From Acidobacteriota bacterium (lineage in GTDB: Bacteria; Acidobacteriota; Terriglobia; Bryobacterales; Bryobacteraceae): a stretch of DNA of 64,000 bases. The stretch lies in NCBI GenBank assembly GCA_016213775.1, contig JACQZR010000155.1, positions 62,001 through 126,000 on the forward strand, in the 5' to 3' direction. Position numbers and translations under genes: made by a program. Every line of letters begins with the position of its first letter. Positions within the stretch are counted from its first letter, which is position 1. The notes beneath the pieces were generated by a model. That model was not told where the DNA came from. It saw only the letters and a list, made by a program, of their open reading frames with translations, and did not search any database. Positions 1-64,000 of the stretch are shown in pieces.

Positions 1-2
1 TG

Positions 3-2219
3 TGGGGATTGGACCGCGAAGGGATATTCCGCGTGGAGGGGGGAGATCTGCGGCCAGTCCGCGTGGATGGCCTACCACCGCTGACGAACCGCTCACAACT
101 TGCGGAGACAACCGACGGGCGATTGTGGGTCGCCTCGCGCGATAACGGGCTGTTCCTCGTGGAGCATGGACATGCGCGGAGAGTGTCCGCCGGCGACGCG
201 CCCTGGAACCTGATCCATGCTGTCTATCCGGGCGACAATGGTGAACTCTGGATTGGCTTCGACGGAGCCGGACTGGGGCGGCTGCGCAACGGCCAACTGC
301 GGCGCTTCGGGAGCGAACCGGACGCTGCCGACAATTACGTCTACTACATAGGCGAGGACTATTCCGGCTATTTCTGGGTTGGCCTCAGGAAGCACCTTTT
401 GCGGGTATCAAAGACGGAGTTGAACGACTACCTGGATGGCAAGCGGGAGGACGTGACCCGTCAGACCTTCGATATCTCCGATGGCTTGCGCAGTTCGAAT
501 TTCGGCCTCGCATTCCTGCCATCTGCGCAGGGCCCGTCGGACATTATCTGGGCGCCATACCTGCGCGGGGTTGTCAGGATTGACACCCGCCACATCCCGA
601 AGAACACAGTGGTGCCGCCGTTGGTCCTGCGCCGTGTGCAGGCCGATGGGGTGGAGATCCCACTGATCGACGGAACTGCGCGTATTCCCAGTCACGTGTC
701 CAGGTTCCAGGTAGAGTTCTCCGCCAACAGCCTCACTGAAAACAGCCGCGTACACTACCGCCGCAAGCTGGAGGGCTTCGATGAGGATTGGCAGGGACCG
801 GACATGAGTTCCACCAGTTCATACACCAACGTCCCACCCGGTTCCTATCAATTACGCGTACAGGCCAGCAACAACGACGGTGTGTGGAACGAGTCCGGAT
901 TAACGGTACCCATCATCTGCCTTCCGGCCTTTTACCAGACATGGTGGTTTCGCCTGGCAGTCGGGTTCGTTTTGTTGGCCGGAATAGCGGGGGTGATTGC
1001 CTGGCGCACCCGATCGCTGCAGCGGAGAACGCTCGATCTCGAGGCGCATGTACGCAGCCGGACCACTGAGTTGGAGAAGGCCAAGTTGGCGGCGGAAGCC
1101 GCGGCGCAGGCAAAGTCGGACTTCCTCGCCACGATGAGTCACGAGATACGCACCCCGATGCATGGAGTGCTGGGGACTTTGGAACTCCTCGCTGAGACAA
1201 CATTGGATAGCGAGCAGCAGGAACACATCTCCGTCATTCGCACCTCCTCCAACTCTCTTCTAACACTGCTCAACGACATCCTGGATCTGTCGAAGCTCGA
1301 AGCGGGTAGGATGGACTTGGCGAAGAAGCCTTTCTCCTTGTCCACCACGGTGGAGGAAGTGGCGCGCATACTGGATTCGACTGCAAAGCTCAAAGGGCTG
1401 AAGATAAAAGCCTGCTTTGACGACCGTTTGCCGACCCACTTTCTCGGCGATGAATCCCGCATCCGCCAGATCCTCTTCAATCTCGCGGGGAACGCCGTGA
1501 AGTTCACTGATGCCGGGAGCGTGGACATAGTTGTTTCAGCCGCCAGCGCCGGAGAAATGATCTGGGATCTGCGGTTGAGCGTGCGTGACACGGGTATTGG
1601 AATTCCGTCCGATCGCATCGGGTCGCTCTTCCAGAAGTTCTATCAAGTGGATGGCTCGTTCAGCCGCCGGCACGAAGGTACCGGGCTGGGGCTGGCAATC
1701 TGTCAGAAGCTCGCGCAGGCGATGGGCGGCCGGATCGAAGTGGCAAGCGAGCAAGGTCGAGGAAGCGCGTTCACGCTCTGCTTGCAACTCACCCAAACAC
1801 AAGCCCCGGCCGAGCATCCGCACAGAGGCAACGGACTGGCCAGCAGGTTCCACGGCCACATCCTTCTGGCCGAGGACAACGCAGTGAGCCGCCGGCTGGG
1901 AGAAAGCCTGTTGACGAAGCTGGGGTGCAATGTGCACTCCGTCTGCAACGGCGCCGAGGCGGTGGAACAGGCCCGATCGGCGGAATATGATCTGGTGCTG
2001 ATGGATCTGCACATGCCGAAGATGGACGGACTGGAAGCGACGCGGTGCATCCGCGACACCTTCCCGCCCTCACGTCAACCGGTGATCATCGCGCTCACGG
2101 CAAACGCGATGGAGGGTGACAGGGAGCGCTGCGTGGCAGCGGGAATGAACGGCTACCTCGCCAAGCCGTTCCATGTGGACGATCTGGTGACCCTGCTCGC
2201 GGCGCACCTGCCGAGATAG
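3..2219 (+). CDS. Hybrid sensor histidine kinase with propeller and Y_Y_Y domains (5' end outside window)
   Basis: The reading frame is open to the left edge, so the N-terminus is missing. The visible part begins inside two-component regulator propeller repeats (LWVGLRK-like and [10 protein letters not shown] strings), followed by a Y_Y_Y domain (about residues 210-305), one membrane span (about 313-333), a HisKA domain with MSHEIRTP (phospho-His near residue 380), a HATPase domain with [16 protein letters not shown] and [10 protein letters not shown], and a C-terminal receiver domain ([30 protein letters not shown]). Such BaeS/BvgS-like one-protein phosphorelays sense an extracytoplasmic signal through the propeller. 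No partner regulator is visible downstream; the next gene is convergent. Family assignment is secure; ligand and output are unknown. Confidence 0.95.
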
Positions 2220-2255
2220 GGCAAGCGAACGGCCGGTGAACCAGGGCTGGCTGAG

Positions 2256-3836
2256 CTAGGCGCGCTCCCAGCGAAGTCCCTCCAGCGTGTCCCCATCGTT
2301 GCGGGTACCCGTCACCAGGGCACTCAGCAGCGCCTTGCCATCAATCGGCTGCACCTCGAACTCCAACTGATTACGTCCGGGTTGCAGGACAACGGGGAAC
2401 TGGAATTGTGCGGCCCGGTACCTGGTGTCGCTGTCGAAGCCTGCCACAGTGGCGCCGTTCAGTTTCACCTTGACCTTGCCGCGCAATCCGATCCAGAGGA
2501 AGCCGCGCCTGTGTCCGGGCGAAGTGGCCGCAGCGGTCAGCGTGTACGTGGTTCCGGCCGCGGGAGGCGTTCCGGATGCAGCCGGAAGATCAAGCGTATC
2601 AAATGGGGCTTCGAGTGGTATCCACCCTGAACCCTTGGCGATGCGCCAGTGGCGGTTGCAGCGTCCGTACCACCGGTCGGGCCGTTCCCACCGGCGGTTG
2701 TCGCGATCAGGCTCATCGCCGCGGACCTCGATTTGGGTTTGATCCATCACACCCATCTGACGCCTCGCGGCCATATGCAGAAACTCCATGTCGATCGGGT
2801 TGAAACCGAGCAGCCGCGCCACCATGGAATCCGCGGCGACGGGGTCCTCTCCCGCCAGGATGAGGTTGCTGCGCACCGTCTGATCGGCACGATGGATGGA
2901 GTGCTCCTGCGCCTGAAGGCCGCGCAGACCGTCCACCACGCAGTAGTCCGGCGGATGGAACGAAGCCAAATCCACGATGAAAGGATCGATGCGGTCGCCC
3001 GCGGAATGCTGCTCGTGCAGGAGGGCGTTGTGGAACACGCCAGGGCGTGCGTAGGCTTCGCGAGGCGCGGTGCCCACGTAGTTCTTCAGACAGGCCGTGA
3101 TGCCGGATTGCAGGTGAACCTTCATCACCGGCACAGTGATCAGGAAGTCGCATCGAGTAATGGTGTTGGTGACGAAATAATCGGGGCGCGCGCCGAATGC
3201 GCCCACGCCATTCGGTGATTGGGGAACGGGAAAGCGGTGGAAGGCGCCCGAGGCATCGCGCACGGCGTCGTAGCTGAGGTCGACATAGTCGAATTGCTTT
3301 TGCGGGAAACGGCGCGCAAAGCTGGTGATCATGCCGCCGAGCGAACCATCGAAGCCGGGGAACTCTTCGGCGCCCCAATCGAAATTGACGGCGGTTACGC
3401 GCTGTTTGTTCTGCGTCACCACGTTGTCTTCCGCTTTGTCATTGGTGCGGCGGTAGGTGCCGCCTTCGGCGACGGTGATGCGGCCCGCCTGGGAATGCCG
3501 CGCCACATATTCCAGCACCGCGCGCGTGACCCGGAAGTCGGTGATATCGCCAATGGCATAAGAAGGATGGGGGCGGAGAAAAACGATGTTGGGTTTGATT
3601 ACGACCCAAGAACCCGGCCGGATTTTCGCTGCGAGGGAGCCCGCTCGGGGAGCGCCCAAGTCGATCGCGCGAAACACCATTTCGCGGACCTGGGCATCAG
3701 TGAGTTCCGTCTCAAGCGAAGCGGGTTGGCGCAGCTTGGAATGAGTGGAACGGACGAGCCCAAGGCACGTTTTATCAGGGGCGCCGGGCAACGCAGCGGC
3801 AAAGGCGCCGGCGGCGAGGAATTGACGTCGATTCAT
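2256..3836 (-). CDS. Exported DUF362 protein with C-terminal beta-sandwich-like extension
   Basis: 526 aa. The start is set at ATG 3836 because it gives a Tat-like leader (MNRRQFLAAGAFAAALPGAP) and forms an ATGA overlap with the upstream gene. The central 60-390 region is a DUF362 domain (IKPNIVFLRPHPSY, VAEGGTY, PVMKVHLQSGITACLKN, DGLRGLQ, AADSMVARLLGF), known mainly as a domain of unknown function in iron-sulfur and secreted proteins. No cysteine-rich ferredoxin part is present. The last 110 residues, rich in beta-type sequence (FLWIGLRGKVKVKLNG, LQPGRNQLEFEV), look like a carbohydrate-binding or PA14-like sandwich; this is inference. It is translationally coupled to a second DUF362 gene, so the two products probably act together outside the cytoplasm. 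Confidence 0.85.
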   Translation of the reverse strand: MNRRQFLAAGAFAAALPGAPDKTCLGLVRSTHSKLRQPASLETELTDAQVREMVFRAIDLGAPRAGSLAAKIRPGSWVVIKPNIVFLRPHPSYAIGDITDFRVTRAVLEYVARHSQAGRITVAEGGTYRRTNDKAEDNVVTQNKQRVTAVNFDWGAEEFPGFDGSLGGMITSFARRFPQKQFDYVDLSYDAVRDASGAFHRFPVPQSPNGVGAFGARPDYFVTNTITRCDFLITVPVMKVHLQSGITACLKNYVGTAPREAYARPGVFHNALLHEQHSAGDRIDPFIVDLASFHPPDYCVVDGLRGLQAQEHSIHRADQTVRSNLILAGEDPVAADSMVARLLGFNPIDMEFLHMAARRQMGVMDQTQIEVRGDEPDRDNRRWERPDRWYGRCNRHWRIAKGSGWIPLEAPFDTLDLPAASGTPPAAGTTYTLTAAATSPGHRRGFLWIGLRGKVKVKLNGATVAGFDSDTRYRAAQFQFPVVLQPGRNQLEFEVQPIDGKALLSALVTGTRNDGDTLEGLRWERA

Positions 3837-4840
3837 AGAGCGCTCCATCCGGCGGGCCTGGCAAACGGCCGCCTCGCTTCTTCGATTTCGTTCCCGTGCG
3901 TCCAGATGGAATCGGGATCGCACACCCCAAATCCGCGAGCCTCCAGTCTGTCCAGCAGTCGGATTTTACGCGGATCGAACCCCATCACCGCCGCACCCAC
4001 GGCATCCACGGCAAGCGCGTTGCGGCCGGCAATGACGATGTTGTGCCGGACGGCGGCGCCGTCAAAATGGAGAGGCCCGCCGAGGATGGCAAAGTCAGGC
4101 GGGTGGTGCAGGTAGAGGTCTGTTGTCACGTCGGCCGCATCGCCCAACGCGGCGAGTTTCTCGCGCTGTTGACCATAGATGACACGCGACGCAAACGACC
4201 GGTAAGTAGCTGCCGACAACGCGACACCGGTATCGGGGCTGGTACGAAGCGGGGCGATCGTGACAATACGATCGCATTCGCGGAACAGCTTCGCCAGTGC
4301 ATAGGCTCCGGTGGGATTTGCTCCCGCGTAAGTGCGCCGCAACGGCGGCGATGTAATGTATGGGACTTCGCCCAGATTCAGGTATTCGATACGGACGGAG
4401 CGATGATTGGCGGCGAGACCTGCGATCATGCTCGCGTATCCGGCCGGAGCAGCGGAGTCCTCCACGATGGTAATCCGCTTGCCTTGGCGCGCGGCCAGCA
4501 TACGTTCCAGAACGGCGCCCACCAGACGTACATCGGTGGACACTTCGGGAGTCACGACAATCTTGATCAGAACCCGGTCTTCCGGGCCAATGCCGCCAAC
4601 CCGGCGCCCCGCACGACTGAGATCGAGCGCGCGGTTTACCAGCGCCTGCAACTCGGAGTTCGACAGCTCCGCATCGACGCGCCGCGGAGAGGCGAGCCCG
4701 GTGATTGGCGTACCGTCGTGCTCCTTGCCGCCGGCGAAGCTGGATGTCACCAGTCCCACGTGCGGGGTCCGTTCAATCGATGCCGAGGCTAGCATCGACT
4801 CGTTTAACTTCCGCTTGCCGCGGAGTTGCTCATCTGCCAT
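3833..4840 (-). CDS. DUF362 protein, first gene of a coupled DUF362 pair
   Basis: 335 aa from ATG 4840, which is preceded by a good ribosome site (GGTGGAGG) at normal spacing; the frame stays open about 90 nt further upstream but that stretch is low quality. Conserved DUF362 blocks are RVLIKIVVTPEVSTD, ITIVEDSAAPAGY, YLNLGEVPYI, DRIVTIAPLRTS, DFAILGGPLHFDG and NALAVDAVGAAVMGFDP. Unlike the next gene there is no obvious export signal at the chosen start. The stop codon overlaps the start of the downstream DUF362 gene by 4 nt. The two are distant paralogues, not a recent duplication. Function is not known; the pairing suggests a complex or sequential use. Confidence 0.8.
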   Translation of the reverse strand: MADEQLRGKRKLNESMLASASIERTPHVGLVTSSFAGGKEHDGTPITGLASPRRVDAELSNSELQALVNRALDLSRAGRRVGGIGPEDRVLIKIVVTPEVSTDVRLVGAVLERMLAARQGKRITIVEDSAAPAGYASMIAGLAANHRSVRIEYLNLGEVPYITSPPLRRTYAGANPTGAYALAKLFRECDRIVTIAPLRTSPDTGVALSAATYRSFASRVIYGQQREKLAALGDAADVTTDLYLHHPPDFAILGGPLHFDGAAVRHNIVIAGRNALAVDAVGAAVMGFDPRKIRLLDRLEARGFGVCDPDSIWTHGNEIEEARRPFARPAGWSAL

Positions 4841-4942
4841 AACGCCTCCACCTGGAGGCCCAAAACCACCGTCACAGCCGCTCTGTGGGCAGTATACCTC
4901 GCCGCAAGGCATAATAAGAAGAGCTAGCACTTACAGCACTTC

Positions 4943-5830
4943 ATGAAAACAACCCTTTGTCTCTTTGCCATGGCAAGCAGTGTGTTTGCCCAACTCGCCC
5001 CTCCGGCTACACCAGGGGCCGCCGATATTGCGCCGGAAACAGTGGTCGCCACCACGGGAGATCGGAAGATCACAGCCGGCGAAGTCAACAAACTGATACA
5101 GGCGCTGCCGCTGCAGATGAAGCAAGGTTTCGAGCGCGATCCGCGCGGGTTTCTTTCGCAGTGGTTCCTGCTGCAGCGGCTTCTCGCGATGGCGGAAGAG
5201 AAGAAACTCGACCAGCGCAGCCCCTATAAGGAAACCATCGCCATCCAACGGATGAGCGCGCTGGCGCAGTTCATGATCGAAGACCGCGGAGCAACCACGG
5301 TGGTGTCCGAGGAGGATTTGAAAAAGTCCTACGAAGCGCGCAAGAACGACTACACGATGGCGAAAGTGAAGCTCATTTACGTGCCGTTTGTGGCGGGCCA
5401 GGCACAGGCGGTCGCGGGCTCATCGTCCATGACCGAAGCTCAGGCGCTCGCCAAGGCGGAAGAGGCGGTGAAGACGGCGCGGAGCGGGGCAGACTTCGTC
5501 AAGCTCGTCGCGGAGATGTCGGAGGACCCGATCTCGAAGGAGAAGCAGGGCGACTTTGGACCCATCCGCCGTGGCGACAAACTGCCGGATCCGATCAAGA
5601 GCGCCGTATTCTCTTTGAAGCCTGGACAGGTGAGCGACCCTGTCCGCCAGCCTAACGGCTATTACATTTTCCGTCTGCAGGAAATGACCGCGCAAGCGCT
5701 GGACGAGGTCAAGGACACATTGTTCAATGAACTGAAGAACGCGAAAGTCAAAGAGTGGCTGGACGCCAACGCCAAGGCGACGGAAGTGAAAGTGGAAAAG
5801 CAGGAGTTCTTCGCCCCCAAGGGGAAGTAG
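4943..5830 (+). CDS. Secreted parvulin-type peptidyl-prolyl isomerase (SurA/PrsA-like)
   Basis: 295 aa with a signal peptide (MKTTLCLFAMASSVFAQ). An N-terminal SurA-like helical region (about 30-130) precedes a parvulin domain (about 135-245): VKLIYVPFVA, ADFVKLVAEMSEDP, GDFGPIRRGDKLPDP, VFSLKPGQVSDPV and NGYYIFRL. The family isomerises Xaa-Pro bonds and acts as a chaperone for secreted or outer-membrane proteins. One parvulin domain is present, versus two in E. coli SurA. It is transcribed divergently from the DUF362 pair with about 100 nt between the starts, and its end nearly touches the convergent acetyltransferase. Family call is secure; substrates are unknown. Confidence 0.93.
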   Translation: MKTTLCLFAMASSVFAQLAPPATPGAADIAPETVVATTGDRKITAGEVNKLIQALPLQMKQGFERDPRGFLSQWFLLQRLLAMAEEKKLDQRSPYKETIAIQRMSALAQFMIEDRGATTVVSEEDLKKSYEARKNDYTMAKVKLIYVPFVAGQAQAVAGSSSMTEAQALAKAEEAVKTARSGADFVKLVAEMSEDPISKEKQGDFGPIRRGDKLPDPIKSAVFSLKPGQVSDPVRQPNGYYIFRLQEMTAQALDEVKDTLFNELKNAKVKEWLDANAKATEVKVEKQEFFAPKGK

Positions 5831-5831
5831 T

Positions 5832-6347
5832 TCAGAGACCGAACGCGCTGTGGTATTCGACGCTTCCGGCAATCCCATCCAGCGCGCCCGGGACCAGTTC
5901 GAGGGCGAAAAAGGAATCCGTAGGAAACGGCGTGGAGAGGCGCTCTGCACTCTCGCGCGAGAAGCCGAAACGGGGATAGTACTCCTTGTGCCCCACCACA
6001 AGCACGATGCGTTCCTGCATGCCGCGCAGTCGGCGTAGTCCTTCGTTGGTGAGAGCCGTTCCGACGCCGCGACGTTGATATTCAGGGAGTACGGCCAGCG
6101 GAGCCAATGCCACGGCAGACACCCTGGTTTCTCCCGAGCGAATCCACATTCGCGTAAACAGGATGTGCCCGGCGACCTGGCCATCCACCTCGGCGATCAG
6201 TGAGAGCAAATGCGCGTTCTGATCACGGAGACGGTCGACAAGGTCCGCCTCTTCGGCCTGCCCAAAGGCTTCCGTTTCCACGCGGCGAACCTCCGCAATG
6301 TCGGCCGGTTGTTCGTCGCGAATCAGGGCGGCGCAGTCAGAGCACAT
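5832..6347 (-). CDS. GNAT family N-acetyltransferase
   Basis: 171 aa, about the size of YhbS-type single-domain GNAT proteins. The acetyl-CoA binding motif A is clear at about 85-105 (LAPLAVLPEYQRRGVGTAL), followed by VLVVGHKEYYPRFGF, a typical YhbS-like motif B region. It transfers an acetyl group from acetyl-CoA to an unknown amine. The start overlaps the end of the secretin-like gene by 11 nt, so it is probably the last gene of the operon led by the ECF sigma factor. It is cytoplasmic with no leader. Whether its job is linked to the sigma system or it is a passenger cannot be told from sequence. Confidence 0.9.
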   Translation of the reverse strand: MCSDCAALIRDEQPADIAEVRRVETEAFGQAEEADLVDRLRDQNAHLLSLIAEVDGQVAGHILFTRMWIRSGETRVSAVALAPLAVLPEYQRRGVGTALTNEGLRRLRGMQERIVLVVGHKEYYPRFGFSRESAERLSTPFPTDSFFALELVPGALDGIAGSVEYHSAFGL

Positions 6348-7074
6348 TCACAGTCACCACAAGGAAGAACGCATCGTCTCCGATGTTGTCGAGGCGGATC
6401 TTTCCCAGCACGATCTTCTGCCCCTCTTTCACAAGGATATCCGTTCTTATCCCGACTTCACCGGGCTTCTCTTCCGGCTTCACGGGAATGGAGACATAGA
6501 AGTGAAAATCGGGAGTGTTTACGGTCTTTCCGTCCTCCATCACGCGAGGCGATCCCAGGCCGGTTCTGAAGAAGTACTTCGCACTGCTGCCCATGGCTTG
6601 TGCGGGCAGCAGCCCGCTGATCGCGGTGTCGCTTCCCGAGTTGCGTGTGCTGATGGGGATCGTGTCCAGCAGCCGGTACGCCTTGTAGCCGAGAGTCCCC
6701 TTCATCTGCTTGACGGCCACGTCGACATCGGCGGGAAGAGCGCCACCGCGTGGAGTGGGGCTGTTGTAGGCTCCCACCAGATAAATCGTATATTCGATGA
6801 GGTGCGTGCGTTGCTCGGGGCGCTTCGGTTCGGGCACGTCGTACTTGCGAAGCAGATCCAACGCAAGCGCCACGTCGTCCTTGCTTCCGCGGATGGAGAC
6901 CTGGCGCAGGACAGGCTCCCATAGGATATGCGTACGCGCGCCCATGATGTCGCTGACAAATCGTATCGCGCGATTGGCGCGATCTCCGGTCAGGTTCTTT
7001 GGTTCAAACATCGCCTCAGTGGTTTGCGCCAGGAGATGTGTGGCGAGCAAAACGGCGAGCATCAGTCTAGTCAT
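6337..7074 (-). CDS. Secreted protein resembling secretin N- and core-domain segments
   Basis: 245 aa with an N-terminal signal (MTRLMLAVLLATHLLAQ). Residues 30-85 (RFVSDIMGARTHILWEPVLR, VSIRGSKDDVALALDLLRKY) resemble the short secretin N/NolW-type module, in which a beta-alpha-beta unit ends in a helix followed by a proline. The C-terminal half (DTAISGLLP, VSIPVKPEEKPGEVGIRTDI, EGQKIVLGKIRL) has the alternating pattern of secretin beta strands. It is far shorter than a real secretin and lacks an evident pore-forming region, so it is probably not a channel. The start overlaps the anti-sigma gene by 8 nt. It may be the exported output or signal partner of the sigma/anti-sigma pair; that is inference. 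Confidence 0.6.
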   Translation of the reverse strand: MTRLMLAVLLATHLLAQTTEAMFEPKNLTGDRANRAIRFVSDIMGARTHILWEPVLRQVSIRGSKDDVALALDLLRKYDVPEPKRPEQRTHLIEYTIYLVGAYNSPTPRGGALPADVDVAVKQMKGTLGYKAYRLLDTIPISTRNSGSDTAISGLLPAQAMGSSAKYFFRTGLGSPRVMEDGKTVNTPDFHFYVSIPVKPEEKPGEVGIRTDILVKEGQKIVLGKIRLDNIGDDAFFLVVTVNVL

Positions 7075-7639
7075 TGGAGTCTCCGTGAGGATCGGGCAGT
7101 GGGATGGTTGCTGGTTCGACGATGAGGATGATCACGTCGGGATCGGCTGTAGGGACGCGTATACCGGCTTCCATAATGGGAGCCTGCACGGCGGCTGGTG
7201 GCGGCGAGAACTCGTCAAGGAACGCCTCCCAATCGAGCGTAGGATCGCGCTTCGTTACGCGGCCGGACTTCGGCGGCGGCATGGGGCGTGGAGTGAAGGC
7301 CGCGGTAACTGCCGGCGGATCGAGTGCTCGCGGCGGATGGATCTCGGGTGGCGGTTGATTCGGCCACAACAGTACAAGCGAGAGGCAGGCGGCAATGCCC
7401 GCGGTCGCGGCCCACCAGACACGTCTTCGCCGGCGCAGTTTTTCCCTCACGCGGTTCCGTATCAGGTGCAGAGCGGAATCATCCGCAGGCACCGATCGAA
7501 GTAAGGATTGATCCTCACGCAGAGAATGCAACAGCTCCCTGCAGCCGGCACATTCGGCGAGGTGAACGTGGAGCGCGGGTGCGGCGTCCTCGCCGTCCAC
7601 CAACAACGCAATCGGCTCTTGCCATTTCTCGCAATTCAT
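7067..7639 (-). CDS. Membrane anti-sigma factor with zinc-finger-like N-terminus
   Basis: 190 aa. The N-terminus holds a ZAS-type H-x3-C-x2-C motif (HLAECAGC, about residues 26-33) within an otherwise acidic helical region, the usual sigma-binding domain. One membrane span lies at about 74-91 (WWAATAGIAACLSLVLLW), followed by a proline-rich extracytoplasmic tail. The gene overlaps the preceding sigma gene by 4 nt, the standard arrangement for an ECF sigma factor and its anti-sigma factor. It should hold the sigma factor at the membrane until an external signal releases it. The C-terminal region has no recognisable sensor domain. Confidence 0.85.
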   Translation of the reverse strand: MNCEKWQEPIALLVDGEDAAPALHVHLAECAGCRELLHSLREDQSLLRSVPADDSALHLIRNRVREKLRRRRRVWWAATAGIAACLSLVLLWPNQPPPEIHPPRALDPPAVTAAFTPRPMPPPKSGRVTKRDPTLDWEAFLDEFSPPPAAVQAPIMEAGIRVPTADPDVIILIVEPATIPLPDPHGDSND

Positions 7640-8190
7640 AAAGTACCCCTTGCCGCATGAGCTAGAATCTCTCGCAACTTCAGACGCGCGTTCATCACGT
7701 ACACCCTCACCGTGGCCTCGGCGATCTGCATCTGCACCGCTACCTCTTGTGTGGTGAGCCCCTCAAGTTCACGCAGGGTGAGCGCCGTCCGTTCCCGCTC
7801 GCTGAGTTGCTGCAAAGCATCCTTCAGGAGTTGCTCTCGCTGCGACTCCGAGGCCTGCCGTTCGGGAGAACGCGCGCCGGAGGCAATGTCCGGCAATTCG
7901 CACGGACTGGCCGAGGCCCTTCGGCGTGCGCGGTCGCGGCAGAGGTTCAAGGTTACAGTGCGAAGCCACGCCTGAATACTCGCCTCGTCATGCAGTTTGC
8001 GGCGATGATCGTGCAGGCGAAGAAAGGCGTCCTGCGTGACCTCCTGCGCATCGGGAACGCTGCCGGTGAGTCTGGCGGCGAGCGCGAAAATACGATGCTG
8101 GAAGCGCGCCATCAGTGCCTCAAATGAAGCTTGATCCCGGATTATGGTTAGGGGTTTGATGGTGCCGTCCGCTGTCATTTCCTGGGCCAA
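7636..8190 (-). CDS. ECF-type RNA polymerase sigma-70 factor
   Basis: 184 aa. Sigma region 2 lies at about 25-95 (HRIFALAARLTGSVPDAQEV, TQDAFLRLHDHRRK, IQAWLRTVTLNLCRDRARRR) and region 4 at about 125-178 (LSERERTALTLRELEGLTTQ, EVAVQMQIAEATVRVYVMNA). There is no region 1.1 or 3, as expected for an ECF factor. It is the first gene of an operon with the anti-sigma, secretin-like and GNAT genes, joined by 4, 8 and 11 nt overlaps, and probably drives its own transcription. The usual start at 8190 lies 46 nt from the neighbouring gene's end. Confidence 0.93.
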   Translation of the reverse strand: MAQEMTADGTIKPLTIIRDQASFEALMARFQHRIFALAARLTGSVPDAQEVTQDAFLRLHDHRRKLHDEASIQAWLRTVTLNLCRDRARRRASASPCELPDIASGARSPERQASESQREQLLKDALQQLSERERTALTLRELEGLTTQEVAVQMQIAEATVRVYVMNARLKLREILAHAARGTL

Positions 8191-8236
8191 TTGTGTCCTC
8201 AGCTACAAGTAAGAACGCAGCGGAAGCGGAATTCGT

Positions 8237-8527
8237 TTAGAGCTTTGTGAGCACCTGCACCCAACCGGGTTCGCGAAGAAACTCCGGCATCTTCGCGCGT
8301 CCGGCGGTGATGTGCGCCGACCTGGAGTGCTTGTCGAGTGCCTCCGCGCTGGTCCACTCTTCTATGAATGTGAACTTGCCGGCATCGGAGAGGTCGACGA
8401 AAAGGTCGTATCGGAGACACCCTTCTTCCTGGCGCGTGGGGGCGACGAATCCTTCCAGGATTTCCCGAAGCGCGGCCTCATGGCCCGGTTTGGCGTGAAT
8501 GTGGGCAACAACGTCGATTTTGGACAT
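8237..8527 (-). CDS. Antibiotic biosynthesis monooxygenase (ABM) domain protein
   Basis: 96 aa, a single dimeric alpha-beta ABM domain of the usual length. Key strings are VVAHIHAKPGHEAALREILE, QEEGCLRYDLFVDL, FTFIEEWTSAEALDKHSRSA and HITAGRAKMPEFL. Members include YgiN-type quinol monooxygenases, but many have no known substrate. It is cytoplasmic. It stands alone, downstream of and in the same direction as nothing obvious; a divergent 68-codon ORF begins 46 nt away. Confidence 0.88.
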   Translation of the reverse strand: MSKIDVVAHIHAKPGHEAALREILEGFVAPTRQEEGCLRYDLFVDLSDAGKFTFIEEWTSAEALDKHSRSAHITAGRAKMPEFLREPGWVQVLTKL

Positions 8528-8573
8528 GCCTCTTCAGCGTACGCCCACGCGCCGCCGCGCGTAAAATGGAAGC

Positions 8574-8780
8574 ATGTCGCTGCTCGACGAAGTGCGTATG
8601 GACCGGACACAACTCACGGTTGTGACAACATGCACACCTTCAGACGCCAAGGAATACTGGCGGTCGAAAACGATGCAGGAACGGCTGGCGGCACTCGAAC
8701 TAGTGAGGCAAGTGTTCAAAGGGTACGACCCGGATACCACCCGACTTCAGAGAATTCTTGAAGTTACTCGTTGTCCATGA
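8574..8780 (+). CDS. Small conserved protein, antitoxin-like, without its usual partner
   Basis: 68 aa (a second ATG eight codons in, at 8598, may be the true start). The sequence EYWRSKTMQERLAALELVRQ followed by GYDPDTTRLQRILEVT fits a small conserved family I recall as encoded next to a nucleotidyltransferase-like gene, where it behaves like an antitoxin component. Here the downstream gene is a convergent DUF1552 gene and no nucleotidyltransferase is present, so it looks like an orphan. The family memory is from recollection and not from a search. The protein is short and mostly helical, with no membrane segment. Confidence 0.55.
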   Translation: MSLLDEVRMDRTQLTVVTTCTPSDAKEYWRSKTMQERLAALELVRQVFKGYDPDTTRLQRILEVTRCP

Positions 8781-8797
8781 GGCGCGCTTTCTGGTAA

Positions 8798-10105
8798 CTA
8801 CAACCGTTCCAGACGAGTGGTGGCATCGCCAAACCGATCGAGTTTCACCCCCATGCGGTCCATCAACGACAAATACAGACTGCAGACCTTGCGATTCTCG
8901 TTGCCGGCATTGAGGTAGTCCAGTGTGCGGCCGGTTTGCAGTGTGCCGCCGAGTCCACCGGCCAGCACCAGCGGCAGGCGCGAGTTGTCGTGCTTGCGGC
9001 CGATCCAGAGATTGTTGATCCACATGAGGCACGAATTGCCGAGCACGGAACCGTTGCCCTCGGGCATCGCATCGAGCTTCTGCGCGAGGTAGGCAAGCTG
9101 GCTCAGATGGAACCGGGAAATGCGCTCGTAGCCATCGGAAGTATTGTTGTGCGACGCCGCATGGTGGCCTTCCTTCACTTCGAGAAACGGATAGTAGAGA
9201 GCGGACAGATCGCGCGCCAGCAGCAGCGTGGCAATGCGGGTCTTGTCCGTCTGGAATGCGATGGCGATGATGTCGCACATCAGGCGCGCATGCTCCCGCA
9301 AGTCCTCGGGAAGACCGTTAGCCGGACGATCCATAGAGAAAACCGGCTTATTCTTCTGCCGGGCGGAATCCGCGGCTCTGTCCTTGCTGTCGCGCATGCG
9401 CTCGACGCGTTTTTCCACTTCACGCACGCTGGTGAGGTATTCGTCCAGTTTGGCCTTGTCTCCAGAACTGATCTGCTTCGTCAGAGCGACCGCATCTTCC
9501 TTCACGCGATCGAGGATGCTCATGTTGCGCAGACTGCCGCGGTTTTCAAACAGATTGTCCCAGGCGAGCGACGGGTACACTTCATTGGGCACCGGTGAAT
9601 CGGCCGATTGCCACGAAATGTGCGAGCTGTAAGCCATCGAGAAATTGGTTTCGTGATAGCCGGTCATGGGCTGCTCACAGGCCAGCACAATGCTCGCTTG
9701 CGCAGTGTCCTGTCCGATCCTGTTGGCAAGCATCTGGTCGATGGTGATGCCTGCCTTGATGATTGCGCCGCGCTGGATCTGCGCCCCGGAGAGCATGGCG
9801 CCGGTCTGCGCCGGGTGAATTCCCTGACCAGTGGCGGGTTTGTTGAAGAGACCGTGAATGACGTTGATTTTGTGCTTGATGGGCTCCAGGCAGGAGAGAG
9901 TCTTGCTCAGCTTCATCTCCGCGCCCGATCCTTCTGAACCCCAGTGATCCTCGTTCACGCCGTTACCCATAAAGAGGGCGGCGAAGCGCTTGGGCGGCTC
10001 CTGACCGGTGGTGCCGGCATACAGCGGAAGAGCTTCCATCCAGGGTAATCCCATGGCGACGCCTGCGCCGCGGAGCACGGTTCTTCGGGAGATCGGTTTC
10101 AGCAT
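8798..10105 (-). CDS. Tat-exported DUF1552 protein
   Basis: 435 aa from ATG 10105, chosen because it yields a Tat leader (ISRRTVLRGAGVAMGLP). DUF1552 blocks include RFAALFMGNGVNEDHWG, LSCLEPIKHKINVIHGLFN, HPAQTGAMLSGA, SIVLACEQPM, YSSHISWQS, HHAASHNNTSDG and NSCLMWINNLWIGRKHDNSR. The family belongs to the DUF1501/sulfatase-like group of exported proteins and is found almost always with DUF1592-type cytochromes in Acidobacteria and Planctomycetes. The gene starts 31 nt after the end of exactly such a cytochrome gene. The biochemical role is unknown. The N-terminal extension available up to 10204 overlaps the upstream gene and is not credible. Confidence 0.9.
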   Translation of the reverse strand: MLKPISRRTVLRGAGVAMGLPWMEALPLYAGTTGQEPPKRFAALFMGNGVNEDHWGSEGSGAEMKLSKTLSCLEPIKHKINVIHGLFNKPATGQGIHPAQTGAMLSGAQIQRGAIIKAGITIDQMLANRIGQDTAQASIVLACEQPMTGYHETNFSMAYSSHISWQSADSPVPNEVYPSLAWDNLFENRGSLRNMSILDRVKEDAVALTKQISSGDKAKLDEYLTSVREVEKRVERMRDSKDRAADSARQKNKPVFSMDRPANGLPEDLREHARLMCDIIAIAFQTDKTRIATLLLARDLSALYYPFLEVKEGHHAASHNNTSDGYERISRFHLSQLAYLAQKLDAMPEGNGSVLGNSCLMWINNLWIGRKHDNSRLPLVLAGGLGGTLQTGRTLDYLNAGNENRKVCSLYLSLMDRMGVKLDRFGDATTRLERL

Positions 10106-10136
10106 CTGTGCCTCACTATCTGCGTAGTATTTTATT

Positions 10137-13115
10137 CTATTCCGTGCTCCGCCGTTTGTTGAGGAACTGCGGGCTGGTGACGATGGCCTCCACCAGTGGG
10201 GCAAACTTGTAGCCGTTGGCCGCGGACGCTGCGCGCATGCGGTCCACGGTCAGTTCATCGGACAGCAGCAACGACCGGCCGAGCGCATAGGCGAGTAATT
10301 TGCGGCTGAGATTATCGACGAAGTCTTTCTGGCGATGCTCGCGAATGTAGGTTTGCACGCCGGCGAGGCCGGCACCTTGCGAGCCGCCGGGAAATGTCGC
10401 GTTGATGTCGACCGGGCGTCCGCCGAGATCCTTCTCCCGTTTTTCTCCAATCGGCCCGTAGCTTTCAAACGCCAGTCCGAAGCTGTCAAAGCGTGCATGA
10501 CAACCGGCGCATGCCGCGTTCTCGCGATGCTTGGCGAGCATGTCTCGCAACGGAAGATTCATCAGCGTTTCGTCCTTGGGCAACTCCGGCACCGAAGGAG
10601 GAGGCGGGGGAATCGCTTCGCCCAACACGCGCCGCACCACCCAGTAACCGCGCTTCACCGGGCTCGTCCGCAGTCCGGGCGAATTCTGCGTGAGAAACGC
10701 GGACATCGTGAGCAGGCCGCCGCGTCCATATTGATCGGCGTTGTCCACGCGCACCCATTCGTTCTTTGGCGGCTCGGGCATTCTGTAGTGTTTGGCAAGC
10801 GCGGTATTCACAAAGGTGTAGTTGCCATACAGCATGTCGAACACGGAACGGTTGTTGCGGATCACGTCGGCGATGTAGTGAATCGGCTCCTGGAACATGG
10901 CCTCGCGAAGCTCGTTGTTGAAGCTGGGGAAGCGCTCGCGGTCAACAGCGTTGTGATCTTCAAAGCGGCGAAAGTCAAGCCAGTTGCCGGCGAATTCGGT
11001 AGCGAGTCCTTGGGCGCGGCCGTCCTTGAGCATACGCCGGGTCTGCGCGGCGAGCACTTCCGGTTTCACGAGATCGCCTTTACCCGCTCGTGCCATCAGT
11101 TCTTCGTCCGGCATGCTCGACCAGACGAAATAGCTGAGCCGGCTGGCGAGATCGTAATTCGACAGCGGCGACGTCCCCTTCGAGGTGAGGCTGCCGGCAT
11201 CGATGCGATAACTGAATTTCGGCGACATCAGGACGCTGACAATGGAATCGCGAACGGCGTCTTCGTGAGTCAGGCCGCTCTTCTCGCGCAGCGATTTGTA
11301 ATAGCCAAGGACGCGTTCGCGCTCGGCAGGCTGGAGCGGACGCCGGTAGGCGCGCGCGGCAAACCTGAGCAGCGCGTCCACATGGAGCGGCTCGGCCTTG
11401 AGGCGCATCTCTTCCAGACGGCGCAGCGTCGCGTCCACGCGGTGAAAATGATCGCGAATGGCCTCCTTCGCAATCGGATCGTTGGTGGGGCGCGCATCCG
11501 CCTTGGCAAGGTAGGCATCGCGCAGATTCATGATCACCGGTGTTGCGCTGACCGCCTTGTCCGAAGGGCGGCTGCTGCCTGACTCGCGCCCGTTGCCCAG
11601 AATCTCGCCGCTTTGATTAAAGAAGTACTGCACCCAGGTGCGCCCTGTGAACTCGGCAGTGAAATCGAACTCGTCCCACAGCCGGTCGAGTTCCTGCTTG
11701 CCCTTGTCATCCAGGATGAGTTCGCTCAGCGCCGTGTCGTCACGGTAGTAGCCCATGACGTTGTGATAGCCGGCACTCAGCAGGCGGCCCTTGTCCTGCG
11801 AATCATCCGGGAAGAAGCGCCCGCGCTCGCGGACGTAGAACACATCGGGAAACACGTTGGCAAAGCGCGCGAAGGCAGCCTCGTAGCGCGCGCGTTCTCC
11901 GCCTGGGACAATGAGATCGCTATCGCCCACGCGCGACTTCTTCATCAGGGCCGCGGCGCGAAATGCCGATTCCTGGCCGAGACCCGGATAGCGCGGAATC
12001 GTGGGAGCCTCGAGCGGCGGATCGGTGTCGTTGCGAAGCGCATCGCGGTCGAAGTCGCGGCGGTGGGAAGCGAATGCCCACAGCTTCCAGTTCATCAGCG
12101 GCTGCGATGTGGGGCTGAGACCAGCTACCACCGGCGCGGCGAATTCTCGAGCCGTGCGCTTCCGCAAACGCACCACGAAATCACGCATAGTCACGCACTG
12201 TGCCCGCACTTCCGCGTTTGCGTTCGCCCCCGGCGCCGGCAACGCCCGCCACATGCCGCGCAGCTTCAGGATCGGGCCTACCTCGTCCACGCCTTTTTGC
12301 TCCAGGATGTCCCAGACGAGCGGCATGTACTTCGCGCTCAGCTTGGCTTCGGTGGCAAGGGCGGCCAGCGTCGCGTTCGGTTTTCCCAACGCGGCGCGGT
12401 GTTTGTAGCGCCAGGCTGCCTGGAAGAAGTCGGCGTAGTCAGTGGGCTGACGCTCGTAGAAATCGACGATGCGCCTGATGGCGAATTTCTCGCGGTCGGT
12501 CTCCACCAGCATCGGATGCGGGGAAAACGTGAATCCGTCGGGAGTGAGCACCATGTGATTGGCAACTTCCCGCGCGGCCAGCAGGTATTTGTTCAGCAAC
12601 GCCGGCGACATCGAAAGTGACTCGCCCGAGTTGTCGAAGCCGGCGGTGTTTGCGGGATCCACGGGGAACTCACGCGTCGGCCGGATATCCACGCCCGTCA
12701 GATCGCGAATCGTGTAGTTGTACTCGGCGTTCGAAAGACGGCGCGCCAGCACCGGTCCCGGATCACCGGCATTCTTCCTGGCCTCATTCGTTCGCATTTC
12801 CTCGATCCAGCGGACCACTGCTTGCCGCTCGGCAGCGGTGGGCTGCTTCATTCCTTTGGGCGGCATCTGGCCCGACGTCAGCTTGGCGAGAACTTCGTTC
12901 CAGTGCCCGTAATCGCGCACCACGGAGGCAAGGTTGGTGTAAGGCCGCAGATCAAACTGCGCCGCCGGCGTAGCTGTCGCATGGCAGCCGTTGCAGTAGC
13001 TGGCGAGAAATGGACGCACGGTCTGCGTGAACTGCCGGTCGAGATCGGCATCAGCAGCGTGTAGCGCGGGCGCGGCTGCGACAAGGCAAAGAAGTATTGT
13101 GGTGTGGATTCGCAC
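10137..13115 (-). CDS. DUF1592/DUF1588/DUF1585 protein with planctomycete-type cytochrome c domain
   Basis: 992 aa with a signal peptide (TILLCLVAAAPALHAA). A PSCyt1-like cytochrome domain comes first (about 30-105), carrying one CNGCH heme site and SGQMPPKGMKQP, which provides the likely methionine ligand. Then come DUF1587 (RRLSNAEYNYTIRDLTGV, NTAGFDNSGESLSMSP), DUF1595/DUF1592 (FAARAYRRPLQPAER, VSVLMSPKFSYRID, YDLASRLSYFVWSSMPD), DUF1588 (GLLTMSAFLTQNSPGLRTSP, CAGCHARFD with a second CxxCH) and DUF1585 at the end. So two c-heme motifs are present. It is exported and paired with DUF1552. The complex's substrate is not established. Confidence 0.92.
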   Translation of the reverse strand: MRIHTTILLCLVAAAPALHAADADLDRQFTQTVRPFLASYCNGCHATATPAAQFDLRPYTNLASVVRDYGHWNEVLAKLTSGQMPPKGMKQPTAAERQAVVRWIEEMRTNEARKNAGDPGPVLARRLSNAEYNYTIRDLTGVDIRPTREFPVDPANTAGFDNSGESLSMSPALLNKYLLAAREVANHMVLTPDGFTFSPHPMLVETDREKFAIRRIVDFYERQPTDYADFFQAAWRYKHRAALGKPNATLAALATEAKLSAKYMPLVWDILEQKGVDEVGPILKLRGMWRALPAPGANANAEVRAQCVTMRDFVVRLRKRTAREFAAPVVAGLSPTSQPLMNWKLWAFASHRRDFDRDALRNDTDPPLEAPTIPRYPGLGQESAFRAAALMKKSRVGDSDLIVPGGERARYEAAFARFANVFPDVFYVRERGRFFPDDSQDKGRLLSAGYHNVMGYYRDDTALSELILDDKGKQELDRLWDEFDFTAEFTGRTWVQYFFNQSGEILGNGRESGSSRPSDKAVSATPVIMNLRDAYLAKADARPTNDPIAKEAIRDHFHRVDATLRRLEEMRLKAEPLHVDALLRFAARAYRRPLQPAERERVLGYYKSLREKSGLTHEDAVRDSIVSVLMSPKFSYRIDAGSLTSKGTSPLSNYDLASRLSYFVWSSMPDEELMARAGKGDLVKPEVLAAQTRRMLKDGRAQGLATEFAGNWLDFRRFEDHNAVDRERFPSFNNELREAMFQEPIHYIADVIRNNRSVFDMLYGNYTFVNTALAKHYRMPEPPKNEWVRVDNADQYGRGGLLTMSAFLTQNSPGLRTSPVKRGYWVVRRVLGEAIPPPPPSVPELPKDETLMNLPLRDMLAKHRENAACAGCHARFDSFGLAFESYGPIGEKREKDLGGRPVDINATFPGGSQGAGLAGVQTYIREHRQKDFVDNLSRKLLAYALGRSLLLSDELTVDRMRAASAANGYKFAPLVEAIVTSPQFLNKRRSTE

Positions 13116-13346
13116 GAATTTCTAACGTTACCAGAAGTCCAGGACTTGGATGGAAAGGCGTTCTGATATGGCGTTCGGTTACGTCATGTCCAACCCGGTG
13201 TGCGAAGCAAGAGTAAAGCCACGCAGGGTGCGGATATCGTCTGGCTTTCACGCTGAACCGAATTACCCGCGGTCGACGGCGGTGTTTGGAATCCCCAAGT
13301 GCACGCTTGTTCCAGAGCCGGCGCAAACGCCAAGCGGCCCTGGTTA

Positions 13347-13787
13347 TCAGGGCTCGGGCGTGAAAATGGAAATGCCGGGTTCCGCGGGAAAGTCAGCCGC
13401 CTTGAAGGTTAGAAGCCGAGTGACTCCATTGGCTTTCATGGTGGCCATTAGATGAGCATCGTGGACACGCTTGCCCTTCAAGCCGTGCCGCGCCACGATG
13501 TCGAGCCAGAGGTCAACCACGACCGGAGGTTCTTCGAGCACAAGGAACCGGCTTCGAATGACCTCCACTTCCGCACGAGCCCGCGCGACGGACCATCCCA
13601 AACCGTTTGCGGTGACCGGCCGCGTAGCAACACTCCAGAGCTCAAAGAACACCTGAGGGGCGACTGCGAGGCGGTCGCCGGCGGCAAGCAGCCGCCCGAC
13701 GGACGCTGTTGCAGCGAAGTGCTCCGCGGCTCCCGGATTGGAGATATACAGCAGGATGTTTGTATCGAGCAACCAGCCGGCGGTCAT
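13347..13787 (-). CDS. PIN-domain protein, VapC-like toxin
   Basis: 146 aa from ATG 13787, where it overlaps the antitoxin stop by 4 nt. The PIN fold is marked by the first acidic motif LLDTNILLY (about residue 6), a glutamate in QVFFELWSVATRP, and the C-terminal acidic pair in KRVHDAHLMATMKANG and LLTFKAADF. The family cleaves RNA, often tRNA, using magnesium held by these acids. All four expected acidic positions appear present, so the toxin may be active. A 6-bp hairpin (13337-13353) straddles the stop codon but has no T-tract. Confidence 0.85.
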   Translation of the reverse strand: MTAGWLLDTNILLYISNPGAAEHFAATASVGRLLAAGDRLAVAPQVFFELWSVATRPVTANGLGWSVARARAEVEVIRSRFLVLEEPPVVVDLWLDIVARHGLKGKRVHDAHLMATMKANGVTRLLTFKAADFPAEPGISIFTPEP

Positions 13788-14047
13788 TCGTACATGGAAT
13801 CGCGCCGCGTGGCTTCCCGCGGCAGCGGCGGGCTGGCAGGCAGTCCGCGGATCCATTCCTCAAGCCAAGCGACACGTTGTGCCGGTGTCGTGCTTGCCCA
13901 CCAGCATGCCGCCTGAACAGGCTCACGCCGCAAGATGAAGAGGTCTCCGTGCGGCTCGACGGAGAATCTCGTACCTGGCTCCACACCCATTGACCCGGCT
14001 GGCACGAGCAGAGCGCCGTCCTCATCGGCCTGGATCGTCAAACCCAT
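13784..14047 (-). CDS. Antitoxin of the PIN toxin, AbrB/SpoVT-like
   Basis: 87 aa from ATG 14047. The N-terminal 40 residues (TIQADEDGALLVPAGSMGVE, PGTRFSVEPHGDLFILRRE) have the swapped-hairpin pattern of AbrB/MazE-type DNA-binding antitoxins; the C-terminal half (AWLEEWIRGLPASPPLP) would bind and block the toxin. The stop overlaps the toxin start (ATGA). Such operons are normally repressed by the toxin-antitoxin complex. The gene begins inside the 3' tail of an IS1-type transposase remnant, so the pair borders degraded mobile DNA. Confidence 0.75.
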   Translation of the reverse strand: MGLTIQADEDGALLVPAGSMGVEPGTRFSVEPHGDLFILRREPVQAACWWASTTPAQRVAWLEEWIRGLPASPPLPREATRRDSMYE

Positions 14048-14059
14048 ACTGTCATTGTA

Positions 14060-14334
14060 TCCATATACCTTGGGAGGCGTCGCAGACGGGCAGTGCCGGA
14101 TAGTTGCGTAGCAGATTTTTTCACGCAATCCGGAAGTTCCCAGATGTGATCAGTGATGCCTGCTGCCATTGCCGGAGTCATACGGATGGAGCGATGCATG
14201 CGGCAGAAATTGTAGTAGCCGGAATGTAGGCAGTAGGCGTACCACAGGTTATCCCACTTCTTGGAAAACGCGTTTGTCAACCGGGTGAGACGGCGCATCT
14301 GCATGCGGATCGTAAGGTTGTTGTAATGGGTCAC
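14060..14334 (-). pseudogene. C-terminal fragment of an IS1-type transposase
   Basis: The leftward reading frame contains NNLTIRMQMRRLTRLTNAFS followed by KKWDNLWYAYCLHSGYYNFC and RMHRSIRMTPAMAAGITDHI. This is the conserved C-terminal end of IS1-family DDE transposases (the TRLTNAFSKK and YYNFCR signatures). No N-terminal part or catalytic first aspartates can be found upstream, and no terminal repeats are recognisable, so only about the last 90 residues remain. It abuts the antitoxin gene. Confidence 0.8.
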
Positions 14335-14339
14335 TTTGT

Positions 14340-14823
14340 TTGCCCCGGCCGAAGGCGGAATCGGTCATGATAATTTGCCGGGGCTTCCAGTGTGAGAATG
14401 ACGTTCCTGTGGCGCTCAGCGCGTCTGCTTGGCTGGACGCTCAAAGGCCCAGATTTCTTTGGTGAAGCTCCAGAGCGAGGCCTTGGGCACTTAAACGCGA
14501 AGACCGCCCGAAGGGCGCTCCAAATTCTCTTTCCACGAACTGGACGGGATGGCCCCGCCCGGCGGCATGCAATTTGAGAATGGAGGCCGCAAGGATCGTG
14601 ACTCGTTACAGTTGTTTCGCTCTACGATCGAAGTGCAGATGCGAGCAGGATCAGGATTGCCGAGGACTGGGACTACCACTTCCGCGGGGCTGTAGCGGGC
14701 TTCCCCCTCTTGCTGAGAACGATGAAAACGTAGTTTTCTGAACATCGGCCGGTAGGACAGGAGCAACATCATCCGCGCCGAAGGCGCAAATCTTCCTGGT
14801 CATCATCGCCTGGATCGCTTATT
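14340..14823. other. Gene-free stretch between transposase remnant and zinc-finger ORF
   Basis: About 480 nt with only short overlapping frames that resemble nothing I recognise. It lies between two IS-related remnants and may be decayed mobile DNA. No hairpins, tandem repeats or tRNA-like folds were noticed. Confidence 0.4.
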
Positions 14824-14844
14824 GTGATGAGGGTGGCGCGCGCA

Positions 14845-15285
14845 ATGACAGTTGGCACTCCTCAACCAGCGCTTCGGCTTCGCAAGTGTGTTGATCCGGC
14901 CTGCAACACGATGTTCTCGGTCTGCCGCGACTGTGATCGCGGTCAGCGTTATTGCAGTGAGCAATGCAAGAAGCGTATGCGGCGGCAGCAAGTGCGGGCG
15001 GCGGGACGCCGATACCAAGCAACAACGAGGGGTAAGCAAGCACATTCTTGGCGGCAAGGCGAATACCGTCGGCGCCGGAGTCAGGGCTCTGTGACGCATC
15101 AGGGTATGGGTCCGATCCCTCTGCCCCGACCTCGGGGCACTCCGTGCCTTACTCAGTGTGCTGTGTGTGGGCAGCACAGCCGCTGGTTCAACCAGTTTTA
15201 CGGGCAACCGTTTAATCGCCGACGGCGCCAGCGACGTGGGCGGTCGGCCAATGTTCATTTTCCTACGTTTTTACATGACCGCTAA
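14845..15285 (+). CDS. Cysteine-rich zinc-finger-like protein, probably IS-associated
   Basis: 146 aa from ATG 14845 (a further in-frame ATG lies at 14824). The N-terminal part holds a dense metal-binding pattern (CVDPACNTMFSVCRDCDRGQ then RYCSEQCKKRMRRQQ), followed by a very basic stretch (RRYQATTRGKQAHSWRQGEY) and VTHQG, then a second CAVCGQHSRW pair. I recall this as a recurrent hypothetical family in acidobacterial and proteobacterial genomes, commonly near insertion sequences. Its position between two transposase remnants agrees with that. The length seems near complete, although the last 30 residues are low-complexity arginine-rich. The function is unknown; DNA or RNA binding is plausible. 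Confidence 0.5.
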   Translation: MTVGTPQPALRLRKCVDPACNTMFSVCRDCDRGQRYCSEQCKKRMRRQQVRAAGRRYQATTRGKQAHSWRQGEYRRRRSQGSVTHQGMGPIPLPRPRGTPCLTQCAVCGQHSRWFNQFYGQPFNRRRRQRRGRSANVHFPTFLHDR

Positions 15286-15380
15286 CATTGCCACAAAGCA
15301 GTACTGATCGCCGATAGTTTCATCGTGCTGTTCTTCAGCCGGCTTGTGGCCTTCCTTCTTTCGGACGTAGCAGAATTTCA

Positions 15381-15596
15381 TCACACTCGACATCCTTGAA
15401 GAGAACATTGACGAATAGCAGCAGCGGGAGTCTCTGACTCGCGGGAGAGATCGTCTACAATAGCAAGCGCTGCTCTGAGAAGTTCGCGCGAGCGTGCAGT
15501 TCGATTCTGAGGTAGGGTAGGAGTTGTTTCCAGGAGGAGATCGACTTCAGATAGTATGCTTTTCGAGGCGTCAAATGACGACTGATCAATGGACAT
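15381..15596 (-). CDS. Possible small protein of unknown function
   Basis: 71 codons, acidic and helical (SILSEVDLLLETTPTLPQNR, ELLRAALAIVDDLSRESETP). The codon pattern looks protein-like, but there is no recognised family and no supporting operon. It lies in a region of decayed mobile DNA and could be a fragment of a larger gene. The rest of 15286-15796 shows no other gene. Confidence 0.25.
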   Translation of the reverse strand: MSIDQSSFDASKSILSEVDLLLETTPTLPQNRTARSRELLRAALAIVDDLSRESETPAAAIRQCSLQGCRV

Positions 15597-15796
15597 GTTT
15601 CAATGTTGAGGGGCATAGCCCGGAAAAGCAAGCGTTCGCTGTTTTATCTGCAACGCAACTATCCGGAACTACCCGCAGACGACGAGCCGATTAAGAGAGG
15701 CAAGAACGGAACGCCGTAGATCTCCTGCAAGCAACACCGATCCTGCCTAACGGGGGCTCCAGTTATGTATATAGCCCGCTGGCGGCGAACCTGCCC

Positions 15797-15956
15797 CTAT
15801 CTTCGTTGCACGGCTTGCATGTCCTTCGGCGTGATGTCACGTACGACATTGTGCTCCACCAGATGCCGCCCGAATGGACTCTCCCTCGAGCGATTTGCGC
15901 CAACGCTCGATTCTTCCGTTCGACTGGGGATAGGGCGAAGTTCTGACGTGGGCCAG
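15797..15956 (-). pseudogene. Degenerate IS3-type integrase-core fragment
   Basis: Read leftward, one frame gives HVRTSPYPQSNGRIERWRKS then LEGESIR, which is the IS3-group OrfB motif around the catalytic glutamate region (compare SPYYPQSNGKIERWHKSLK). One residue is lost from the YYP string. After a frameshift a second frame continues as LVEHNVVRDITPKDMQAV, the usual end (YNNVRLHSAIGYITPKDM) with an internal deletion. The element is thus truncated, frameshifted and deleted. The stretch upstream (15957-16100) has a frame LDHKRFLIHAETGEFIVIDS that I cannot assign. Confidence 0.7.
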
Positions 15957-16170
15957 TGAACCGCGGCGGTTGTGATGCGCCTAAACGTCACGATGCGATT
16001 GACAGTGCAAACGACAAGAAAGACGAGCAGATTCGAGTCGATCACGATGAACTCGCCTGTCTCGGCATGGATGAGGAAGCGCTTATGGTCAAGATCCACG
16101 GTGTGGATATGTTCCTGTACGACTCGCGCTTGACCTCTTCAATGGCAATCGGCTCGAGGCGTCACCGTGA

Positions 16171-17718
16171 TCATAGCTTCAACTCCCAGCCGGCGCGGAA
16201 GACGGGTTTCAAGTACTTGTTCGCTTCCACGCTGTTGGTGAACCGCAGGTTCTTGCTGTCCCACTGGAGTTTTCCTGGGACGCGGAAGGCGATCACGCCG
16301 AGCAGCATCCATTCTGCGTACGGGCCGGAGATACTGAAGTTGGAACACGACGGCTCGCCACCCTTGCAGGCGCGGACCCAATCCGCCATGTGGCCGGGCG
16401 ATCGGGTGAGCAACTGCGGCGGCAGAACATATTCCTTCCAGCGCGAGGCAGGCAGAAGATGCACACCCTCGCCGCGGTTGACGGTGGCCATCAGACCCTT
16501 GGTACCTACAAAAACCGCACCGTTGCCGCTCAACACTCCCGGCTGTTCCGGCACGCGCTCGGGGCCGTAGACGTTGACGCCTGGTCCACCAGCACCTTGA
16601 CGGGGACGGCCAGCCGGCCCCCCTTTCTTGCCGCCGAATCCGGAAGGCGGGCCACTGAATCCGCCACCACCAGGGCCGCCGGTCCGGACGCGGCCTCTGC
16701 CTTTGTCGCCGAGGTTGTCACTCGGCGGAAGAACCTTCTCGTTCTCCATCCCAGGCACTTTGTACGCCTCGGCGTCGCCGGCCTGCGCCGAATCATGCCA
16801 GTAGATGGCAACCGGAGGCATGCCGCCACGCTGCGGAAACTCGAACTTGATCACGGCCCGATCCGGAAACGTGAGCTTGCTGGAGTTGGACACCTGGATC
16901 ATCTCCACGCTGGTGGGCGCGCCAAGCTGTAAAGCGAGGTTCACTGGCCCCATCGAATGAATGCCCCAATTGCCGATCTGACCGGTGCCGAAATCGAAAA
17001 ATCCGCGCCAGTTGTATGGCGTGTATTCTTCCGCGTAAGCGCGCATGGAAGCTCCGCCCAACCACAGGTCATAGTTCAAATTCGACGGCACCGACTTCTC
17101 TGGAGGCGCCTGCTTCAGGCCCGTCGGATGAGTGCCCGGCGTGGAGGAAACGTGAACCTCTTTCACATCCCCAATCGCGCCCGACCAGATGATCTCGGCC
17201 GCAGTCCGGATGCTCTCATGTGAATACCCTTGATTGCCCATCTGGGTTGCGACCTTGTACTTCACAGCGGCGTCCTGCAGCAGGCGCGCTTCCCACGGCG
17301 TACGTGTCAGCGGCTTCTCGACATAGACGTGCTTGCCACGCTGCATGGCATGGAGCGCGACGGTCGCATGCATATGATCGGGGATGCCGATCGTGCAGGC
17401 ATCGATGTTCTTGCCCTCTTTATCCAACATCACGCGAAAGTCTTTGTACTTCGGCGCTTTGTCGAATTTCTGGAAGTTGGCAGCGGCGCGCTTCTCATCC
17501 ACGTCGCACAACGCGACGATGTTCTCCGTGGCCGAGGCCTGGTTCAGAATTGAGCCTCCCTGTCCACCGCATCCGACGGCGGCGACATTGAGCTTGTCGT
17601 AATAGGGTTTGTAGCCCAAAGCGCGAAGGGAAGCAACGGAGCCGAAACCGGCGGCGGGGACTGCTCCGGCAAACAGCGAGCCGAAGAAGAAGTAGCGGCG
17701 AGAGACGTGGTAGGCCAT
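16171..17718 (-). CDS. Exported Gfo/Idh/MocA-family oxidoreductase with glycine-rich insert
   Basis: 515 aa from ATG 17718. A Tat-like leader (HVSRRYFFFGSLFAGAVPAA) precedes the Rossmann fold (NVAAVGCGGQGGSILNQ, NIVALCDVDEKRAA) with the EKP catalytic-lysine motif (GKHVYVEKPLTRTPWEARLL) and the C-terminal alpha/beta domain (GFFDFGTGQIGNWGIHSMGP). The family performs NAD(P)-dependent oxidoreduction of sugars; the acidobacterial exported members have unknown substrates. Unusual is a glycine, arginine and proline-rich insert of about 45 residues (RVRTGGPGGGGFSGPPSGFG onward) in the C-terminal half. The frame is open upstream to 18438, but that part runs antisense to the cytochrome gene and is not credible. 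Confidence 0.88.
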   Translation of the reverse strand: MAYHVSRRYFFFGSLFAGAVPAAGFGSVASLRALGYKPYYDKLNVAAVGCGGQGGSILNQASATENIVALCDVDEKRAAANFQKFDKAPKYKDFRVMLDKEGKNIDACTIGIPDHMHATVALHAMQRGKHVYVEKPLTRTPWEARLLQDAAVKYKVATQMGNQGYSHESIRTAAEIIWSGAIGDVKEVHVSSTPGTHPTGLKQAPPEKSVPSNLNYDLWLGGASMRAYAEEYTPYNWRGFFDFGTGQIGNWGIHSMGPVNLALQLGAPTSVEMIQVSNSSKLTFPDRAVIKFEFPQRGGMPPVAIYWHDSAQAGDAEAYKVPGMENEKVLPPSDNLGDKGRGRVRTGGPGGGGFSGPPSGFGGKKGGPAGRPRQGAGGPGVNVYGPERVPEQPGVLSGNGAVFVGTKGLMATVNRGEGVHLLPASRWKEYVLPPQLLTRSPGHMADWVRACKGGEPSCSNFSISGPYAEWMLLGVIAFRVPGKLQWDSKNLRFTNSVEANKYLKPVFRAGWELKL

Positions 17719-17926
17719 GGTTTGACGGTGACTGAGCGGGTGGGTAGTTGTCAAGATCCCGGAATCAGGATTTCCGCCGATTTGCGTCAAACGGCCCAAC
17801 GTCGGGGAAACGGCAATAGGGCCAAATTCCTCCACGACATTTCGCGCCCGGCACAAATGGCTTGATTTCAGCCGGATGGGGACTGGCCCAAAGATTGCAC
17901 TGAGATGCATTGCGAGTTTTGACGCG

Positions 17927-20713
17927 ATGCTGGTCCGAATCTGGTTGACACTCATATCGATGACGGCCTTGGCCGCTGCCCAAACTCCAAAAGCTGCAGC
18001 CAGCGCACCGCTTCCCGGCTCTGACGATTGCGCCGCCTGCCATGATTCCGGCCGCCGTACCGGCAAGCGCGAAGCTGGCGTCCCACCAGAGTTCGATGCC
18101 GCCGCATTGAAGGCATCCCCGCACGCTTCGCTCGAATGCAAAGCCTGCCATTCCGACATCAAAGAAGTCCCGCATGCAGACAAGTTGGAGAAGCCCGAAT
18201 GCGGTTCCTGCCACCCCGACCAGGCGACTATGTACGAAGAGAGTCTGCACGGGAAAGCGCTGGCGCGTGGCGACAGGATGGCTCCTGTTTGCAGTGGCTG
18301 CCACGGCACGCACAACGTGCTGCGCGCAACGGCGCCGCGATCGCCCATCTCGACGGTGGAGGTGCCCAAGCTCTGTGGCCGGTGCCACCAGGAAGGTTCG
18401 CCCGTCAGCAAGACGCACGCTATCCCGCAGTCGAACATCCTGGGTAACTACGTCGACAGTATCCACGGCGAGGGATTATTCAAGCGCGGGCTCACAGTGA
18501 CCGCCGTGTGCACCAGTTGCCACACGTCGCACTTCGTCCTGCCCCACACCGATAAACGCTCCTCCATCTCCCAAGGCAACATCGCCAAGACTTGCACGAA
18601 ATGCCACGCGCAGATCGAGGCTGTGCACCAGAAGGTGATTCGCGGCGAACTCTGGGAGAAGCAGCCGCATCTCATTCCCGCCTGCGTCGATTGCCACGAA
18701 CCGCACAAGGTGCGCAAGGTTTTCTACGCGCAGGGCATGGCGGATCGCGATTGCCAGAAGTGCCATGCTGATCCGGCATTGAAGGTGGTGCGCGACGGAA
18801 AGACCGTGCCGCTGTTCGTGAAGCACGAACAGATAGCGGGCTCGCGTCACGCGAAAGTAGCTTGCGTCCAGTGCCACACTTCTGTCAAGCCGTCCAAGAC
18901 GCGCCCGTGCGATGGCATTACGGCGAAGGTGGATTGTTCCATCTGCCATGCGCAGGTGGTGACGCAGTACCAGGAAAGCACGCACGGACAGTTGTCGGCA
19001 AAGGGTAGTGCCGACGCCCCCGGATGCCTGGATTGCCACAGCGGACACGGCACGCAGGGGAAGAACGATTCCAACTCGCCGACGTTTTCGCGCAATGTTC
19101 CGAACCTCTGCGCCAAGTGCCATCGCTCCGGGCAGAAGGCGGCCAACCGCTACAACGGAAAGCAGGAACATATCCTCGAACGGTACTCGGAAAGCATTCA
19201 CGGAAGGGGCCTGATCCAGGCCGGACTCACCGTCACCGCCGATTGCGCCGACTGCCACACGCCACACCACGAACTGCCGAGCAAAGACCCACGCTCTACG
19301 GTGAATAAGGCAAACGTTGCCAAAACGTGTGCGCAATGCCATCGCGGTATCTACGAGACATTCACCAGCAGCGTGCACTCGAGCAACGTGACCAGGACCG
19401 GCAAAGAGCTGCCATCCTGTAGCGACTGCCACTCGGCCCACGGCATCCAGCGTACCGATGAATCCAACTTCCGCCTGCACATCATGGATCAATGCGGACG
19501 CTGCCACAAGGACATCACCGAAACGTATTTCGAAACCTTCCATGGCAAAGGATCGACGCTGGGCGACCTGAAGACGGCGAAGTGCTACGATTGCCACGGC
19601 GCCCACGACATCCTGCCGGTGACGAACGACAAGTCAAGGTTGAGCCGCAACAATATCGTCGGCACCTGCGGCAAGTGCCATCCCGGGTCGCACCGCCAGT
19701 TCGCAGGCTACCTGACGCACGCTACTCATCACGATCCGAAACGTTATCCGTTCCTCTTTTACACCTTTTGGGGAATGACGACCCTGCTCGTGGGGACGTT
19801 GGTGGTGTCAGGCGCCCATACGGCGTTGTGGTTGCCACGGTCGCTCGAATACCGCAGGCAGCTTCGCGCTCGCGCCGCCGGCGATCCGGAAAAATACGTC
19901 AGGCGCTTCCGGCCGCTGCACCGCAATCTGCACCTGATGGTGATTACGAGTTTCCTCGGCCTTGCGGTGACGGGCATGATCCTGAAGTTCTCCTACGCGC
20001 CATGGGCGGTGGTGATCGCCAAACTGGTGGGCGGATTTGAGGCGGCGGGCTTTATCCATCGGGTCTGCGCCGTGCTGACGTTCACCTACTTCGGCCTCCA
20101 TTTGTGGGACGTGCGGAAGCACAAGACCAACTCCGGCAAGGGCTGGCTGCGAATGATCTTTGACCGTGAAGGTATGATGTTCAACCGCCGCGACTGGAAG
20201 GAGTTCATCGGATCGTTGAAATGGTTTGTCAATCGCGGCCCACGCCCCGAATATGGCCGCTGGACCTATTGGGAAAAGTTCGATTATTTCGCGGTATTCT
20301 GGGGCGTGGCCGTCATCGGCACGACGGGCCTCATCCTCTGGTTCCCGCAGTTTTTCACGTGGGTGATCCCCGGCTGGATGGTCAACGTCGCCACCACCAT
20401 CCATAGCGATGAAGCGCTGCTCGCCGTTTGCTTCATCTTCGTGGTGCACTTTTTCAACACGCACTTCCGGCCGGAGAGGTTCCCCATCGACACGGTAATC
20501 TTCACTACCGGGATGCCGCTGGAAGAGTTCAAGCACGACCGTCCGCGCGAGTATCAGCAGCTTGTGGAATCCGGGAAACTGGAAGAGTACCTGATGGACG
20601 CGCCGCAGCAGCGCACCGTCACCATCTGGCGCAGAATCGGATTCACGGCGCTTGGCATCGGAATGCTCGTGATTGTCTTCATCATCTACGCGGTGATTTT
20701 CTCTTACCGCTAG
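17927..20713 (+). CDS. Nineteen-heme cytochrome c fused to a cytochrome b membrane domain (CbcL-like layout)
   Basis: 928 aa from ATG 17927 (leader MLVRIWLTLISMTALAAAQ); an in-frame ATG lies at 17876. Residues about 30-585 carry 19 CXXCH c-heme sites (from CAACH to CGKCH), grouped in NapC/NrfH- and doubled-CXXCH-like segments such as SIHGEGL, STHGQLS and TFHGKGS that repeat at heme pairs. The last third has six predicted membrane spans (about 608-630, 666-688, 708-730, 786-806, 828-845, 905-926) with histidines in LHRNLHLM, FIHRVCAVLTF, YFGLHLWD, TIHSDEALL and VVHFFNTHF, as in formate dehydrogenase gamma/cytochrome b561 proteins. Geobacter CbcL has the same order with fewer c hemes and moves electrons from quinol toward the outside. 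Quinol oxidation linked to periplasmic electron transfer is the likely role, inferred. Confidence 0.92.
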   Translation: MLVRIWLTLISMTALAAAQTPKAAASAPLPGSDDCAACHDSGRRTGKREAGVPPEFDAAALKASPHASLECKACHSDIKEVPHADKLEKPECGSCHPDQATMYEESLHGKALARGDRMAPVCSGCHGTHNVLRATAPRSPISTVEVPKLCGRCHQEGSPVSKTHAIPQSNILGNYVDSIHGEGLFKRGLTVTAVCTSCHTSHFVLPHTDKRSSISQGNIAKTCTKCHAQIEAVHQKVIRGELWEKQPHLIPACVDCHEPHKVRKVFYAQGMADRDCQKCHADPALKVVRDGKTVPLFVKHEQIAGSRHAKVACVQCHTSVKPSKTRPCDGITAKVDCSICHAQVVTQYQESTHGQLSAKGSADAPGCLDCHSGHGTQGKNDSNSPTFSRNVPNLCAKCHRSGQKAANRYNGKQEHILERYSESIHGRGLIQAGLTVTADCADCHTPHHELPSKDPRSTVNKANVAKTCAQCHRGIYETFTSSVHSSNVTRTGKELPSCSDCHSAHGIQRTDESNFRLHIMDQCGRCHKDITETYFETFHGKGSTLGDLKTAKCYDCHGAHDILPVTNDKSRLSRNNIVGTCGKCHPGSHRQFAGYLTHATHHDPKRYPFLFYTFWGMTTLLVGTLVVSGAHTALWLPRSLEYRRQLRARAAGDPEKYVRRFRPLHRNLHLMVITSFLGLAVTGMILKFSYAPWAVVIAKLVGGFEAAGFIHRVCAVLTFTYFGLHLWDVRKHKTNSGKGWLRMIFDREGMMFNRRDWKEFIGSLKWFVNRGPRPEYGRWTYWEKFDYFAVFWGVAVIGTTGLILWFPQFFTWVIPGWMVNVATTIHSDEALLAVCFIFVVHFFNTHFRPERFPIDTVIFTTGMPLEEFKHDRPREYQQLVESGKLEEYLMDAPQQRTVTIWRRIGFTALGIGMLVIVFIIYAVIFSYR

Positions 20714-20740
20714 ATTCCCGTCTGCGACCTCCTCACAATC

Positions 20741-21339
20741 GAATCCCTGAGCGCCCAGCCCAACCGCTTCGGACTCCCCGCCTGCGACGCTCCCGATCAG
20801 CAACTCGCCACTCGCATCGCGTTCACCACCTGCCATAGCAACACGCACAGGGTCCCCCTCTGGGCCGCTCACCAGCTCACCCCTGAAATGCTCACCACGG
20901 CCGCTCCACGTCGCCACTTCCGCCGAGATCCCGAACTCCCCCGACTCCCTGCGCGAATCCTACTTCCTCTCCAACGCCGTCCCTCAACTCCCCGAGTTGA
21001 ATCTGTCCGTCTGGCGCAGAATCGAGAATGACATCCGCAAACTCGCCGCCCAAAGCGATGCTCTCTACATTCTCACCGGCGCCCTCTTCGATTGCGGCAA
21101 CATCCAGCACATCGGCCGCAACCAAATCGCCGTCCCCTGCGCAACTTATAAAGTGATCCTTTCCACAAAGGGGGACACCAAATCCGCCTACGCCGTAATC
21201 CTCCCCAACCAGCCCGGCGCAACCGGACAAACCGTCTCCATCCGGGAGGTAGAAGCCCGCACCAGCCTCGACTTCCTTTCCGCCATCCCCAGCGCCCGAA
21301 CAGAACCTACTCGAATCAACCACCACAGCCCTCCGCTAA
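20741..21339 (+). pseudogene. Broken DNA/RNA non-specific endonuclease
   Basis: One frame begins ACDAPDQQLATRIAFTTCHS then NTHRVPLWAAHQLTPEML and RRHFRRDPEL, typical of the N-terminal half of the NUC (DNA/RNA non-specific endonuclease) family. A second frame continues at once with SPDSLRESYFLSNAVPQLPE then LYILTGALFD, the part after the active site. The segment expected between them, including the DRGH catalytic motif, is missing, and the frame changes at the junction near 20945. Near 21290 a second frame change leads to EQNLLESTTTALR and a TAA at 21337, matching the usual C-terminus. So the gene has lost its active site and has two frame breaks. Confidence 0.75.
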
Positions 21340-21471
21340 GCCGAAAGTGCCCTTCCCATCTGGGTTCATCCGAGTTTATCGGAGTTCATCCGTGACCCCC
21401 AACCGCTACCCTCGAACACGCCCCTCGCCGACCTACGACACGCCACCACGATTCTTTTCCAGGTCGAGGAT

Positions 21472-22239
21472 CTACTCCCAGCGGCGGATCCGCATCTTGC
21501 GGAACGAGACCACGGTCTGGTGATATTGCAGCGCAACTGGACCACGGCGTTTCGCGATCTTGTAGCTGCTTTTCTCCTTCAATTGCAGGTCCAGTGCGTC
21601 CGGAGTGGTGTCCACTACGCGTACACCGTTCAGCCAGTGCTCCACCCTTCCGGCCTTGACAAGAATGCGGCTCTGGTTCCATTCGCCATGCCTGCGGACC
21701 GCCTCCGGATCGGGCGGAAACGCGCCATAAATCCCGCCGGCTCGCGAATCGCGGCGAACCAGCGAAGTGGGTTCGAATTCATCATCAGCCATCTGATACT
21801 CAACGCCAATGGAATATTCGAGCGTGGGCTCATCTCGGGCAGCGGCATCCGGTCCAGGCACTGACCGCCACTTCTCGTTCTCCTTCACGATGACCAGCGT
21901 GGGCGCCGATTGCACCCAGTACTTGATGCCGCTGTTCGCCCCCTTCTCCGCCTTCCATTCCCATTCCAATTCGAACTCGCCGAACTCTTCCTCAGTCCAA
22001 AGGTCGGTGCGCCGGTGCACGTAGGGCCGCACGCTGAGAATGCCGTCGCGGACGATCCAGGCCCCGCCCAGCGGCGTCTTGCCGGACGGACTGCGCCACC
22101 CGTCGAAGGTCCCGTTCTGGATAAGTTCGCGCCAGAGCCCTGGCTGCTGTTGTGCGCTCGCCGTCGCCGCGAACATGCCGGCAAACCAGGCGCGGCGAGT
22201 CGTTTCGAACGGCGCGCGGCTAGACGGAGTTGAAACCAT
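21472..22239 (-). CDS. Secreted DUF1080 (3-keto-disaccharide hydrolase-like) protein
   Basis: 255 aa from ATG 22239 (a TTG start 15 nt upstream also fits). A leader (TTRRAWFAGMFAATASAQQQ) precedes a concanavalin-like DUF1080 domain: LIQNGTFDGWRS, WIVRDGILSVRP, LWTEEEFGEFELEWEWKAEK, GANSGIKYWV, EYQMADDEF, GGIYGAFPP, WNQSRILVKAGRVEHWLNG and GPVALQYHQTVVSFRKMRIR. The domain is one of the commonest exported domains in Acidobacteria and Planctomycetes; some members hydrolyse 3-keto-glycosides. The gene stands alone, next to a broken endonuclease gene. Confidence 0.92.
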   Translation of the reverse strand: MVSTPSSRAPFETTRRAWFAGMFAATASAQQQPGLWRELIQNGTFDGWRSPSGKTPLGGAWIVRDGILSVRPYVHRRTDLWTEEEFGEFELEWEWKAEKGANSGIKYWVQSAPTLVIVKENEKWRSVPGPDAAARDEPTLEYSIGVEYQMADDEFEPTSLVRRDSRAGGIYGAFPPDPEAVRRHGEWNQSRILVKAGRVEHWLNGVRVVDTTPDALDLQLKEKSSYKIAKRRGPVALQYHQTVVSFRKMRIRRWE

Positions 22240-22282
22240 GGAAGGGTAAGCCAATTATGCCAGCTAGGGTTACAATGTGCAT

Positions 22283-22348
22283 GTGACGCAGCAGTTCGAG
22301 GCGGTGTACGTTGCCTGCAACCGCGGAACCCTTCAACCACCGGAATAG
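22283..22348 (+). pseudogene. Truncated DUF104 antitoxin N-terminus
   Basis: A GTG start at 22283 opens a 21-codon frame TQQFEAVYVACNRGTLQPPE that ends in TAG. This matches the first 20 residues of DUF104 (AF2212-like) antitoxins, in which TQQFEAVYENG-LRPLEPL is the usual opening. The remaining 40-50 residues of the antitoxin are absent. Confidence 0.55.
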
Positions 22349-22538
22349 AGAATTAGAGTGGATAGCGCCTCACGCGGCTCAATACCGGGGCCAGTGGCTC
22401 GCCCTTGAGGTGGACACCCTCATCAGCCACGGGCTCGACGCCAGGACTGTCCTCCAGGAAGCAAGAAGCAAGGGTGTTCACCAGCCACTTCTCTATCAAA
22501 TGCCCGAAGTTGATCTGCCCTCGGCTGGATGGCTCTAG
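22311..22538 (+). CDS. DUF5678-like small protein, start region damaged
   Basis: 75 codons from TTG 22311, but only the portion from NRELEWIAPHAAQYRGQWLA on is family-like; it continues LEVDTLISHGLDARTVLQEA and RSKGVHQPLLYQMPEVDLPS. The EW..H..-Y-GQW-AL-GD-L--HG pattern and a terminal GW are typical of DUF5678 proteins, which are often encoded with a retropepsin-like gene. The authentic start appears to have been lost in the same deletion that truncated the DUF104 antitoxin, since the first dozen codons are out of pattern. The TAG stop overlaps the GTG of the next gene by one base, a normal layout for this module. It may no longer be expressed properly. Confidence 0.55.
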   Translation: MPATAEPFNHRNRELEWIAPHAAQYRGQWLALEVDTLISHGLDARTVLQEARSKGVHQPLLYQMPEVDLPSAGWL

Positions 22539-22942
22539 TGCCCCGACTCGATTTCGCCTGAACTCATCACTACGCGCATGTCGAGGAAGGCATACCGGTT
22601 CCGTTGGTATTAGGGTATGGGTTGGAGTCTGTAGAACTTGTCGCTTTTCTGGATTCTGGGGCCAGCGACTGCCTGTTCGACCGAGTCCACGGCGAGCTAC
22701 TCGGAATCAATGTCGAGTCGGGCGAGCCAAGACGGTTCCGCACTGCCACGGGCACCATCGAAGCGTTCGGGCACGTTGTTATCTTGAACGTCCTCGGACT
22801 CGCTTTTCAGTCGATGGTCTTCTTTTTCGCAGACGAGCGGCTGAAGAAGAACCTTCTGGGGCGGCGCGGGTGGTTGGACCGGATTCAGTTGGGAATTATC
22901 GACTACGACCAGATTCTGTTCCTGTCCCACTATGATTCCTAG
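22538..22942 (+). pseudogene. Retropepsin-like aspartic protease gene with an early stop codon
   Basis: The frame starts with GTG 22538 and encodes VPRLDFA, then an in-frame TGA at 22559-22561, then THHYAHVEEGIPVPLVLGYG and on to the end at 22942. The catalytic motif is intact (LVAFLDSGASDCLFDRVHGE) as are the later blocks GEPRRFRTATGTIEAFGHVV, NLLGRRGWLDRIQLGIIDYD and LFLSHYD. The family is the clan AA single-domain, dimer-forming aspartic proteases of about 125-130 residues, which this would be without the TGA. A restart downstream would remove the first strand, so the gene is probably dead. It sits immediately after the DUF5678-like gene. Confidence 0.65.
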
Positions 22943-23028
22943 GTGCGCTGCAACCGCCCACCGTTCAGCGTTCCTCCGCGCAAGTTGCTAGGCTGAAGTT
23001 TGGCACTGAAGCAAGTGCGCCGGTTCCT

Positions 23029-23484
23029 ATGATTGCCCGTGATGGTGGAGTCGACCGCCGGCAGTTCCTTGAAGATTCGCTGCTGGCCGCGGGGGTTGTG
23101 CCACAGTGTTGTTCCACACCTCCTGCTCCGATGGAAAGCATTCGTTTCGAAGGGTCCAGACTCATACTGGATCTGCGAAGAATCCCTACTCTGCGATCAA
23201 ATGGTTCAGCCTGCGCTGTGTGGGATGAGACGCGGAAATTGAACCTCATCGTGGCGCGAACAGAGGCGAAGCACTTTGTTGCATTGAATCGTGCCTGCAC
23301 CCACGGCGGTGCGAGTTGCACGTACATGCACAAGAGCCGCACGCTCCGTTGTACCAGCCTGAACCACGCCGAATACACCCTCGACGGCACGCTGCTGCAC
23401 GGCCGTACGCACGGCAACTTGAGGGCATACCACCTGCGTCTGAACGGCCCCTACATCGAGATCGACCTGGAGAAGGCGTCGTGA
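23029..23484 (+). CDS. Rieske-domain protein with a Cys-to-Ser change at a cluster ligand
   Basis: 151 aa. A Tat-like start ([20 protein letters not shown]) suggests export, followed by a Rieske fold at about 45-148. The first ligand pair is present in [14 protein letters not shown]. The second pair reads [20 protein letters not shown]: counting from the first histidine, 17 residues precede the S of SLNH, exactly where the canonical C-x2-H cysteine belongs, and the cysteine present lies two residues earlier (C-x4-H). So the [2Fe-2S] cluster is either altered or lost. The stop overlaps the GTG of the SUMF1-like gene, so the two are translationally coupled. Confidence 0.8.
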
Positions 23485-24152
23485 TACGCGCGGTGACGGC
23501 AGGGATCGTGCTCTGCACTCTTGCCCTGGCGGAGAGCCCGGATTTCGTGCGCATTCCCTCGGGAGATCTCTGGATGGGGAAGACCGAAGTTACGGTCAAC
23601 CAGTTTCGCGCCTTTGTCCAGGCCACGGGTCATCGAACGTCCGCGGAGAAGCAGTCAAGCCAGCGCACCTGGCGCTCACCGGGCTTTAAGGCATCGGGTC
23701 AGTCGCCCGTCGTTTACGTCAGCGTCCAGGACGCAACCGCCTACTGCGAGTGGATTGGCGCGCGACTGCCCACCGACCAGGAATGGGAGCATGCAGCCAG
23801 CGCCGGCGCAGCCACCCGCCACTACTGGGGCGAATCCATCGACGGTCGTTATCTCTGGTACCGGACGAACTCGGATGGCAGACCGCGCCCGGTAGGGCGG
23901 AAACTTCCCAATCGGTGGGGACTGTACGACGTCGAGGGCAACGTTTGGGAATGGACGATCGTGGAGCCACAAGAAGCAGAGCCCTTGGCTAACCGTCGCG
24001 GCGGATCCTGGATTGATTGCGAGAACATTGAAGGCGCGCCTGGAACGGGGTTCTCTCCATTGATCGGACTCAAGAAGTACTACAAAATCCCGATCAAGCT
24101 CGAACATCGGTATGACGATATCGGCTTCCGTTGCGCGCGGACGCGGCCATAG
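23481..24152 (+). CDS. Secreted SUMF1/formylglycine-generating-enzyme-like protein
   Basis: 223 aa from GTG 23481, overlapping the Rieske stop by 4 nt (GTGA) and giving a short leader ([15 protein letters not shown]). Typical SUMF1 blocks follow: [92 protein letters not shown] and DDIGFRCAR. The paired catalytic cysteines of true formylglycine-generating enzymes are not both present after GGSW, so sulfatase activation is doubtful; the family is widely used as a fold for other jobs. The downstream PSD1/DUF1501 pair has a sulfatase-like member, which makes the pairing notable. Confidence 0.85.
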
Positions 24153-24202
24153 CGGAAAGAGCAAGCGTTGCAATCCGCCCGCCGACTTCGTCTAATAGAC
24201 CT

Positions 24203-26875
24203 ATGCGGCCCGCCTTTCTGGGACTCCTGCTCGCCGTCGTTGTTGGTGCTGCTCCGCCTGATGTCGCGCAGCGCCTGTTGCTCGACAAGTGCGCCAAGTG
24301 TCACGGCGGGGGCGCGAAACTCAGCGATCTCGATGCCACCTCGCGTGAGGGGCTGCTCAAAGGCGGCAAACAGGGCGCGGCTCTCAAGCCGGGTGACGCG
24401 GCAGGCAGCAGACTCTATCAACGGATCTCCGAAGGGAAGATGCCGCCGGGCGAGCCGCTCGACGCGGCAACCGTGGCTGCCGTGCGCGATTGGATCAACG
24501 CCGGCGCACTGTGGACGGCCGGCAGCAGCAAGCCATCGAAGCAGTATTGGGCATTTGCGCCACCCGTCAAGCGCACGCCGCCACTCGCGGCCACCAATGC
24601 CATCGACGCGTTTCTGCAATCCAAACTACGAGAGCAACAACTCGACTTCAACCCCAAGGCCGGCCACCGCACGCTCATCCGCCGGCTTTACTTCGACCTT
24701 ACGGGCCTGCCGCCAGGCCCTGACGATTACGGACAGACCTACGAGCAAGCCGTGGAGAAACTGCTCGCTTCACGCCACTATGGCGAGCGCTGGGGACGCC
24801 ACTGGCTGGACGTTGTCCGCTTTGGCGAAACCGACGGCGGCGAGCACAACTACGAGCGCATGAACGCCTGGCCGTATCGCGATTGGGTGATTCAATCTCT
24901 GAATCAAGACAAGCCCTACCACCAGTTTATTCGCGAACAAAGTGCCGGCGACGTGATCGCTCCCAATGACCCGAGGATGGTGGCGGCGACAGGATTCCTG
25001 GTGGCAGGGCCGTGGGACTCCGTCAGCGCCGTGCTGAATAAGGACGAAACGCTGCGCGAGCAGGCGCGCATGGATGAGCTCGACGACATGGTCACCACGA
25101 CAGCGCATAGCTTCCTCGCCCTCACGGTGAATTGCGCGCGCTGCCACGACCACAAGTTCGACCCCATCCCCACGCGCGACTATTACCGCATGACCGCCTT
25201 CTTCCGAGGCGTCGGTTTTGGCGAACGCGAGGTGGGCAGCGAACAGGCGCGCCGCAAGCGCGATGAATACGTCAAGCCGCTCAACCGTGCCGTGAGCGAC
25301 TTGCGCAAGAAGATCGCCGAAATCGAAGATGCGCCCCGGACGCGTCTGTTGATCGAGAAACTGCAGGCGCTCGACCGCGATCGCGCGGGCGAGCCGCGCC
25401 GTCTTCCACTCAACCCCGTGTGGAATCGCAACGTCTTCGCCGAAGCAAAGTCGGACAAATTCCGTTTCGTCATCGGAGGTGGCCGCAAGAGCAAGCTTCC
25501 CGTGGTGGAGTATCTCGAACTGCTTCCCGCGGGGCACAGGGTGACCAATTGGACAGTACCGAAAGACGCCAACCCCGATGCCGACGTGCCAATGGAAATC
25601 ATGCTGAGCGGCCCGCAAAGCGTCTCCGAGATCCGCTTCGCCAGCGATTCCAAACGCGGTTCCAAGGACGGGCTCATTTCCGTCTACCGCTTGGACGCGT
25701 GGGTCAATGACGCGTGGCGGGAAGTTTGCTCTTCGCTCGATCACGTCGGCGCAGTGGAGATGGACATGCCCGAAGTGACGGCGGCTGAGTTGACGCCGCT
25801 GCTAACGCCAGAGCAGAGACAGCAGCGGACGGAACTGCAACGCGGTTTGGCGGATCTGCAACGCCAGATCAACGGCGGGCCCAAGGTGGACAAGCTCTAC
25901 GCCGCGGCACCAAAGGATCTGGAGAAAGCGTGGCTGCTGGAACGCGGCAACGTGAAGCGTCGCGTCGAAGAATTGACCCCCGGGGTGTTGAGCGTTGTAG
26001 GTGGCGAAGTGGACACCGGCGCTCTCAACAACGGCGGCACGCGCAGGCTTGCCCTCGCCAACTGGATTGCCAGCGAGAAGAACCCGCTCACCGCTCGCGT
26101 CATCGTCAATCGTGTCTGGTTCCTCCACTTCGGCAACGGCATCGTCAACACGCCGTCCGATTTCGGCGTGAATGGCGACCGTCCCTCGCATCCCGAACTA
26201 CTCGACTGGCTCGCCGTTTCGTTCATGGAGAACGGATGGAGCCTCAAGTGGCTTCACCGGCAGATCGTTTCCACACGCGCCTATCAGCAATCCTCCGCGT
26301 TGAACCAAAAAGCATTCGCCCTGGACGCGGGCAATCGGCTCCTTTGGCGCATGCCGCTGAAACGCATGGACGCCGAAACCCTCCGCGATTCCGTGCTCGC
26401 GACAACCGGCAATCTGAACCTCGCCGCCGGTGGCCCCAGCTTCCTGCTGCAAAAGAACGCCGCCCGCGGAAGCTACATCTACAAGGCTCTCCACAACGAC
26501 GGCCCCGAAGTGTGGAAGCGCGCCGTATACCGTTTTGTGGTGCGCGGAGGTGAGCGCATCATGATGGACAGTTTTGATTGCCCCGACCCTTCGGTGGCCA
26601 CGCCACAGCGCGCCATCTCGAATACGCCCGTGCAGGCGCTCACGCTGCTCAACAACAGCTTCGTCCTCCGCCAGGCGGGTCTGCTCGCCGCGCGGCTCGA
26701 CAAGGAGGCGCCCACCTCCTCGCAGGATCGCATTCGTCGCGCGTACCATCTGATGTATGGCCGCGCGCCATCGGATACCGAACTCGCCCGCGACGTTAAG
26801 TTCGTCGCCCAACAATCTCTGACCGCATGGTGCCGGGTAATGCTCAATTCGAATGAGTTTGTCTATGTTCCTTAA
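24203..26875 (+). CDS. PSD1/DUF1549/DUF1553 protein with planctomycete-type cytochrome c domain
   Basis: 890 aa from ATG 24203 (leader MRPAFLGLLLAVVVGAAPPD). The N-terminal PSCyt1 domain carries CAKCH and GKMPPGEP (heme and likely methionine ligand). DUF1549 follows (RTLIRRLYFDLTGLPPGPDD, ERWGRHWLDVVRFGETDGGE, RCHDHKFDPIPTRDYY with another CxxCH in NCARCH), then a discoidin-like middle and DUF1553 (LALANWIASEKNPLTARVIV, NRVWFLHFGNGIVNTPSDFG, FGVNGDRPSHPELLDWLAV, LKWLHRQIVSTRAYQQSS). The stop overlaps the start region of the DUF1501 gene. These pairs are abundant in Acidobacteria and Planctomycetes, often with carbohydrate genes; the reaction is not known. Confidence 0.93.
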   Translation: MRPAFLGLLLAVVVGAAPPDVAQRLLLDKCAKCHGGGAKLSDLDATSREGLLKGGKQGAALKPGDAAGSRLYQRISEGKMPPGEPLDAATVAAVRDWINAGALWTAGSSKPSKQYWAFAPPVKRTPPLAATNAIDAFLQSKLREQQLDFNPKAGHRTLIRRLYFDLTGLPPGPDDYGQTYEQAVEKLLASRHYGERWGRHWLDVVRFGETDGGEHNYERMNAWPYRDWVIQSLNQDKPYHQFIREQSAGDVIAPNDPRMVAATGFLVAGPWDSVSAVLNKDETLREQARMDELDDMVTTTAHSFLALTVNCARCHDHKFDPIPTRDYYRMTAFFRGVGFGEREVGSEQARRKRDEYVKPLNRAVSDLRKKIAEIEDAPRTRLLIEKLQALDRDRAGEPRRLPLNPVWNRNVFAEAKSDKFRFVIGGGRKSKLPVVEYLELLPAGHRVTNWTVPKDANPDADVPMEIMLSGPQSVSEIRFASDSKRGSKDGLISVYRLDAWVNDAWREVCSSLDHVGAVEMDMPEVTAAELTPLLTPEQRQQRTELQRGLADLQRQINGGPKVDKLYAAAPKDLEKAWLLERGNVKRRVEELTPGVLSVVGGEVDTGALNNGGTRRLALANWIASEKNPLTARVIVNRVWFLHFGNGIVNTPSDFGVNGDRPSHPELLDWLAVSFMENGWSLKWLHRQIVSTRAYQQSSALNQKAFALDAGNRLLWRMPLKRMDAETLRDSVLATTGNLNLAAGGPSFLLQKNAARGSYIYKALHNDGPEVWKRAVYRFVVRGGERIMMDSFDCPDPSVATPQRAISNTPVQALTLLNNSFVLRQAGLLAARLDKEAPTSSQDRIRRAYHLMYGRAPSDTELARDVKFVAQQSLTAWCRVMLNSNEFVYVP

Positions 26876-28268
26876 CCGCTCTCGCAAACCCACGCGCCGC
26901 GAACTCCTGTGGGAAATCGGCGGCGGCCTCGCTGGTCTGGCCCTGGCGCAACTGGAAGCCCACGCCGCGCCCATCAAGCCCCACTTCGACCCCAAGGCGA
27001 AGCGCGTCATCATGATCTCGCTGCCCGGTGGGATCAGCCACGTGGACACCTTCGACTACAAGCCCGAACTAACCAAACATCACGGCGAAGCCACCACCGG
27101 CGCCAATACCATCACCCCCTTCTTCGGCAAGAAGGGCATGCTCATGAGGAGTCCCTTTTCCTTCAAGCAATACGGCCAGACCGGCAAGTGGGCGTCCAGC
27201 CTCCTGCCACATCTCAACCAGCGCGTGGACGACATCACCTTCCTCCACTCGATGGTTTCGCGCAGCAACGCACATGGACCTGCCATCTTCCAGATGTCCA
27301 CCGGCTTCATCTTCCAGGGGTTCCCATCGGTGGGCTCGTGGATCAGCTACGGCCTCGGATCGGAAAACGAAAACTTGCCTTCCTTCGTTGTCCTGCCCGA
27401 TCCCCGCGGACTGCCGCCCTGCGGTGTCGCCAATTGGGGCAACGGCTTTCTTCCGGCCGCACATCAAGGAGTCATCTTCGGCGGGGAAGAGAACCCCATC
27501 GCCGACCTCCGGCCACCCGAGTCCGTGAAAGCGCGCGAGCAAGCCGCCACCTACGACCTGCTCACGGAAGTCAACCAGGAGCACCTCAAACAGAACCCCG
27601 GTGAAGATGCACTAGCCGCGCGCATCAAGGCCTACTCGCTGGCAGCGCGTATGCAGGTGACCGCACCGGAAGTCACCAGCATCGCCGGCGAATCGGAAGC
27701 AACGAAAGAGATGTACGGCCTCAACGATCCGGCCTCGCGCGCCTTCGGCTACAACTGCCTGCTCTCCCGCCGCCTCATCGAACGCGGTGTGCGCTGCGTG
27801 CAGCTTTTCAACGGTGGCCATTTCGGCGCGCCGCGCGTCAATTGGGACGCGCATGAAGATCTGGTTGCCAACCACACCAAGAACGCACGCACCCTCGACA
27901 AACCGCTCGCCGGGCTCATTCAAGACTTGAAACAACGCGGTCTTCTCGAGGACACGCTAGTCGTGTTCACTACCGAATTCGGGCGCCTTCCGATCAGCGA
28001 GGGGCTGGGTGAAGGTGGGCGCGATCACAACCCCGAAGGCTTCACGTCGTTCCTGGTGGGCGCCGGCCTCAAGCCCGGCTTCTCCTACGGCTCCACCGAT
28101 GAACTCGGCTATAAGGCAGCCACGCATCCCACCACCATCTACGATTTCCACGCGACTATCCTTCACCTCATGGGCATTGACCACACGCGTCTCACCTACT
28201 ATCACAACGGGCTGCGCCGCCGGCTCACTGATGTGCATGGCCACGTGATCCAGGACATTCTGAGCTGA
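26865..28268 (+). CDS. Tat-exported DUF1501 protein
   Basis: 467 aa from ATG 26865, which overlaps the PSD1 gene by 11 nt; ATG 26853 gives four more residues. The Tat leader is KPTRRELLWEIGGGLAGLAL. DUF1501 blocks include RVIMISLPGGISHVDTFDYK, SLLPHLNQRVDDITFLHSM, HGPAIFQMSTGF, VGSWISYGLGSENENLPSFV, LLSRRLIERGVRCVQLFNGG, NWDAHEDLVANHTKNARTLD, VVFTTEFGRLPISEGLGEGG and GRDHNPEGFTSFLVGAGL. The family is related to alkaline phosphatase/sulfatase-fold proteins, exported with its PSD1 partner. Activity is unproven. Confidence 0.93.
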   Translation: MFLNRSRKPTRRELLWEIGGGLAGLALAQLEAHAAPIKPHFDPKAKRVIMISLPGGISHVDTFDYKPELTKHHGEATTGANTITPFFGKKGMLMRSPFSFKQYGQTGKWASSLLPHLNQRVDDITFLHSMVSRSNAHGPAIFQMSTGFIFQGFPSVGSWISYGLGSENENLPSFVVLPDPRGLPPCGVANWGNGFLPAAHQGVIFGGEENPIADLRPPESVKAREQAATYDLLTEVNQEHLKQNPGEDALAARIKAYSLAARMQVTAPEVTSIAGESEATKEMYGLNDPASRAFGYNCLLSRRLIERGVRCVQLFNGGHFGAPRVNWDAHEDLVANHTKNARTLDKPLAGLIQDLKQRGLLEDTLVVFTTEFGRLPISEGLGEGGRDHNPEGFTSFLVGAGLKPGFSYGSTDELGYKAATHPTTIYDFHATILHLMGIDHTRLTYYHNGLRRRLTDVHGHVIQDILS

Positions 28269-28802
28269 ATGATCATCGTTCTTCGTGGAGTCCCCGGGAG
28301 CGGCAAGAGCACCCTCGCCCGCGCCATCGCGCCAGCGCTCAAAGCCGTGGTTCTCGACAAGGACGCCGTGCGCGCCTGCCTCTTTCCGGGGGACACAGTG
28401 GAGTACACCACGGCGCAGGATGATTTCATCATCGACCTCATGCTGCGGGCCGCACGGTATCACCTGAGTGAACGTCCCTCCCGTCCGATCATCTTGGATG
28501 GCCGCGTCTTCGGTGTCCTCGGGCAAGTAGAAACCATCCGCCTCTTCGCGGCTTCCGTCGAGTCGCGCTTCCATGTGATCGAATGCCACTGCTCGCCCGA
28601 AACGGCACTCCGCCGGATTGAAGCCGATCTCGCCGCGGGGACACACCTCGCCAGGAACCGGGACGCGAAGCTGCTCGAGTCGCAATTGGCGAAATGGGAG
28701 CAGTTGCCGTACCCGGTGACGCGTATCGACACGGAACTGCCATTGGAACGCTGCGTCGCCCTCACGCTCGCCGCGTTATTGGCGTTCCAGTTGCACCCCT
28801 GA
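28269..28802 (+). CDS. P-loop nucleoside/small-molecule kinase-like protein
   Basis: 177 aa beginning directly after the DUF1501 stop. A Walker A motif opens the protein (IIVLRGVPGSGKSTLARAIA), followed by VLDKDAVRACLFPG, RPIILDGRVFG (Walker B region) and a lid-like arginine-rich part HVIECHCSPETALRRIEADL. This is the AAA_33/zeta-toxin-like kinase group, cytoplasmic, which includes gluconate- and chloramphenicol-type kinases. It is the last gene of the Rieske-to-DUF1501 cluster; a double-hairpin repeat follows within 20 nt, which may end transcription. The substrate cannot be named. Confidence 0.85.
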   Translation: MIIVLRGVPGSGKSTLARAIAPALKAVVLDKDAVRACLFPGDTVEYTTAQDDFIIDLMLRAARYHLSERPSRPIILDGRVFGVLGQVETIRLFAASVESRFHVIECHCSPETALRRIEADLAAGTHLARNRDAKLLESQLAKWEQLPYPVTRIDTELPLERCVALTLAALLAFQLHP

Positions 28803-28813
28803 GACTCAGTCCC

Positions 28814-28870
28814 GCCGCCGTTGTGTGGGGCGGCCAATCCTGGCCGCGGCTGGCCTTTCCAGGCCAGCCC
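28814..28870. repeat. Double-hairpin intergenic repeat, copy 1
   Basis: A 57-nt copy of a repeat with two palindromes: CGGCC-AATCCT-GGCCG and GGCTGGCCT-TTCC-AGGCCAGCC (9-bp stem). Other copies are at 44553 and 52953. It lies between converging gene ends (P-loop kinase and carbonic anhydrase), so it could also act as a two-way terminator or mRNA stabiliser. Confidence 0.8.
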
Positions 28871-28910
28871 TGCGCGGGACTTCAGTTCCGCCCGCTGCAC
28901 TGTGCGGCCG

Positions 28911-29531
28911 TCATAGAGTTGGCTCCACCTCCGTGAACGTACCGTCCGGTTGCAGCCAGTGGAGCACGCCGGTGCGGATCTCAAACCATGCGCCATGCAA
29001 ACGCAAACTCCCTCCGTCGACGCGCTCAGCGATCCACGGAAAAGTGAGCAGATTCTCCAGCGAAACCTTGATCACCTCGTGCTCGCAGGCGTGCTGGCGT
29101 TGTTGCTGCCCGGCAATATTGGCCACGCGGGCGCGTGCCCGATCCGCAATCTTCATCCACGGCTCCACGAACTCGTCGACCCCGGTCGACTCATCCACCA
29201 GGAGCGCGCGCACACCCGCGCACAGCCCGTGTCCAAGAACAATGATGTTCGGCACTTTCAATGCGCACACCGCGAATTCCAGCGCGGCACTGGTGCCATG
29301 ATAGGCAGCATCGGGAGCGTATGGCGGCACAAGATTCGCTACATTGCGCAGCGCGAGGATTTCCCCTGGAGTAGTGTCAAAAATCCGCGCCGGGTCGACG
29401 CGGCTGTCGATACACCCCACCACCAGTGCCAGCGGAGATTGCCCCTTCGCAGCAAGTGATTCGAAGATCCGCTGCTGCTCAGGCCAGTCGGCTTTGCGGA
29501 AGCGTTGGTAGCCGGCAATCAGTTTGTCCAT
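28911..29531 (-). CDS. Beta-class carbonic anhydrase
   Basis: 206 aa, the usual beta-CA length. It interconverts CO2 and bicarbonate with a zinc held by two cysteines and a histidine: LALVVGCIDSRVDPARIF supplies Cys and the Asp-Arg dyad, and IIVLGHGLCAGVRALL supplies His and Cys. Further family blocks are GEILALRNVANLVPPY and GTSAALEFAVCALKVPN. It is cytoplasmic with no leader. It is divergent from the SH3 lipoprotein gene with 92 nt between them. Clear assignment; beta-CA in this group supports bicarbonate supply for carboxylases such as the acetyl-CoA carboxylase partly encoded at 40.2 kb. Confidence 0.95.
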   Translation of the reverse strand: MDKLIAGYQRFRKADWPEQQRIFESLAAKGQSPLALVVGCIDSRVDPARIFDTTPGEILALRNVANLVPPYAPDAAYHGTSAALEFAVCALKVPNIIVLGHGLCAGVRALLVDESTGVDEFVEPWMKIADRARARVANIAGQQQRQHACEHEVIKVSLENLLTFPWIAERVDGGSLRLHGAWFEIRTGVLHWLQPDGTFTEVEPTL

Positions 29532-29623
29532 GTGCGCAGAACCTCAGCCGCATTGTACCCGGATGCGAGCCGTCCTGACTTGCTAGAATGGAAAAGCTCA
29601 GCCTGACTCCGCATTAATTCCCG

Positions 29624-30856
29624 ATGCCCGCATTGCGCAGTTTCCTCATCACAGGATGGTTGTGTTTTCTCGTCTCCTGCAGTTCCGAAACGGAGAAACT
29701 CCGTTCGATCGGCGAGGCCTATGTCGGTCCCGGAACTTTGGAAATGCGCGAGGATGTCAGCCTGCGGTCGAAGGTGACCGCTACGGTGAAGCATGGCGAG
29801 CGTCTCGACGTTCTTGCCACCAGGCGCAACTTCGTCAGAGTTCGCAACGGCGGTGGGACGTCCGGATGGGTGAACGCGAAGAACCTCCTCTCCACGCAGC
29901 AGATGAAAGACCTCGCGGCAACCATCAATGATGCGCTCCGCCTTCCCTCGCAGGGACGAGCGATCGTCTACGACGTGCTCAACATGCACACTGAGCCAAA
30001 CCGCCAATCGCCGAGCCCTTTCCAGATTCCCCCGAACGGGTCGGTTGAAGTAGTGGCGCACCTGCTGACGCCGCGATTACCATATCAGGCGGTGATTCCA
30101 TCGATTGTCACGCAACAGAAAGCGGTCCCGAAGAAGCCGAAAAAGAAGCCAAAGAAGGGCAAGGGCAAGGAGGAACAAAGGGAAGAGAAGTCCGATGTGC
30201 CTCCTCCGCCAATGCCGCAGCCGCCCAAGCCCCCGGAGAACTGGCAGGAACTTTCCAAGACCGATCTCGACGACGACAAGCCGCAGCGCAAGCAGGACGA
30301 CTGGACGCTGGTCCGTACTGCCGACAAGAAGGCCGGTTGGGTGCTCACCCGCATGCTTGCCATGGCTGTCCCCGACGATGTGCTCCAGTATGCCGAAGGC
30401 AAGCGCATCATGGCCTATTTCCCTTTGGGCGAAGTGCAGGACGAGGACAAGAAAAAGAATCACTGGGTCTGGGCGACGCTCGCCCATCCCATGCAAAGCT
30501 ACGATTACGACGGGATCCGCGTGTTCATTTACAACGTCAAGCGGCATCGCTATGAGACGGCGTTTCGCGACAATACGGTGCGTGGATTCTATCCAATCCT
30601 GACAATGCCCGTGGAGGTGGTGGAGAACAAAAAGACGCTGACCGCTCCCGGCTTCAGCACAATAACCGAGGATGACGAAGGCCAGCGCTGGCAGCGCACC
30701 TACGCGTTCCTTGGCTATCGCGTCCGCCTGGTGAAGAAGGAACCCGTCGCTAAGCCCGTGGAGAAGGCTCCTACTAACGGTGTACCCACGGCAGCCCCAC
30801 TTACCCCCGAAAAGCGTGGATGGCTGGACCGGTTGAAAGCGCTCTTCAGTAAGTAA
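29624..30856 (+). CDS. SH3-domain lipoprotein
   Basis: 410 aa with a lipoprotein signal (lipobox FLVSC, lipidated Cys near residue 19). A first SH3-like domain spans about 32-90 (RSIGEAYVGPGTLEMREDVS, VKHGERLDVLATRRNFVRVR, GTSGWVNAKNLL); a long lysine/proline-rich linker (KKPKKKPKKGKGKEEQREEK, PPPPMPQPPKPPENW) separates a second SH3-like region (WTLVRTADKKAGWVLTRM) and a C-terminal domain (HPMQSYDYDGIRVFIYNVKR). Bacterial SH3 domains often bind cell-wall peptides. The gene end overlaps the broken glycine-oxidase fragment by 11 nt. Localisation is predicted to be a membrane-anchored periplasmic protein. Confidence 0.85.
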   Translation: MPALRSFLITGWLCFLVSCSSETEKLRSIGEAYVGPGTLEMREDVSLRSKVTATVKHGERLDVLATRRNFVRVRNGGGTSGWVNAKNLLSTQQMKDLAATINDALRLPSQGRAIVYDVLNMHTEPNRQSPSPFQIPPNGSVEVVAHLLTPRLPYQAVIPSIVTQQKAVPKKPKKKPKKGKGKEEQREEKSDVPPPPMPQPPKPPENWQELSKTDLDDDKPQRKQDDWTLVRTADKKAGWVLTRMLAMAVPDDVLQYAEGKRIMAYFPLGEVQDEDKKKNHWVWATLAHPMQSYDYDGIRVFIYNVKRHRYETAFRDNTVRGFYPILTMPVEVVENKKTLTAPGFSTITEDDEGQRWQRTYAFLGYRVRLVKKEPVAKPVEKAPTNGVPTAAPLTPEKRGWLDRLKALFSK

Positions 30857-31140
30857 TAACCTCCCGTGCGATCCGCCGCGATGTGGCCGGCGCGAGCAGT
30901 ATGCCATTGCGAAAGTGCCCGTAGGCGAGCCACAGCTTCGTCTCCTGCCAGCGTTCCATGTATGGCATTGCCGCGGGTGAGCCGGGCCGAAAGCCGGTCC
31001 AGCCATCGACGGGCGCGCGTTGGAGCAGACCGGGCACAAGCGTTGCGGCGCGAGTGGCGATATCGCTCGCCAGCGTGGGGGTTGATGGCGCGGTCAAAGC
31101 CCGCCTGCTCTTCTAAGTTCGGCTTCTCCTCAGTTCGCAT
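30846..31140 (-). pseudogene. C-terminal fragment of a glycine-oxidase (ThiO)-like FAD enzyme
   Basis: Read leftward, one frame contains LEEQAGFD, and after a frameshift near 31085 the other contains ASDIATRAATLVPGLLQRAP, VDGWTGFRPGSPAAMPYMER and LAYGHFRNGILLAPATSRRI. This is the usual C-terminus of ThiO-like FAD-dependent amino acid oxidases (W-G-RPG-PD and GHYRNGILLAPAT). Nothing upstream of LEEQAGFD in this copy belongs to the enzyme. The missing N-terminal part is found in the same orientation at 36285-36749. Confidence 0.75.
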
Positions 31141-31216
31141 TCCAGACATTCTACTTTCTTGCCGTGATCCTTAAGATCTCGATCACCGGTGTAACCGGCC
31201 GCAAGTTCGCGCTATT

Positions 31217-34123
31217 TCAATCCTTCTGCTGCCACTCTGCAGCATTGACCGTCCTGCCCGACGCCTGATAGAGCTCTATGATCCATTCCCGCACACGCGC
31301 CATCTGAGATCGCTCTTGAGCGCCCGCCTTGTCCTTCAGTGTTTCCAGCCCCCGATGGCCTTCGAGCAACAGCGGTTCCGCTTGCTCATATTTTTTCTGG
31401 CCAGACAGGCTCGCTCCGAGCAAAGCCGCAGCATAAAATCGCTCCCAGCTACCCGGTTGCTTTCGGATGGTGATGTCCATTGCCTCACGCGCCAGCGGTT
31501 CGCTTTCCGCGAATTTCCGTTGTGACAGGTAGGCCAGCGTCAGGTCGGCTACCGATTCCATCGTGCGCGGATCTTCCGGACCCAATGCTCGCCGTCTCCC
31601 GGACAGAGCTTGTGCGGCGCAGGTCTCCGCCTGGGGGTAGCGGTTCTGCCGTTGATACATATGCCCAAGGGCCGCAAGTGTTTTCAGAGTGAACGGGTGC
31701 TCTTGGCCAATCGCGCGGCGCCTGCCCTCCAGGGTCTTGCGAAAGAGTTCCTCGGCCTCGGCATACTTGCCCTGTTCCGCTTGGATTTCCGCCACATTGT
31801 GCATGGTATTCAGCGTGTCGGGGTTCTCCGGACCCATTACGCGGCGGCGGATTTCCAACACCCCGATGAGAAGCGCTTCGGCCTGCGCGTGCTTGCCTTG
31901 CGTCCTTAACGCTAGAGCCAGATTTCCCGTAGTGGCCAGCGTGAGGCGGTGCTCCTGGCCCACAACGCGGCGCATGATTTCCAGATTCTCGCTGTAGATC
32001 TGCTCTGCTTCCTTGTACCTGCCGTCGTTCAAGTAGGCCGAGCCCAGATTCATTGCTGAATACAACGTGTCGAGGTGGTTCGGCCCCAGTATGCGGCGCC
32101 GGACCTCCGCTACCCGACTGTGTAGCGCTACGGCTTCCTTGTACTTTGCCTGGAGGTAGTAATTGTTGGCCAGTACGTTCATGCTCTCCAGCGTGGCGGG
32201 ACTTTCCGCCCCGAATAGTCGGCGCCTGGTCTCTACTGTCTCGAGTTGGAGCGCTTCCGCTTGCGGATATTTGCCCTGCGCGCTGTAGACACTGGCGAGA
32301 TTGTTCATGGTGAGGGTGTCCACACTCTCGGGCCCGTGCTTGCGGCGCCTGCGCTTCAGGACCTCGCTGTAGAGTGCTTCAGCTTGCGCATACTTGCCTT
32401 GGATGTAGTAAACGTTGGCCAACCCGGTCATCGCTGTGAGCGTTGTGGGATGCTCCAGGCCAAGGGCGCGACGGCTGGTTTCCACCGTACCGCTGGCAAG
32501 TGATTCAGCGTCCGCATGTTTCCCTTGATACAGAGCTGTTCGCCCCAGGACGTGCATTGTGTTGATGGTTTTCGGATTCTCCGGCCCCAACACCTGGCGC
32601 TGCAATTCGAGCGCGCGCTCCAGTTGCTTCCGCGCCTCCGGATACACTCCAAGGTCGGTGTAGGACTCCCCCATGGTGCTCCGAATCGCGGCCTCGACCT
32701 CCGGCTGCTTGTCGAACTTTCCCGTGATGCGTTCGGCTGCCCGGTCTAGCGCCGTTCGCACCTTCAGATCGGGATCGGGTGGGTTGCGGCGCCCCGATTG
32801 TTTGTTGGCGCTGGCCTGCGCGAGTAGATCGTTTTGAAGGAATTCATTCACGCCTGCTGCGATTGCCGCCTCGCGGTCGGCCCGCTTCTTCTCCTCCATT
32901 GCCACGTTCCGGTCGAGGCGAGCCTGCGCCTCCGAGGCCTGCGCGGCATTGCGGCCCTGTTCGGCCTGGATCTCCGCCTTTAGCGCACGGTCGCGATCTC
33001 GAGTGGCAGCCTGCTGCGCCGCCAGCGCCGAGCTTTCCGCGGCGCGTGCGCGTGCCGCCTCCCTCATGCTCGCCAGGACTCCGGCAATCAGCACCACGAA
33101 CACCGCCGCCACCCCAATTACCGGCGCCCTGTTCCGCCGCGCGAACTTTTGCAATTGGTACGCCGTGCTCGGCGGCTTTGCCGATATCGGCTGGTCTTCC
33201 AGGTGCCGCCGGATATCCGCCGCCAGATCCGCCGGCGAGGAATAGCGTCGCTCCCGGTCCTTCTCCAGCGCCTTTGCGACGATAGTCTCGATATCCCCGC
33301 GATAGCTACGGCTCACCACGCTCAGTGGTGCGGCGTCCTGTTCCCTGATGGTCCGGACCGCTTCGTGCAATTGACGGCTCAAGGAATACGGCAGTTTGCC
33401 GGCCAGGAGTTCGTACAGGATCACGCCAAGGGCGTACACATCGCTGCGCGTATCCACGGCCAACGGATTCGCCAGCACCTGCTCGGGGCTCATGTAAGCC
33501 AGCGTCCCGATCAGTTGGCCCATGTCCGTTTGCCGGCTGGCTTGGACGTCGCTATCGGTGATGCGCGCCAGGCCGAAATCCAAGATCTTGGGTTGGCCGT
33601 TTTCGTCCACCAGGATATTGCCGGGTTTGAGGTCGCGGTGGATGACGCCGCGGCGATGGGCGTGCTCCACCGCTTCGCATACCTGAATCGTCAGCGCAAG
33701 CCGTTGGCGGGTGTCCAACTGGTGGAGGCCGGCGTACTGGTCCAACGCCACCCCCTCGATGAATTCCATGGCGAAGTAAGGCTGCGCCCCCCAGCCATAG
33801 TCCGCGGTTCCTGCTTCATAGATCTGGGCAATTCCGGGGTGTTGCAGGCGAGCGAGGGCATGCGATTCGCGCTCAAACCTCTGGAGCATCTGGGCGGTCA
33901 AAAGGCCGCTTCGGATGACTTTGAGTGCGACGGTCCGGCGAGGCTGTTCCTGCTCCGCCTCGAATACCGAGCCCATCCCCCCCTCCCCCAGCAATCGAAT
34001 GATGCGATAGCGTCCGATCATCTCCGGCAACTCTGGCCCGGATTCGATTCCGCTGGTGAACAGGCACACTCCGCACAGTTCGCCTGGGCCAAGGGGTTCA
34101 CCGCAACTGGAGCATCGGTCCAT
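31217..34123 (-). CDS. Membrane serine/threonine kinase with C-terminal TPR repeats
   Basis: 968 aa. An N-terminal zinc-ribbon has paired CSSC/CGVC (residues 4, 7, 17, 20). The kinase domain at about 38-310 has the G-loop GEGGMGSVFEAE, VALKVIR (Lys 68), VIHRDLKPGNILVD (Asp 164), DFG (182-184) and MSPEQ. One membrane span sits at about 333-352 (RAPVIGVAAVFVVLIAGVLA). Then an alanine-rich coiled coil and roughly ten TPR repeats of the kinesin-light-chain type (AEALYSEVLKRRRRKHGPES, EQIYSENLEIMRRVVGQEH). It is a Hanks-type kinase, likely with an extracytoplasmic or scaffolding TPR. It starts 4 nt after the ECF sigma gene's stop, a paired arrangement repeated at 56.6-59.8 kb. Confidence 0.93.
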   Translation of the reverse strand: MDRCSSCGEPLGPGELCGVCLFTSGIESGPELPEMIGRYRIIRLLGEGGMGSVFEAEQEQPRRTVALKVIRSGLLTAQMLQRFERESHALARLQHPGIAQIYEAGTADYGWGAQPYFAMEFIEGVALDQYAGLHQLDTRQRLALTIQVCEAVEHAHRRGVIHRDLKPGNILVDENGQPKILDFGLARITDSDVQASRQTDMGQLIGTLAYMSPEQVLANPLAVDTRSDVYALGVILYELLAGKLPYSLSRQLHEAVRTIREQDAAPLSVVSRSYRGDIETIVAKALEKDRERRYSSPADLAADIRRHLEDQPISAKPPSTAYQLQKFARRNRAPVIGVAAVFVVLIAGVLASMREAARARAAESSALAAQQAATRDRDRALKAEIQAEQGRNAAQASEAQARLDRNVAMEEKKRADREAAIAAGVNEFLQNDLLAQASANKQSGRRNPPDPDLKVRTALDRAAERITGKFDKQPEVEAAIRSTMGESYTDLGVYPEARKQLERALELQRQVLGPENPKTINTMHVLGRTALYQGKHADAESLASGTVETSRRALGLEHPTTLTAMTGLANVYYIQGKYAQAEALYSEVLKRRRRKHGPESVDTLTMNNLASVYSAQGKYPQAEALQLETVETRRRLFGAESPATLESMNVLANNYYLQAKYKEAVALHSRVAEVRRRILGPNHLDTLYSAMNLGSAYLNDGRYKEAEQIYSENLEIMRRVVGQEHRLTLATTGNLALALRTQGKHAQAEALLIGVLEIRRRVMGPENPDTLNTMHNVAEIQAEQGKYAEAEELFRKTLEGRRRAIGQEHPFTLKTLAALGHMYQRQNRYPQAETCAAQALSGRRRALGPEDPRTMESVADLTLAYLSQRKFAESEPLAREAMDITIRKQPGSWERFYAAALLGASLSGQKKYEQAEPLLLEGHRGLETLKDKAGAQERSQMARVREWIIELYQASGRTVNAAEWQQKD

Positions 34124-34127
34124 TTAT

Positions 34128-34874
34128 CTAGCTTTCCATGTCCTGGGTGCCGATTGCGCGCAGAAGAAACCGCAGTTCATCATCTACTTCGGACAGGTCG
34201 GCGACCGTGGAGATCACCTCCGCGCGGAGCAGGTCGCGAAAGCGCTGCCGCATCCGTCGAATTGCGCTCTTGACTCCCGACTCGGTCAGATTCAGCTCGG
34301 CGCCTAATTCGGCATACTTCAGGTCGCCGTCGCCGGTCAAATAGCCCTTGATGCGATTGAACACATCGAGCTTGCCATCGTCTGAGAACTCACCGGAAAG
34401 GCTTTCCATCGCCCGGTCAAGCAGGGTCCGTGCCCATTTGCGCTGAAAGATGCGCTCCGGGGTCTCCATATGGCGAGGCTCCCTGCCGTAATTCGATTCA
34501 CCGGTCGCGAAATCGAGCGAGAAGGGGAGCACTCCCCCGCCTCGCTTTTGGGACTTCTCGCGGTCGGTTGCGTCGGAGAGAAAGTTCTGGACCGCCCCGA
34601 GCAAAAAGCTTCGGAAGCGCCCCTTTTCGGAGTTCGCCCGTTCAAAGAAGGCGCCATCCAAAATGCGCAAGAAGAACTGCTGGGTCAGATCCTGGGCCTG
34701 CTCGGGCGAGTAGCAGCGGCGGCGAATGAAGGCGTACACGGGGTGCCAATAGCCGCCGCACAAGCGCTCCAAGGCGTCGGCGCGGTCCAGGCTCGAGCGG
34801 TTGCCCCCCGCGGCAATCACCAGCGTCCAATGCGTCGTTGGAAAGGCGTTGCGTCCTGCCGGCGGATCCTTCAT
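34128..34874 (-). CDS. ECF-type sigma factor paired with the TPR kinase
   Basis: 248 aa. A TTHWTLV opening is typical of a kinase-linked ECF group. Region 2 lies at about 30-100 (GGYWHPVYAFIRRRCYSPEQ, AQDLTQQFFLRILDGAFFER, KGRFRSFLLGAVQNFLSDA) and region 4 at about 170-230 (YAELGAELNLTESGVKSAIR, RMRQRFRDLLRAEV). It is longer than the operon-led ECF at 7.6 kb, with a helical middle. There is no anti-sigma gene nearby; in this class the partner kinase is believed to control the sigma factor. The kinase begins 4 nt after its stop, so they form one transcript. Confidence 0.9.
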   Translation of the reverse strand: MKDPPAGRNAFPTTHWTLVIAAGGNRSSLDRADALERLCGGYWHPVYAFIRRRCYSPEQAQDLTQQFFLRILDGAFFERANSEKGRFRSFLLGAVQNFLSDATDREKSQKRGGGVLPFSLDFATGESNYGREPRHMETPERIFQRKWARTLLDRAMESLSGEFSDDGKLDVFNRIKGYLTGDGDLKYAELGAELNLTESGVKSAIRRMRQRFRDLLRAEVISTVADLSEVDDELRFLLRAIGTQDMES

Positions 34875-35096
34875 CTGCTTTTCAGAAGTATAGCTTAAGC
34901 GAAATCAATCTCTCTAGAAACTCCGCTAGCCGCGAAACTTTTCCGGATTGATTCCTAAGTACTCCACGAATGCAAGGCAGGGAGAATGAACCTTCCCGAG
35001 CTTTCAACCGGGTCTCGGGACACCCTCAACCCGGTTATTGCCCCACCCAGGGCGAGTAAGGCCGAATCCCTGTGATTCAAAAGGAGATAACCGCCT

Positions 35097-36101
35097 GTGC
35101 CACTTTCATTATATAGTCCCATTGTCCTGGCCGACATCCAGGAGATCAAGGAGTTGGGGACCCATGGGAATGTCTGGCTTCTGAAGGGATTTGATCAGGA
35201 CAAGATCGTCGTCAAGTGGGAAGGGGCTGAGGCGGTGACGATTAAGTCCGCGAACCCGGCTATTAAGGCTATTGCTCCGAGTGCGAAGTTAAAGATTCTG
35301 TCGCCCGAGGAGATGAACGCCATCGACCAGTACATCTTGAACTTTGAAGAGTTTGCAAGGGAGTACCAGGCATTGGGGATGGCGCCCAGCGCCCCTGAAC
35401 AGAAGGCTATCGATAACTTCAAGGACAAAAAGAGGCGCGCCCGGAACCTCGGGAATGCGCCATTCTTGAAAATGGAGCCTGTCAACGTCATGGACTTGGC
35501 GGAAGCCTACTTGAATAGGTTGGAGGGCAACAAGGGCGATCTGCGGGCCTTCACCGCCACCCTCAATGCAACAGGCGGCCTGGAGAGACTCGGAAAGATC
35601 ATTGCGGTAGATCTGTTCATCCAGAACGAGGATCGGTTTTGGCCCGGCAACGGCAACCCGACGGTTAAGCCAGTTGGAGTAGAAGGAGCTACCATCCAAA
35701 CGCGTTGCCTGAACAATGTTGGAAACGTTTTCCGGATCGACACGGGGAACGGCGTTGAGGTGGGCGCACTGGACTTCATCTACCATGGATTTGACATCAA
35801 CAAACCCCTGGCTGACTGCGAGAGAGTTGGCGGAGAGTGGGGAGGCCGCGTCCTGGCGGACAAGAGAAGGCGAGAAGGCTTCGCCAAAGATGTGGTCCAT
35901 GATTTGGAGCATGTTCTGAATCCCCGTAAGGGCAGGTTCAGCCTGAAGACTAAGCTAAAGCCGGACGCCGCCAGCAGGATCGCAAGCGGCATGGTTCAGG
36001 GAGCCGCGCTGATCAGAGACAAATTGCAATTGAAGTATAATCCGAACCGGTGGACGCAGGGCGCCACGGATCGTCATCTGATCTTGTGCCAGGTTCGGTA
36101 G
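35097..36101 (+). CDS. PI3/4-kinase or HipA-like fold protein, divergent
   Basis: 334 aa from GTG 35097, with AAGGAG about 10 nt upstream. I see kinase-like landmarks: VVKWEG (possible ATP-binding lysine near 40), a catalytic-loop-like AVDLFIQNEDRFWPGNGNPT (Asp 172, Asn-Glu-Asp-Arg 177-180), and a later ALDFIYHGFDINK (Asp 226) that could be the metal-binding aspartate, spaced as in PI3/4-kinase and HipA folds. No family is certain. Base composition appears lower in GC than the neighbours, and no operon partner exists on this strand. It lies in the block that separates the two glycine-oxidase fragments. Alternatives: toxin kinase, effector-like phosphotransferase. Confidence 0.5.
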   Translation: MPLSLYSPIVLADIQEIKELGTHGNVWLLKGFDQDKIVVKWEGAEAVTIKSANPAIKAIAPSAKLKILSPEEMNAIDQYILNFEEFAREYQALGMAPSAPEQKAIDNFKDKKRRARNLGNAPFLKMEPVNVMDLAEAYLNRLEGNKGDLRAFTATLNATGGLERLGKIIAVDLFIQNEDRFWPGNGNPTVKPVGVEGATIQTRCLNNVGNVFRIDTGNGVEVGALDFIYHGFDINKPLADCERVGGEWGGRVLADKRRREGFAKDVVHDLEHVLNPRKGRFSLKTKLKPDAASRIASGMVQGAALIRDKLQLKYNPNRWTQGATDRHLILCQVR

Positions 36102-36284
36102 ACGGCGTGAAGCCGGAAAGCTGCGCCGAATAACGGTCGATCTTGACGTCGTCGAGCCGCCTTCACTTTACGCAGACGCGATTTCAGAACGTCTTTCCAA
36201 GCCCTTCTTAGTGCTCCCCTTGCCGGCGCTAACCACTCAATGGCTTGGCTTAAGGTCCGGATCGAGGATAACCGGGACGGCCCC

Positions 36285-36749
36285 AGGAGCGTTATTTGAG
36301 AGGGGTATTCTTTAAAGATGACGTAGCACGGAGGGGACCACGCTCCCGCACCCAGCACCGCTGTTGTCGCATGGATGATCGCACGATCGCCGGTTTTTAC
36401 GCGCACCTGGTTTGCCGTGGCTTCGATATGAATGATGGGACTTCGCTCCTTCTCCACGACATCAAGCCGGGCCGAAAGCGGCGCCAGCGCGCTCATAACG
36501 GTACGTGGATCCACTTGTCCTTCGCCTGGGTAGAATATGGCTCCCGCCTGGTGAGTGGCCAAAGCTGGGACGGTCTGCCGCAGTGTCGTGGCGCATGCCC
36601 CATGCGCGCTGCGAGGCCGCGCGAGTTTGCAGGTCTCCCAATGATCCGCACTGCTAGCGAGTTCGAGCGAGCCGCAGATCCGGAAGTCGATGGGCTGCCC
36701 GGAGTATTCTTGCGATAGACCCGCCGATGATCAAGACGTCCGCATACAT
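36285..36749 (-). pseudogene. N-terminal fragment of the glycine-oxidase (ThiO)-like gene
   Basis: The ATG at 36749 begins MYADVLIIGGSIA, a shortened FAD-binding beta-alpha start, then a frameshift and internal deletion lead to IDFRICGSLELASS, LRQTVPALATHQAGAIFYPG, EGQVDPRTVMSALA, RVKTGDRAIIHATTAVLGAG and AWS. These are consecutive blocks of ThiO-like enzymes (FAD site, then PG-QVDPR, then VL-AGAWS). Further left, near 36270-36285, LRH and IFKEY in adjacent frames resemble LRHVIF of the middle region, after which similarity stops. The C-terminal continuation lies at 30846-31140. Confidence 0.65.
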
Positions 36750-36768
36750 GTGTTTCGAAAATGAAGAA

Positions 36769-36796
36769 GCCGCCGGAAGCGTCAGCCTCCGGCGGC
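36769..36796 (-). terminator. Rho-independent terminator of gpmI
   Basis: Perfect 9-bp GC-rich stem (GCCGCCGGA / TCCGGCGGC) with a 10-nt loop, 19 nt beyond the gpmI stop on the minus strand and followed on that strand by TTCTTCATTTTC. Confidence 0.75.
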
Positions 36797-36814
36797 CCTT
36801 GTCAGAACGAGTGA

Positions 36815-38356
36815 CTAATCGCCGATAATCCGCAGATCGTCGCCCGACATCTGCTCCGGCTTCGGAATGCCGAGCAAGCCGACAATCGTCGGCGACAAAT
36901 CGCGCAACGACCCACCCTTTCGAAGCGCGGCTTTTTCGGCGCTCATCAGCACCAGCGGCACCGGGTTGGTGGTGTGGTAGGTGTGCGGCCCGCCGGTGCT
37001 CGGATCAATCATCGTCTCCGCGTTACCGTGGTCCGCGGTTACGATCCATGCCCCGTTCTTCGCGCGAATCAAGGGTTCGATGCGGCCGAGGCACTCGTCG
37101 CATGTCTCCACTGCTTTGACAGCCGCTTCAAACACGCCCGTGTGCCCCACCATATCAGGGTTGGCGAAGTTGACGATGATCACGTCGAAACTATCTGATT
37201 CGAGCGCCTTCACCACTCCGTCGCAAACACCCTTCGCGCTCATCTCCGGCATCAGATCGTACGTGGCGACTTTCGGTGATTGCACCAGCGCGCGCTCCTC
37301 GCCTTCATACGCTTTCTCAATTCCGCCGTTGAAAAAATACGTCACATGAGGATACTTCTCAGTTTCCGCCGTGCGCAGATTCTTCAGACCGTGGCCACTC
37401 AACACCGCGCCCAGAGTGTACTCCGGCGGATCGTTGCTGATCACAAAAGGCACACCGAATGTCCGGTCATACTGCGTCATGGTGACGTAGTGAAGGTTCT
37501 TCGGCATGTTCGCCCGCGACGGTTGCGTGAGCGAAGGATCGCGCAGCGCCATCGTCAACTCACGCCCGCGGTCGGCGCGGAAGTTGAAGAACAGCACAGC
37601 GTCCTCGTCGCGAACGAGACCGGTGGGCTGCCCCGCGGCATCCGTGATCACCACGGGCTTGATGAACTCGTCGGTGACCCCGGCCTCGTAGGATTGCTTC
37701 ACCGCCGCCAGCGCATCGGGGGACTTGGCGGCATCCCCTAACACCAGTGCGTTGTAAGCAAGCTCGATGCGCTCCCAACGCTTGTCGCGATCCATGGCGT
37801 AGTAGCGGCCCACCACTGTGGCGATGCGCCCGGAACTGATCTCGTTCATCTTGGCCTGCAACTGTTCGATGAAGCCCGCGCCGCTGTGAGGCGGTGTATC
37901 GCGGCCGTCCATGAAGCAGTGCACCACCACATCGGCCACGCCTTCGCGCCTGGCCATTTCGAGCAGCGCGAAGAGGTGCTCAATATGAGAATGCACCCCA
38001 CCATCACTCAACAGACCCATCAGGTGTAGCCGACGCGTGCGGCCATGCGCCATCAGCGCCTTGAGAACGCCGTCCTGGAACAACTCCCCATTTTGGATCT
38101 TGAGATCGATCTGGGTGACGTCCATATAGATGATCCGGCCCGAGCCGATGTTCAGGTGGCCCACTTCGCTGTTGCCCATCTGGCCATCGGGCAACCCGAC
38201 CCATGGCCCGCTCGCCTCAATCAGCGTGTTTGGGTATTCGCGCATCAGCCGGTCGAAGTTGGGTTTGCGCGCATGAAAAACGGCGTTGGCATCGGTGATG
38301 GGGCTGTAGCCGAAACCATCGAGAATCGTCAAAACAACTGGACGTTTCTTGAGCAT
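36815..38356 (-). CDS. gpmI: 2,3-bisphosphoglycerate-independent phosphoglycerate mutase
   Basis: 513 aa, full length for iPGM. It interconverts 3- and 2-phosphoglycerate with two manganese ions and a phosphoserine intermediate. The phosphatase-like domain holds VLTILDGFGY and the catalytic serine in GLPDGQMGNSEVGHLNIGSG; the transferase insert follows (DGGVHSHIEHLFALLEMARR, HCFMDGRDTPPHSG, VGRYYAMDRDKRW). C-terminal metal ligands appear in VNFANPDMVGHTG and WIVTADHGNAETM. It is 11 nt downstream of eno in the same direction, so the two consecutive glycolytic steps are probably one operon, ended by the hairpin at 36.77 kb. Confidence 0.97.
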   Translation of the reverse strand: MLKKRPVVLTILDGFGYSPITDANAVFHARKPNFDRLMREYPNTLIEASGPWVGLPDGQMGNSEVGHLNIGSGRIIYMDVTQIDLKIQNGELFQDGVLKALMAHGRTRRLHLMGLLSDGGVHSHIEHLFALLEMARREGVADVVVHCFMDGRDTPPHSGAGFIEQLQAKMNEISSGRIATVVGRYYAMDRDKRWERIELAYNALVLGDAAKSPDALAAVKQSYEAGVTDEFIKPVVITDAAGQPTGLVRDEDAVLFFNFRADRGRELTMALRDPSLTQPSRANMPKNLHYVTMTQYDRTFGVPFVISNDPPEYTLGAVLSGHGLKNLRTAETEKYPHVTYFFNGGIEKAYEGEERALVQSPKVATYDLMPEMSAKGVCDGVVKALESDSFDVIIVNFANPDMVGHTGVFEAAVKAVETCDECLGRIEPLIRAKNGAWIVTADHGNAETMIDPSTGGPHTYHTTNPVPLVLMSAEKAALRKGGSLRDLSPTIVGLLGIPKPEQMSGDDLRIIGD

Positions 38357-38367
38357 GAAATACCGCC

Positions 38368-39663
<1,296 letters not shown>

Positions 39664-39741
39664 TTATGAATCCTGAAACAGGGAGGAACCTTTTATTTTG
39701 GCACATTGCGCCGCTTCCGCACCGTTTCTGAAGGCCCGCCA

Positions 39742-40161
39742 ATGAAGGTGTTTTTGCTTTTCATTGGAAAGCCGCGCGATGAACACTCCAATGCAATCGC
39801 GGAGGAATTTCTCAAGCGCACTTCCCGCTGGGCGCCTTGTGAAATGCGCGAGGTGGATCCGCGCAAATATGATCTGTTCACACGGCACGCTTCAGCAATG
39901 AAAGTATTTCTCGACCCGGCCGGACGCACGATGGATTCCCCGCAGTTCGCCGCGATGTTGGAACGGTGCGAGATGGAGGGCCGGGACCTCTTGTTTCTCA
40001 TCGGTGGACACGACGGTCTGCCCGGCGAATGGAAACCGAAAGCCGACATGCTGGTTTCCCTTTCCAGGATGACCTTCCCACACGAACTCGCCCGCGCAAT
40101 GCTCGCCGAGCAGATTTACCGCGCCTTCGCAACGTTGCGCGGCCATCCATACCCGCGCTAA
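39742..40161 (+). CDS. rlmH: 23S rRNA pseudouridine(1915)-N3-methyltransferase RlmH
   Basis: 139 aa from ATG 39742, slightly under the 155 aa of E. coli RlmH. It is a small SPOUT methyltransferase that modifies pseudouridine 1915 in helix 69 of 23S rRNA using S-adenosylmethionine. Knot motifs are LLFLIGGHDGLPGEWKPKAD and LSRMTFPHELARAMLAEQIY followed by RAFATLRGHPYPR, the conserved C-terminal binding end. It is divergent from eno (87 nt between starts) and leads the rightward cluster toward accD, 26 nt away. Confidence 0.95.
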   Translation: MKVFLLFIGKPRDEHSNAIAEEFLKRTSRWAPCEMREVDPRKYDLFTRHASAMKVFLDPAGRTMDSPQFAAMLERCEMEGRDLLFLIGGHDGLPGEWKPKADMLVSLSRMTFPHELARAMLAEQIYRAFATLRGHPYPR

Positions 40162-40187
40162 CTTGGAGATTACTTCAAAGTAGCCGC

Positions 40188-41042
40188 ATGGCCTGGTTCA
40201 CCCGCAAAAATCCCGGCGTTGCTTCACAACCTGAAGGCGACCGTTCCGTCCGCACGGAAGGGCTCTGGCACAAGTGCGACGACTGCGGCCAGATCATCTT
40301 CCGCAAGACGCTGGAGGAGAACCTCAACGTCTGCACCAAGTGCGGCTTCCATTTCAAAATCGACGCCCACACGCGGCTCAAGCTGCTTTTCGACGGCGAG
40401 TTTCAGGAGTTCGATAACGACCTGATTTCCACTGATCCTCTCGCGTTTGTCGATTCCAAACCGTACAAGAAGCGCCTCAAGGACGCCCAGACCGCGCTGG
40501 AAATGAGCGACGCATTAATATCCGCCGATGGCGTCATTGATGGCCGCCCTGTAGTGGTCTGCGTGCTCGAGTTGAAGTTCATCGGCGGCAGCATGGGCGC
40601 GGTTATGGGTGAGATGATCACCCGCGCGATTGAGCGTTCCCTGGCCTCGCGAAAGCCGTTGATCATCATTTCCGCCTCCGGAGGCGCCCGCATGCAGGAG
40701 GGCGCCATCAGCCTGATGCAACTTGCCAAGATAGCGGCTGCTCTCATGCGCTTGGATGACGCAAAAATTCCGTACATCAGCGTCCTTACCGATCCTACGA
40801 CCGGCGGCGTCACGGCCAGCTTTGCCATGCTCGGCGACTTGAACATCGGTGAGCCCGGCGCTCTCATCGGATTTGCGGGCCCGCGTGTGATCGAACAAAC
40901 CATCCGTCAAAAGCTCCCCAAAGGCTTCCAGCGCAGCGAATTTCTCCTGCAGCATGGATTCCTCGATGCTGTCGTGAAGCGCGCCGACATCAAGAACTAC
41001 ATCTCCAGGGCGCTCACTTTCTTTTGCGGGCCCGTGCAATGA
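40188..41042 (+). CDS. accD: Acetyl-CoA carboxylase carboxyltransferase subunit beta
   Basis: 284 aa from ATG 40188. It forms with AccA the carboxyltransferase that moves CO2 from carboxybiotin to acetyl-CoA for fatty acid synthesis. The N-terminal zinc ribbon is complete (HKCDDCGQIIF and NVCTKCGFHF). Crotonase-fold blocks are VVCVLELKFIGGSMGAVMGE, SASGGARMQEGAISLMQLAK, VLTDPTTGGVTASFAMLGDL, EPGALIGFAGPRVIEQTI and FLLQHGFLDAVV. The N-terminal extension open to 39966 is a shadow of rlmH. The stop overlaps the following deacylase start (ATGA). Confidence 0.96.
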   Translation: MAWFTRKNPGVASQPEGDRSVRTEGLWHKCDDCGQIIFRKTLEENLNVCTKCGFHFKIDAHTRLKLLFDGEFQEFDNDLISTDPLAFVDSKPYKKRLKDAQTALEMSDALISADGVIDGRPVVVCVLELKFIGGSMGAVMGEMITRAIERSLASRKPLIIISASGGARMQEGAISLMQLAKIAAALMRLDDAKIPYISVLTDPTTGGVTASFAMLGDLNIGEPGALIGFAGPRVIEQTIRQKLPKGFQRSEFLLQHGFLDAVVKRADIKNYISRALTFFCGPVQ

Positions 41043-42607
41043 TGCGGGCTGCTCTTCTGGTGCTGGCGGCTGTGTTTGCCGCACACGCCGCTGACTTCGA
41101 TACCCTCATCCGCAACGCCCGTATTATCGACGGCACAGGCAATCCGTGGTTCCGCGCCGACATTGGCATTCGTAGCGGGAAGATCACGGCAGTAGGCGAT
41201 CTGTCCGGCAAGAACGCGGATCGCGTCATCGACGCCGTTGGACGTGTCGTGACGCCCGGATTCATCGACGTCCACACGCACATCGAAGGGTTTCAGGCGC
41301 GCGTGCCGCGCGGAGACAACTACCTGCTCGATGGCGTCACCACCGCTGTCACCGGCAACTGCGGCGGTTCCGCGCTGCCGCTGGCGACCTGGTTTGAAAC
41401 GCTGGAAAAGACAGGCATTGGACTCAACGTTGCCAGCCTTGCCGGCCACAACAGCGTGCGTAGCCAGGTGATGGGAACTGCCAATCGTCTCGCCACTCCG
41501 GAAGAGATCGCAAAGATGGAGGCGCTGGTCGATCAGGCGATGCGCGATGGCGCCGTTGGCTTCTCCACCGGGCTCATCTACATACCTGGTACGTATTCCA
41601 ATTCCGATGAAGTTGTGGCCCTCGCGAAGGTCGCGGGCCGTTACAACGGTGTGTACGCCTCGCACATGCGCGACGAAGGCGAGAAGGTTCTCGATGCGAT
41701 CAATGAAGCGGTGCGTGCCGGACGTGAAGGTGGAGCGCGGGTACAGCTTTCCCACTTCAAGATCGACAACCGCAATCTGTGGGGCGCATCCACAAAGTCG
41801 CTGGCGCTGGTGGAGAAGTACCGCCAGGAAGGTGTCGATGTGGTGGTGGACCAATACCCATACAACCGCTCCAGCACCAACCTCGGCATCACATTGCCAT
41901 CGTGGGCGCTGGCCGATGGCCGTGACGCCGTGCGCGAACGTTTGAATTCTCCCGAAACGCGCAAGCGCATAGCCGATGAGATGACAGCCAAACTCAAGGA
42001 ACTTGGCCAGCCTGATTACTCCTACGCCACCGTCGCGACATTCCGTCCGGACCCCAGCTACGAAGGAAAAACAATTTCCGAGATCAATGTTCTGAAGGGC
42101 CGCGACAAAACCATAGCCAACGAAATCGAGACCATCCTCGAAATCACCGCCGCCGGCGGCGCTCAGATGGTCTACCATTCCATGGGCGATGAAGACGTGG
42201 ATCGCATCATGCGCTATCCCAACACGGCCATCGCCAGCGACGGAGGCGTTCGAGAGTTCGGCCAGGGGATGCCCCATCCGCGCTCTTACGGCACCAACGC
42301 CCGTGTGCTGGCGGAGTATGTGCGCAACCGCAAAGTGCTCACCCTGGAGGACGCCATCCGACGTATGACGTCATTGCCCGCCCGCACCTTTGCGTTTCGT
42401 GATCGCGGGCAGGTGCGCGAAGGATTCGCCGCCGATCTGCTCATCTTCGATCCCGCCAAAGTGGAGGACAAGGCCACCTTCCAGCAGCCACACGCCTACA
42501 CGGAAGGCTTTGACTGGGTGCTGGTGAACGGCGTCGTGATGGTGGAAGATGGAAAGCTCACCGAGGCGCATGGCGGGCAGGTTCTGCGCCATCGCAAGAC
42601 GGAGTAG
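41039..42607 (+). CDS. Exported N-acyl-D-amino-acid deacylase (D-aminoacylase)-like amidohydrolase
   Basis: 522 aa from ATG 41039, overlapping accD by 4 nt (a second ATG is directly next to it), with a leader (MRAALLVLAAVFAAHA). It belongs to the amidohydrolase superfamily: FDTLIRNARIIDGTGNPWFR, PGFIDVHTHIEG (metal HxH), GVTTAVTGNCGGSALPLA, GAVGFSTGLIYIPGTYSN, YASHMRDEGEKVLDAINEAV, VQLSHFKIDNRNLWG, VVDQYPYNRSSTNLGI, YHSMGDEDVDRIM and ASDGGVREFGQGMPHPRSYG. The family splits N-acyl-D-amino acids or D-peptides using zinc. It is predicted to be secreted. Coupling to accD is likely only positional. It is followed by the ABC-F gene after 9 nt. Confidence 0.93.
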   Translation: MMRAALLVLAAVFAAHAADFDTLIRNARIIDGTGNPWFRADIGIRSGKITAVGDLSGKNADRVIDAVGRVVTPGFIDVHTHIEGFQARVPRGDNYLLDGVTTAVTGNCGGSALPLATWFETLEKTGIGLNVASLAGHNSVRSQVMGTANRLATPEEIAKMEALVDQAMRDGAVGFSTGLIYIPGTYSNSDEVVALAKVAGRYNGVYASHMRDEGEKVLDAINEAVRAGREGGARVQLSHFKIDNRNLWGASTKSLALVEKYRQEGVDVVVDQYPYNRSSTNLGITLPSWALADGRDAVRERLNSPETRKRIADEMTAKLKELGQPDYSYATVATFRPDPSYEGKTISEINVLKGRDKTIANEIETILEITAAGGAQMVYHSMGDEDVDRIMRYPNTAIASDGGVREFGQGMPHPRSYGTNARVLAEYVRNRKVLTLEDAIRRMTSLPARTFAFRDRGQVREGFAADLLIFDPAKVEDKATFQQPHAYTEGFDWVLVNGVVMVEDGKLTEAHGGQVLRHRKTE

Positions 42608-42616
42608 CCACCACGA

Positions 42617-44539
42617 ATGATCCAGTTCTCAGGAGCCGCAAAACGGTTCAGCCACAAGGTCCTGTTTGAAGACCTCAATTGGCTGATCGGCCCCAAGGAC
42701 CGCGTCGGCATCGTCGGCGGCAATGGCACCGGAAAATCCACGATGCTCAAAATCCTCGCCAGGATGGAGAGCCTCGACCAGGGCGACCTCGCCATCACCA
42801 AGGGCATTCGCTTCGGTTACCTCCCGCAGGAAGGGTTATCCCTTCGTGGCCGCACAGTTTTTGATGAGTGCCATTCCATCTTTCAGGACGTCAAGTCCAT
42901 GGAAGAGGAGATGTCGCAGCTCACCCATCGCATGGGCGAAGTGGATCCCACCTCCGAAGAATATCGCGTGATGACCGACCGCTATCACCACTTGGAAGGT
43001 GAGTTCCACTCGCGCGACGGCTACACTCTCGATGCGCAGACAGGCATCGTGCTTGCCGGCCTCGGATTCGCCAAGGAAGATTGGACCCGTTACACGGATG
43101 AGTTCTCTGGCGGCTGGCAAATGCGCATTGCGCTCGCCAAGCTGCTGCTCGAAAAGCCCAACCTGCTGCTGCTCGACGAGCCTACCAACCACCTCGATCT
43201 CGAAGCCCGCAACTGGCTGGAAGACTATCTGCGCAACTATCCCTATTCCTACATCCTCATCTCACACGATCGCTATTTCCTCGACACAACGGTCGACAGA
43301 CTCGTCGAGATCTGGAACAGGAAGGTTTGGTTCTACCCGGGCAACTACACCAAGTATCAGCAACTCAAGCAGGAGCGGCTGGATCACCTCCATTCCATCG
43401 CGCGCAATCAGAGGGAGCGAATTGAGCAGTTGGAAGCATTCATCAATCGCTTCCGTTACCAGGCCACCAAGGCCAAGCAGGTGCAGAGCCGCATCAAGGA
43501 ACTGGAGAAGATCGAGCGCATTGAGATCCCTCCGGAAGAATCCACCATCCACTTTTCGTTCCCGCAGCCAAAACCGAGCGGACGAGTGGTGGCTGAGTTC
43601 CACAACGTGGCCAAAAGCTACGGCACGAATCGTGTCCTGGAAAAGGTGAACTTTCTCATCGAACGAGGAGACCGCGTCGCTCTAGTGGGCCACAATGGCG
43701 CGGGCAAATCGACGCTGATCAAACTGCTCGCCGGCACGGAACCGCTCACCAGCGGCGAATACCGTCTGGGCCACAATGCCAATCCCGACTACTTCGCGCA
43801 GGATCAATACAAGGAACTGGACCCCGATGCGAAGATCTACGACGATCTTGCGTCCATCGGTGCCGGCCGCACGCAAACCGAACTCCGCACCCTCCTCGGC
43901 TGCTTCCTCTTCAGCGACGATGACGCGTTCAAGAAGATCGGCGTGCTGAGCGGCGGCGAGCGTAACCGCTACGCGCTTGCCCGCCTGCTCCTGCATCCCA
44001 CCAACTTCCTGCTCCTCGACGAACCTACCAACCACCTGGACATGCGCGCCAAGGACGTCCTGCTTGATGCGCTGAAGCGCTACGAAGGTACGCTGGTGTT
44101 CGTTTCACACGACCGCTACTTCATCGATAACCTCGCCACCAAGGTCTTCGAAATCGGCGGCGGCGAAGTAAAGATCTATTCGGGCAACTATGAAGACTAC
44201 CTGTTCCGCAAAGAGCAGGAAGCGGCGCCACAAACTGTCGTGCCCCAGCCTGCCGCGCCCGTGCCGGAAGCGCCCGCAATCTCTGAAGAGCCGAAAGCCG
44301 CCAGGCGTCTCAATCCGCTCAAGCTGAAACAGATGCAGGATCGAGCCTATGGTCTCGAACGGCAGATCGGCGGTCTCGAAACCGAGATCGGCCACCTGGA
44401 GCGCGAGCTCGCCGTCTTCCACAACGCCGAACGCAGCATGCAACTCACCACGCAGCTCGATCAGCAGCGCGCCCGGCTGGAGAAGCTGATGGCCGAATGG
44501 GAAGAGGTCTCGCAGTCCATCGAACAAGCCTCCGCTTAA
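42617..44539 (+). CDS. ABC-F family ATPase (ribosome-associated)
   Basis: 640 aa with two ABC domains and no membrane part. Domain 1: Walker A in GIVGGNGTGKSTMLKIL, signature FSGGWQMRIALAKLLLEKPN, Walker B LLLLDEPTNHLD, HDRYFLD. Linker about 240-310 is charged and helical (RERIEQLEAFINRFRYQATK). Domain 2: LVGHNGAGKSTLIKLLAG, LSGGERNRYALARLLLHPTN, LLLDEPTNHLDM. A C-terminal coiled coil (LKQMQDRAYGLERQIGGLET onward) of about 100 residues resembles the Uup/YdiF type. ABC-F proteins act on the ribosomal E site in translation rescue or antibiotic protection. It closes the rightward core cluster; a double-hairpin repeat follows. Confidence 0.94.
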   Translation: MIQFSGAAKRFSHKVLFEDLNWLIGPKDRVGIVGGNGTGKSTMLKILARMESLDQGDLAITKGIRFGYLPQEGLSLRGRTVFDECHSIFQDVKSMEEEMSQLTHRMGEVDPTSEEYRVMTDRYHHLEGEFHSRDGYTLDAQTGIVLAGLGFAKEDWTRYTDEFSGGWQMRIALAKLLLEKPNLLLLDEPTNHLDLEARNWLEDYLRNYPYSYILISHDRYFLDTTVDRLVEIWNRKVWFYPGNYTKYQQLKQERLDHLHSIARNQRERIEQLEAFINRFRYQATKAKQVQSRIKELEKIERIEIPPEESTIHFSFPQPKPSGRVVAEFHNVAKSYGTNRVLEKVNFLIERGDRVALVGHNGAGKSTLIKLLAGTEPLTSGEYRLGHNANPDYFAQDQYKELDPDAKIYDDLASIGAGRTQTELRTLLGCFLFSDDDAFKKIGVLSGGERNRYALARLLLHPTNFLLLDEPTNHLDMRAKDVLLDALKRYEGTLVFVSHDRYFIDNLATKVFEIGGGEVKIYSGNYEDYLFRKEQEAAPQTVVPQPAAPVPEAPAISEEPKAARRLNPLKLKQMQDRAYGLERQIGGLETEIGHLERELAVFHNAERSMQLTTQLDQQRARLEKLMAEWEEVSQSIEQASA

Positions 44540-44552
44540 TAGACCGTACATT

Positions 44553-44608
44553 CCGCCGTCGTGTAGGGCGGCCAATCCTGGCCGCGGCTGGCCTTTCCAG
44601 GCCAGCCC
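44553..44608. repeat. Double-hairpin intergenic repeat, copy 2
   Basis: Same 56-nt unit as at 28814 and 52953, with one change in the first part (GTAGGGCGG). It again lies between converging ends, here the ABC-F and CocE-type genes. Confidence 0.8.
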
Positions 44609-44640
44609 TAGCGGGACTAGGTGCCTTCGGCCAACAGTGC

Positions 44641-46440
44641 CTAACGGATCACCGGCAGAATCACGCGCGAGGCAGCACTCCTGCTGCGATGAATCCGCTG
44701 CGTGGCCACACGGTAGTCTTCCGGCTTCGCCAGAAATATGTTCGGAACGAACGTCTGCGGATTGCGATCGTACAACGGAAACCACGTGCTTTGCATCTGC
44801 ACCATGATGCGGTGCCCCTTGAGAAACGCATGATCGGCCGTGTGCAGGCTGAACTTGTACGGCACCACGGCGTTTGCAGGAATCGCCTTCGGCGTCTCAA
44901 AACCCTCCCGGAAACGGCCGCGCAGAATCTCGTTGGCGATCATCAACTGCCGTCCCGCCAACTCGGGATGCTCCGGGTACGACTCGGGGTAAACGTCAAT
45001 CAGCTTCACCACCCAATCGGCATCGGTCCCTGTGGTCGATGCGCGGATATCGGCAATCACCTCGCCCGCTATCTTCAACGTCTGCGTAAGCACGGGCGTC
45101 GACCAGCTCAGTACATCCGGCCGGTTGTCCACAAACCGCTGATCTTCCGTCAACCACGCCGGCCAGCCCCCGCCAGGATACGTCGGGCTGATCGGCCTCC
45201 TGCGATACGGCACCGGGTTCGCCGGATCAGACAGGTAACTGTCGAACTCTCCCGTCCCATCGGAAGCAGGCGCATCAAAGGAGAGCGTTCGACCGGCGCG
45301 CATATAGATAGGACGAGGCTCAGCCGACTTCGGCGGCCACGAATCATACTGCTCCCAGCGATTGGTTCCGGTTTGAAAGACCGCCGCCTCAGGAAAGTTG
45401 CGTGTACCTTTGTCCTTCAGCCAATACGAAAACCACGGCGCCTCCATCTGCTCGCGAAAATGCTTGCTCGTATTGCTGTCGAATGGGATGTCCCCCAGCT
45501 TGCTCCCATCGGAACGGTGCCAGCCGCCGTGATTCCACGGGCCGATCACAATGTGGTTCAAGCCCTGCCTGTCGAACTTCTCGAACAGCTCGTAAACCTT
45601 CACGGGGCCATAAAAATCCTCCTGATCCCACCATCCGGCCACATTCAGGTTGGGCACCTTCGTGGCGTTCGTGATGTACGGCCAGAACGCCATCTTCTGC
45701 CAGAACTGATCGTAGTTGGGATGTTCCACGAAATCGTTCCACGTCGGCAGCTTGCCTTTGAAGTAGCGTGTGTTGGCGTTGGAAAGCACGCCCAGGTCGA
45801 GATACCACTGGTAGGTGTCGGCGCGATCGAACTCGAAGTTTGTGTTGGCCTCCTTGGAACTCTCCAGCAGCGCCGCATATTCAAAGCCGTAGCTCAGCCG
45901 GAACGCGCCGTTATGATGAAAGTCATCGCCCAGGTACATGTCCGCCGGCGTCGCCTGCTCCGATGCCGCCTTCAACGCCGGGTGCGGGTCCAGAATCGCC
46001 ATTGTCACAAGCCAGCCGGGATACGACACTCCAAACATGCCGAATCGCCCGTTGTTGTTCCTGACGTTCTTCAGCATCCATTCAATGGAATCGTAGGCAT
46101 CGGTGCTCTCGTCAATCGAACCAGCCTTGCTCTTGTCGCGAACCGGCCGCTGCATCACGAACGTGCCTTCCGATCGGAAGCGTCCACGAATGTCCTGGAA
46201 GGCGAAGATGTAGCCGTCCTCGATCAGCTCTTTGTAGGACGCGACCAGCGCCTTTTCGCTGGACGTGGCTCCGTAGGGAGTTCGCAAAAACATTACCGGC
46301 AACGGCACGGTCACGTTCTTCGGCGAGAAGATCACCGTGTGCAGCTTCACCCCATCGCGGGCAGGAATCATCGCCTCCGTCTTGTCAAACTGCTGCCCGG
46401 CGCAAATGGCCGCGAAGGCCAGCATCCAATGGAGTCGCAT
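44641..46440 (-). CDS. Secreted CocE/NonD-family serine hydrolase
   Basis: 599 aa from ATG 46440 (four further codons possible at 46452), with a leader (MRLHWMLAFAAICAGQQ). The alpha/beta hydrolase core (DGVKLHTVIFSP, LPVMFLRTPYGATSSEKALV, GYIFAFQDIRGRFRSEGTF) carries the nucleophile serine in FGVSYPGWL, then a helical cap, an aspartate in the VAGWWDQEDFYGP region, and the histidine in IGPWNHGGWH. A jelly-roll C-terminal domain (TPVLTQTLKIAGEVIADIRA) follows as in X-Pro dipeptidyl peptidases and cocaine esterase. It probably cleaves esters or amides outside the cell; substrate unknown. Confidence 0.94.
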   Translation of the reverse strand: MRLHWMLAFAAICAGQQFDKTEAMIPARDGVKLHTVIFSPKNVTVPLPVMFLRTPYGATSSEKALVASYKELIEDGYIFAFQDIRGRFRSEGTFVMQRPVRDKSKAGSIDESTDAYDSIEWMLKNVRNNNGRFGMFGVSYPGWLVTMAILDPHPALKAASEQATPADMYLGDDFHHNGAFRLSYGFEYAALLESSKEANTNFEFDRADTYQWYLDLGVLSNANTRYFKGKLPTWNDFVEHPNYDQFWQKMAFWPYITNATKVPNLNVAGWWDQEDFYGPVKVYELFEKFDRQGLNHIVIGPWNHGGWHRSDGSKLGDIPFDSNTSKHFREQMEAPWFSYWLKDKGTRNFPEAAVFQTGTNRWEQYDSWPPKSAEPRPIYMRAGRTLSFDAPASDGTGEFDSYLSDPANPVPYRRRPISPTYPGGGWPAWLTEDQRFVDNRPDVLSWSTPVLTQTLKIAGEVIADIRASTTGTDADWVVKLIDVYPESYPEHPELAGRQLMIANEILRGRFREGFETPKAIPANAVVPYKFSLHTADHAFLKGHRIMVQMQSTWFPLYDRNPQTFVPNIFLAKPEDYRVATQRIHRSRSAASRVILPVIR

Positions 46441-46521
46441 GGAACCCATCACTAACAGACGGCGGGCCGATCCGTCAACGCGCGATTTGACGAATCAAAG
46501 AAACCGGTTGTATAGTGGCGC

Positions 46522-47187
46522 ATGGCGATTCGGGCTGTTTCCACCGTTTTCCTTTCCCTCAGCGTGGTTTTAGCGTTCGGCCAACCGGCTAAACCATCAG
46601 CCGTACGTGCAGGCAAGCGTGCCCCGATCGTCCAACCCGGCGCGCCGGGCAAAGCCGCCAAGACTCTTCCCGCAGCAGCAGTGGCGGCGCGTGTCCGCGT
46701 ACCAGCGGAGGCTGATGTGGGTTTCATGCAGGGCATGATTCACCATCACGCGCAAGCGGTGGAGATGGTGGACCTGCTGCGCACGCGAGGCCAACGCAAA
46801 GACCTGCTGGCATTCGGCGAGCGAATCACCATTTCGCAAAGCGACGAGATTCAATTCATGAAGCAGTGGCTGGAGGAACGCGGCAGGCCGGTTGCCCCAG
46901 CACACAATCATGCCGGGCACATGGCGGCCGGCATGCCGCTCATGCCGGGTATGCTGACGGCGGAGCAAATGTCAGCCCTGGCCAAAGCAAAGGGAGCCGA
47001 ATTCGATCGGTTGTTCTTGACCGGCATGATTCAACACCACATAGGAGCTCTGGTGATGGTGGACGAGCTGTTCGACACGCCAGGCGCCGGGCAGGACCCC
47101 GTCCTGTACGACTTTGCTACGGATATCGACAACACGCAACGCGCGGAGATCGGCATCATGCGCGGCATGTTAAAGGAGAGCCGTTGA
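46522..47187 (+). CDS. Secreted DUF305 protein
   Basis: 221 aa with a leader (VSTVFLSLSVVLAFGQ). The DUF305 ferritin-like four-helix domain has its histidine-rich motifs twice: FMQGMIHHHAQAVEMVDLLR and FLTGMIQHHIGALVMVDELF, plus DEIQFMKQWLEERG and NTQRAEIGIMRGML. The central HNHAGHMAAGMPLMPGM stretch, rich in methionine and histidine, suggests a copper- or other metal-binding role, as seen in relatives. The stop TGA at 47185 is immediately before the LVIVD-repeat gene, which is probably cotranscribed; the two families are often adjacent. Confidence 0.93.
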   Translation: MAIRAVSTVFLSLSVVLAFGQPAKPSAVRAGKRAPIVQPGAPGKAAKTLPAAAVAARVRVPAEADVGFMQGMIHHHAQAVEMVDLLRTRGQRKDLLAFGERITISQSDEIQFMKQWLEERGRPVAPAHNHAGHMAAGMPLMPGMLTAEQMSALAKAKGAEFDRLFLTGMIQHHIGALVMVDELFDTPGAGQDPVLYDFATDIDNTQRAEIGIMRGMLKESR

Positions 47188-47189
47188 AA

Positions 47190-49182
<1,993 letters not shown>

Positions 49183-49487
49183 GCACACTCCTCACAGGCG
49201 GCGGCCAAACCGCACGGTCTTCCACATTCGATCGCCGAAATTGTGGCGTCCGAGGGGTTTCAAAGTGCGCCGGAACACGCGGCGGACGGTTGGCCGCCGG
49301 TGTCCGCGGAAGGCTGGGATACTCTGCGAGTGCGCTACTTAGAGGCCATTGAATCAGGAAAGCGCATCGCGCTGAAATCGGAGGTGCGGCGGTGCATAGC
49401 AGCCATCATCTCGGGCAGATCATCACGACTCGTCAACTCATTGGCGCGTGGCCGCCGGCGGCAGGGTCGATGACCTGGTGATCCGGC
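49183..49487. other. Gene-free stretch before the sugar dehydrogenase gene
   Basis: About 305 nt between converging gene ends. A short rightward frame (IVASEGFQSAPEHAADGWPP) reads protein-like but matches nothing I recognise. No hairpin or repeat was noticed. Confidence 0.4.
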
Positions 49488-50575
49488 TTACGGCGCGAAG
49501 TAACCGTTGATGTCGAGAACCACGTCGGTGCGGCCGGTGACGTACACACTGACGGAGCCGTTGGCGCCCGCGGGAACCAGCGCTGCGTTGGCCAGGACGC
49601 GGCCGTCGAAGGCATTCAAGGTGGAGACCAAAGGGCGCGGCTGACCGGTGGGCCACAGAGTCAGATACGAGAGCGGGCCCTGTGGCACAACCGTGACGTT
49701 GAGAGCGTAGGCTTGTGCGGTGGAGGGGATGCCGCAGTCGCCTTGGGGGATGGCGATGTCGCGCGACGTGCCCGCATTCAACGCTCCGCCGGTGTTGCGC
49801 GTGTCCAATACGCGGCAGGGTTGGACGGCATAGAACTGGAGTCCGTTTGCCGCGGTAGCCGAAAAATAGCCGTTGGCATCGAGGATGAGGTGCGTGCGGC
49901 CCGCGACGTAGGCGGAGACCTGATTCGCCGTGCCACTGGGAACGATGGCGGCGTTGGCCACCACTTGTCCTTCAAAACTGTTGAGTGTGGAAACCAGCGG
50001 TTGCGCCGCGCCTGTTGGCCACAGCGTCAGGTACTGCAGCGTTCCTTCCGGCACCACGGTGGCGTTGAGCGAGTAGGCAGCGGCGGCTGGAAGCGCGCAC
50101 GGGCCGGCGGTCAGAGCGAAGCTGCGGGATCCACCATTCTCCAATATCGGCGGCTGCTCCCGCGTGTCCACGGGGCGGCATGGCGTGATGGGATGGAACA
50201 GCAGTCCGTTGCTCGCGGCGCTGGAGAAATAGCCGTTGATGTCGATGACGAGGTCGGTGGCGCCGGTAGCGAAGAGACGGATTGCGCCGTTTGCGCCGGC
50301 GGGCACGATGGCCGCATTCGCCACCACCTGGCCGCCAAAAGAATTGAGTGTGGAAACCGTGGGCTGCGTTTGTCCCGTTGGCCACACCGTGAGGTAGGAC
50401 AATGCCTCACGCGGCACTGCCGTGACGTTCAACGAGTACGCCTTCGCGCTGGCAGGGATGCCGCACGGCCCGGTGGGTATCGCCAGATCGCGCGGCACGG
50501 TTGCGGCCAGCGGCATGCCCGACTCTCGTGTGTCCATCAGTCGGCACGGTGCAACGGGCACGAAGCGAAGCGGCA
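49488..50575 (-). repeat. Three tandem coding repeats of about 360 nt
   Basis: Three in-frame repeats at about 49488-49850, 49851-50210 and 50211-50575. Each codes PCR-x2-DTR near its start, then an A-x-YSLN-x-TV-x-P-like line, YLT-x-WPTG, VSTLN-x-F-x-G-x-V-ANAA and finally LD-x-NGYF. The copies differ throughout, so the duplication is old. Confidence 0.8.
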
Positions 50576-52166
50576 TTACAGCGGAGGTATCTATGGCGAA
50601 GTTCGCGCTGATGGTGCAGGGAGCGTTGACCACGAACGATGCTGGCGTGGTGGCGCTCGCCGTGCAGCCGGAGAAGCCCGTAAACACGTAGCCGAATGAC
50701 GCGGACGCAGTCACCTCCACCGTGGTTCCCGTTGCGTAATAGCCGTTGCTCGACGGAGTCAGGGTGATGGCTCCACCCACCGGTTGAGTCTGCGTCACCA
50801 GATGCTCCGTCGTGAAATTACCGGTGTAGGTAGCAGCCGTTGCTGTGATCGCTCGGGGGTTGCTGGTGTCTCCATCCGTCCAGCCGCTGAAAGCCAAACG
50901 CGTGGCAGTGGTGCCGTTGATCCACTGGACGGAATGGACGGAACCTTGCGTCCACGTAAAGGTCCGGGGCGCAGTGTATTGTGTCGCGCCCGAATCGACT
51001 ACGAACCGCTGCCCGGTAGGCGCGGAAGCGATGGTCACGGACACCGTCGGTGCGGCGAGTTCCACGCGGCGGATGTTACCGCCGGAATCGGCAAGATACA
51101 ACTCGCCGGCTTCGTCCTCGCCGAAGGTAGTGATGCTGACCCCGCTCTCCAGCGCCAGTTGGTTCACAAACTGACCGCCCTCGCGGCGGACGGACCAGAT
51201 GCGGCCGCTGCAGTAGTCGCCATAGAAGTAGGTTCCGGCGAGCGCGGGAAACTGCGTGCCACGATAGACGAAGCCGCCGGTGACGGAACAGCCGAGCGAG
51301 TGGCCGTATTCGGCGACAGGCGGCGTCAGGCCAGTCATGTTGCAAGTTGCCGCCGCGTAGCAGTGATTGCCTTCCATCGTGTCCCAACCGTAGTTCTCGC
51401 CTCCAGCACTGGAGGCCGTCTGGAAGTTTACCTCTTCCCATGCGCCCTGGCCGACGTCGGCAATCCAAAGGTCGTGCGTGGAACGGTCAAAGGAAAAACG
51501 CCACGGGTTGCGCAGCCCGGTGGCCCAGATTTCGGCTCGCGCGCCGGCGGTGTTGACGAAGGGATTCGAGGGAGGAATGCGGACTGCGCCAGGCTGGGAC
51601 TCGACGTCGATGCGGAGAATTTTTCCCAACAGCGAATTGCGGTTCTGCGCGTTGCCGAATGGATCACCGGAACTTCCCCCGTCGCCCATCGCGATGTACA
51701 GATAACCGTCCGGGCCGAATTGGATCTGGCCTCCGTTGTGATTCGAGAATGGCTGCGGGACGGTCATGAGGACCACTTCCGTAGCGGGATCCGCTGTGTT
51801 GGCTGTGCTCGTGGACACGGTGTACATGGCGATCACCGTGTTGCCTGAGAGATTGGTGTAGTTCACGTAGAAGCGTTTTGACGAAGGGAAATTCGGCGCG
51901 AAAGCGAGACCGAGGAGTCCTCTTTCGCCGCTGCCGGTTGTCTTGTTGCGAATGTCCAGGAAGGGCGTCGACTGCAGCACTCCGTTCTGGAAGATGCGGA
52001 CGCGGCCTACCTGCTCGACGAGGAAGAGACGGTTACTGCCGTCGGCGGCATGTTGAATATCCGTGGGTGCGCCCAACCCCGTGACGACGGTTGTCAATTG
52101 AATACCCGGAGTCTGCGCCAAGGCAGCGGACACCAGCATCGAAGCGATCCATAGCAACTCCACCAT
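49488..52166 (-). CDS. Secreted PQQ-type glucose/sorbosone dehydrogenase with three C-terminal repeat modules
   Basis: 892 aa from ATG 52166, giving a leader (MVELLWIASMLVSAALAQ). The propeller of the glucose/sorbosone dehydrogenase family spans about 20-370: TGLGAPTDIQHAADGSNRLF, ERGLLGLAFAPNFPSSKRFY, NHNGGQIQFGPDGYLYIAMG, DGGSSGDPFGNAQNR, EIWATGLRNPWRFSFDRSTH and WIADVGQGAWEEVN. A beta-rich linker with InlB-like features (YATGTTVEVTASASFGYVFT) follows. The C-terminus has three copies of a roughly 118-residue module starting PCR-(L/P/V)-DTR and ending (D/I)INGYF. The enzyme would oxidise sugars using PQQ; the modules may anchor it to the surface. Confidence 0.9.
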   Translation of the reverse strand: MVELLWIASMLVSAALAQTPGIQLTTVVTGLGAPTDIQHAADGSNRLFLVEQVGRVRIFQNGVLQSTPFLDIRNKTTGSGERGLLGLAFAPNFPSSKRFYVNYTNLSGNTVIAMYTVSTSTANTADPATEVVLMTVPQPFSNHNGGQIQFGPDGYLYIAMGDGGSSGDPFGNAQNRNSLLGKILRIDVESQPGAVRIPPSNPFVNTAGARAEIWATGLRNPWRFSFDRSTHDLWIADVGQGAWEEVNFQTASSAGGENYGWDTMEGNHCYAAATCNMTGLTPPVAEYGHSLGCSVTGGFVYRGTQFPALAGTYFYGDYCSGRIWSVRREGGQFVNQLALESGVSITTFGEDEAGELYLADSGGNIRRVELAAPTVSVTIASAPTGQRFVVDSGATQYTAPRTFTWTQGSVHSVQWINGTTATRLAFSGWTDGDTSNPRAITATAATYTGNFTTEHLVTQTQPVGGAITLTPSSNGYYATGTTVEVTASASFGYVFTGFSGCTASATTPASFVVNAPCTISANFAIDTSAVMPLRFVPVAPCRLMDTRESGMPLAATVPRDLAIPTGPCGIPASAKAYSLNVTAVPREALSYLTVWPTGQTQPTVSTLNSFGGQVVANAAIVPAGANGAIRLFATGATDLVIDINGYFSSAASNGLLFHPITPCRPVDTREQPPILENGGSRSFALTAGPCALPAAAAYSLNATVVPEGTLQYLTLWPTGAAQPLVSTLNSFEGQVVANAAIVPSGTANQVSAYVAGRTHLILDANGYFSATAANGLQFYAVQPCRVLDTRNTGGALNAGTSRDIAIPQGDCGIPSTAQAYALNVTVVPQGPLSYLTLWPTGQPRPLVSTLNAFDGRVLANAALVPAGANGSVSVYVTGRTDVVLDINGYFAP

Positions 52167-52201
52167 GTCCAATTGTATGGCCGCGGGGCCGGGCGATGAC
52201 T

Positions 52202-52552
52202 TCATCCGGCGAAGCAAAGAGCGTTTCCGTCCGGGTCCGAGACGATGAACGAGGATTGCCCCCACGGCTCCTTCTTGAGCCGGTGAACAAAGGCGACTTG
52301 GCGCGTTTGATACTCCGCGAAAAGTCCCTTCACGTTGGCGACCACCACAAAAGCGGCAATCACCTGCTCCTTTTCGCGAAGGCCGGCGACGTACATCGGC
52401 TGATGAACGAACCGCAGATGGATGCAGGCTTCATCACGGCTGACGGAGGCGTAGAACGCAGGCTGGCCGTGGAGGAAGTCGATTGTAAATCCGAGCTTGT
52501 CGCGATAGAAATCGGCCGCTGCCTGCACATCCGACACATAAAGCACTGGCAT
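52202..52552 (-). CDS. VOC-superfamily (glyoxalase/bleomycin-resistance-like) protein
   Basis: 116 aa from ATG 52552. Two beta-alpha-beta-beta-beta units are recognisable: MPVLYVSDVQAAADFYRDKL then GFTIDFL, and ACIHLRFVHQ, then KEQVIAAFVVVANVKGLFAE and SFIVSDPDGNALCF. The final D-P-x-G-N motif is standard. Metal ligands near the start are not obvious. The reading frame continues upstream (KATQRAPAALKLAKA), so a longer N-terminus is possible. Neighbours give no functional clue. Confidence 0.85.
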   Translation of the reverse strand: MPVLYVSDVQAAADFYRDKLGFTIDFLHGQPAFYASVSRDEACIHLRFVHQPMYVAGLREKEQVIAAFVVVANVKGLFAEYQTRQVAFVHRLKKEPWGQSSFIVSDPDGNALCFAG

Positions 52553-52608
52553 TGCCTTCGCCAGCTTTAGTGCGGCCGGCGCTCGCTGAGTGGCTTTGGG
52601 TGACTTCT

Positions 52609-52860
52609 TCAGGCCCTGCCTGACTGGTCCACGAGGCTGTTGAAGATTCCGACGTGTATGGAATCAGCACCCGTGAAGACCTGGTTGGGGAACGTGAACG
52701 TCATGGCGAAGGGAGGGCCCACGGAGAGATAACTCCCCGTGGATGGGTCGCCCGGTACCTGGTCGGCTGCGGTCGATTCGAATGTATAGCTGATCTGTAC
52801 AATCGCGCCGGCAAAGATGTTGCCATTGGCAGCACCTCCGCATGGCCCTGAGTTACGCGC
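52609..52860 (-). pseudogene. Remnant of a PEP-CTERM-like secreted protein
   Basis: The leftward frame includes GNIFAGAIVQISYTFESTAA and DQVPGDPSTGSYLSVGPP then FAMTFTFPNQVFTGADSIHV, the pattern of the early beta strands in secreted PEP-CTERM proteins (Y-F-STA-D-VPGDPSTG). The frame stops after FNSLVDQSGRA; no start with leader and no PEP motif are found, so only an internal piece survives. Confidence 0.4.
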
Positions 52861-52931
52861 AGCAGCGCGGTAATCATGACTGCGGAAAATCACCCCAGGT
52901 CCGCAAAGAAAGTTTAAAAAAAAGACCGTGG

Positions 52932-52950
52932 GGCAGCTTGTCAAGCTGCC
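52932..52950. repeat. Perfect 9-bp palindrome
   Basis: GGCAGCTTG-T-CAAGCTGCC, a perfect 9-bp arm palindrome with a single central base, immediately left of repeat copy 3. It could form a hairpin on either strand. Confidence 0.7.
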
Positions 52951-52952
52951 GT

Positions 52953-53008
52953 CCGCCGTCGTGTGGGGCGGCCAATCCTGGCCGCGGCTGGCCTTTCCAG
53001 GCCAGCCC
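52953..53008. repeat. Double-hairpin intergenic repeat, copy 3
   Basis: Same 56-nt unit as at 28814 and 44553, identical over the hairpin core. Here it lies downstream of the gene ending at 53115 and upstream of a gene remnant. Confidence 0.8.
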
Positions 53009-53114
53009 CCGGCCGATTGTCAATTGGCCGTTTCTCATCCGGCCCCAGTTAGTTGATTGGGCACCGGACGGTGCAACGCGCGGCCGGCGCCGCATCAGCG
53101 CCGCTACCTCCCGG

Positions 53115-53882
53115 CTATTTGCTCCAATACTTCGACCGCTGCATTTCCAGTCGTGCTTTCTCCATGAGACCGCGCGCCTCGTAGTAATTCGCCAGCCTTC
53201 GATGCGCGTCCGCCTTGAGCAGCGGATCCGCGCCGGGGCCTCTCGCCGACTCCATCGCATCAATGATCTTCTGCTCTTCGAAGTTCGTCGGACGCCTCGG
53301 GAAACTGGAGAGATCGAAGACATCCGGATTGAGCGAAGCAACGTCTCGCCACGAAGGACCCGTCGCCGCGGGCGCCTCGGTCCTGCGCTCGGACGACGCT
53401 GGTGCCGGCGGGGAATACGTGAGCACCGACCTCTGCGGCGAAGACGCCGTCCGCGAGATCGTAATCGTGCCAAATTGTTCCCGCCCGCCAAATGTGTACA
53501 TCCAGAACACATCATACGTCTCGCCCCGCTTGAGATGCGTGTAGAAACTATTGTCGCTATCCAACCACGGCGCCCGCTCCACTCCGTCCGCAGCGGGATT
53601 CCGGCAGACGATGCGAAGATCAGGCAGACGTTGCTTCGGAAATGGGTTTCCTCCCGGGAATTGCACCACGCCCGCATACTCGACAAAGCCCGGAGCAACG
53701 TGAACGGACCCGCTTCCGGATCGTCCCAGCGCAGCCAAGGCCGCCTGGTTCTGTGCCGACTGGCGCATCACTTGAAACCAACGCTCACTGCCGACATAAC
53801 CACCATAGACTCCGTTCGAGCCGCTCTGTGCGAACGCCCCGGCGGACATCAGGAAACACACAGTTGTTCTAGCGAACTGCAT
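53115..53882 (-). CDS. Secreted protein of unknown function
   Basis: 255 aa with a signal peptide (ARTTVCFLMSAGAFAQ). No recognised domain. Residues about 60-155 look beta-rich (VEYAGVVQFPGGNPFPKQRL, PDLRIVCRNP, TYDVFWMYTFGGREQFGTIT), possibly a carboxypeptidase-regulatory-like or Ig-like domain; residues about 195-250 are helical with a TPR-like rhythm (KADAHRRLANYYEARGLMEK, ARLEMQRSKYWSK). The gene has its own upstream region containing a 19-nt tandem repeat. A role as an exported structural or binding protein is a guess. Confidence 0.6.
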   Translation of the reverse strand: MQFARTTVCFLMSAGAFAQSGSNGVYGGYVGSERWFQVMRQSAQNQAALAALGRSGSGSVHVAPGFVEYAGVVQFPGGNPFPKQRLPDLRIVCRNPAADGVERAPWLDSDNSFYTHLKRGETYDVFWMYTFGGREQFGTITISRTASSPQRSVLTYSPPAPASSERRTEAPAATGPSWRDVASLNPDVFDLSSFPRRPTNFEEQKIIDAMESARGPGADPLLKADAHRRLANYYEARGLMEKARLEMQRSKYWSK

Positions 53883-53888
53883 ATCTCT

Positions 53889-53926
53889 GTCTTATCGGCA
53901 TAGAAACGTCTTATCGGCATAGAAAC
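53889..53926. repeat. Tandem 19-nt direct repeat upstream of a secreted-protein gene
   Basis: GTCTTATCGGCATAGAAAC is present twice with no spacer (53889-53907 and 53908-53926). It begins 7 nt upstream of the start codon at 53882, so it lies in the untranslated leader or promoter. Confidence 0.85.
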
Positions 53927-54089
53927 GCGCGGTGTTAGTGCACCATCAGTTCGTGCCCACTCTGGATTCGAACTCTTACTCCCACCAGCATCCCAATACG
54001 AATGGGCGGTGCCACTATGCCTGCCCAGCTTCCGGATGGTGACGATCCACCCAGTGACATCGCTGATTGCATGCCGTCACCCATGTTGT

Positions 54090-54113
54090 ATACTGAACCG
54101 TATGGTTCAGTAT
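54090..54113 (+). promoter_or_regulatory. Palindrome over the arsR start codon, candidate operator
   Basis: ATACTGAACC-GTAT-GGTTCAGTAT is a perfect inverted repeat with 10-bp arms. It covers the ATG at 54102 of the ArsR-type regulator. ArsR dimers bind such near-perfect palindromes, so this is a likely autoregulatory site. Confidence 0.7.
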
Positions 54114-54467
54114 TGCCAAGCCCACTTCGATGCCTCGTTCGGCGCGCTCTCGGACGCCACCCGGCGCGGCGTTCTGGAGCAACTCGGGCGTGCCGACGCT
54201 TCGATCACAGCCCTTGCCGGGAGGTTCCACATGACCCTTACGGGCATGAAGAAACATATAGGCGTCTTAGAGCATGCGGGGCTCGTCAGCACAGAGAAGG
54301 TTGGGCGCGTGCGGACCTGCAAGCTCGGGCTGCGCGCACTGGAAGAAGAGGCGGCATGGATCGAGAGGTATCGCCAGCTCTGGGCCGCGCGCTTCGACGA
54401 GTTGGACATTGTTGTCGAGGAATTGAAACGGAAGGAGAAAGCAAATGGACGTAAGAAGAGAAAATGA
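54102..54467 (+). CDS. ArsR-family winged-helix transcription regulator
   Basis: 121 aa from ATG 54102, chosen because residues 7-80 align with the HTH (DASFGALSDATRRGVLEQLG, RADASITALAGRFHMTLTGM, KKHIGVLEHAGLVSTEKVGR, VRTCKLGLRALEEEAAWIE). There are no paired metal-binding cysteines, so it belongs to the common group paired with AHSA1 proteins instead of metal sensors. The C-terminus is basic (KANGRKKRK). The next gene overlaps its 3' end by 23 nt. It probably represses its own operon via the start-codon palindrome. Confidence 0.9.
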   Translation: MVQYCQAHFDASFGALSDATRRGVLEQLGRADASITALAGRFHMTLTGMKKHIGVLEHAGLVSTEKVGRVRTCKLGLRALEEEAAWIERYRQLWAARFDELDIVVEELKRKEKANGRKKRK

Positions 54468-54954
54468 GGCCACCCCCACGAAGAACCCCACGACGGTGGA
54501 GCGGAAGTCCGAGCGCGAACTCGTCGTCACACGCACCGTCAACGCGCCTGCGCGCCTCGTGTTCGAGGCGTGGACCAAGGCAGAACTGTTCAGGAGGTGG
54601 TGGGTACCAAAATCCTATGGGCTCACCCTGCTTTCCTGCGAAATGGATGTTCGCGTTGGGGGGCAGTATCGGTTGGTGTTTCGCCACGAAGATTCGACGA
54701 TGGAGTTCTTCGGCACGTACCTCGAAGTAACACCTCACTCGCGCCTCGTTTGGACCAACGAGGAAGGTGACAGCGGCAAGACCGTCACCACGGTGACCTT
54801 CGATGAAAACGCAGGCAAGACGTTGTTGGTCCTGCACGATCGCTATCCCTCGAAGGAGGCGCTTGACTCCGGATCGACGGGCGCGATGCCCGAGGCCCTC
54901 GACCAACTCGACGAGCTTCTCGCCAGCCTGGAATCAAGTACTGAGACAAAATGA
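54445..54954 (+). CDS. SRPBCC/AHSA1-family protein
   Basis: 169 aa, overlapping arsR by 23 nt. The START-like fold is marked by VERKSERELVVTRTVNAPAR, LVFEAWTKAELFRRWWVP, MDVRVGGQYRLVFRHED, FGTYLEVTPHSRLVWTNEEG and TVTTVTFDENAGKTLLVLHD. Such proteins bind hydrophobic ligands and are frequent partners of ArsR regulators; the ligand may be the inducer or the target of the system. The N-terminal 15 residues are extra. Cytoplasmic. Confidence 0.9.
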   Translation: MDVRRENEATPTKNPTTVERKSERELVVTRTVNAPARLVFEAWTKAELFRRWWVPKSYGLTLLSCEMDVRVGGQYRLVFRHEDSTMEFFGTYLEVTPHSRLVWTNEEGDSGKTVTTVTFDENAGKTLLVLHDRYPSKEALDSGSTGAMPEALDQLDELLASLESSTETK

Positions 54955-54982
54955 CGCAGCCAATCCATCAAACAAACGCTCC

Positions 54983-55045
54983 TTAAATGACGCGACGGGC
55001 CTCGCGCCAGTCAATGGAATCAACATGTACTACGAAGTCCACGGC
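54983..55045 (+). pseudogene. N-terminal remnant of an alpha/beta hydrolase
   Basis: The frame LNDATGLAPVNGINMYYEVH followed by G is the typical opening of an alpha/beta hydrolase (APVNGL-MYYEIHG). It ends where the PEP-CTERM gene's 3' end begins on the other strand, so everything beyond the first strand is missing. It follows the ArsR/AHSA1 pair, a place where intact hydrolases are often found. Confidence 0.5.
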
Positions 55046-55046
55046 G

Positions 55047-55622
55047 TCACGACAACGAGTCAACTGCCGGAACCCCCCCCGATCGCTTCCTCCGAGCCCT
55101 CGCGATCAAGGCGACGATTCCCGCTCCGGAGAGCCACAGTGCGCCAGGCTCCGGCACGGTGCTTGCCGGGGTGGCGGCGACAAACCCGGCGGAACTGGCT
55201 GGCCCGCCGGCAGTAACTATAACGGTAGCGGCTCCGTCATCGCAGACGAACGCGTCAGCACAAACAATGATTTGAAACATCTGAAAGGGACCAACGTTCC
55301 CATGGTTCCAAGCGCTCTGGCAACCGGCCGTGGTGAGAGCGTTGAAGAACCCCGCCGCGCTCTGGCCACTCTTGCAGGGGCCCACATCGGTGTTGCCCGT
55401 GAATGCGTTGGCATCGATCGTCAAATCGAACAAGACTCCGCCTTGTGTAACCAGGAATGCCGAGAAAGGGTTCACCGCGAGCGAAGCGTCGTAGGTGAAG
55501 CTACCGGCAGTAGGAACGATGGGGCCCCCGATAAAGGACAGGTTGTAGGTGACCGGACTGGCCTGGAGTAACGCGGATGCGGCGGTGAGCAGGCACGAAA
55601 GCATCAGGATCTTCTTCTTCAT
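55047..55622 (-). CDS. PEP-CTERM secreted protein, copy 1
   Basis: 191 aa. A leader (MKKKILMLSCLLTAASALLQ) precedes a beta-rich body (VTYNLSFIGGPIVPTAGSFT, YDASLAVNPFSAFLVTQGGV), with two cysteine-containing strings (VGPCKSGQSAAGFFNALTTA, CADAFVCDDG). The C-terminus is a PEP-CTERM sorting signal: VPEPGALWLSGAGIVALIAR followed by RRKR. Proteins with this signal are processed by exosortase. It is a paralogue of the gene at 55908-56480 with strongly similar upstream DNA. A GGAGG site lies 6 nt before the start codon. Confidence 0.9.
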   Translation of the reverse strand: MKKKILMLSCLLTAASALLQASPVTYNLSFIGGPIVPTAGSFTYDASLAVNPFSAFLVTQGGVLFDLTIDANAFTGNTDVGPCKSGQSAAGFFNALTTAGCQSAWNHGNVGPFQMFQIIVCADAFVCDDGAATVIVTAGGPASSAGFVAATPASTVPEPGALWLSGAGIVALIARARRKRSGGVPAVDSLS

Positions 55623-55747
55623 ATTCCCTCCGAACGAATGTGAGGCTGGCTACCGGAAGAAACAGGAACCGGGCCCGGTTCACGTCACCAGCGGCGAGAA
55701 TATTTTGCGTCCGCCCATCCGTGTGCGAGGATGTGACATTACACGTA
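55623..55747. repeat. Duplicated promoter-side segment, copy 1
   Basis: About 125 nt that closely match 56481-56605, including the AATGTGAGGCTGGCTACCGG string and the final GATGTGACAT-like palindrome end. It is the upstream side of PEP-CTERM copy 1. Confidence 0.75.
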
Positions 55748-55907
55748 AAGATTGAATACCCGCAGCGCTCCGCAATGTGCACGGCTCTTTCGTGGGTCTC
55801 GGCCATAAGTAGCACGGGCTCGGGCTCGTTAAGAACCTGAACTGATACGCTCCTTCGGCGGCCAGGCTTTGCGGAAGACCTGCTCCTGGGCAAGTCAAGA
55901 GAAAGAG

Positions 55908-56480
55908 TCAACTGCCGGAGACTGCCCCCGATCGCTTCCTGCGTGCCCAACCCCGCGCCATCAATGCAACGATGCCGATTCCGGAGAGCCACAGCACTCC
56001 GGGCTCGGGCACGGTGCTTGCCGGGGTGGCCGCAATAACCCCAAAGGAGATGGGTGACCCGCCGCCGCCCACGTTAACAAGAGCGTAAACGGCTCCGTCA
56101 GCGCCGCAGGTAGATGTATCAGAACAAGTCAAGATTTGAAAAAGCTGTGAGATGCCACCGTCCTGATAGGTCCAAACGGTCTGGCAACCTGCCGTGGTTA
56201 GAGCGTTGAAGAGCCCCGCCGCGCTCTGGCTACTTTTGCAGACGCCCACCGGGCCGTTGCCCGTGAATGCGTTGGCAGCGCTCGTGAAATCGAACAAGGA
56301 TCCAACTTCTGTCACGAAGAACGACGAGAAAGGGTTCACAGCGAGCGAAGCATCGTAGGTGAAGCTACCGGCAGTGGGAACAACGGGCCCTCCGGTAAAG
56401 GACAGATTGTATGCGGCCGGAGCGGCCGGGAGTGTAGCCGCGGCGGCGAGCAGCCACGAAAGCATCAGGATCTTCTTCAT
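55908..56480 (-). CDS. PEP-CTERM secreted protein, copy 2
   Basis: 190 aa, a paralogue of the gene at 55047 with the same layout: leader (MKKILMLSWLLAAAATLPAA), PAAYNLSFTGGPVVPTAGSF, TYDASLAVNPFSSFFVTEVG, TGNGPVGVCKSSQSAAGLFN, CSDTSTCGADG and the sorting end VPEPGVLWLSGIGIVALMAR with RKR. The two copies are in tandem about 860 nt apart and share their upstream DNA, so duplication was fairly recent. Its start is divergent from the ECF sigma gene at 56605 with 124 nt between. A shared control region with that sigma factor is possible. Confidence 0.9.
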   Translation of the reverse strand: MKKILMLSWLLAAAATLPAAPAAYNLSFTGGPVVPTAGSFTYDASLAVNPFSSFFVTEVGSLFDFTSAANAFTGNGPVGVCKSSQSAAGLFNALTTAGCQTVWTYQDGGISQLFQILTCSDTSTCGADGAVYALVNVGGGGSPISFGVIAATPASTVPEPGVLWLSGIGIVALMARGWARRKRSGAVSGS

Positions 56481-56605
56481 ATTCCCTCCGAAAGAATGTG
56501 AGGCTGGCTACCGGAAGAAACAGGAAGCGGGCCTGATTCACGTCACCCGCGGCGAAAATATTTTGTACCCGCCCGTCCGTGTGCGATGATGTGACATCAC
56601 ACGTA
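56481..56605. repeat. Duplicated promoter-side segment, copy 2
   Basis: Partner of 55623-55747. It forms the intergenic region between PEP-CTERM copy 2 and the ECF sigma gene. The end GATGTGACATCACAC contains a short palindrome (TGTGACATCACA-like) near the sigma start codon. Confidence 0.75.
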
Positions 56606-57174
56606 TGGAGGCGTCCGGGGAAATAACAAGGCTACTTTCTTTGTGGGCCGAAGGCGATGAGTCCGCCCTCGATCGGCTGATGCCTCTGGCTTACCAGGAA
56701 CTCCGCCAGATCGCCCAGTACCACTGGAACCGCCAGCCGCCAGGGCACACTCTACAGCCAACAGCCTTGATTCATGAGGCTTGGCTGAAGCTGGCCGGCC
56801 AGGACGGCCGGAGCTTCCAGAATCGCAAACAGTTCTTCGTGCTGGCATCCATGGCGATGCGGCAGGTGCTGGTGAATCATGCCGAGGCCCGGTTGGCCCA
56901 GAAGCGCGGAGGCGGCGCGCGGCAGGTTTCCGTCGACGAGAACGACCTCGCCGTCGAGCGCGAGGCCGACCAGGTGCTTGCCGTCCATCAGGCATTGAAG
57001 TCTCTACAAGCGGCCGATGCTCGCAAGTGCCGCGTGGTCGAGCTGCGCTATTTCGGCGGGTTGAGCATCGAAGAAACGGCCGAGGCTCTCGGCGTCTCTC
57101 CGGTCACGGTCACGCGCGACTGGCAGAGCGCCCGCGCCTGGCTCGCCCGTGAGCTCGGAATGGGCAAGTCGTGA
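56605..57174 (+). CDS. ECF-type sigma factor paired with the second TPR kinase
   Basis: 189 aa. This belongs to the group typical of Acidobacteria and Planctomycetes: ITRLLSLWAEGDESALDRLM, PLAYQELRQIAQYHWNRQPP, LQPTALIHEAWLKLAGQDG and FFVLASMAMRQVLVNHAEAR in region 2, and RKCRVVELRYFGGLSIEETA then EALGVSPVTVTRDWQSARAW in region 4. The kinase start GTG 57171 overlaps its stop by 4 nt (GTGA), so they are coupled; no anti-sigma gene is present. It is divergent from the second PEP-CTERM gene. Confidence 0.93.
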   Translation: MEASGEITRLLSLWAEGDESALDRLMPLAYQELRQIAQYHWNRQPPGHTLQPTALIHEAWLKLAGQDGRSFQNRKQFFVLASMAMRQVLVNHAEARLAQKRGGGARQVSVDENDLAVEREADQVLAVHQALKSLQAADARKCRVVELRYFGGLSIEETAEALGVSPVTVTRDWQSARAWLARELGMGKS

Positions 57175-59834
57175 CACCCCGAGTCGAAAGCGTCTATCTC
57201 GAGGCTTCGGCCCTCCCCTCCTCGGATCGGGCTGCGTTCCTCCACCGCGAGTGCGCCGGAGAACCCGAGCTTCATTCCGAAGTAGAGAGCCTGCTTGCGG
57301 CGGACCTGGGCACCAGCGATTTCCTGGAGATTCCGCCTTCCCGTCTGGCGGCCGACGTATTCGCGCATCGCCCCACCTGGCCCGAGTTCATTGGACCCTA
57401 TCGCATCCTCGGCGTGCTGGGCGAGGGTGGCATGGGCATCGTCTTCCGGGCCGAGCAAAAAAACCCACAGCGCATCGTCGCACTCAAAGTCATCCGGACG
57501 CCGATGATCAGCGCCGACGTTCTGCGCCGCTTCGAGTTCGAGGCGGCGGCGCTGGGACGGCTGCAACATCCGGGGATCGCGCAGATCTACGACGCCGGCG
57601 CCGGCGCGCAACCGTATTTCGCGATGGAGCTCATCGAGGGCCGCCCCTTCCTTGCATACGCCGCGGAGCTCTCGTTATCGACCGGACAGCGGCTGGAACT
57701 GATAGCCAAGGTCTGCGACGCGGTCAACCACGCGCACCAGCGGGGCATCCTGCATCGCGATCTGAAGCCGGGCAATATTCTCGTGGATAGTTCCGGGCAG
57801 CCGAAGATCCTCGACTTCGGCGTCGCACGCATACTCGACAGCGATTCTCAGGCCTCCCGCCAGACCGACCTCGGTCAATTGATCGGCACCCTCGATTACA
57901 TGAGTCCCGAGCAGACGCTGGGCGACCCGCGGGGTGTGGACATCCGCAGCGACATCTACTCGCTCGGCGTCATTCTCTACCAGTTGCTGGCGGGCCGCCT
58001 GCCGTACGAAACCAGACCCCGCGCCCTGCCGGAGTTGCTGCGAGCGATTCGCGAGGACGATCCCACCCCGCTCGGAGCCATCCATCGCGACTTCCGCGGC
58101 GACATCGAAACTATCGTTCACAAGACCCTGGCCAAGGAGCCGCACAACCGCTACGCCTCGGCGTCCGAGCTCGCAGACGACCTGCGGCGTTATCTCACCG
58201 ACGAGCCGATTCTAGCGGTCCCGGCGAGTGCCAGGTACCGCGCTGCCAAGTTCGTCCGCCGCTATCGCACCGGCGTGACAGCCGCAGCGGTACTGGCGCT
58301 GGTCATCCTGGGATTTGGCATCGCCATGGCGGTGCTTGCGGCAAGAAACGCACGCGAACGCGATATCGCCCGAACGGAGCGTTCCCGCGCCGACGCCGTG
58401 GTGAACTTTCTTCTCAGCGACGTGCTCGCCCAGGCGGACGATCTCGCGCAGGCCGGCCCCAAGCCGGATGCGAATCTCAAGGTGCGGGAAGCATTGGATC
58501 GCGCTGCGTCCCGCGTCCAGGGAAAGTTCGGACAACAGCCGCTGGTGGAAGCGTCCATCCGGCAGACGATCGGCGAGACCTATACGCGGATCGGGATCTA
58601 TCCTTCGGCCGACGAGCACCTGGAACGTGCGCTGGCCATTCGCCGCCGTCTTCTGCCCGCCGGGCATCCGGACCTCGTCGCTTCGTTGCTCCGCCTGGGC
58701 TTTGTCCGCCGTGGTTATGGGAGCGGCGATCATGGCGTCTCGCTGCTCGAAGAGGCTATCCGGACCGGTACCGCGGCATTGGGCGAGAGCAACCCACTCG
58801 TGCTGACAGCGATGAGCGAGCTTGCCGCCACATACAACGAGCTGGCGCAACTCGAAAAGTCGGCGGACTTGCGTGGCAAGGTGCTGGAAATCCGGCGCCG
58901 CGTGCTGGGCCCGTCCGACCCCGCGACCATTGATGCAATGGGCGACGTGGCGGTGTCCTACCATGCGCGCGGGATGGTTCAACAAGCAGAGGCTTTGTAT
59001 CTTCAGGTGATCGAAGCGGGCAAGCACCTGAATCCTGTTCCCCGCGACCCCATTTCCAACCTGGGTAATTTGTATATTCGCCTGGGAAGGTTCCAGGAGG
59101 CGGAGCCATACCTGCGGCAGGCGATGCAGATAGCGGCGGAGCGAATGAATGAGGAACATCCCTACCGCCTGTACGTGCAGGACAGCCTCGGCGCCCTGTA
59201 TCGGGATCTGAAGCGTTTTCGGGAAGCCGAGGCGCTCTTCCAGGAGTCATTGCGCGTGCGGCGCCGGGTGCTCGGCGCAGAGAATCGAAGCACGTTGATT
59301 GATGTTTCTCTTCTCGGGGACTTGTACTGTACTGAGGGCAAGTGGGCGGATGGCGAGAAGATGCTGCTCGATGCGGTAACGGTGCAGCGCCGCATGTGGA
59401 GCGATACGGATGAATATACGGTGCGTTCGATGGCGGCGTTGAGCCTGTGCTATGTGCGCCAGCACAAGTTTCAAGAGGCCGAGCCTTGGGCCGCCACCGT
59501 CGCGCGCCTCCGCCGGCCGTTGGGACTCTCGAATCCGCAGACGCGGGATGCCCTCATGATGCTGGCCGACATCCGGGAGCGGCGGGGCAGCCAGGCGGAA
59601 GCCGGCGCGCTGTTGAAGGAGGCGTGTTCAACCGGCGCGTCGAAGGATTGGCGCGAATACTACTGCGAAAGCCTGCGCGGGAGGAGCCTGGCCGCGGCGA
59701 ACTCGGTTTCACTCGCTGAGCCGCTGCTGGTTTCCGGTTACCAGGGGATGCTGGCCAATCAGAGCCGCATGCCGGCGGGAAGGCTGATGCACATCGCCGA
59801 CGCGAAGGCGGCACTTGCCACGATAAGGAAGTAG
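57171..59834 (+). CDS. Membrane serine/threonine kinase with C-terminal TPR repeats
   Basis: 887 aa from GTG 57171. The N-terminal 70 residues are a helical lead (SVYLEASALPSSDRAAFLHR), as in sigma-linked kinases. The kinase domain spans about 77-345: GEGGMGIVFRAEQ, VALKVIR (Lys 106), GILHRDLKPGNILVD (Asp 197), DFG (215-217), YMSPEQ. One membrane span at about 368-390. TPR repeats fill the rest (EQLLGE-type; LEIRRRVLGPSDPATIDAMG, GRFQEAEPYLRQAMQIAAER, MLLDAVTVQRRMWSDTDEYT). It parallels the 968-aa kinase at 31.2 kb, without the zinc ribbon. All catalytic residues are present. Confidence 0.94.
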   Translation: MTPRVESVYLEASALPSSDRAAFLHRECAGEPELHSEVESLLAADLGTSDFLEIPPSRLAADVFAHRPTWPEFIGPYRILGVLGEGGMGIVFRAEQKNPQRIVALKVIRTPMISADVLRRFEFEAAALGRLQHPGIAQIYDAGAGAQPYFAMELIEGRPFLAYAAELSLSTGQRLELIAKVCDAVNHAHQRGILHRDLKPGNILVDSSGQPKILDFGVARILDSDSQASRQTDLGQLIGTLDYMSPEQTLGDPRGVDIRSDIYSLGVILYQLLAGRLPYETRPRALPELLRAIREDDPTPLGAIHRDFRGDIETIVHKTLAKEPHNRYASASELADDLRRYLTDEPILAVPASARYRAAKFVRRYRTGVTAAAVLALVILGFGIAMAVLAARNARERDIARTERSRADAVVNFLLSDVLAQADDLAQAGPKPDANLKVREALDRAASRVQGKFGQQPLVEASIRQTIGETYTRIGIYPSADEHLERALAIRRRLLPAGHPDLVASLLRLGFVRRGYGSGDHGVSLLEEAIRTGTAALGESNPLVLTAMSELAATYNELAQLEKSADLRGKVLEIRRRVLGPSDPATIDAMGDVAVSYHARGMVQQAEALYLQVIEAGKHLNPVPRDPISNLGNLYIRLGRFQEAEPYLRQAMQIAAERMNEEHPYRLYVQDSLGALYRDLKRFREAEALFQESLRVRRRVLGAENRSTLIDVSLLGDLYCTEGKWADGEKMLLDAVTVQRRMWSDTDEYTVRSMAALSLCYVRQHKFQEAEPWAATVARLRRPLGLSNPQTRDALMMLADIRERRGSQAEAGALLKEACSTGASKDWREYYCESLRGRSLAAANSVSLAEPLLVSGYQGMLANQSRMPAGRLMHIADAKAALATIRK

Positions 59835-60171
59835 TTAACGCCGGGAAGCTGCGTTTTCCGAGGAATTCGAATCGCGGCCGGGATGGGCACGCACGCATCT
59901 TGGATGAGCGCGAGTGTTTCGGCGCGAAGCCGAGTACCGGATAACCCTGAGTAAACTCGGTGACCGGCACGCGGGGCCTACAATGGCGCATCTGCCGCGA
60001 TTGCTTCACTCGGCATTATCCTGCGACCTTTTCCCGACCTGCCAACTGGGCCGGAAGGAGAAAACCTTGGTCGAAACATATTTCCCAGCACCGTACGTTC
60101 TCGATAGGATGCTCTCCGGCCCGATGGCTCCTCACCTTGACGCGCTGGTCGTGGAACTAGCATCAGCGACG
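59835..60171. other. Intergenic stretch between converging genes
   Basis: 337 nt between the TPR-kinase end and the response-regulator end. It holds a possible integrase remnant (see 60067-60165) and otherwise no recognisable gene, repeat or strong hairpin. Confidence 0.4.
60067..60165 (+). pseudogene. Possible N-terminal remnant of a tyrosine-recombinase-type integrase
   Basis: A TTG codon at 60067, 7 nt after GGAAGGAG, starts VETYFPAPYVLDRMLSGPMA then PHLDALVVELAS. The pattern FP-P-VL-R-SGP-PHLD resembles the N-terminal core-binding part of phage-type integrases used by some insertion elements. After about 33 codons the frame becomes the antisense of the response regulator gene, so the rest is missing. 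Confidence 0.35.
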
Positions 60172-60810
60172 TCAGTCGAGCAAGCCGGCACGAAGCGCCT
60201 TGCTGACCGCTTCCGACTTTGTATGCACATGCAGCTTCTCGTAAATGCTGCGGATATGATTGCGAACCGTATTCACCGCAATGCCCATTTGGCCCGCCGC
60301 GTTGAGGTAACTGTATCCCTGGGCGATCAGGCCAAGCAGCTTTGTTTCCTGCGGTGTCAGTTTCGCCACAGCCTCGATGGGCGCCATCGTTTTGCGAAAG
60401 AGCGTGAGAATCTGGCTTGCTACCTCGGGCGACATCGGTGATCCGCCCTGGTGAGCGTGGCGGATGGATTCGAGCAGGCGGTCCGAGGAAATGTTCTTCA
60501 GAAGGTATCCGCATGCGCCATTGCAGATGGAGAGGAACACGTGCCGGCGATCCGCGACAACCGTCAGCATCACGATTTGCATGCCGGGAAACCGTTCCGA
60601 GAACAGGCTCGCACACTCAGCGCCGGACATGCCGGGCAAGCCAACATCCAGCAGCAGGACGTCGGGAGACGAGCGCAGGCGCCGCAATCCTTCTTCCGCC
60701 GACGAGAACGCGCCGGCACACTGGAAGCCGTCGGCGCCATCAATCAACATGCGAAGGCCCTCTCGTGTGGCCGAATCGTCCTCAATCAACGCTACCCGGA
60801 TCGTGTCCAT
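60172..60810 (-). CDS. LuxR/NarL-family response regulator
   Basis: 212 aa. Receiver domain at about 4-120 with acidic pocket (ALIEDD), phospho-acceptor Asp 55 (VLLLDVGLPGMSG), TVV and Lys 105 (GYLLKNIS). The C-terminal LuxR HTH at about 148-205 reads LTPQETKLLGLIAQGYSYLN, AAGQMGIAVNTVRNHIRSIY and EKLHVHTKSEAVSKALRAGL. It is the partner of the sensor kinase upstream in the same direction (gap 10 nt). Likely phosphorylated by that kinase and binding promoter DNA as a dimer. Confidence 0.95.
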   Translation of the reverse strand: MDTIRVALIEDDSATREGLRMLIDGADGFQCAGAFSSAEEGLRRLRSSPDVLLLDVGLPGMSGAECASLFSERFPGMQIVMLTVVADRRHVFLSICNGACGYLLKNISSDRLLESIRHAHQGGSPMSPEVASQILTLFRKTMAPIEAVAKLTPQETKLLGLIAQGYSYLNAAGQMGIAVNTVRNHIRSIYEKLHVHTKSEAVSKALRAGLLD

Positions 60811-60820
60811 TTCTGTGACC

Positions 60821-63763
60821 TTATGCAGTCCCGCCGAGAGGAATCCGCAACGACACTTCTGTTCCGCTTCCCGGTGTTGAGATCACGTCGAGGCTGCCGC
60901 CAAGCTGAACGGCGCGGTTGTACATGCTGTTGAGACCTCGCCCACGCGTCGATCCGGCTGGAATGCCGGTACCGTCGTCTTTGATGCGCGCCCGCAACGC
61001 GATTCCATCCAGCTCGATGCGCAGTTCGGCTGTCTGGCATTTGGAATGCCGCACGATGTTGTGAATCGCTTCTTTGAAAATCAAGAGCAAATGCCGTCTT
61101 TGCGCTAATGACAGACTGAGTTCCTCGGAGACAGGCGGCGTCTCAAAGCTCCATTGAATCGCTTTCGCGTCCAAGACGTCGGAGGCGAAACGACGGATGC
61201 GCGCGACAACGTCGGAAAGTGTGTCCTGCCGCGGATCGATCGCCCAAACGATGTCGTTCATCTTTTCAATCACGTCGCGCGCCGAAGTTGCAATCTGGTC
61301 GATGACAGGCGAGTGGGTGGAGGTGCGGCCCAGTTGTGCGCGAAGCACATCGCTCAGCACCGAGATTCGGGCGAGGCTGGAGCCGATGTCATCGTGCAGA
61401 TCGGTTGCGATGACCGAGCGGGTGCGTTCAATGGCCAGCTTGCGTTCCAGCACAAGCAGGTGGATCCAGTAGCCGGCGCCTATCAACGCAGCAGCCGTGA
61501 GGATTAAGAACCACCAGCGCTGCCAGACCGGTGCGGCGACAGAGAACAGCACTCGGGCGGGCCTGGAACCGACGACGCCGTTCGGGGAAACGCCGCGAAT
61601 CAGCAGTTGGTACGCGCCAGGAGTCAATGACAAGAAGACATTGCGGACCGTGGAAGGAGCGGACCAATCGGAATCCACGCCGGTGAGCCAGGTCTGGTAC
61701 CGAAGATCGTGACGGAAACCGCCGAATTCCACCATCACCTGCCGCTGCCAGGACGCGAGCGAGAGGGTCGCGGGCTCCGCTTCCCCCAGGTCGGAGATGG
61801 GCTGGCTTTCGCCGTTGACCCGTATAGAGTGGATGAGAACCGAGGTTTCAGGCGCGGGCTCTTCGCGCGGGATGATGCGGCAGATGCCCTGGTCGCCGCC
61901 GAACCAGAGGGCGCCGTGCCTGTCGCGGAACGCTACCCGAAGTCTTCCCGAGATGATTCCGTCGGCTGTTGTCATGCGGCGGGGGTGAAGCGGCGGCTGC
62001 TGTTGAGGGTCCAGGCTGTCCACCGATCCTGCGCCGGCGGCGTAGATTCTCCCTTGCAGGTCCTCCGCCAAGGCAGAAACAAAATCACTGGACAAACCGA
62101 CGGAGCGGTCGTATGTTGTAAAGGTTGGCGTCTCGGCCTGGAGGTTGTCCACTCGAAGCATGCCCTGGCTCCTGGTTCCCACCCACAAGCTCCCGCGGCG
62201 ATCGATCAACAAAGCACGCACGCCGTGTTCCGGGGCGCCCGACACTCGGCCCGAAAACTGATCGAAGCGTCCGTTGCGGTATCGGAGCAAGCCGGCGTAT
62301 AGCAGGCCGATCCAAACCTGGCCATGCCGGTCCTCGACGAAGCAGGACGCAGAGGTAGTGGCGTCCTTGAGCGACGGCAACCCGTCAGCTTCACTGAAAC
62401 TGCGAAAGCGTCCGGTGGCAGGGTCACGGCGGAAGAGTCCGTTATTGGCAACCTCGTAGATGCTGGCCCAAATGGCTCCGCTCTGTTCTTCAAATACCCT
62501 GGACACGCTGGCGGGCCCCAACTCCGCCACGCGCGAAGGTTGCCCCCGCAGTCCGCCTTGGTAGCGAAGCAGTCCAAGCGACGTTGCCAGCCACCAGTCT
62601 CCCGCTCGGGCATGGACGGCAATCTGGGACCAACTCCATCCCCACAGCGGACCGTATGGGCTAGCGGGCCGGACGGGATGAAAACGCAACCCGTCGAAAC
62701 GGTTCAGTGCGTACTGGTCCTGGTCTTTGGTGATCACCATCAAGTCGCCCTTTTGGTCCTCCATGATGGCCCACACCTTGGGAATCGGGAGGCCATCGGA
62801 TTCCGTGAATCGGGAGAAACCGGATCCCGGCAGCCGTGCCGCCCCGCCTCCATCGGTGCCCAGCCAGAGGCCGCCTTGAGAATCTGTGGCCAGGGACTCC
62901 AGAGGCAGATTGCGGATGGTATGGTCCAGCTCGATGGTTTGCCATTTTCCTGAAGGCAGCAGGCGTGCCAATCCCTGGAATGTGGCTACCCAAACCGAGT
63001 CTTGCCAGAAACGGATGTCTGTTACGTATTCGCTCGGAAGGCCGTCCGCGCGGCCGTAGCGGGCGGTGATTCGTGCACCGCCTGACTGCGAGTCGACTGC
63101 AAATTTCAAAAGTTGCGTTTGCGTGGAGGCCCAGATCGCGCCCGGGGTTTCATTCACCGTGACGAAGTAGTCGTCCTGAAAACCCTCGGCCCTGGTCCAT
63201 CGATCGAACTTACCCGCGTGGAACCGGTACAGACCGGAAAATGTCGCTGCCCAAACGGCGCCACGGCGATCCTTCAACAACCGGCGTACGGCAATCGAGC
63301 GGCCGGCAGGTTCCGCCTTCACGCCGGGAACCGGCTCCCACGCTTTTCCGGTGTTGCGCCGCCATAGCCCGTGTTCGGTTCCACACCACATCGCGCCCTC
63401 CTCTTCCAAGAGAGCGTAGATCTCGCCTAACCCCGGCGATTCGCAGCGGAAACGGCGCTTTCCGCCTTGCGGGTCAAACAAACAGAGGTGCTCCTTGGCC
63501 GCAATCCAGTAAGTGCCACCGGCGCGTTCGATGATGTCGTATACGCGATCGGATGGCAGACCGTCCGCTTTTGTGAAGGAATGGAAACTGTTGCCGTCGT
63601 ATCGTGTGAGACCTTCGGAGTGCGGAAACCAGACATATCCTCTGGAATCGGCCAGGATTCGCGGGACCGTGCCCGCGGGAAGCCCGTCGCGTGCGGATAG
63701 CACAACCATGGGCAATTGCTCTCCCCAAGCGAGGGAAGTGAGGAGTAAGATGAGACTCGGCAC
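60821..63763 (-). CDS. Propeller sensor histidine kinase of the HisKA_3 type
   Basis: 980 aa from GTG 63763 (leader MPSLILLLTSLAWGEQ). Many two-component-propeller repeats fill residues about 25-650 (DGLPAGTVPRILADSRGYVW, EGAMWCGTEHGLWRRNTGK, GGLWLGTDGGGAARLPGSGF, GRIYAAGAGSVDSLD), then a Y_Y_Y domain (LASWQRQVMVEFGGFRHDLR, LTPGAYQLLIRGVSPNGVVG), one membrane span near 745-762 (WWFLILTAAALIGAGYW), the HisKA_3 motif (ATDLHDDIGSSLARISVLSD, His about 783) and an ATPase domain (IFKEAIHNIVRHSKCQTAEL, IKDDGTGIPAG, RGRGLNSMYNRAVQLGGSLD). It is followed by its response regulator 10 nt downstream. The periplasmic signal is unknown. Confidence 0.94.
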   Translation of the reverse strand: MPSLILLLTSLAWGEQLPMVVLSARDGLPAGTVPRILADSRGYVWFPHSEGLTRYDGNSFHSFTKADGLPSDRVYDIIERAGGTYWIAAKEHLCLFDPQGGKRRFRCESPGLGEIYALLEEEGAMWCGTEHGLWRRNTGKAWEPVPGVKAEPAGRSIAVRRLLKDRRGAVWAATFSGLYRFHAGKFDRWTRAEGFQDDYFVTVNETPGAIWASTQTQLLKFAVDSQSGGARITARYGRADGLPSEYVTDIRFWQDSVWVATFQGLARLLPSGKWQTIELDHTIRNLPLESLATDSQGGLWLGTDGGGAARLPGSGFSRFTESDGLPIPKVWAIMEDQKGDLMVITKDQDQYALNRFDGLRFHPVRPASPYGPLWGWSWSQIAVHARAGDWWLATSLGLLRYQGGLRGQPSRVAELGPASVSRVFEEQSGAIWASIYEVANNGLFRRDPATGRFRSFSEADGLPSLKDATTSASCFVEDRHGQVWIGLLYAGLLRYRNGRFDQFSGRVSGAPEHGVRALLIDRRGSLWVGTRSQGMLRVDNLQAETPTFTTYDRSVGLSSDFVSALAEDLQGRIYAAGAGSVDSLDPQQQPPLHPRRMTTADGIISGRLRVAFRDRHGALWFGGDQGICRIIPREEPAPETSVLIHSIRVNGESQPISDLGEAEPATLSLASWQRQVMVEFGGFRHDLRYQTWLTGVDSDWSAPSTVRNVFLSLTPGAYQLLIRGVSPNGVVGSRPARVLFSVAAPVWQRWWFLILTAAALIGAGYWIHLLVLERKLAIERTRSVIATDLHDDIGSSLARISVLSDVLRAQLGRTSTHSPVIDQIATSARDVIEKMNDIVWAIDPRQDTLSDVVARIRRFASDVLDAKAIQWSFETPPVSEELSLSLAQRRHLLLIFKEAIHNIVRHSKCQTAELRIELDGIALRARIKDDGTGIPAGSTRGRGLNSMYNRAVQLGGSLDVISTPGSGTEVSLRIPLGGTA

Positions 63764-64000
63764 GGTTACTCAACAGATATACACGCTCCGCCGTTCAAAG
63801 GCAATTGCCTGCGCGCTACTTGGGTCAGTTCCACCATGGTGCCCGGTGATGTGAGCGAACACTGAGCCCACACAAGTCGATCCCATGCGGGCCCTCCGTT
63901 ACGAATAAAGATCTTAGCAGGGCACGCAATCCGCGGGGTTTCGAGTATGGTGGCGGTCAGTGGTCATTCTCCGGCTGGCCGGATTGCGGGAGTTCATGGC
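63764..64000. other. Upstream region of the sensor kinase, no gene seen
   Basis: 237 nt up to the window edge, containing no convincing ORF, repeat or RNA. It presumably carries the promoter of the leftward kinase and regulator operon; I could not identify the box positions. Confidence 0.5.

Follow-up and report, generated by a model that had tools for sequence, protein, structure and literature searches.

A predicted 19-heme cytochrome c arm fused to a six-helix cytochrome b domain, of apparent CbcL/MtoC/MtrH type, in an acidobacterial genome

The gene and its membrane domain

A single open frame on the plus strand (17927-20713; six-frame scan and translation) of the window, by which we mean the whole 64-kb stretch of DNA analysed here, encodes a protein of 928 aa. 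The nineteen c-heme sites that an earlier note had claimed for it were recovered by a scripted count, which gave 19 CXXCH motifs spread over residues 35-585; the 928 residues contain neither CX3CH nor CX4CH. Chance can be excluded as the source of these motifs, since in 5000 shuffled versions of the protein CXXCH occurs 0.11 times on average and never more than twice. The ATG at 17927 opens a signal-like N-terminus, MLVRIWLTLISMTALAAAQ; the longer frame from the upstream ATG at 17876 has an N-terminus without signal-like character. The domain search with multiheme profiles that had been proposed placed four multiheme Pfam families above their cut-offs (Cytochrome_C7, Cytochrom_c3_2, Paired_CXXCH_1 and Cytochrom_CIII), together with Ni_hydr_CYTB at 31.4 bits (cut-off 30.1). 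The AlphaFold2 model has a mean pLDDT of 79.4 and a pTM of 0.56. The features are as follows:

17927..20713, + strand: coding sequence, 928 aa, 19 CXXCH plus six-helix cytochrome b (P0001; translation, Pfam, hydropathy, model)
17927..17983, + strand: signal-like N-terminal helix, residues 1-19 (hydropathy; helix 2-18 in the model)
18029..18043, + strand: heme site 1, CAACH, residues 35-39 (motif scan)
18122..18847, + strand: octaheme copy A, hemes 2-9, residues ~66-307 (self-alignment score 388)
18173..18175, + strand: His83, copy-A His (His in 71/73 long rows; gap in two rows with a contig-end cut)
18848..19582, + strand: octaheme copy B, hemes 10-17, residues ~308-552 (self-alignment, block tree)
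18908..18910, + strand: Cys328, invariant non-CXXCH Cys, copy-B counterpart of His83 (51/51 and 73/73 long rows)
19583..19681, + strand: heme sites 18 and 19, residues 553-585 (motif scan)
19748..20704, + strand: six-helix cytochrome b domain, residues 608-926, FdnI-like core (model, Foldseek, profile search)
19931..19933, + strand: His669, aligned to FdnI His18 (profile/alignment)
20057..20059, + strand: His711, aligned to FdnI His57 (profile/alignment)
20255..20287, + strand: GRWTYWEKFDY motif, residues 777-787, start of TM4, candidate quinone-site loop (10/11 positions invariant, R778 nearly so)
20402..20404, + strand: His826, aligned to FdnI His155 (profile/alignment)
20447..20449, + strand: His841, aligned to FdnI His169 (profile/alignment)

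The model places six helices at 608-649, 663-687, 704-736, 781-805, 817-846 and 895-926, all C-terminal to the last heme site, and hydropathy agrees, bearing out the earlier reading of c-heme sites fused to a six-span cytochrome b. A net positive charge, as an inside loop should have, is found in loops 632-662 and 737-780 and is lacking in loop 847-894. With a profile built from 15 membrane domains and searched against the PDB sequences, the only match at E≤0.01 is FdnI of formate dehydrogenase N (1kqf_C, E 7.4e-6), which is also the best Foldseek match of the model (TMt 0.76, E 3e-3); the whole model has no Foldseek match at E≤0.001, and the other matches are hydrogenase-1 cytochrome b, weak ones to hydroxylamine oxidoreductase (E 0.03-0.4) and a remainder at chance level. 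The earlier note had set beforehand, as the test that could refute it, whether the membrane domain carries the histidines for b hemes. It does: His18, His57, His155 and His169 of FdnI, which we take to be the ligands of its two b hemes, align with four invariant histidines. These four, along with His631 and His725, are conserved in 51/51 long sequences, and across 73 long rows the sole departures are gaps in two split sequences. The GRWTYWEKFDY motif stands at the place of the FdnI loop KYNAGQK, and we infer that the quinone site lies beside it. Identity as a formate dehydrogenase gamma subunit was considered and rejected on the score of TIGR01583, 30.2 bits against a curated cut-off of 115.85.

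As had been reported, the gene is divergent from an oxidoreductase gene, a GFO/IDH/MocA family member at 16171-17718 on the minus strand that starts near 17718. Only two other frames of more than 60 aa in the window have two or more CXXCH, with two motifs each, so that the gene has no multiheme neighbours there, and no conduit genes were found near it within the 64-kb window. An artefact of assembly or annotation (chance CXXCH, or a false fusion) can be dismissed with near certainty: besides the shuffling result of at most two motifs, the same fused plan occurs in separate assemblies, at ~65-72% identity in nine of Acidobacteriota and at 44-62% in most others. These figures come from alignment A1, which holds the window protein and 50 of 64 complete fused 19-heme relatives (51 sequences).

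The duplicated heme arm and its invariant cysteine

Among eleven heme shifts tested in a self-alignment of the arm, only a shift of 8 gives a positive mean score, and it pairs hemes 2-9 with hemes 10-17. When these blocks were placed in a tree, one group each was formed by copy A (18 rows), by copy B (17 rows, the window's own copy being absent) and by the matching block of the 11- and 13-heme relatives (26 rows), with SH-aLRT values of 98-99, the method being a quick one with this support and no bootstrap. One group per copy would be explained by a single duplication that predates the spread of the clade. Judged from its sequence, the arm has the 11-heme plan of CbcL-like proteins, made longer by an eight-heme block that was duplicated in tandem. 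The full-length profile also matches PDB chain 6r2q_A (E 1.5e-10), which we take to be MtrA (the PDB file gives another name).

The 11-heme relatives (18 sequences) have 11 invariant periplasmic histidines outside CXXCH for their 11 hemes, and the 9-heme relatives (four sequences, with the contig-edge row L070_s0 left out) have nine for nine; one distal His per heme points to a wire and not to an open catalytic heme. The eight 13-heme relatives break this one-to-one rule, with only 11 invariant distal-His candidates for 13 hemes, which may be a mixed alignment effect.

In alignment A1 all 19 CXXCH are invariant (51/51), as are 19 further periplasmic histidines and a sole cysteine outside CXXCH, Cys328. 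In the window protein both Cys328 and its copy-A counterpart His83 lie eight residues ahead of the next CXXCH. The same column of a joint alignment has Cys in 73/73 long rows and His in 30/30 short rows (9, 11 or 13 hemes; L070_s0, a contig-edge row with 9 motifs, is again left out), and Cys328 is present in all of eight extra loci from seven distinct genomes. An invariant Cys328 at a place occupied by His in copy A and in the short relatives makes a His/Cys-ligated heme probable. The long form has one distal-ligand candidate more than it has hemes (19 His plus Cys328, 20 for 19), and the spare one probably sits in the THATHH stretch ahead of the first helix, where the five short forms compared have a single His. 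The plain reading is probably, then, that 18 hemes are bis-His and one is His/Cys; alternatively, Cys328 may play a non-ligand role, or the arm may contain 19 bis-His hemes and one Cys to spare.

Relatives, gene neighbourhoods and co-occurring genes

A contig scan with the membrane part of the protein yielded at least 587 confirmed relatives, of which 80 loci (L006-L085) were kept; in ten of these (L016, L019, L020, L023, L024, L026, L035, L040, L053 and L070) the ORF runs off the contig. Among the matches listed, the other 70 ORFs comprise 66 with 19 CXXCH (including L049 and L060, whose b part is a separate ORF), two with 21 (L029, L037), one with 8 (L050, which has masked bases) and one with 2 (L068, close to a contig edge). 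The clustered relatives with a b domain, again among the matches listed, have 19 hemes (57), 11 (18), 13 (8), 9 (4) or 21 (3); counts of 0 and 2 occur twice each and 4, 7, 8, 10, 14 and 15 once each. Several of the rare counts are from contig-edge or split genes. Genome G278 holds a 12-heme relative.

In a tree of the b domains (98 rows) a branch with 100/100 support parts long from short forms, the exception being L070_s0, a 9-motif row truncated at a contig end, which falls among the long ones. Among the matches listed, 17 phylum names appear in the records of the 66 fused long relatives that entered the tree, with 10 rows unassigned; since most records are metagenome-assembled, single phylum labels may be wrong. 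The closest relatives of the window gene, within the same matches, are from Bryobacterales and other Acidobacteriota. No plasmid homologs were found at E 1e-10. Relatives with the gene in two ORFs, which the earlier note would have counted against the fusion, do occur, as a minority: the gene is split after the first helix in L049 and L060 and, likewise as separate frames, in G073, G121 and G257. The parts are adjacent and keep their order, so the fusion in the window protein stands. A long clade with near-constant 19 hemes, a single octaheme duplication and an invariant Cys appears to be new as far as our searches go: in the literature, judged by titles or abstract openings, we found no 19-heme b/c fusion and no His/Cys heme in a CbcL-type protein, and the cytochrome papers that cite "19 hemes" concern, at that level of text, outer-surface or S-layer cytochromes.

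At the 41 loci whose flanks span 3 kb each way, another gene with at least three CXXCH lies within 3 kb in 25, and a short b/c relative in 13. As a control we used 34 loci with longer flanks, where a short b/c gene occurs at 0-2 kb in seven and at 3.5-5.5 kb in none, and any multiheme gene in 18 and 13, respectively; only the short-b/c contrast is strong. Also within 3 kb are c554-like tetraheme genes (8/41), Rieske genes (3/41) and bc-type cytochrome b genes (4/41). Genes of the NrfD family, a general quinone-linked membrane subunit, form cluster c4 in 8/80 loci (2/41 within 3 kb) and cluster c36 in two loci; among the part of the neighbours that is annotated there is no sulfur-specific catalytic gene. 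An ImcH-like gene is present on 22/80 loci, with a CX3CH ahead of 3-9 CX2CH in 22/22 and three N-terminal helices in most, a motif order and helix content that fit the published description of ImcH. Some clusters also bring in conduit genes: the order is MtrA-MtrB-19-heme-cytochrome b-11-heme-ImcH at L139 and L140 (G121 and G073), and ImcH-19-heme-12-heme...MtrA-MtrC at L138 (G278), with MtrA and MtrC on the same strand.

The genome of the window gene itself encodes three decahemes of the OmcA/MtrC family, which score 454-497 bits where the cut-off is 209, another three of the DmsE/MtrA type that also pass their cut-off, one ImcH-like protein and an MtrB/PioB porin that scores 302 bits with PF11854 (over cut-off) and 208 with TIGR03509 (cut-off 240); these conduit genes are on contigs other than the window's, in an assembly of 314 contigs with 4.6% estimated contamination. 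Two further barrel-sized ORFs, which resemble each other and which the porin models fail to pick up, adjoin MtrA-like genes, and a Rieske/cytochrome b pair accompanies a 9-heme gene. There is a short paralogue at L127:6573-8252, and the genome's short 9-heme relative stands beside a decaheme/barrel-sized/decaheme cluster on C143. The acceptor, called open in the earlier note, is less so given these own-genome MtrA, MtrB, OmcA/MtrC and ImcH-like genes and the clusters of some Acidobacteriota.

To set this in the context of the phylum, 297 Acidobacteriota genomes were surveyed, 36 with the long form (chosen by match coverage and not by per-genome heme count; in G153 it is spread over two contigs) and 261 others, using Fisher tests that treat genomes as independent and ignore shared descent. 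ImcH-like genes occur in 29/36 long-form and 99/261 other genomes (p 1.4e-6; one match, in G156, is partial), and MtrA-like genes in 30/36 and 107/261 (p 1.5e-6), MtrA-like being defined by E≤1e-45 (137 genomes, 120 of them over the curated cut-off). In 14/36 long-form genomes an ImcH-like gene lies within 10 kb of the long form. Neither MtrB/PioB (6/36 vs 55/261, p 0.66) nor OmcA/MtrC (8/36 vs 38/261, p 0.23) is enriched, and both are absent, at the threshold used, from 23/36 long-form genomes. The porins or outer-membrane cytochromes that the earlier note would have sought near relatives are thus present in some clusters (L138, L139, L140) but unenriched over the 297 genomes, and a dedicated Mtr partner, judged by porin presence, was rejected on this ground.

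Proposed function and comparison with known systems

We think it likely that the protein is an inner-membrane menaquinol oxidase, that is, a quinone:multiheme-cytochrome oxidoreductase of the CbcL/MtoC/MtrH kind, that feeds extracellular electron transfer. The sequence with its motif counts, the homology to FdnI, the conservation, the duplication, the gene clusters and the co-occurrence are results of the analysis, from which we infer the quinone site, the direction, the partner and the extracellular end point. The oxidation of menaquinol would take place by the GRWTYWEKFDY loop, close to the cytoplasmic side of the membrane, which electrons would then cross via hemes b(C) and b(P), ligated by His669/His841 and then His711/His826. 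From the b hemes they would pass to heme 19 and along the 19-heme periplasmic arm, and from there to periplasmic decahemes of the MtrA/DmsE type and on to outer-membrane conduits. The quinone site of FdnI is on the cytoplasmic side; with a site placed likewise, outward flow would spend membrane potential and not build it.

The same protein could also work in reverse, with periplasmic cytochromes (carrying, for example, electrons from Fe(II)) reducing quinone, as in FDH-N with formate and in the proposal for MtoC. Its b domain is FdnI-like, and FdnI reduces menaquinone. In the accessible part of Zhong & Shi (2018, PMC6295460), moreover, no sequence feature separates oxidases from reductases among CbcL/MtoC/MtrH homologs; yet the abstract has ImcH homologs only in Fe(III) reducers, and with an ImcH-like gene within 10 kb in 14/36 genomes we find the reverse direction distinctly unlikely. 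It also seems rather unlikely that a quinol oxidase of this kind passes its electrons through small cytochromes to soluble periplasmic reductases and has no end point outside the cell. The unenriched MtrB and OmcA/MtrC, the 23/36 long-form genomes lacking both, and the c554-like tetrahemes (8/41), Rieske (3/41) and cytochrome b (4/41) genes within 3 kb would suit such a role; set against it are the enrichment of MtrA-like decahemes (30/36), the MtrA, MtrB or MtrC genes that share a cluster with the long form in some genomes, and the barrel-sized ORFs, missed by porin models, that adjoin MtrA-like genes in the protein's own genome.

Finally, the invariance of Cys328 raises the idea of a sulfur-active enzyme with a TsdA- or SoxA-like Cys/His heme acting on thiosulfate, tetrathionate or polysulfide and coupled to quinone. 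TsdA active sites are described as Cys/His-ligated in the accessible text of PMC9562282, and the NrfD-family neighbours (8/80 loci for c4, two for c36) bear the Pfam name "Polysulphide reductase, NrfD". However, the neighbours annotated, a part of the whole, include no sulfur-specific catalytic gene, and relatives with His in place of Cys328 keep the rest of the plan, so that we regard this as very improbable.

Returning to the menaquinol oxidase, we offer tentatively, at somewhat less than even confidence, the idea that the long clade represents a respiratory device in its own right. After the duplication, a distal His of copy B would have changed to Cys and been kept in every long sequence examined (at least 17 named phyla). 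The resulting low-potential His/Cys heme in mid-wire would gate the flow thermodynamically, or switch it by redox state, where the membrane-near half meets the outer half, and the arm is perhaps long enough to reach an outer-membrane decaheme without a soluble carrier. With its near-fixed heme number across many mostly uncultured phyla and its invariant His-to-Cys change, the 19-heme form makes a concrete marker gene and offers an idea, open to testing, on the gating of such a wire. The findings suggest that Bryobacterales-like soil Acidobacteriota hold genes for extracellular respiration.

With respect to known systems, the likeness to CbcL-type fusions proposed in the earlier note is upheld by the features tested: like CbcL/MtoC/MtrH, the protein has several N-terminal CX2CH, six C-terminal helices and a HydC/FdnI-like diheme b domain with conserved membrane His, and genes of this type lie in some cases beside mtrAB or other cytochrome genes. 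We would therefore class it with CbcL/MtoC/MtrH on these features, its likeness to Geobacter CbcL being to the published description. The suggestion that so many hemes are something new did not hold, since the accessible part of the 2018 survey gives 3-23 CX2CH motifs and up to 1034 aa for these homologs (PMC6295460), a range that covers 19; this is not a new kind of protein. It differs from Geobacter sulfurreducens CbcL in having 19 hemes instead of 9, and from CbcL/MtoC/MtrH in its duplicated octaheme block and the invariant Cys at a distal-ligand place. It shares with FdnI of E. coli (1kqf_C) the core and the four heme-b His, whereas it has two extra helices, the fused c-heme arm, and GRWTYWEK in place of KYNAGQK. 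The short 9-, 11- and 13-heme paralogues, present in this and related genomes, have the same fused plan, but they form a separate b-domain tree group, lack the octaheme duplication and have His for Cys (30/30). The ImcH-type NapC/NirT quinol oxidases, lastly, are alike in their inner-membrane quinol:multiheme role and distinct in their unrelated anchor, with three N-terminal helices and a CX3CH; CbcL and ImcH themselves, in the accessible text of PMC9012536, appear tuned to acceptors of different redox potential.

Long forms and Rieske/cytochrome b clusters

Two Zixiibacteriota relatives of the 19-heme protein (L029 and L037) are versions of the long form with 21 CXXCH motifs, as is that of locus L026, which lies at a contig edge; in all of these the two additional hemes are located in the N-terminal part. 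In other phyla, Rieske and cytochrome b genes occur with a 9- or 11-heme gene near the 19-heme gene (L043, L046, L049, L074, L075, L077). The genome that carries the window also has:

L129:5665-8556 (+), cluster of Rieske, cytochrome b and 9-heme cytochrome

Barrel-sized ORFs beside MtrA-like decahemes

This genome also carries:

L127:11458-13482 (-), barrel-sized ORF next to an MtrA-like decaheme
L128:6014-8023 (-), barrel-sized ORF next to an MtrA-like decaheme

They share 22% identity (E about 1e-22); an NCBIfam search gave no match for either, and the Pfam barrel match was weak at most. They perhaps represent a divergent family of MtrB-like porins.

Other frames of the window

13347-13856 and 13784-14128 (both -), by eye apparently a toxin-antitoxin pair with a PIN-domain toxin and an AbrB-like antitoxin
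23029-23484 (+), by eye a Rieske-like protein whose second motif is changed
10137-13115 (-), large frame with two CXXCH, adjoining 8798-10204 (-)
24116-26875 (+), large frame with two CXXCH, adjoining 26853-28268 (+)

The second motif of the Rieske-like frame reads, by eye, CTH...CTSLNH in place of CxxH, and a Pfam search found no family at E 0.001; this is possibly a degenerate Rieske domain. The neighbours of the two-CXXCH frames, one for each, have the appearance of DUF1501-type secreted proteins. Both pairs seem to resemble planctomycete-type cytochrome pairs.
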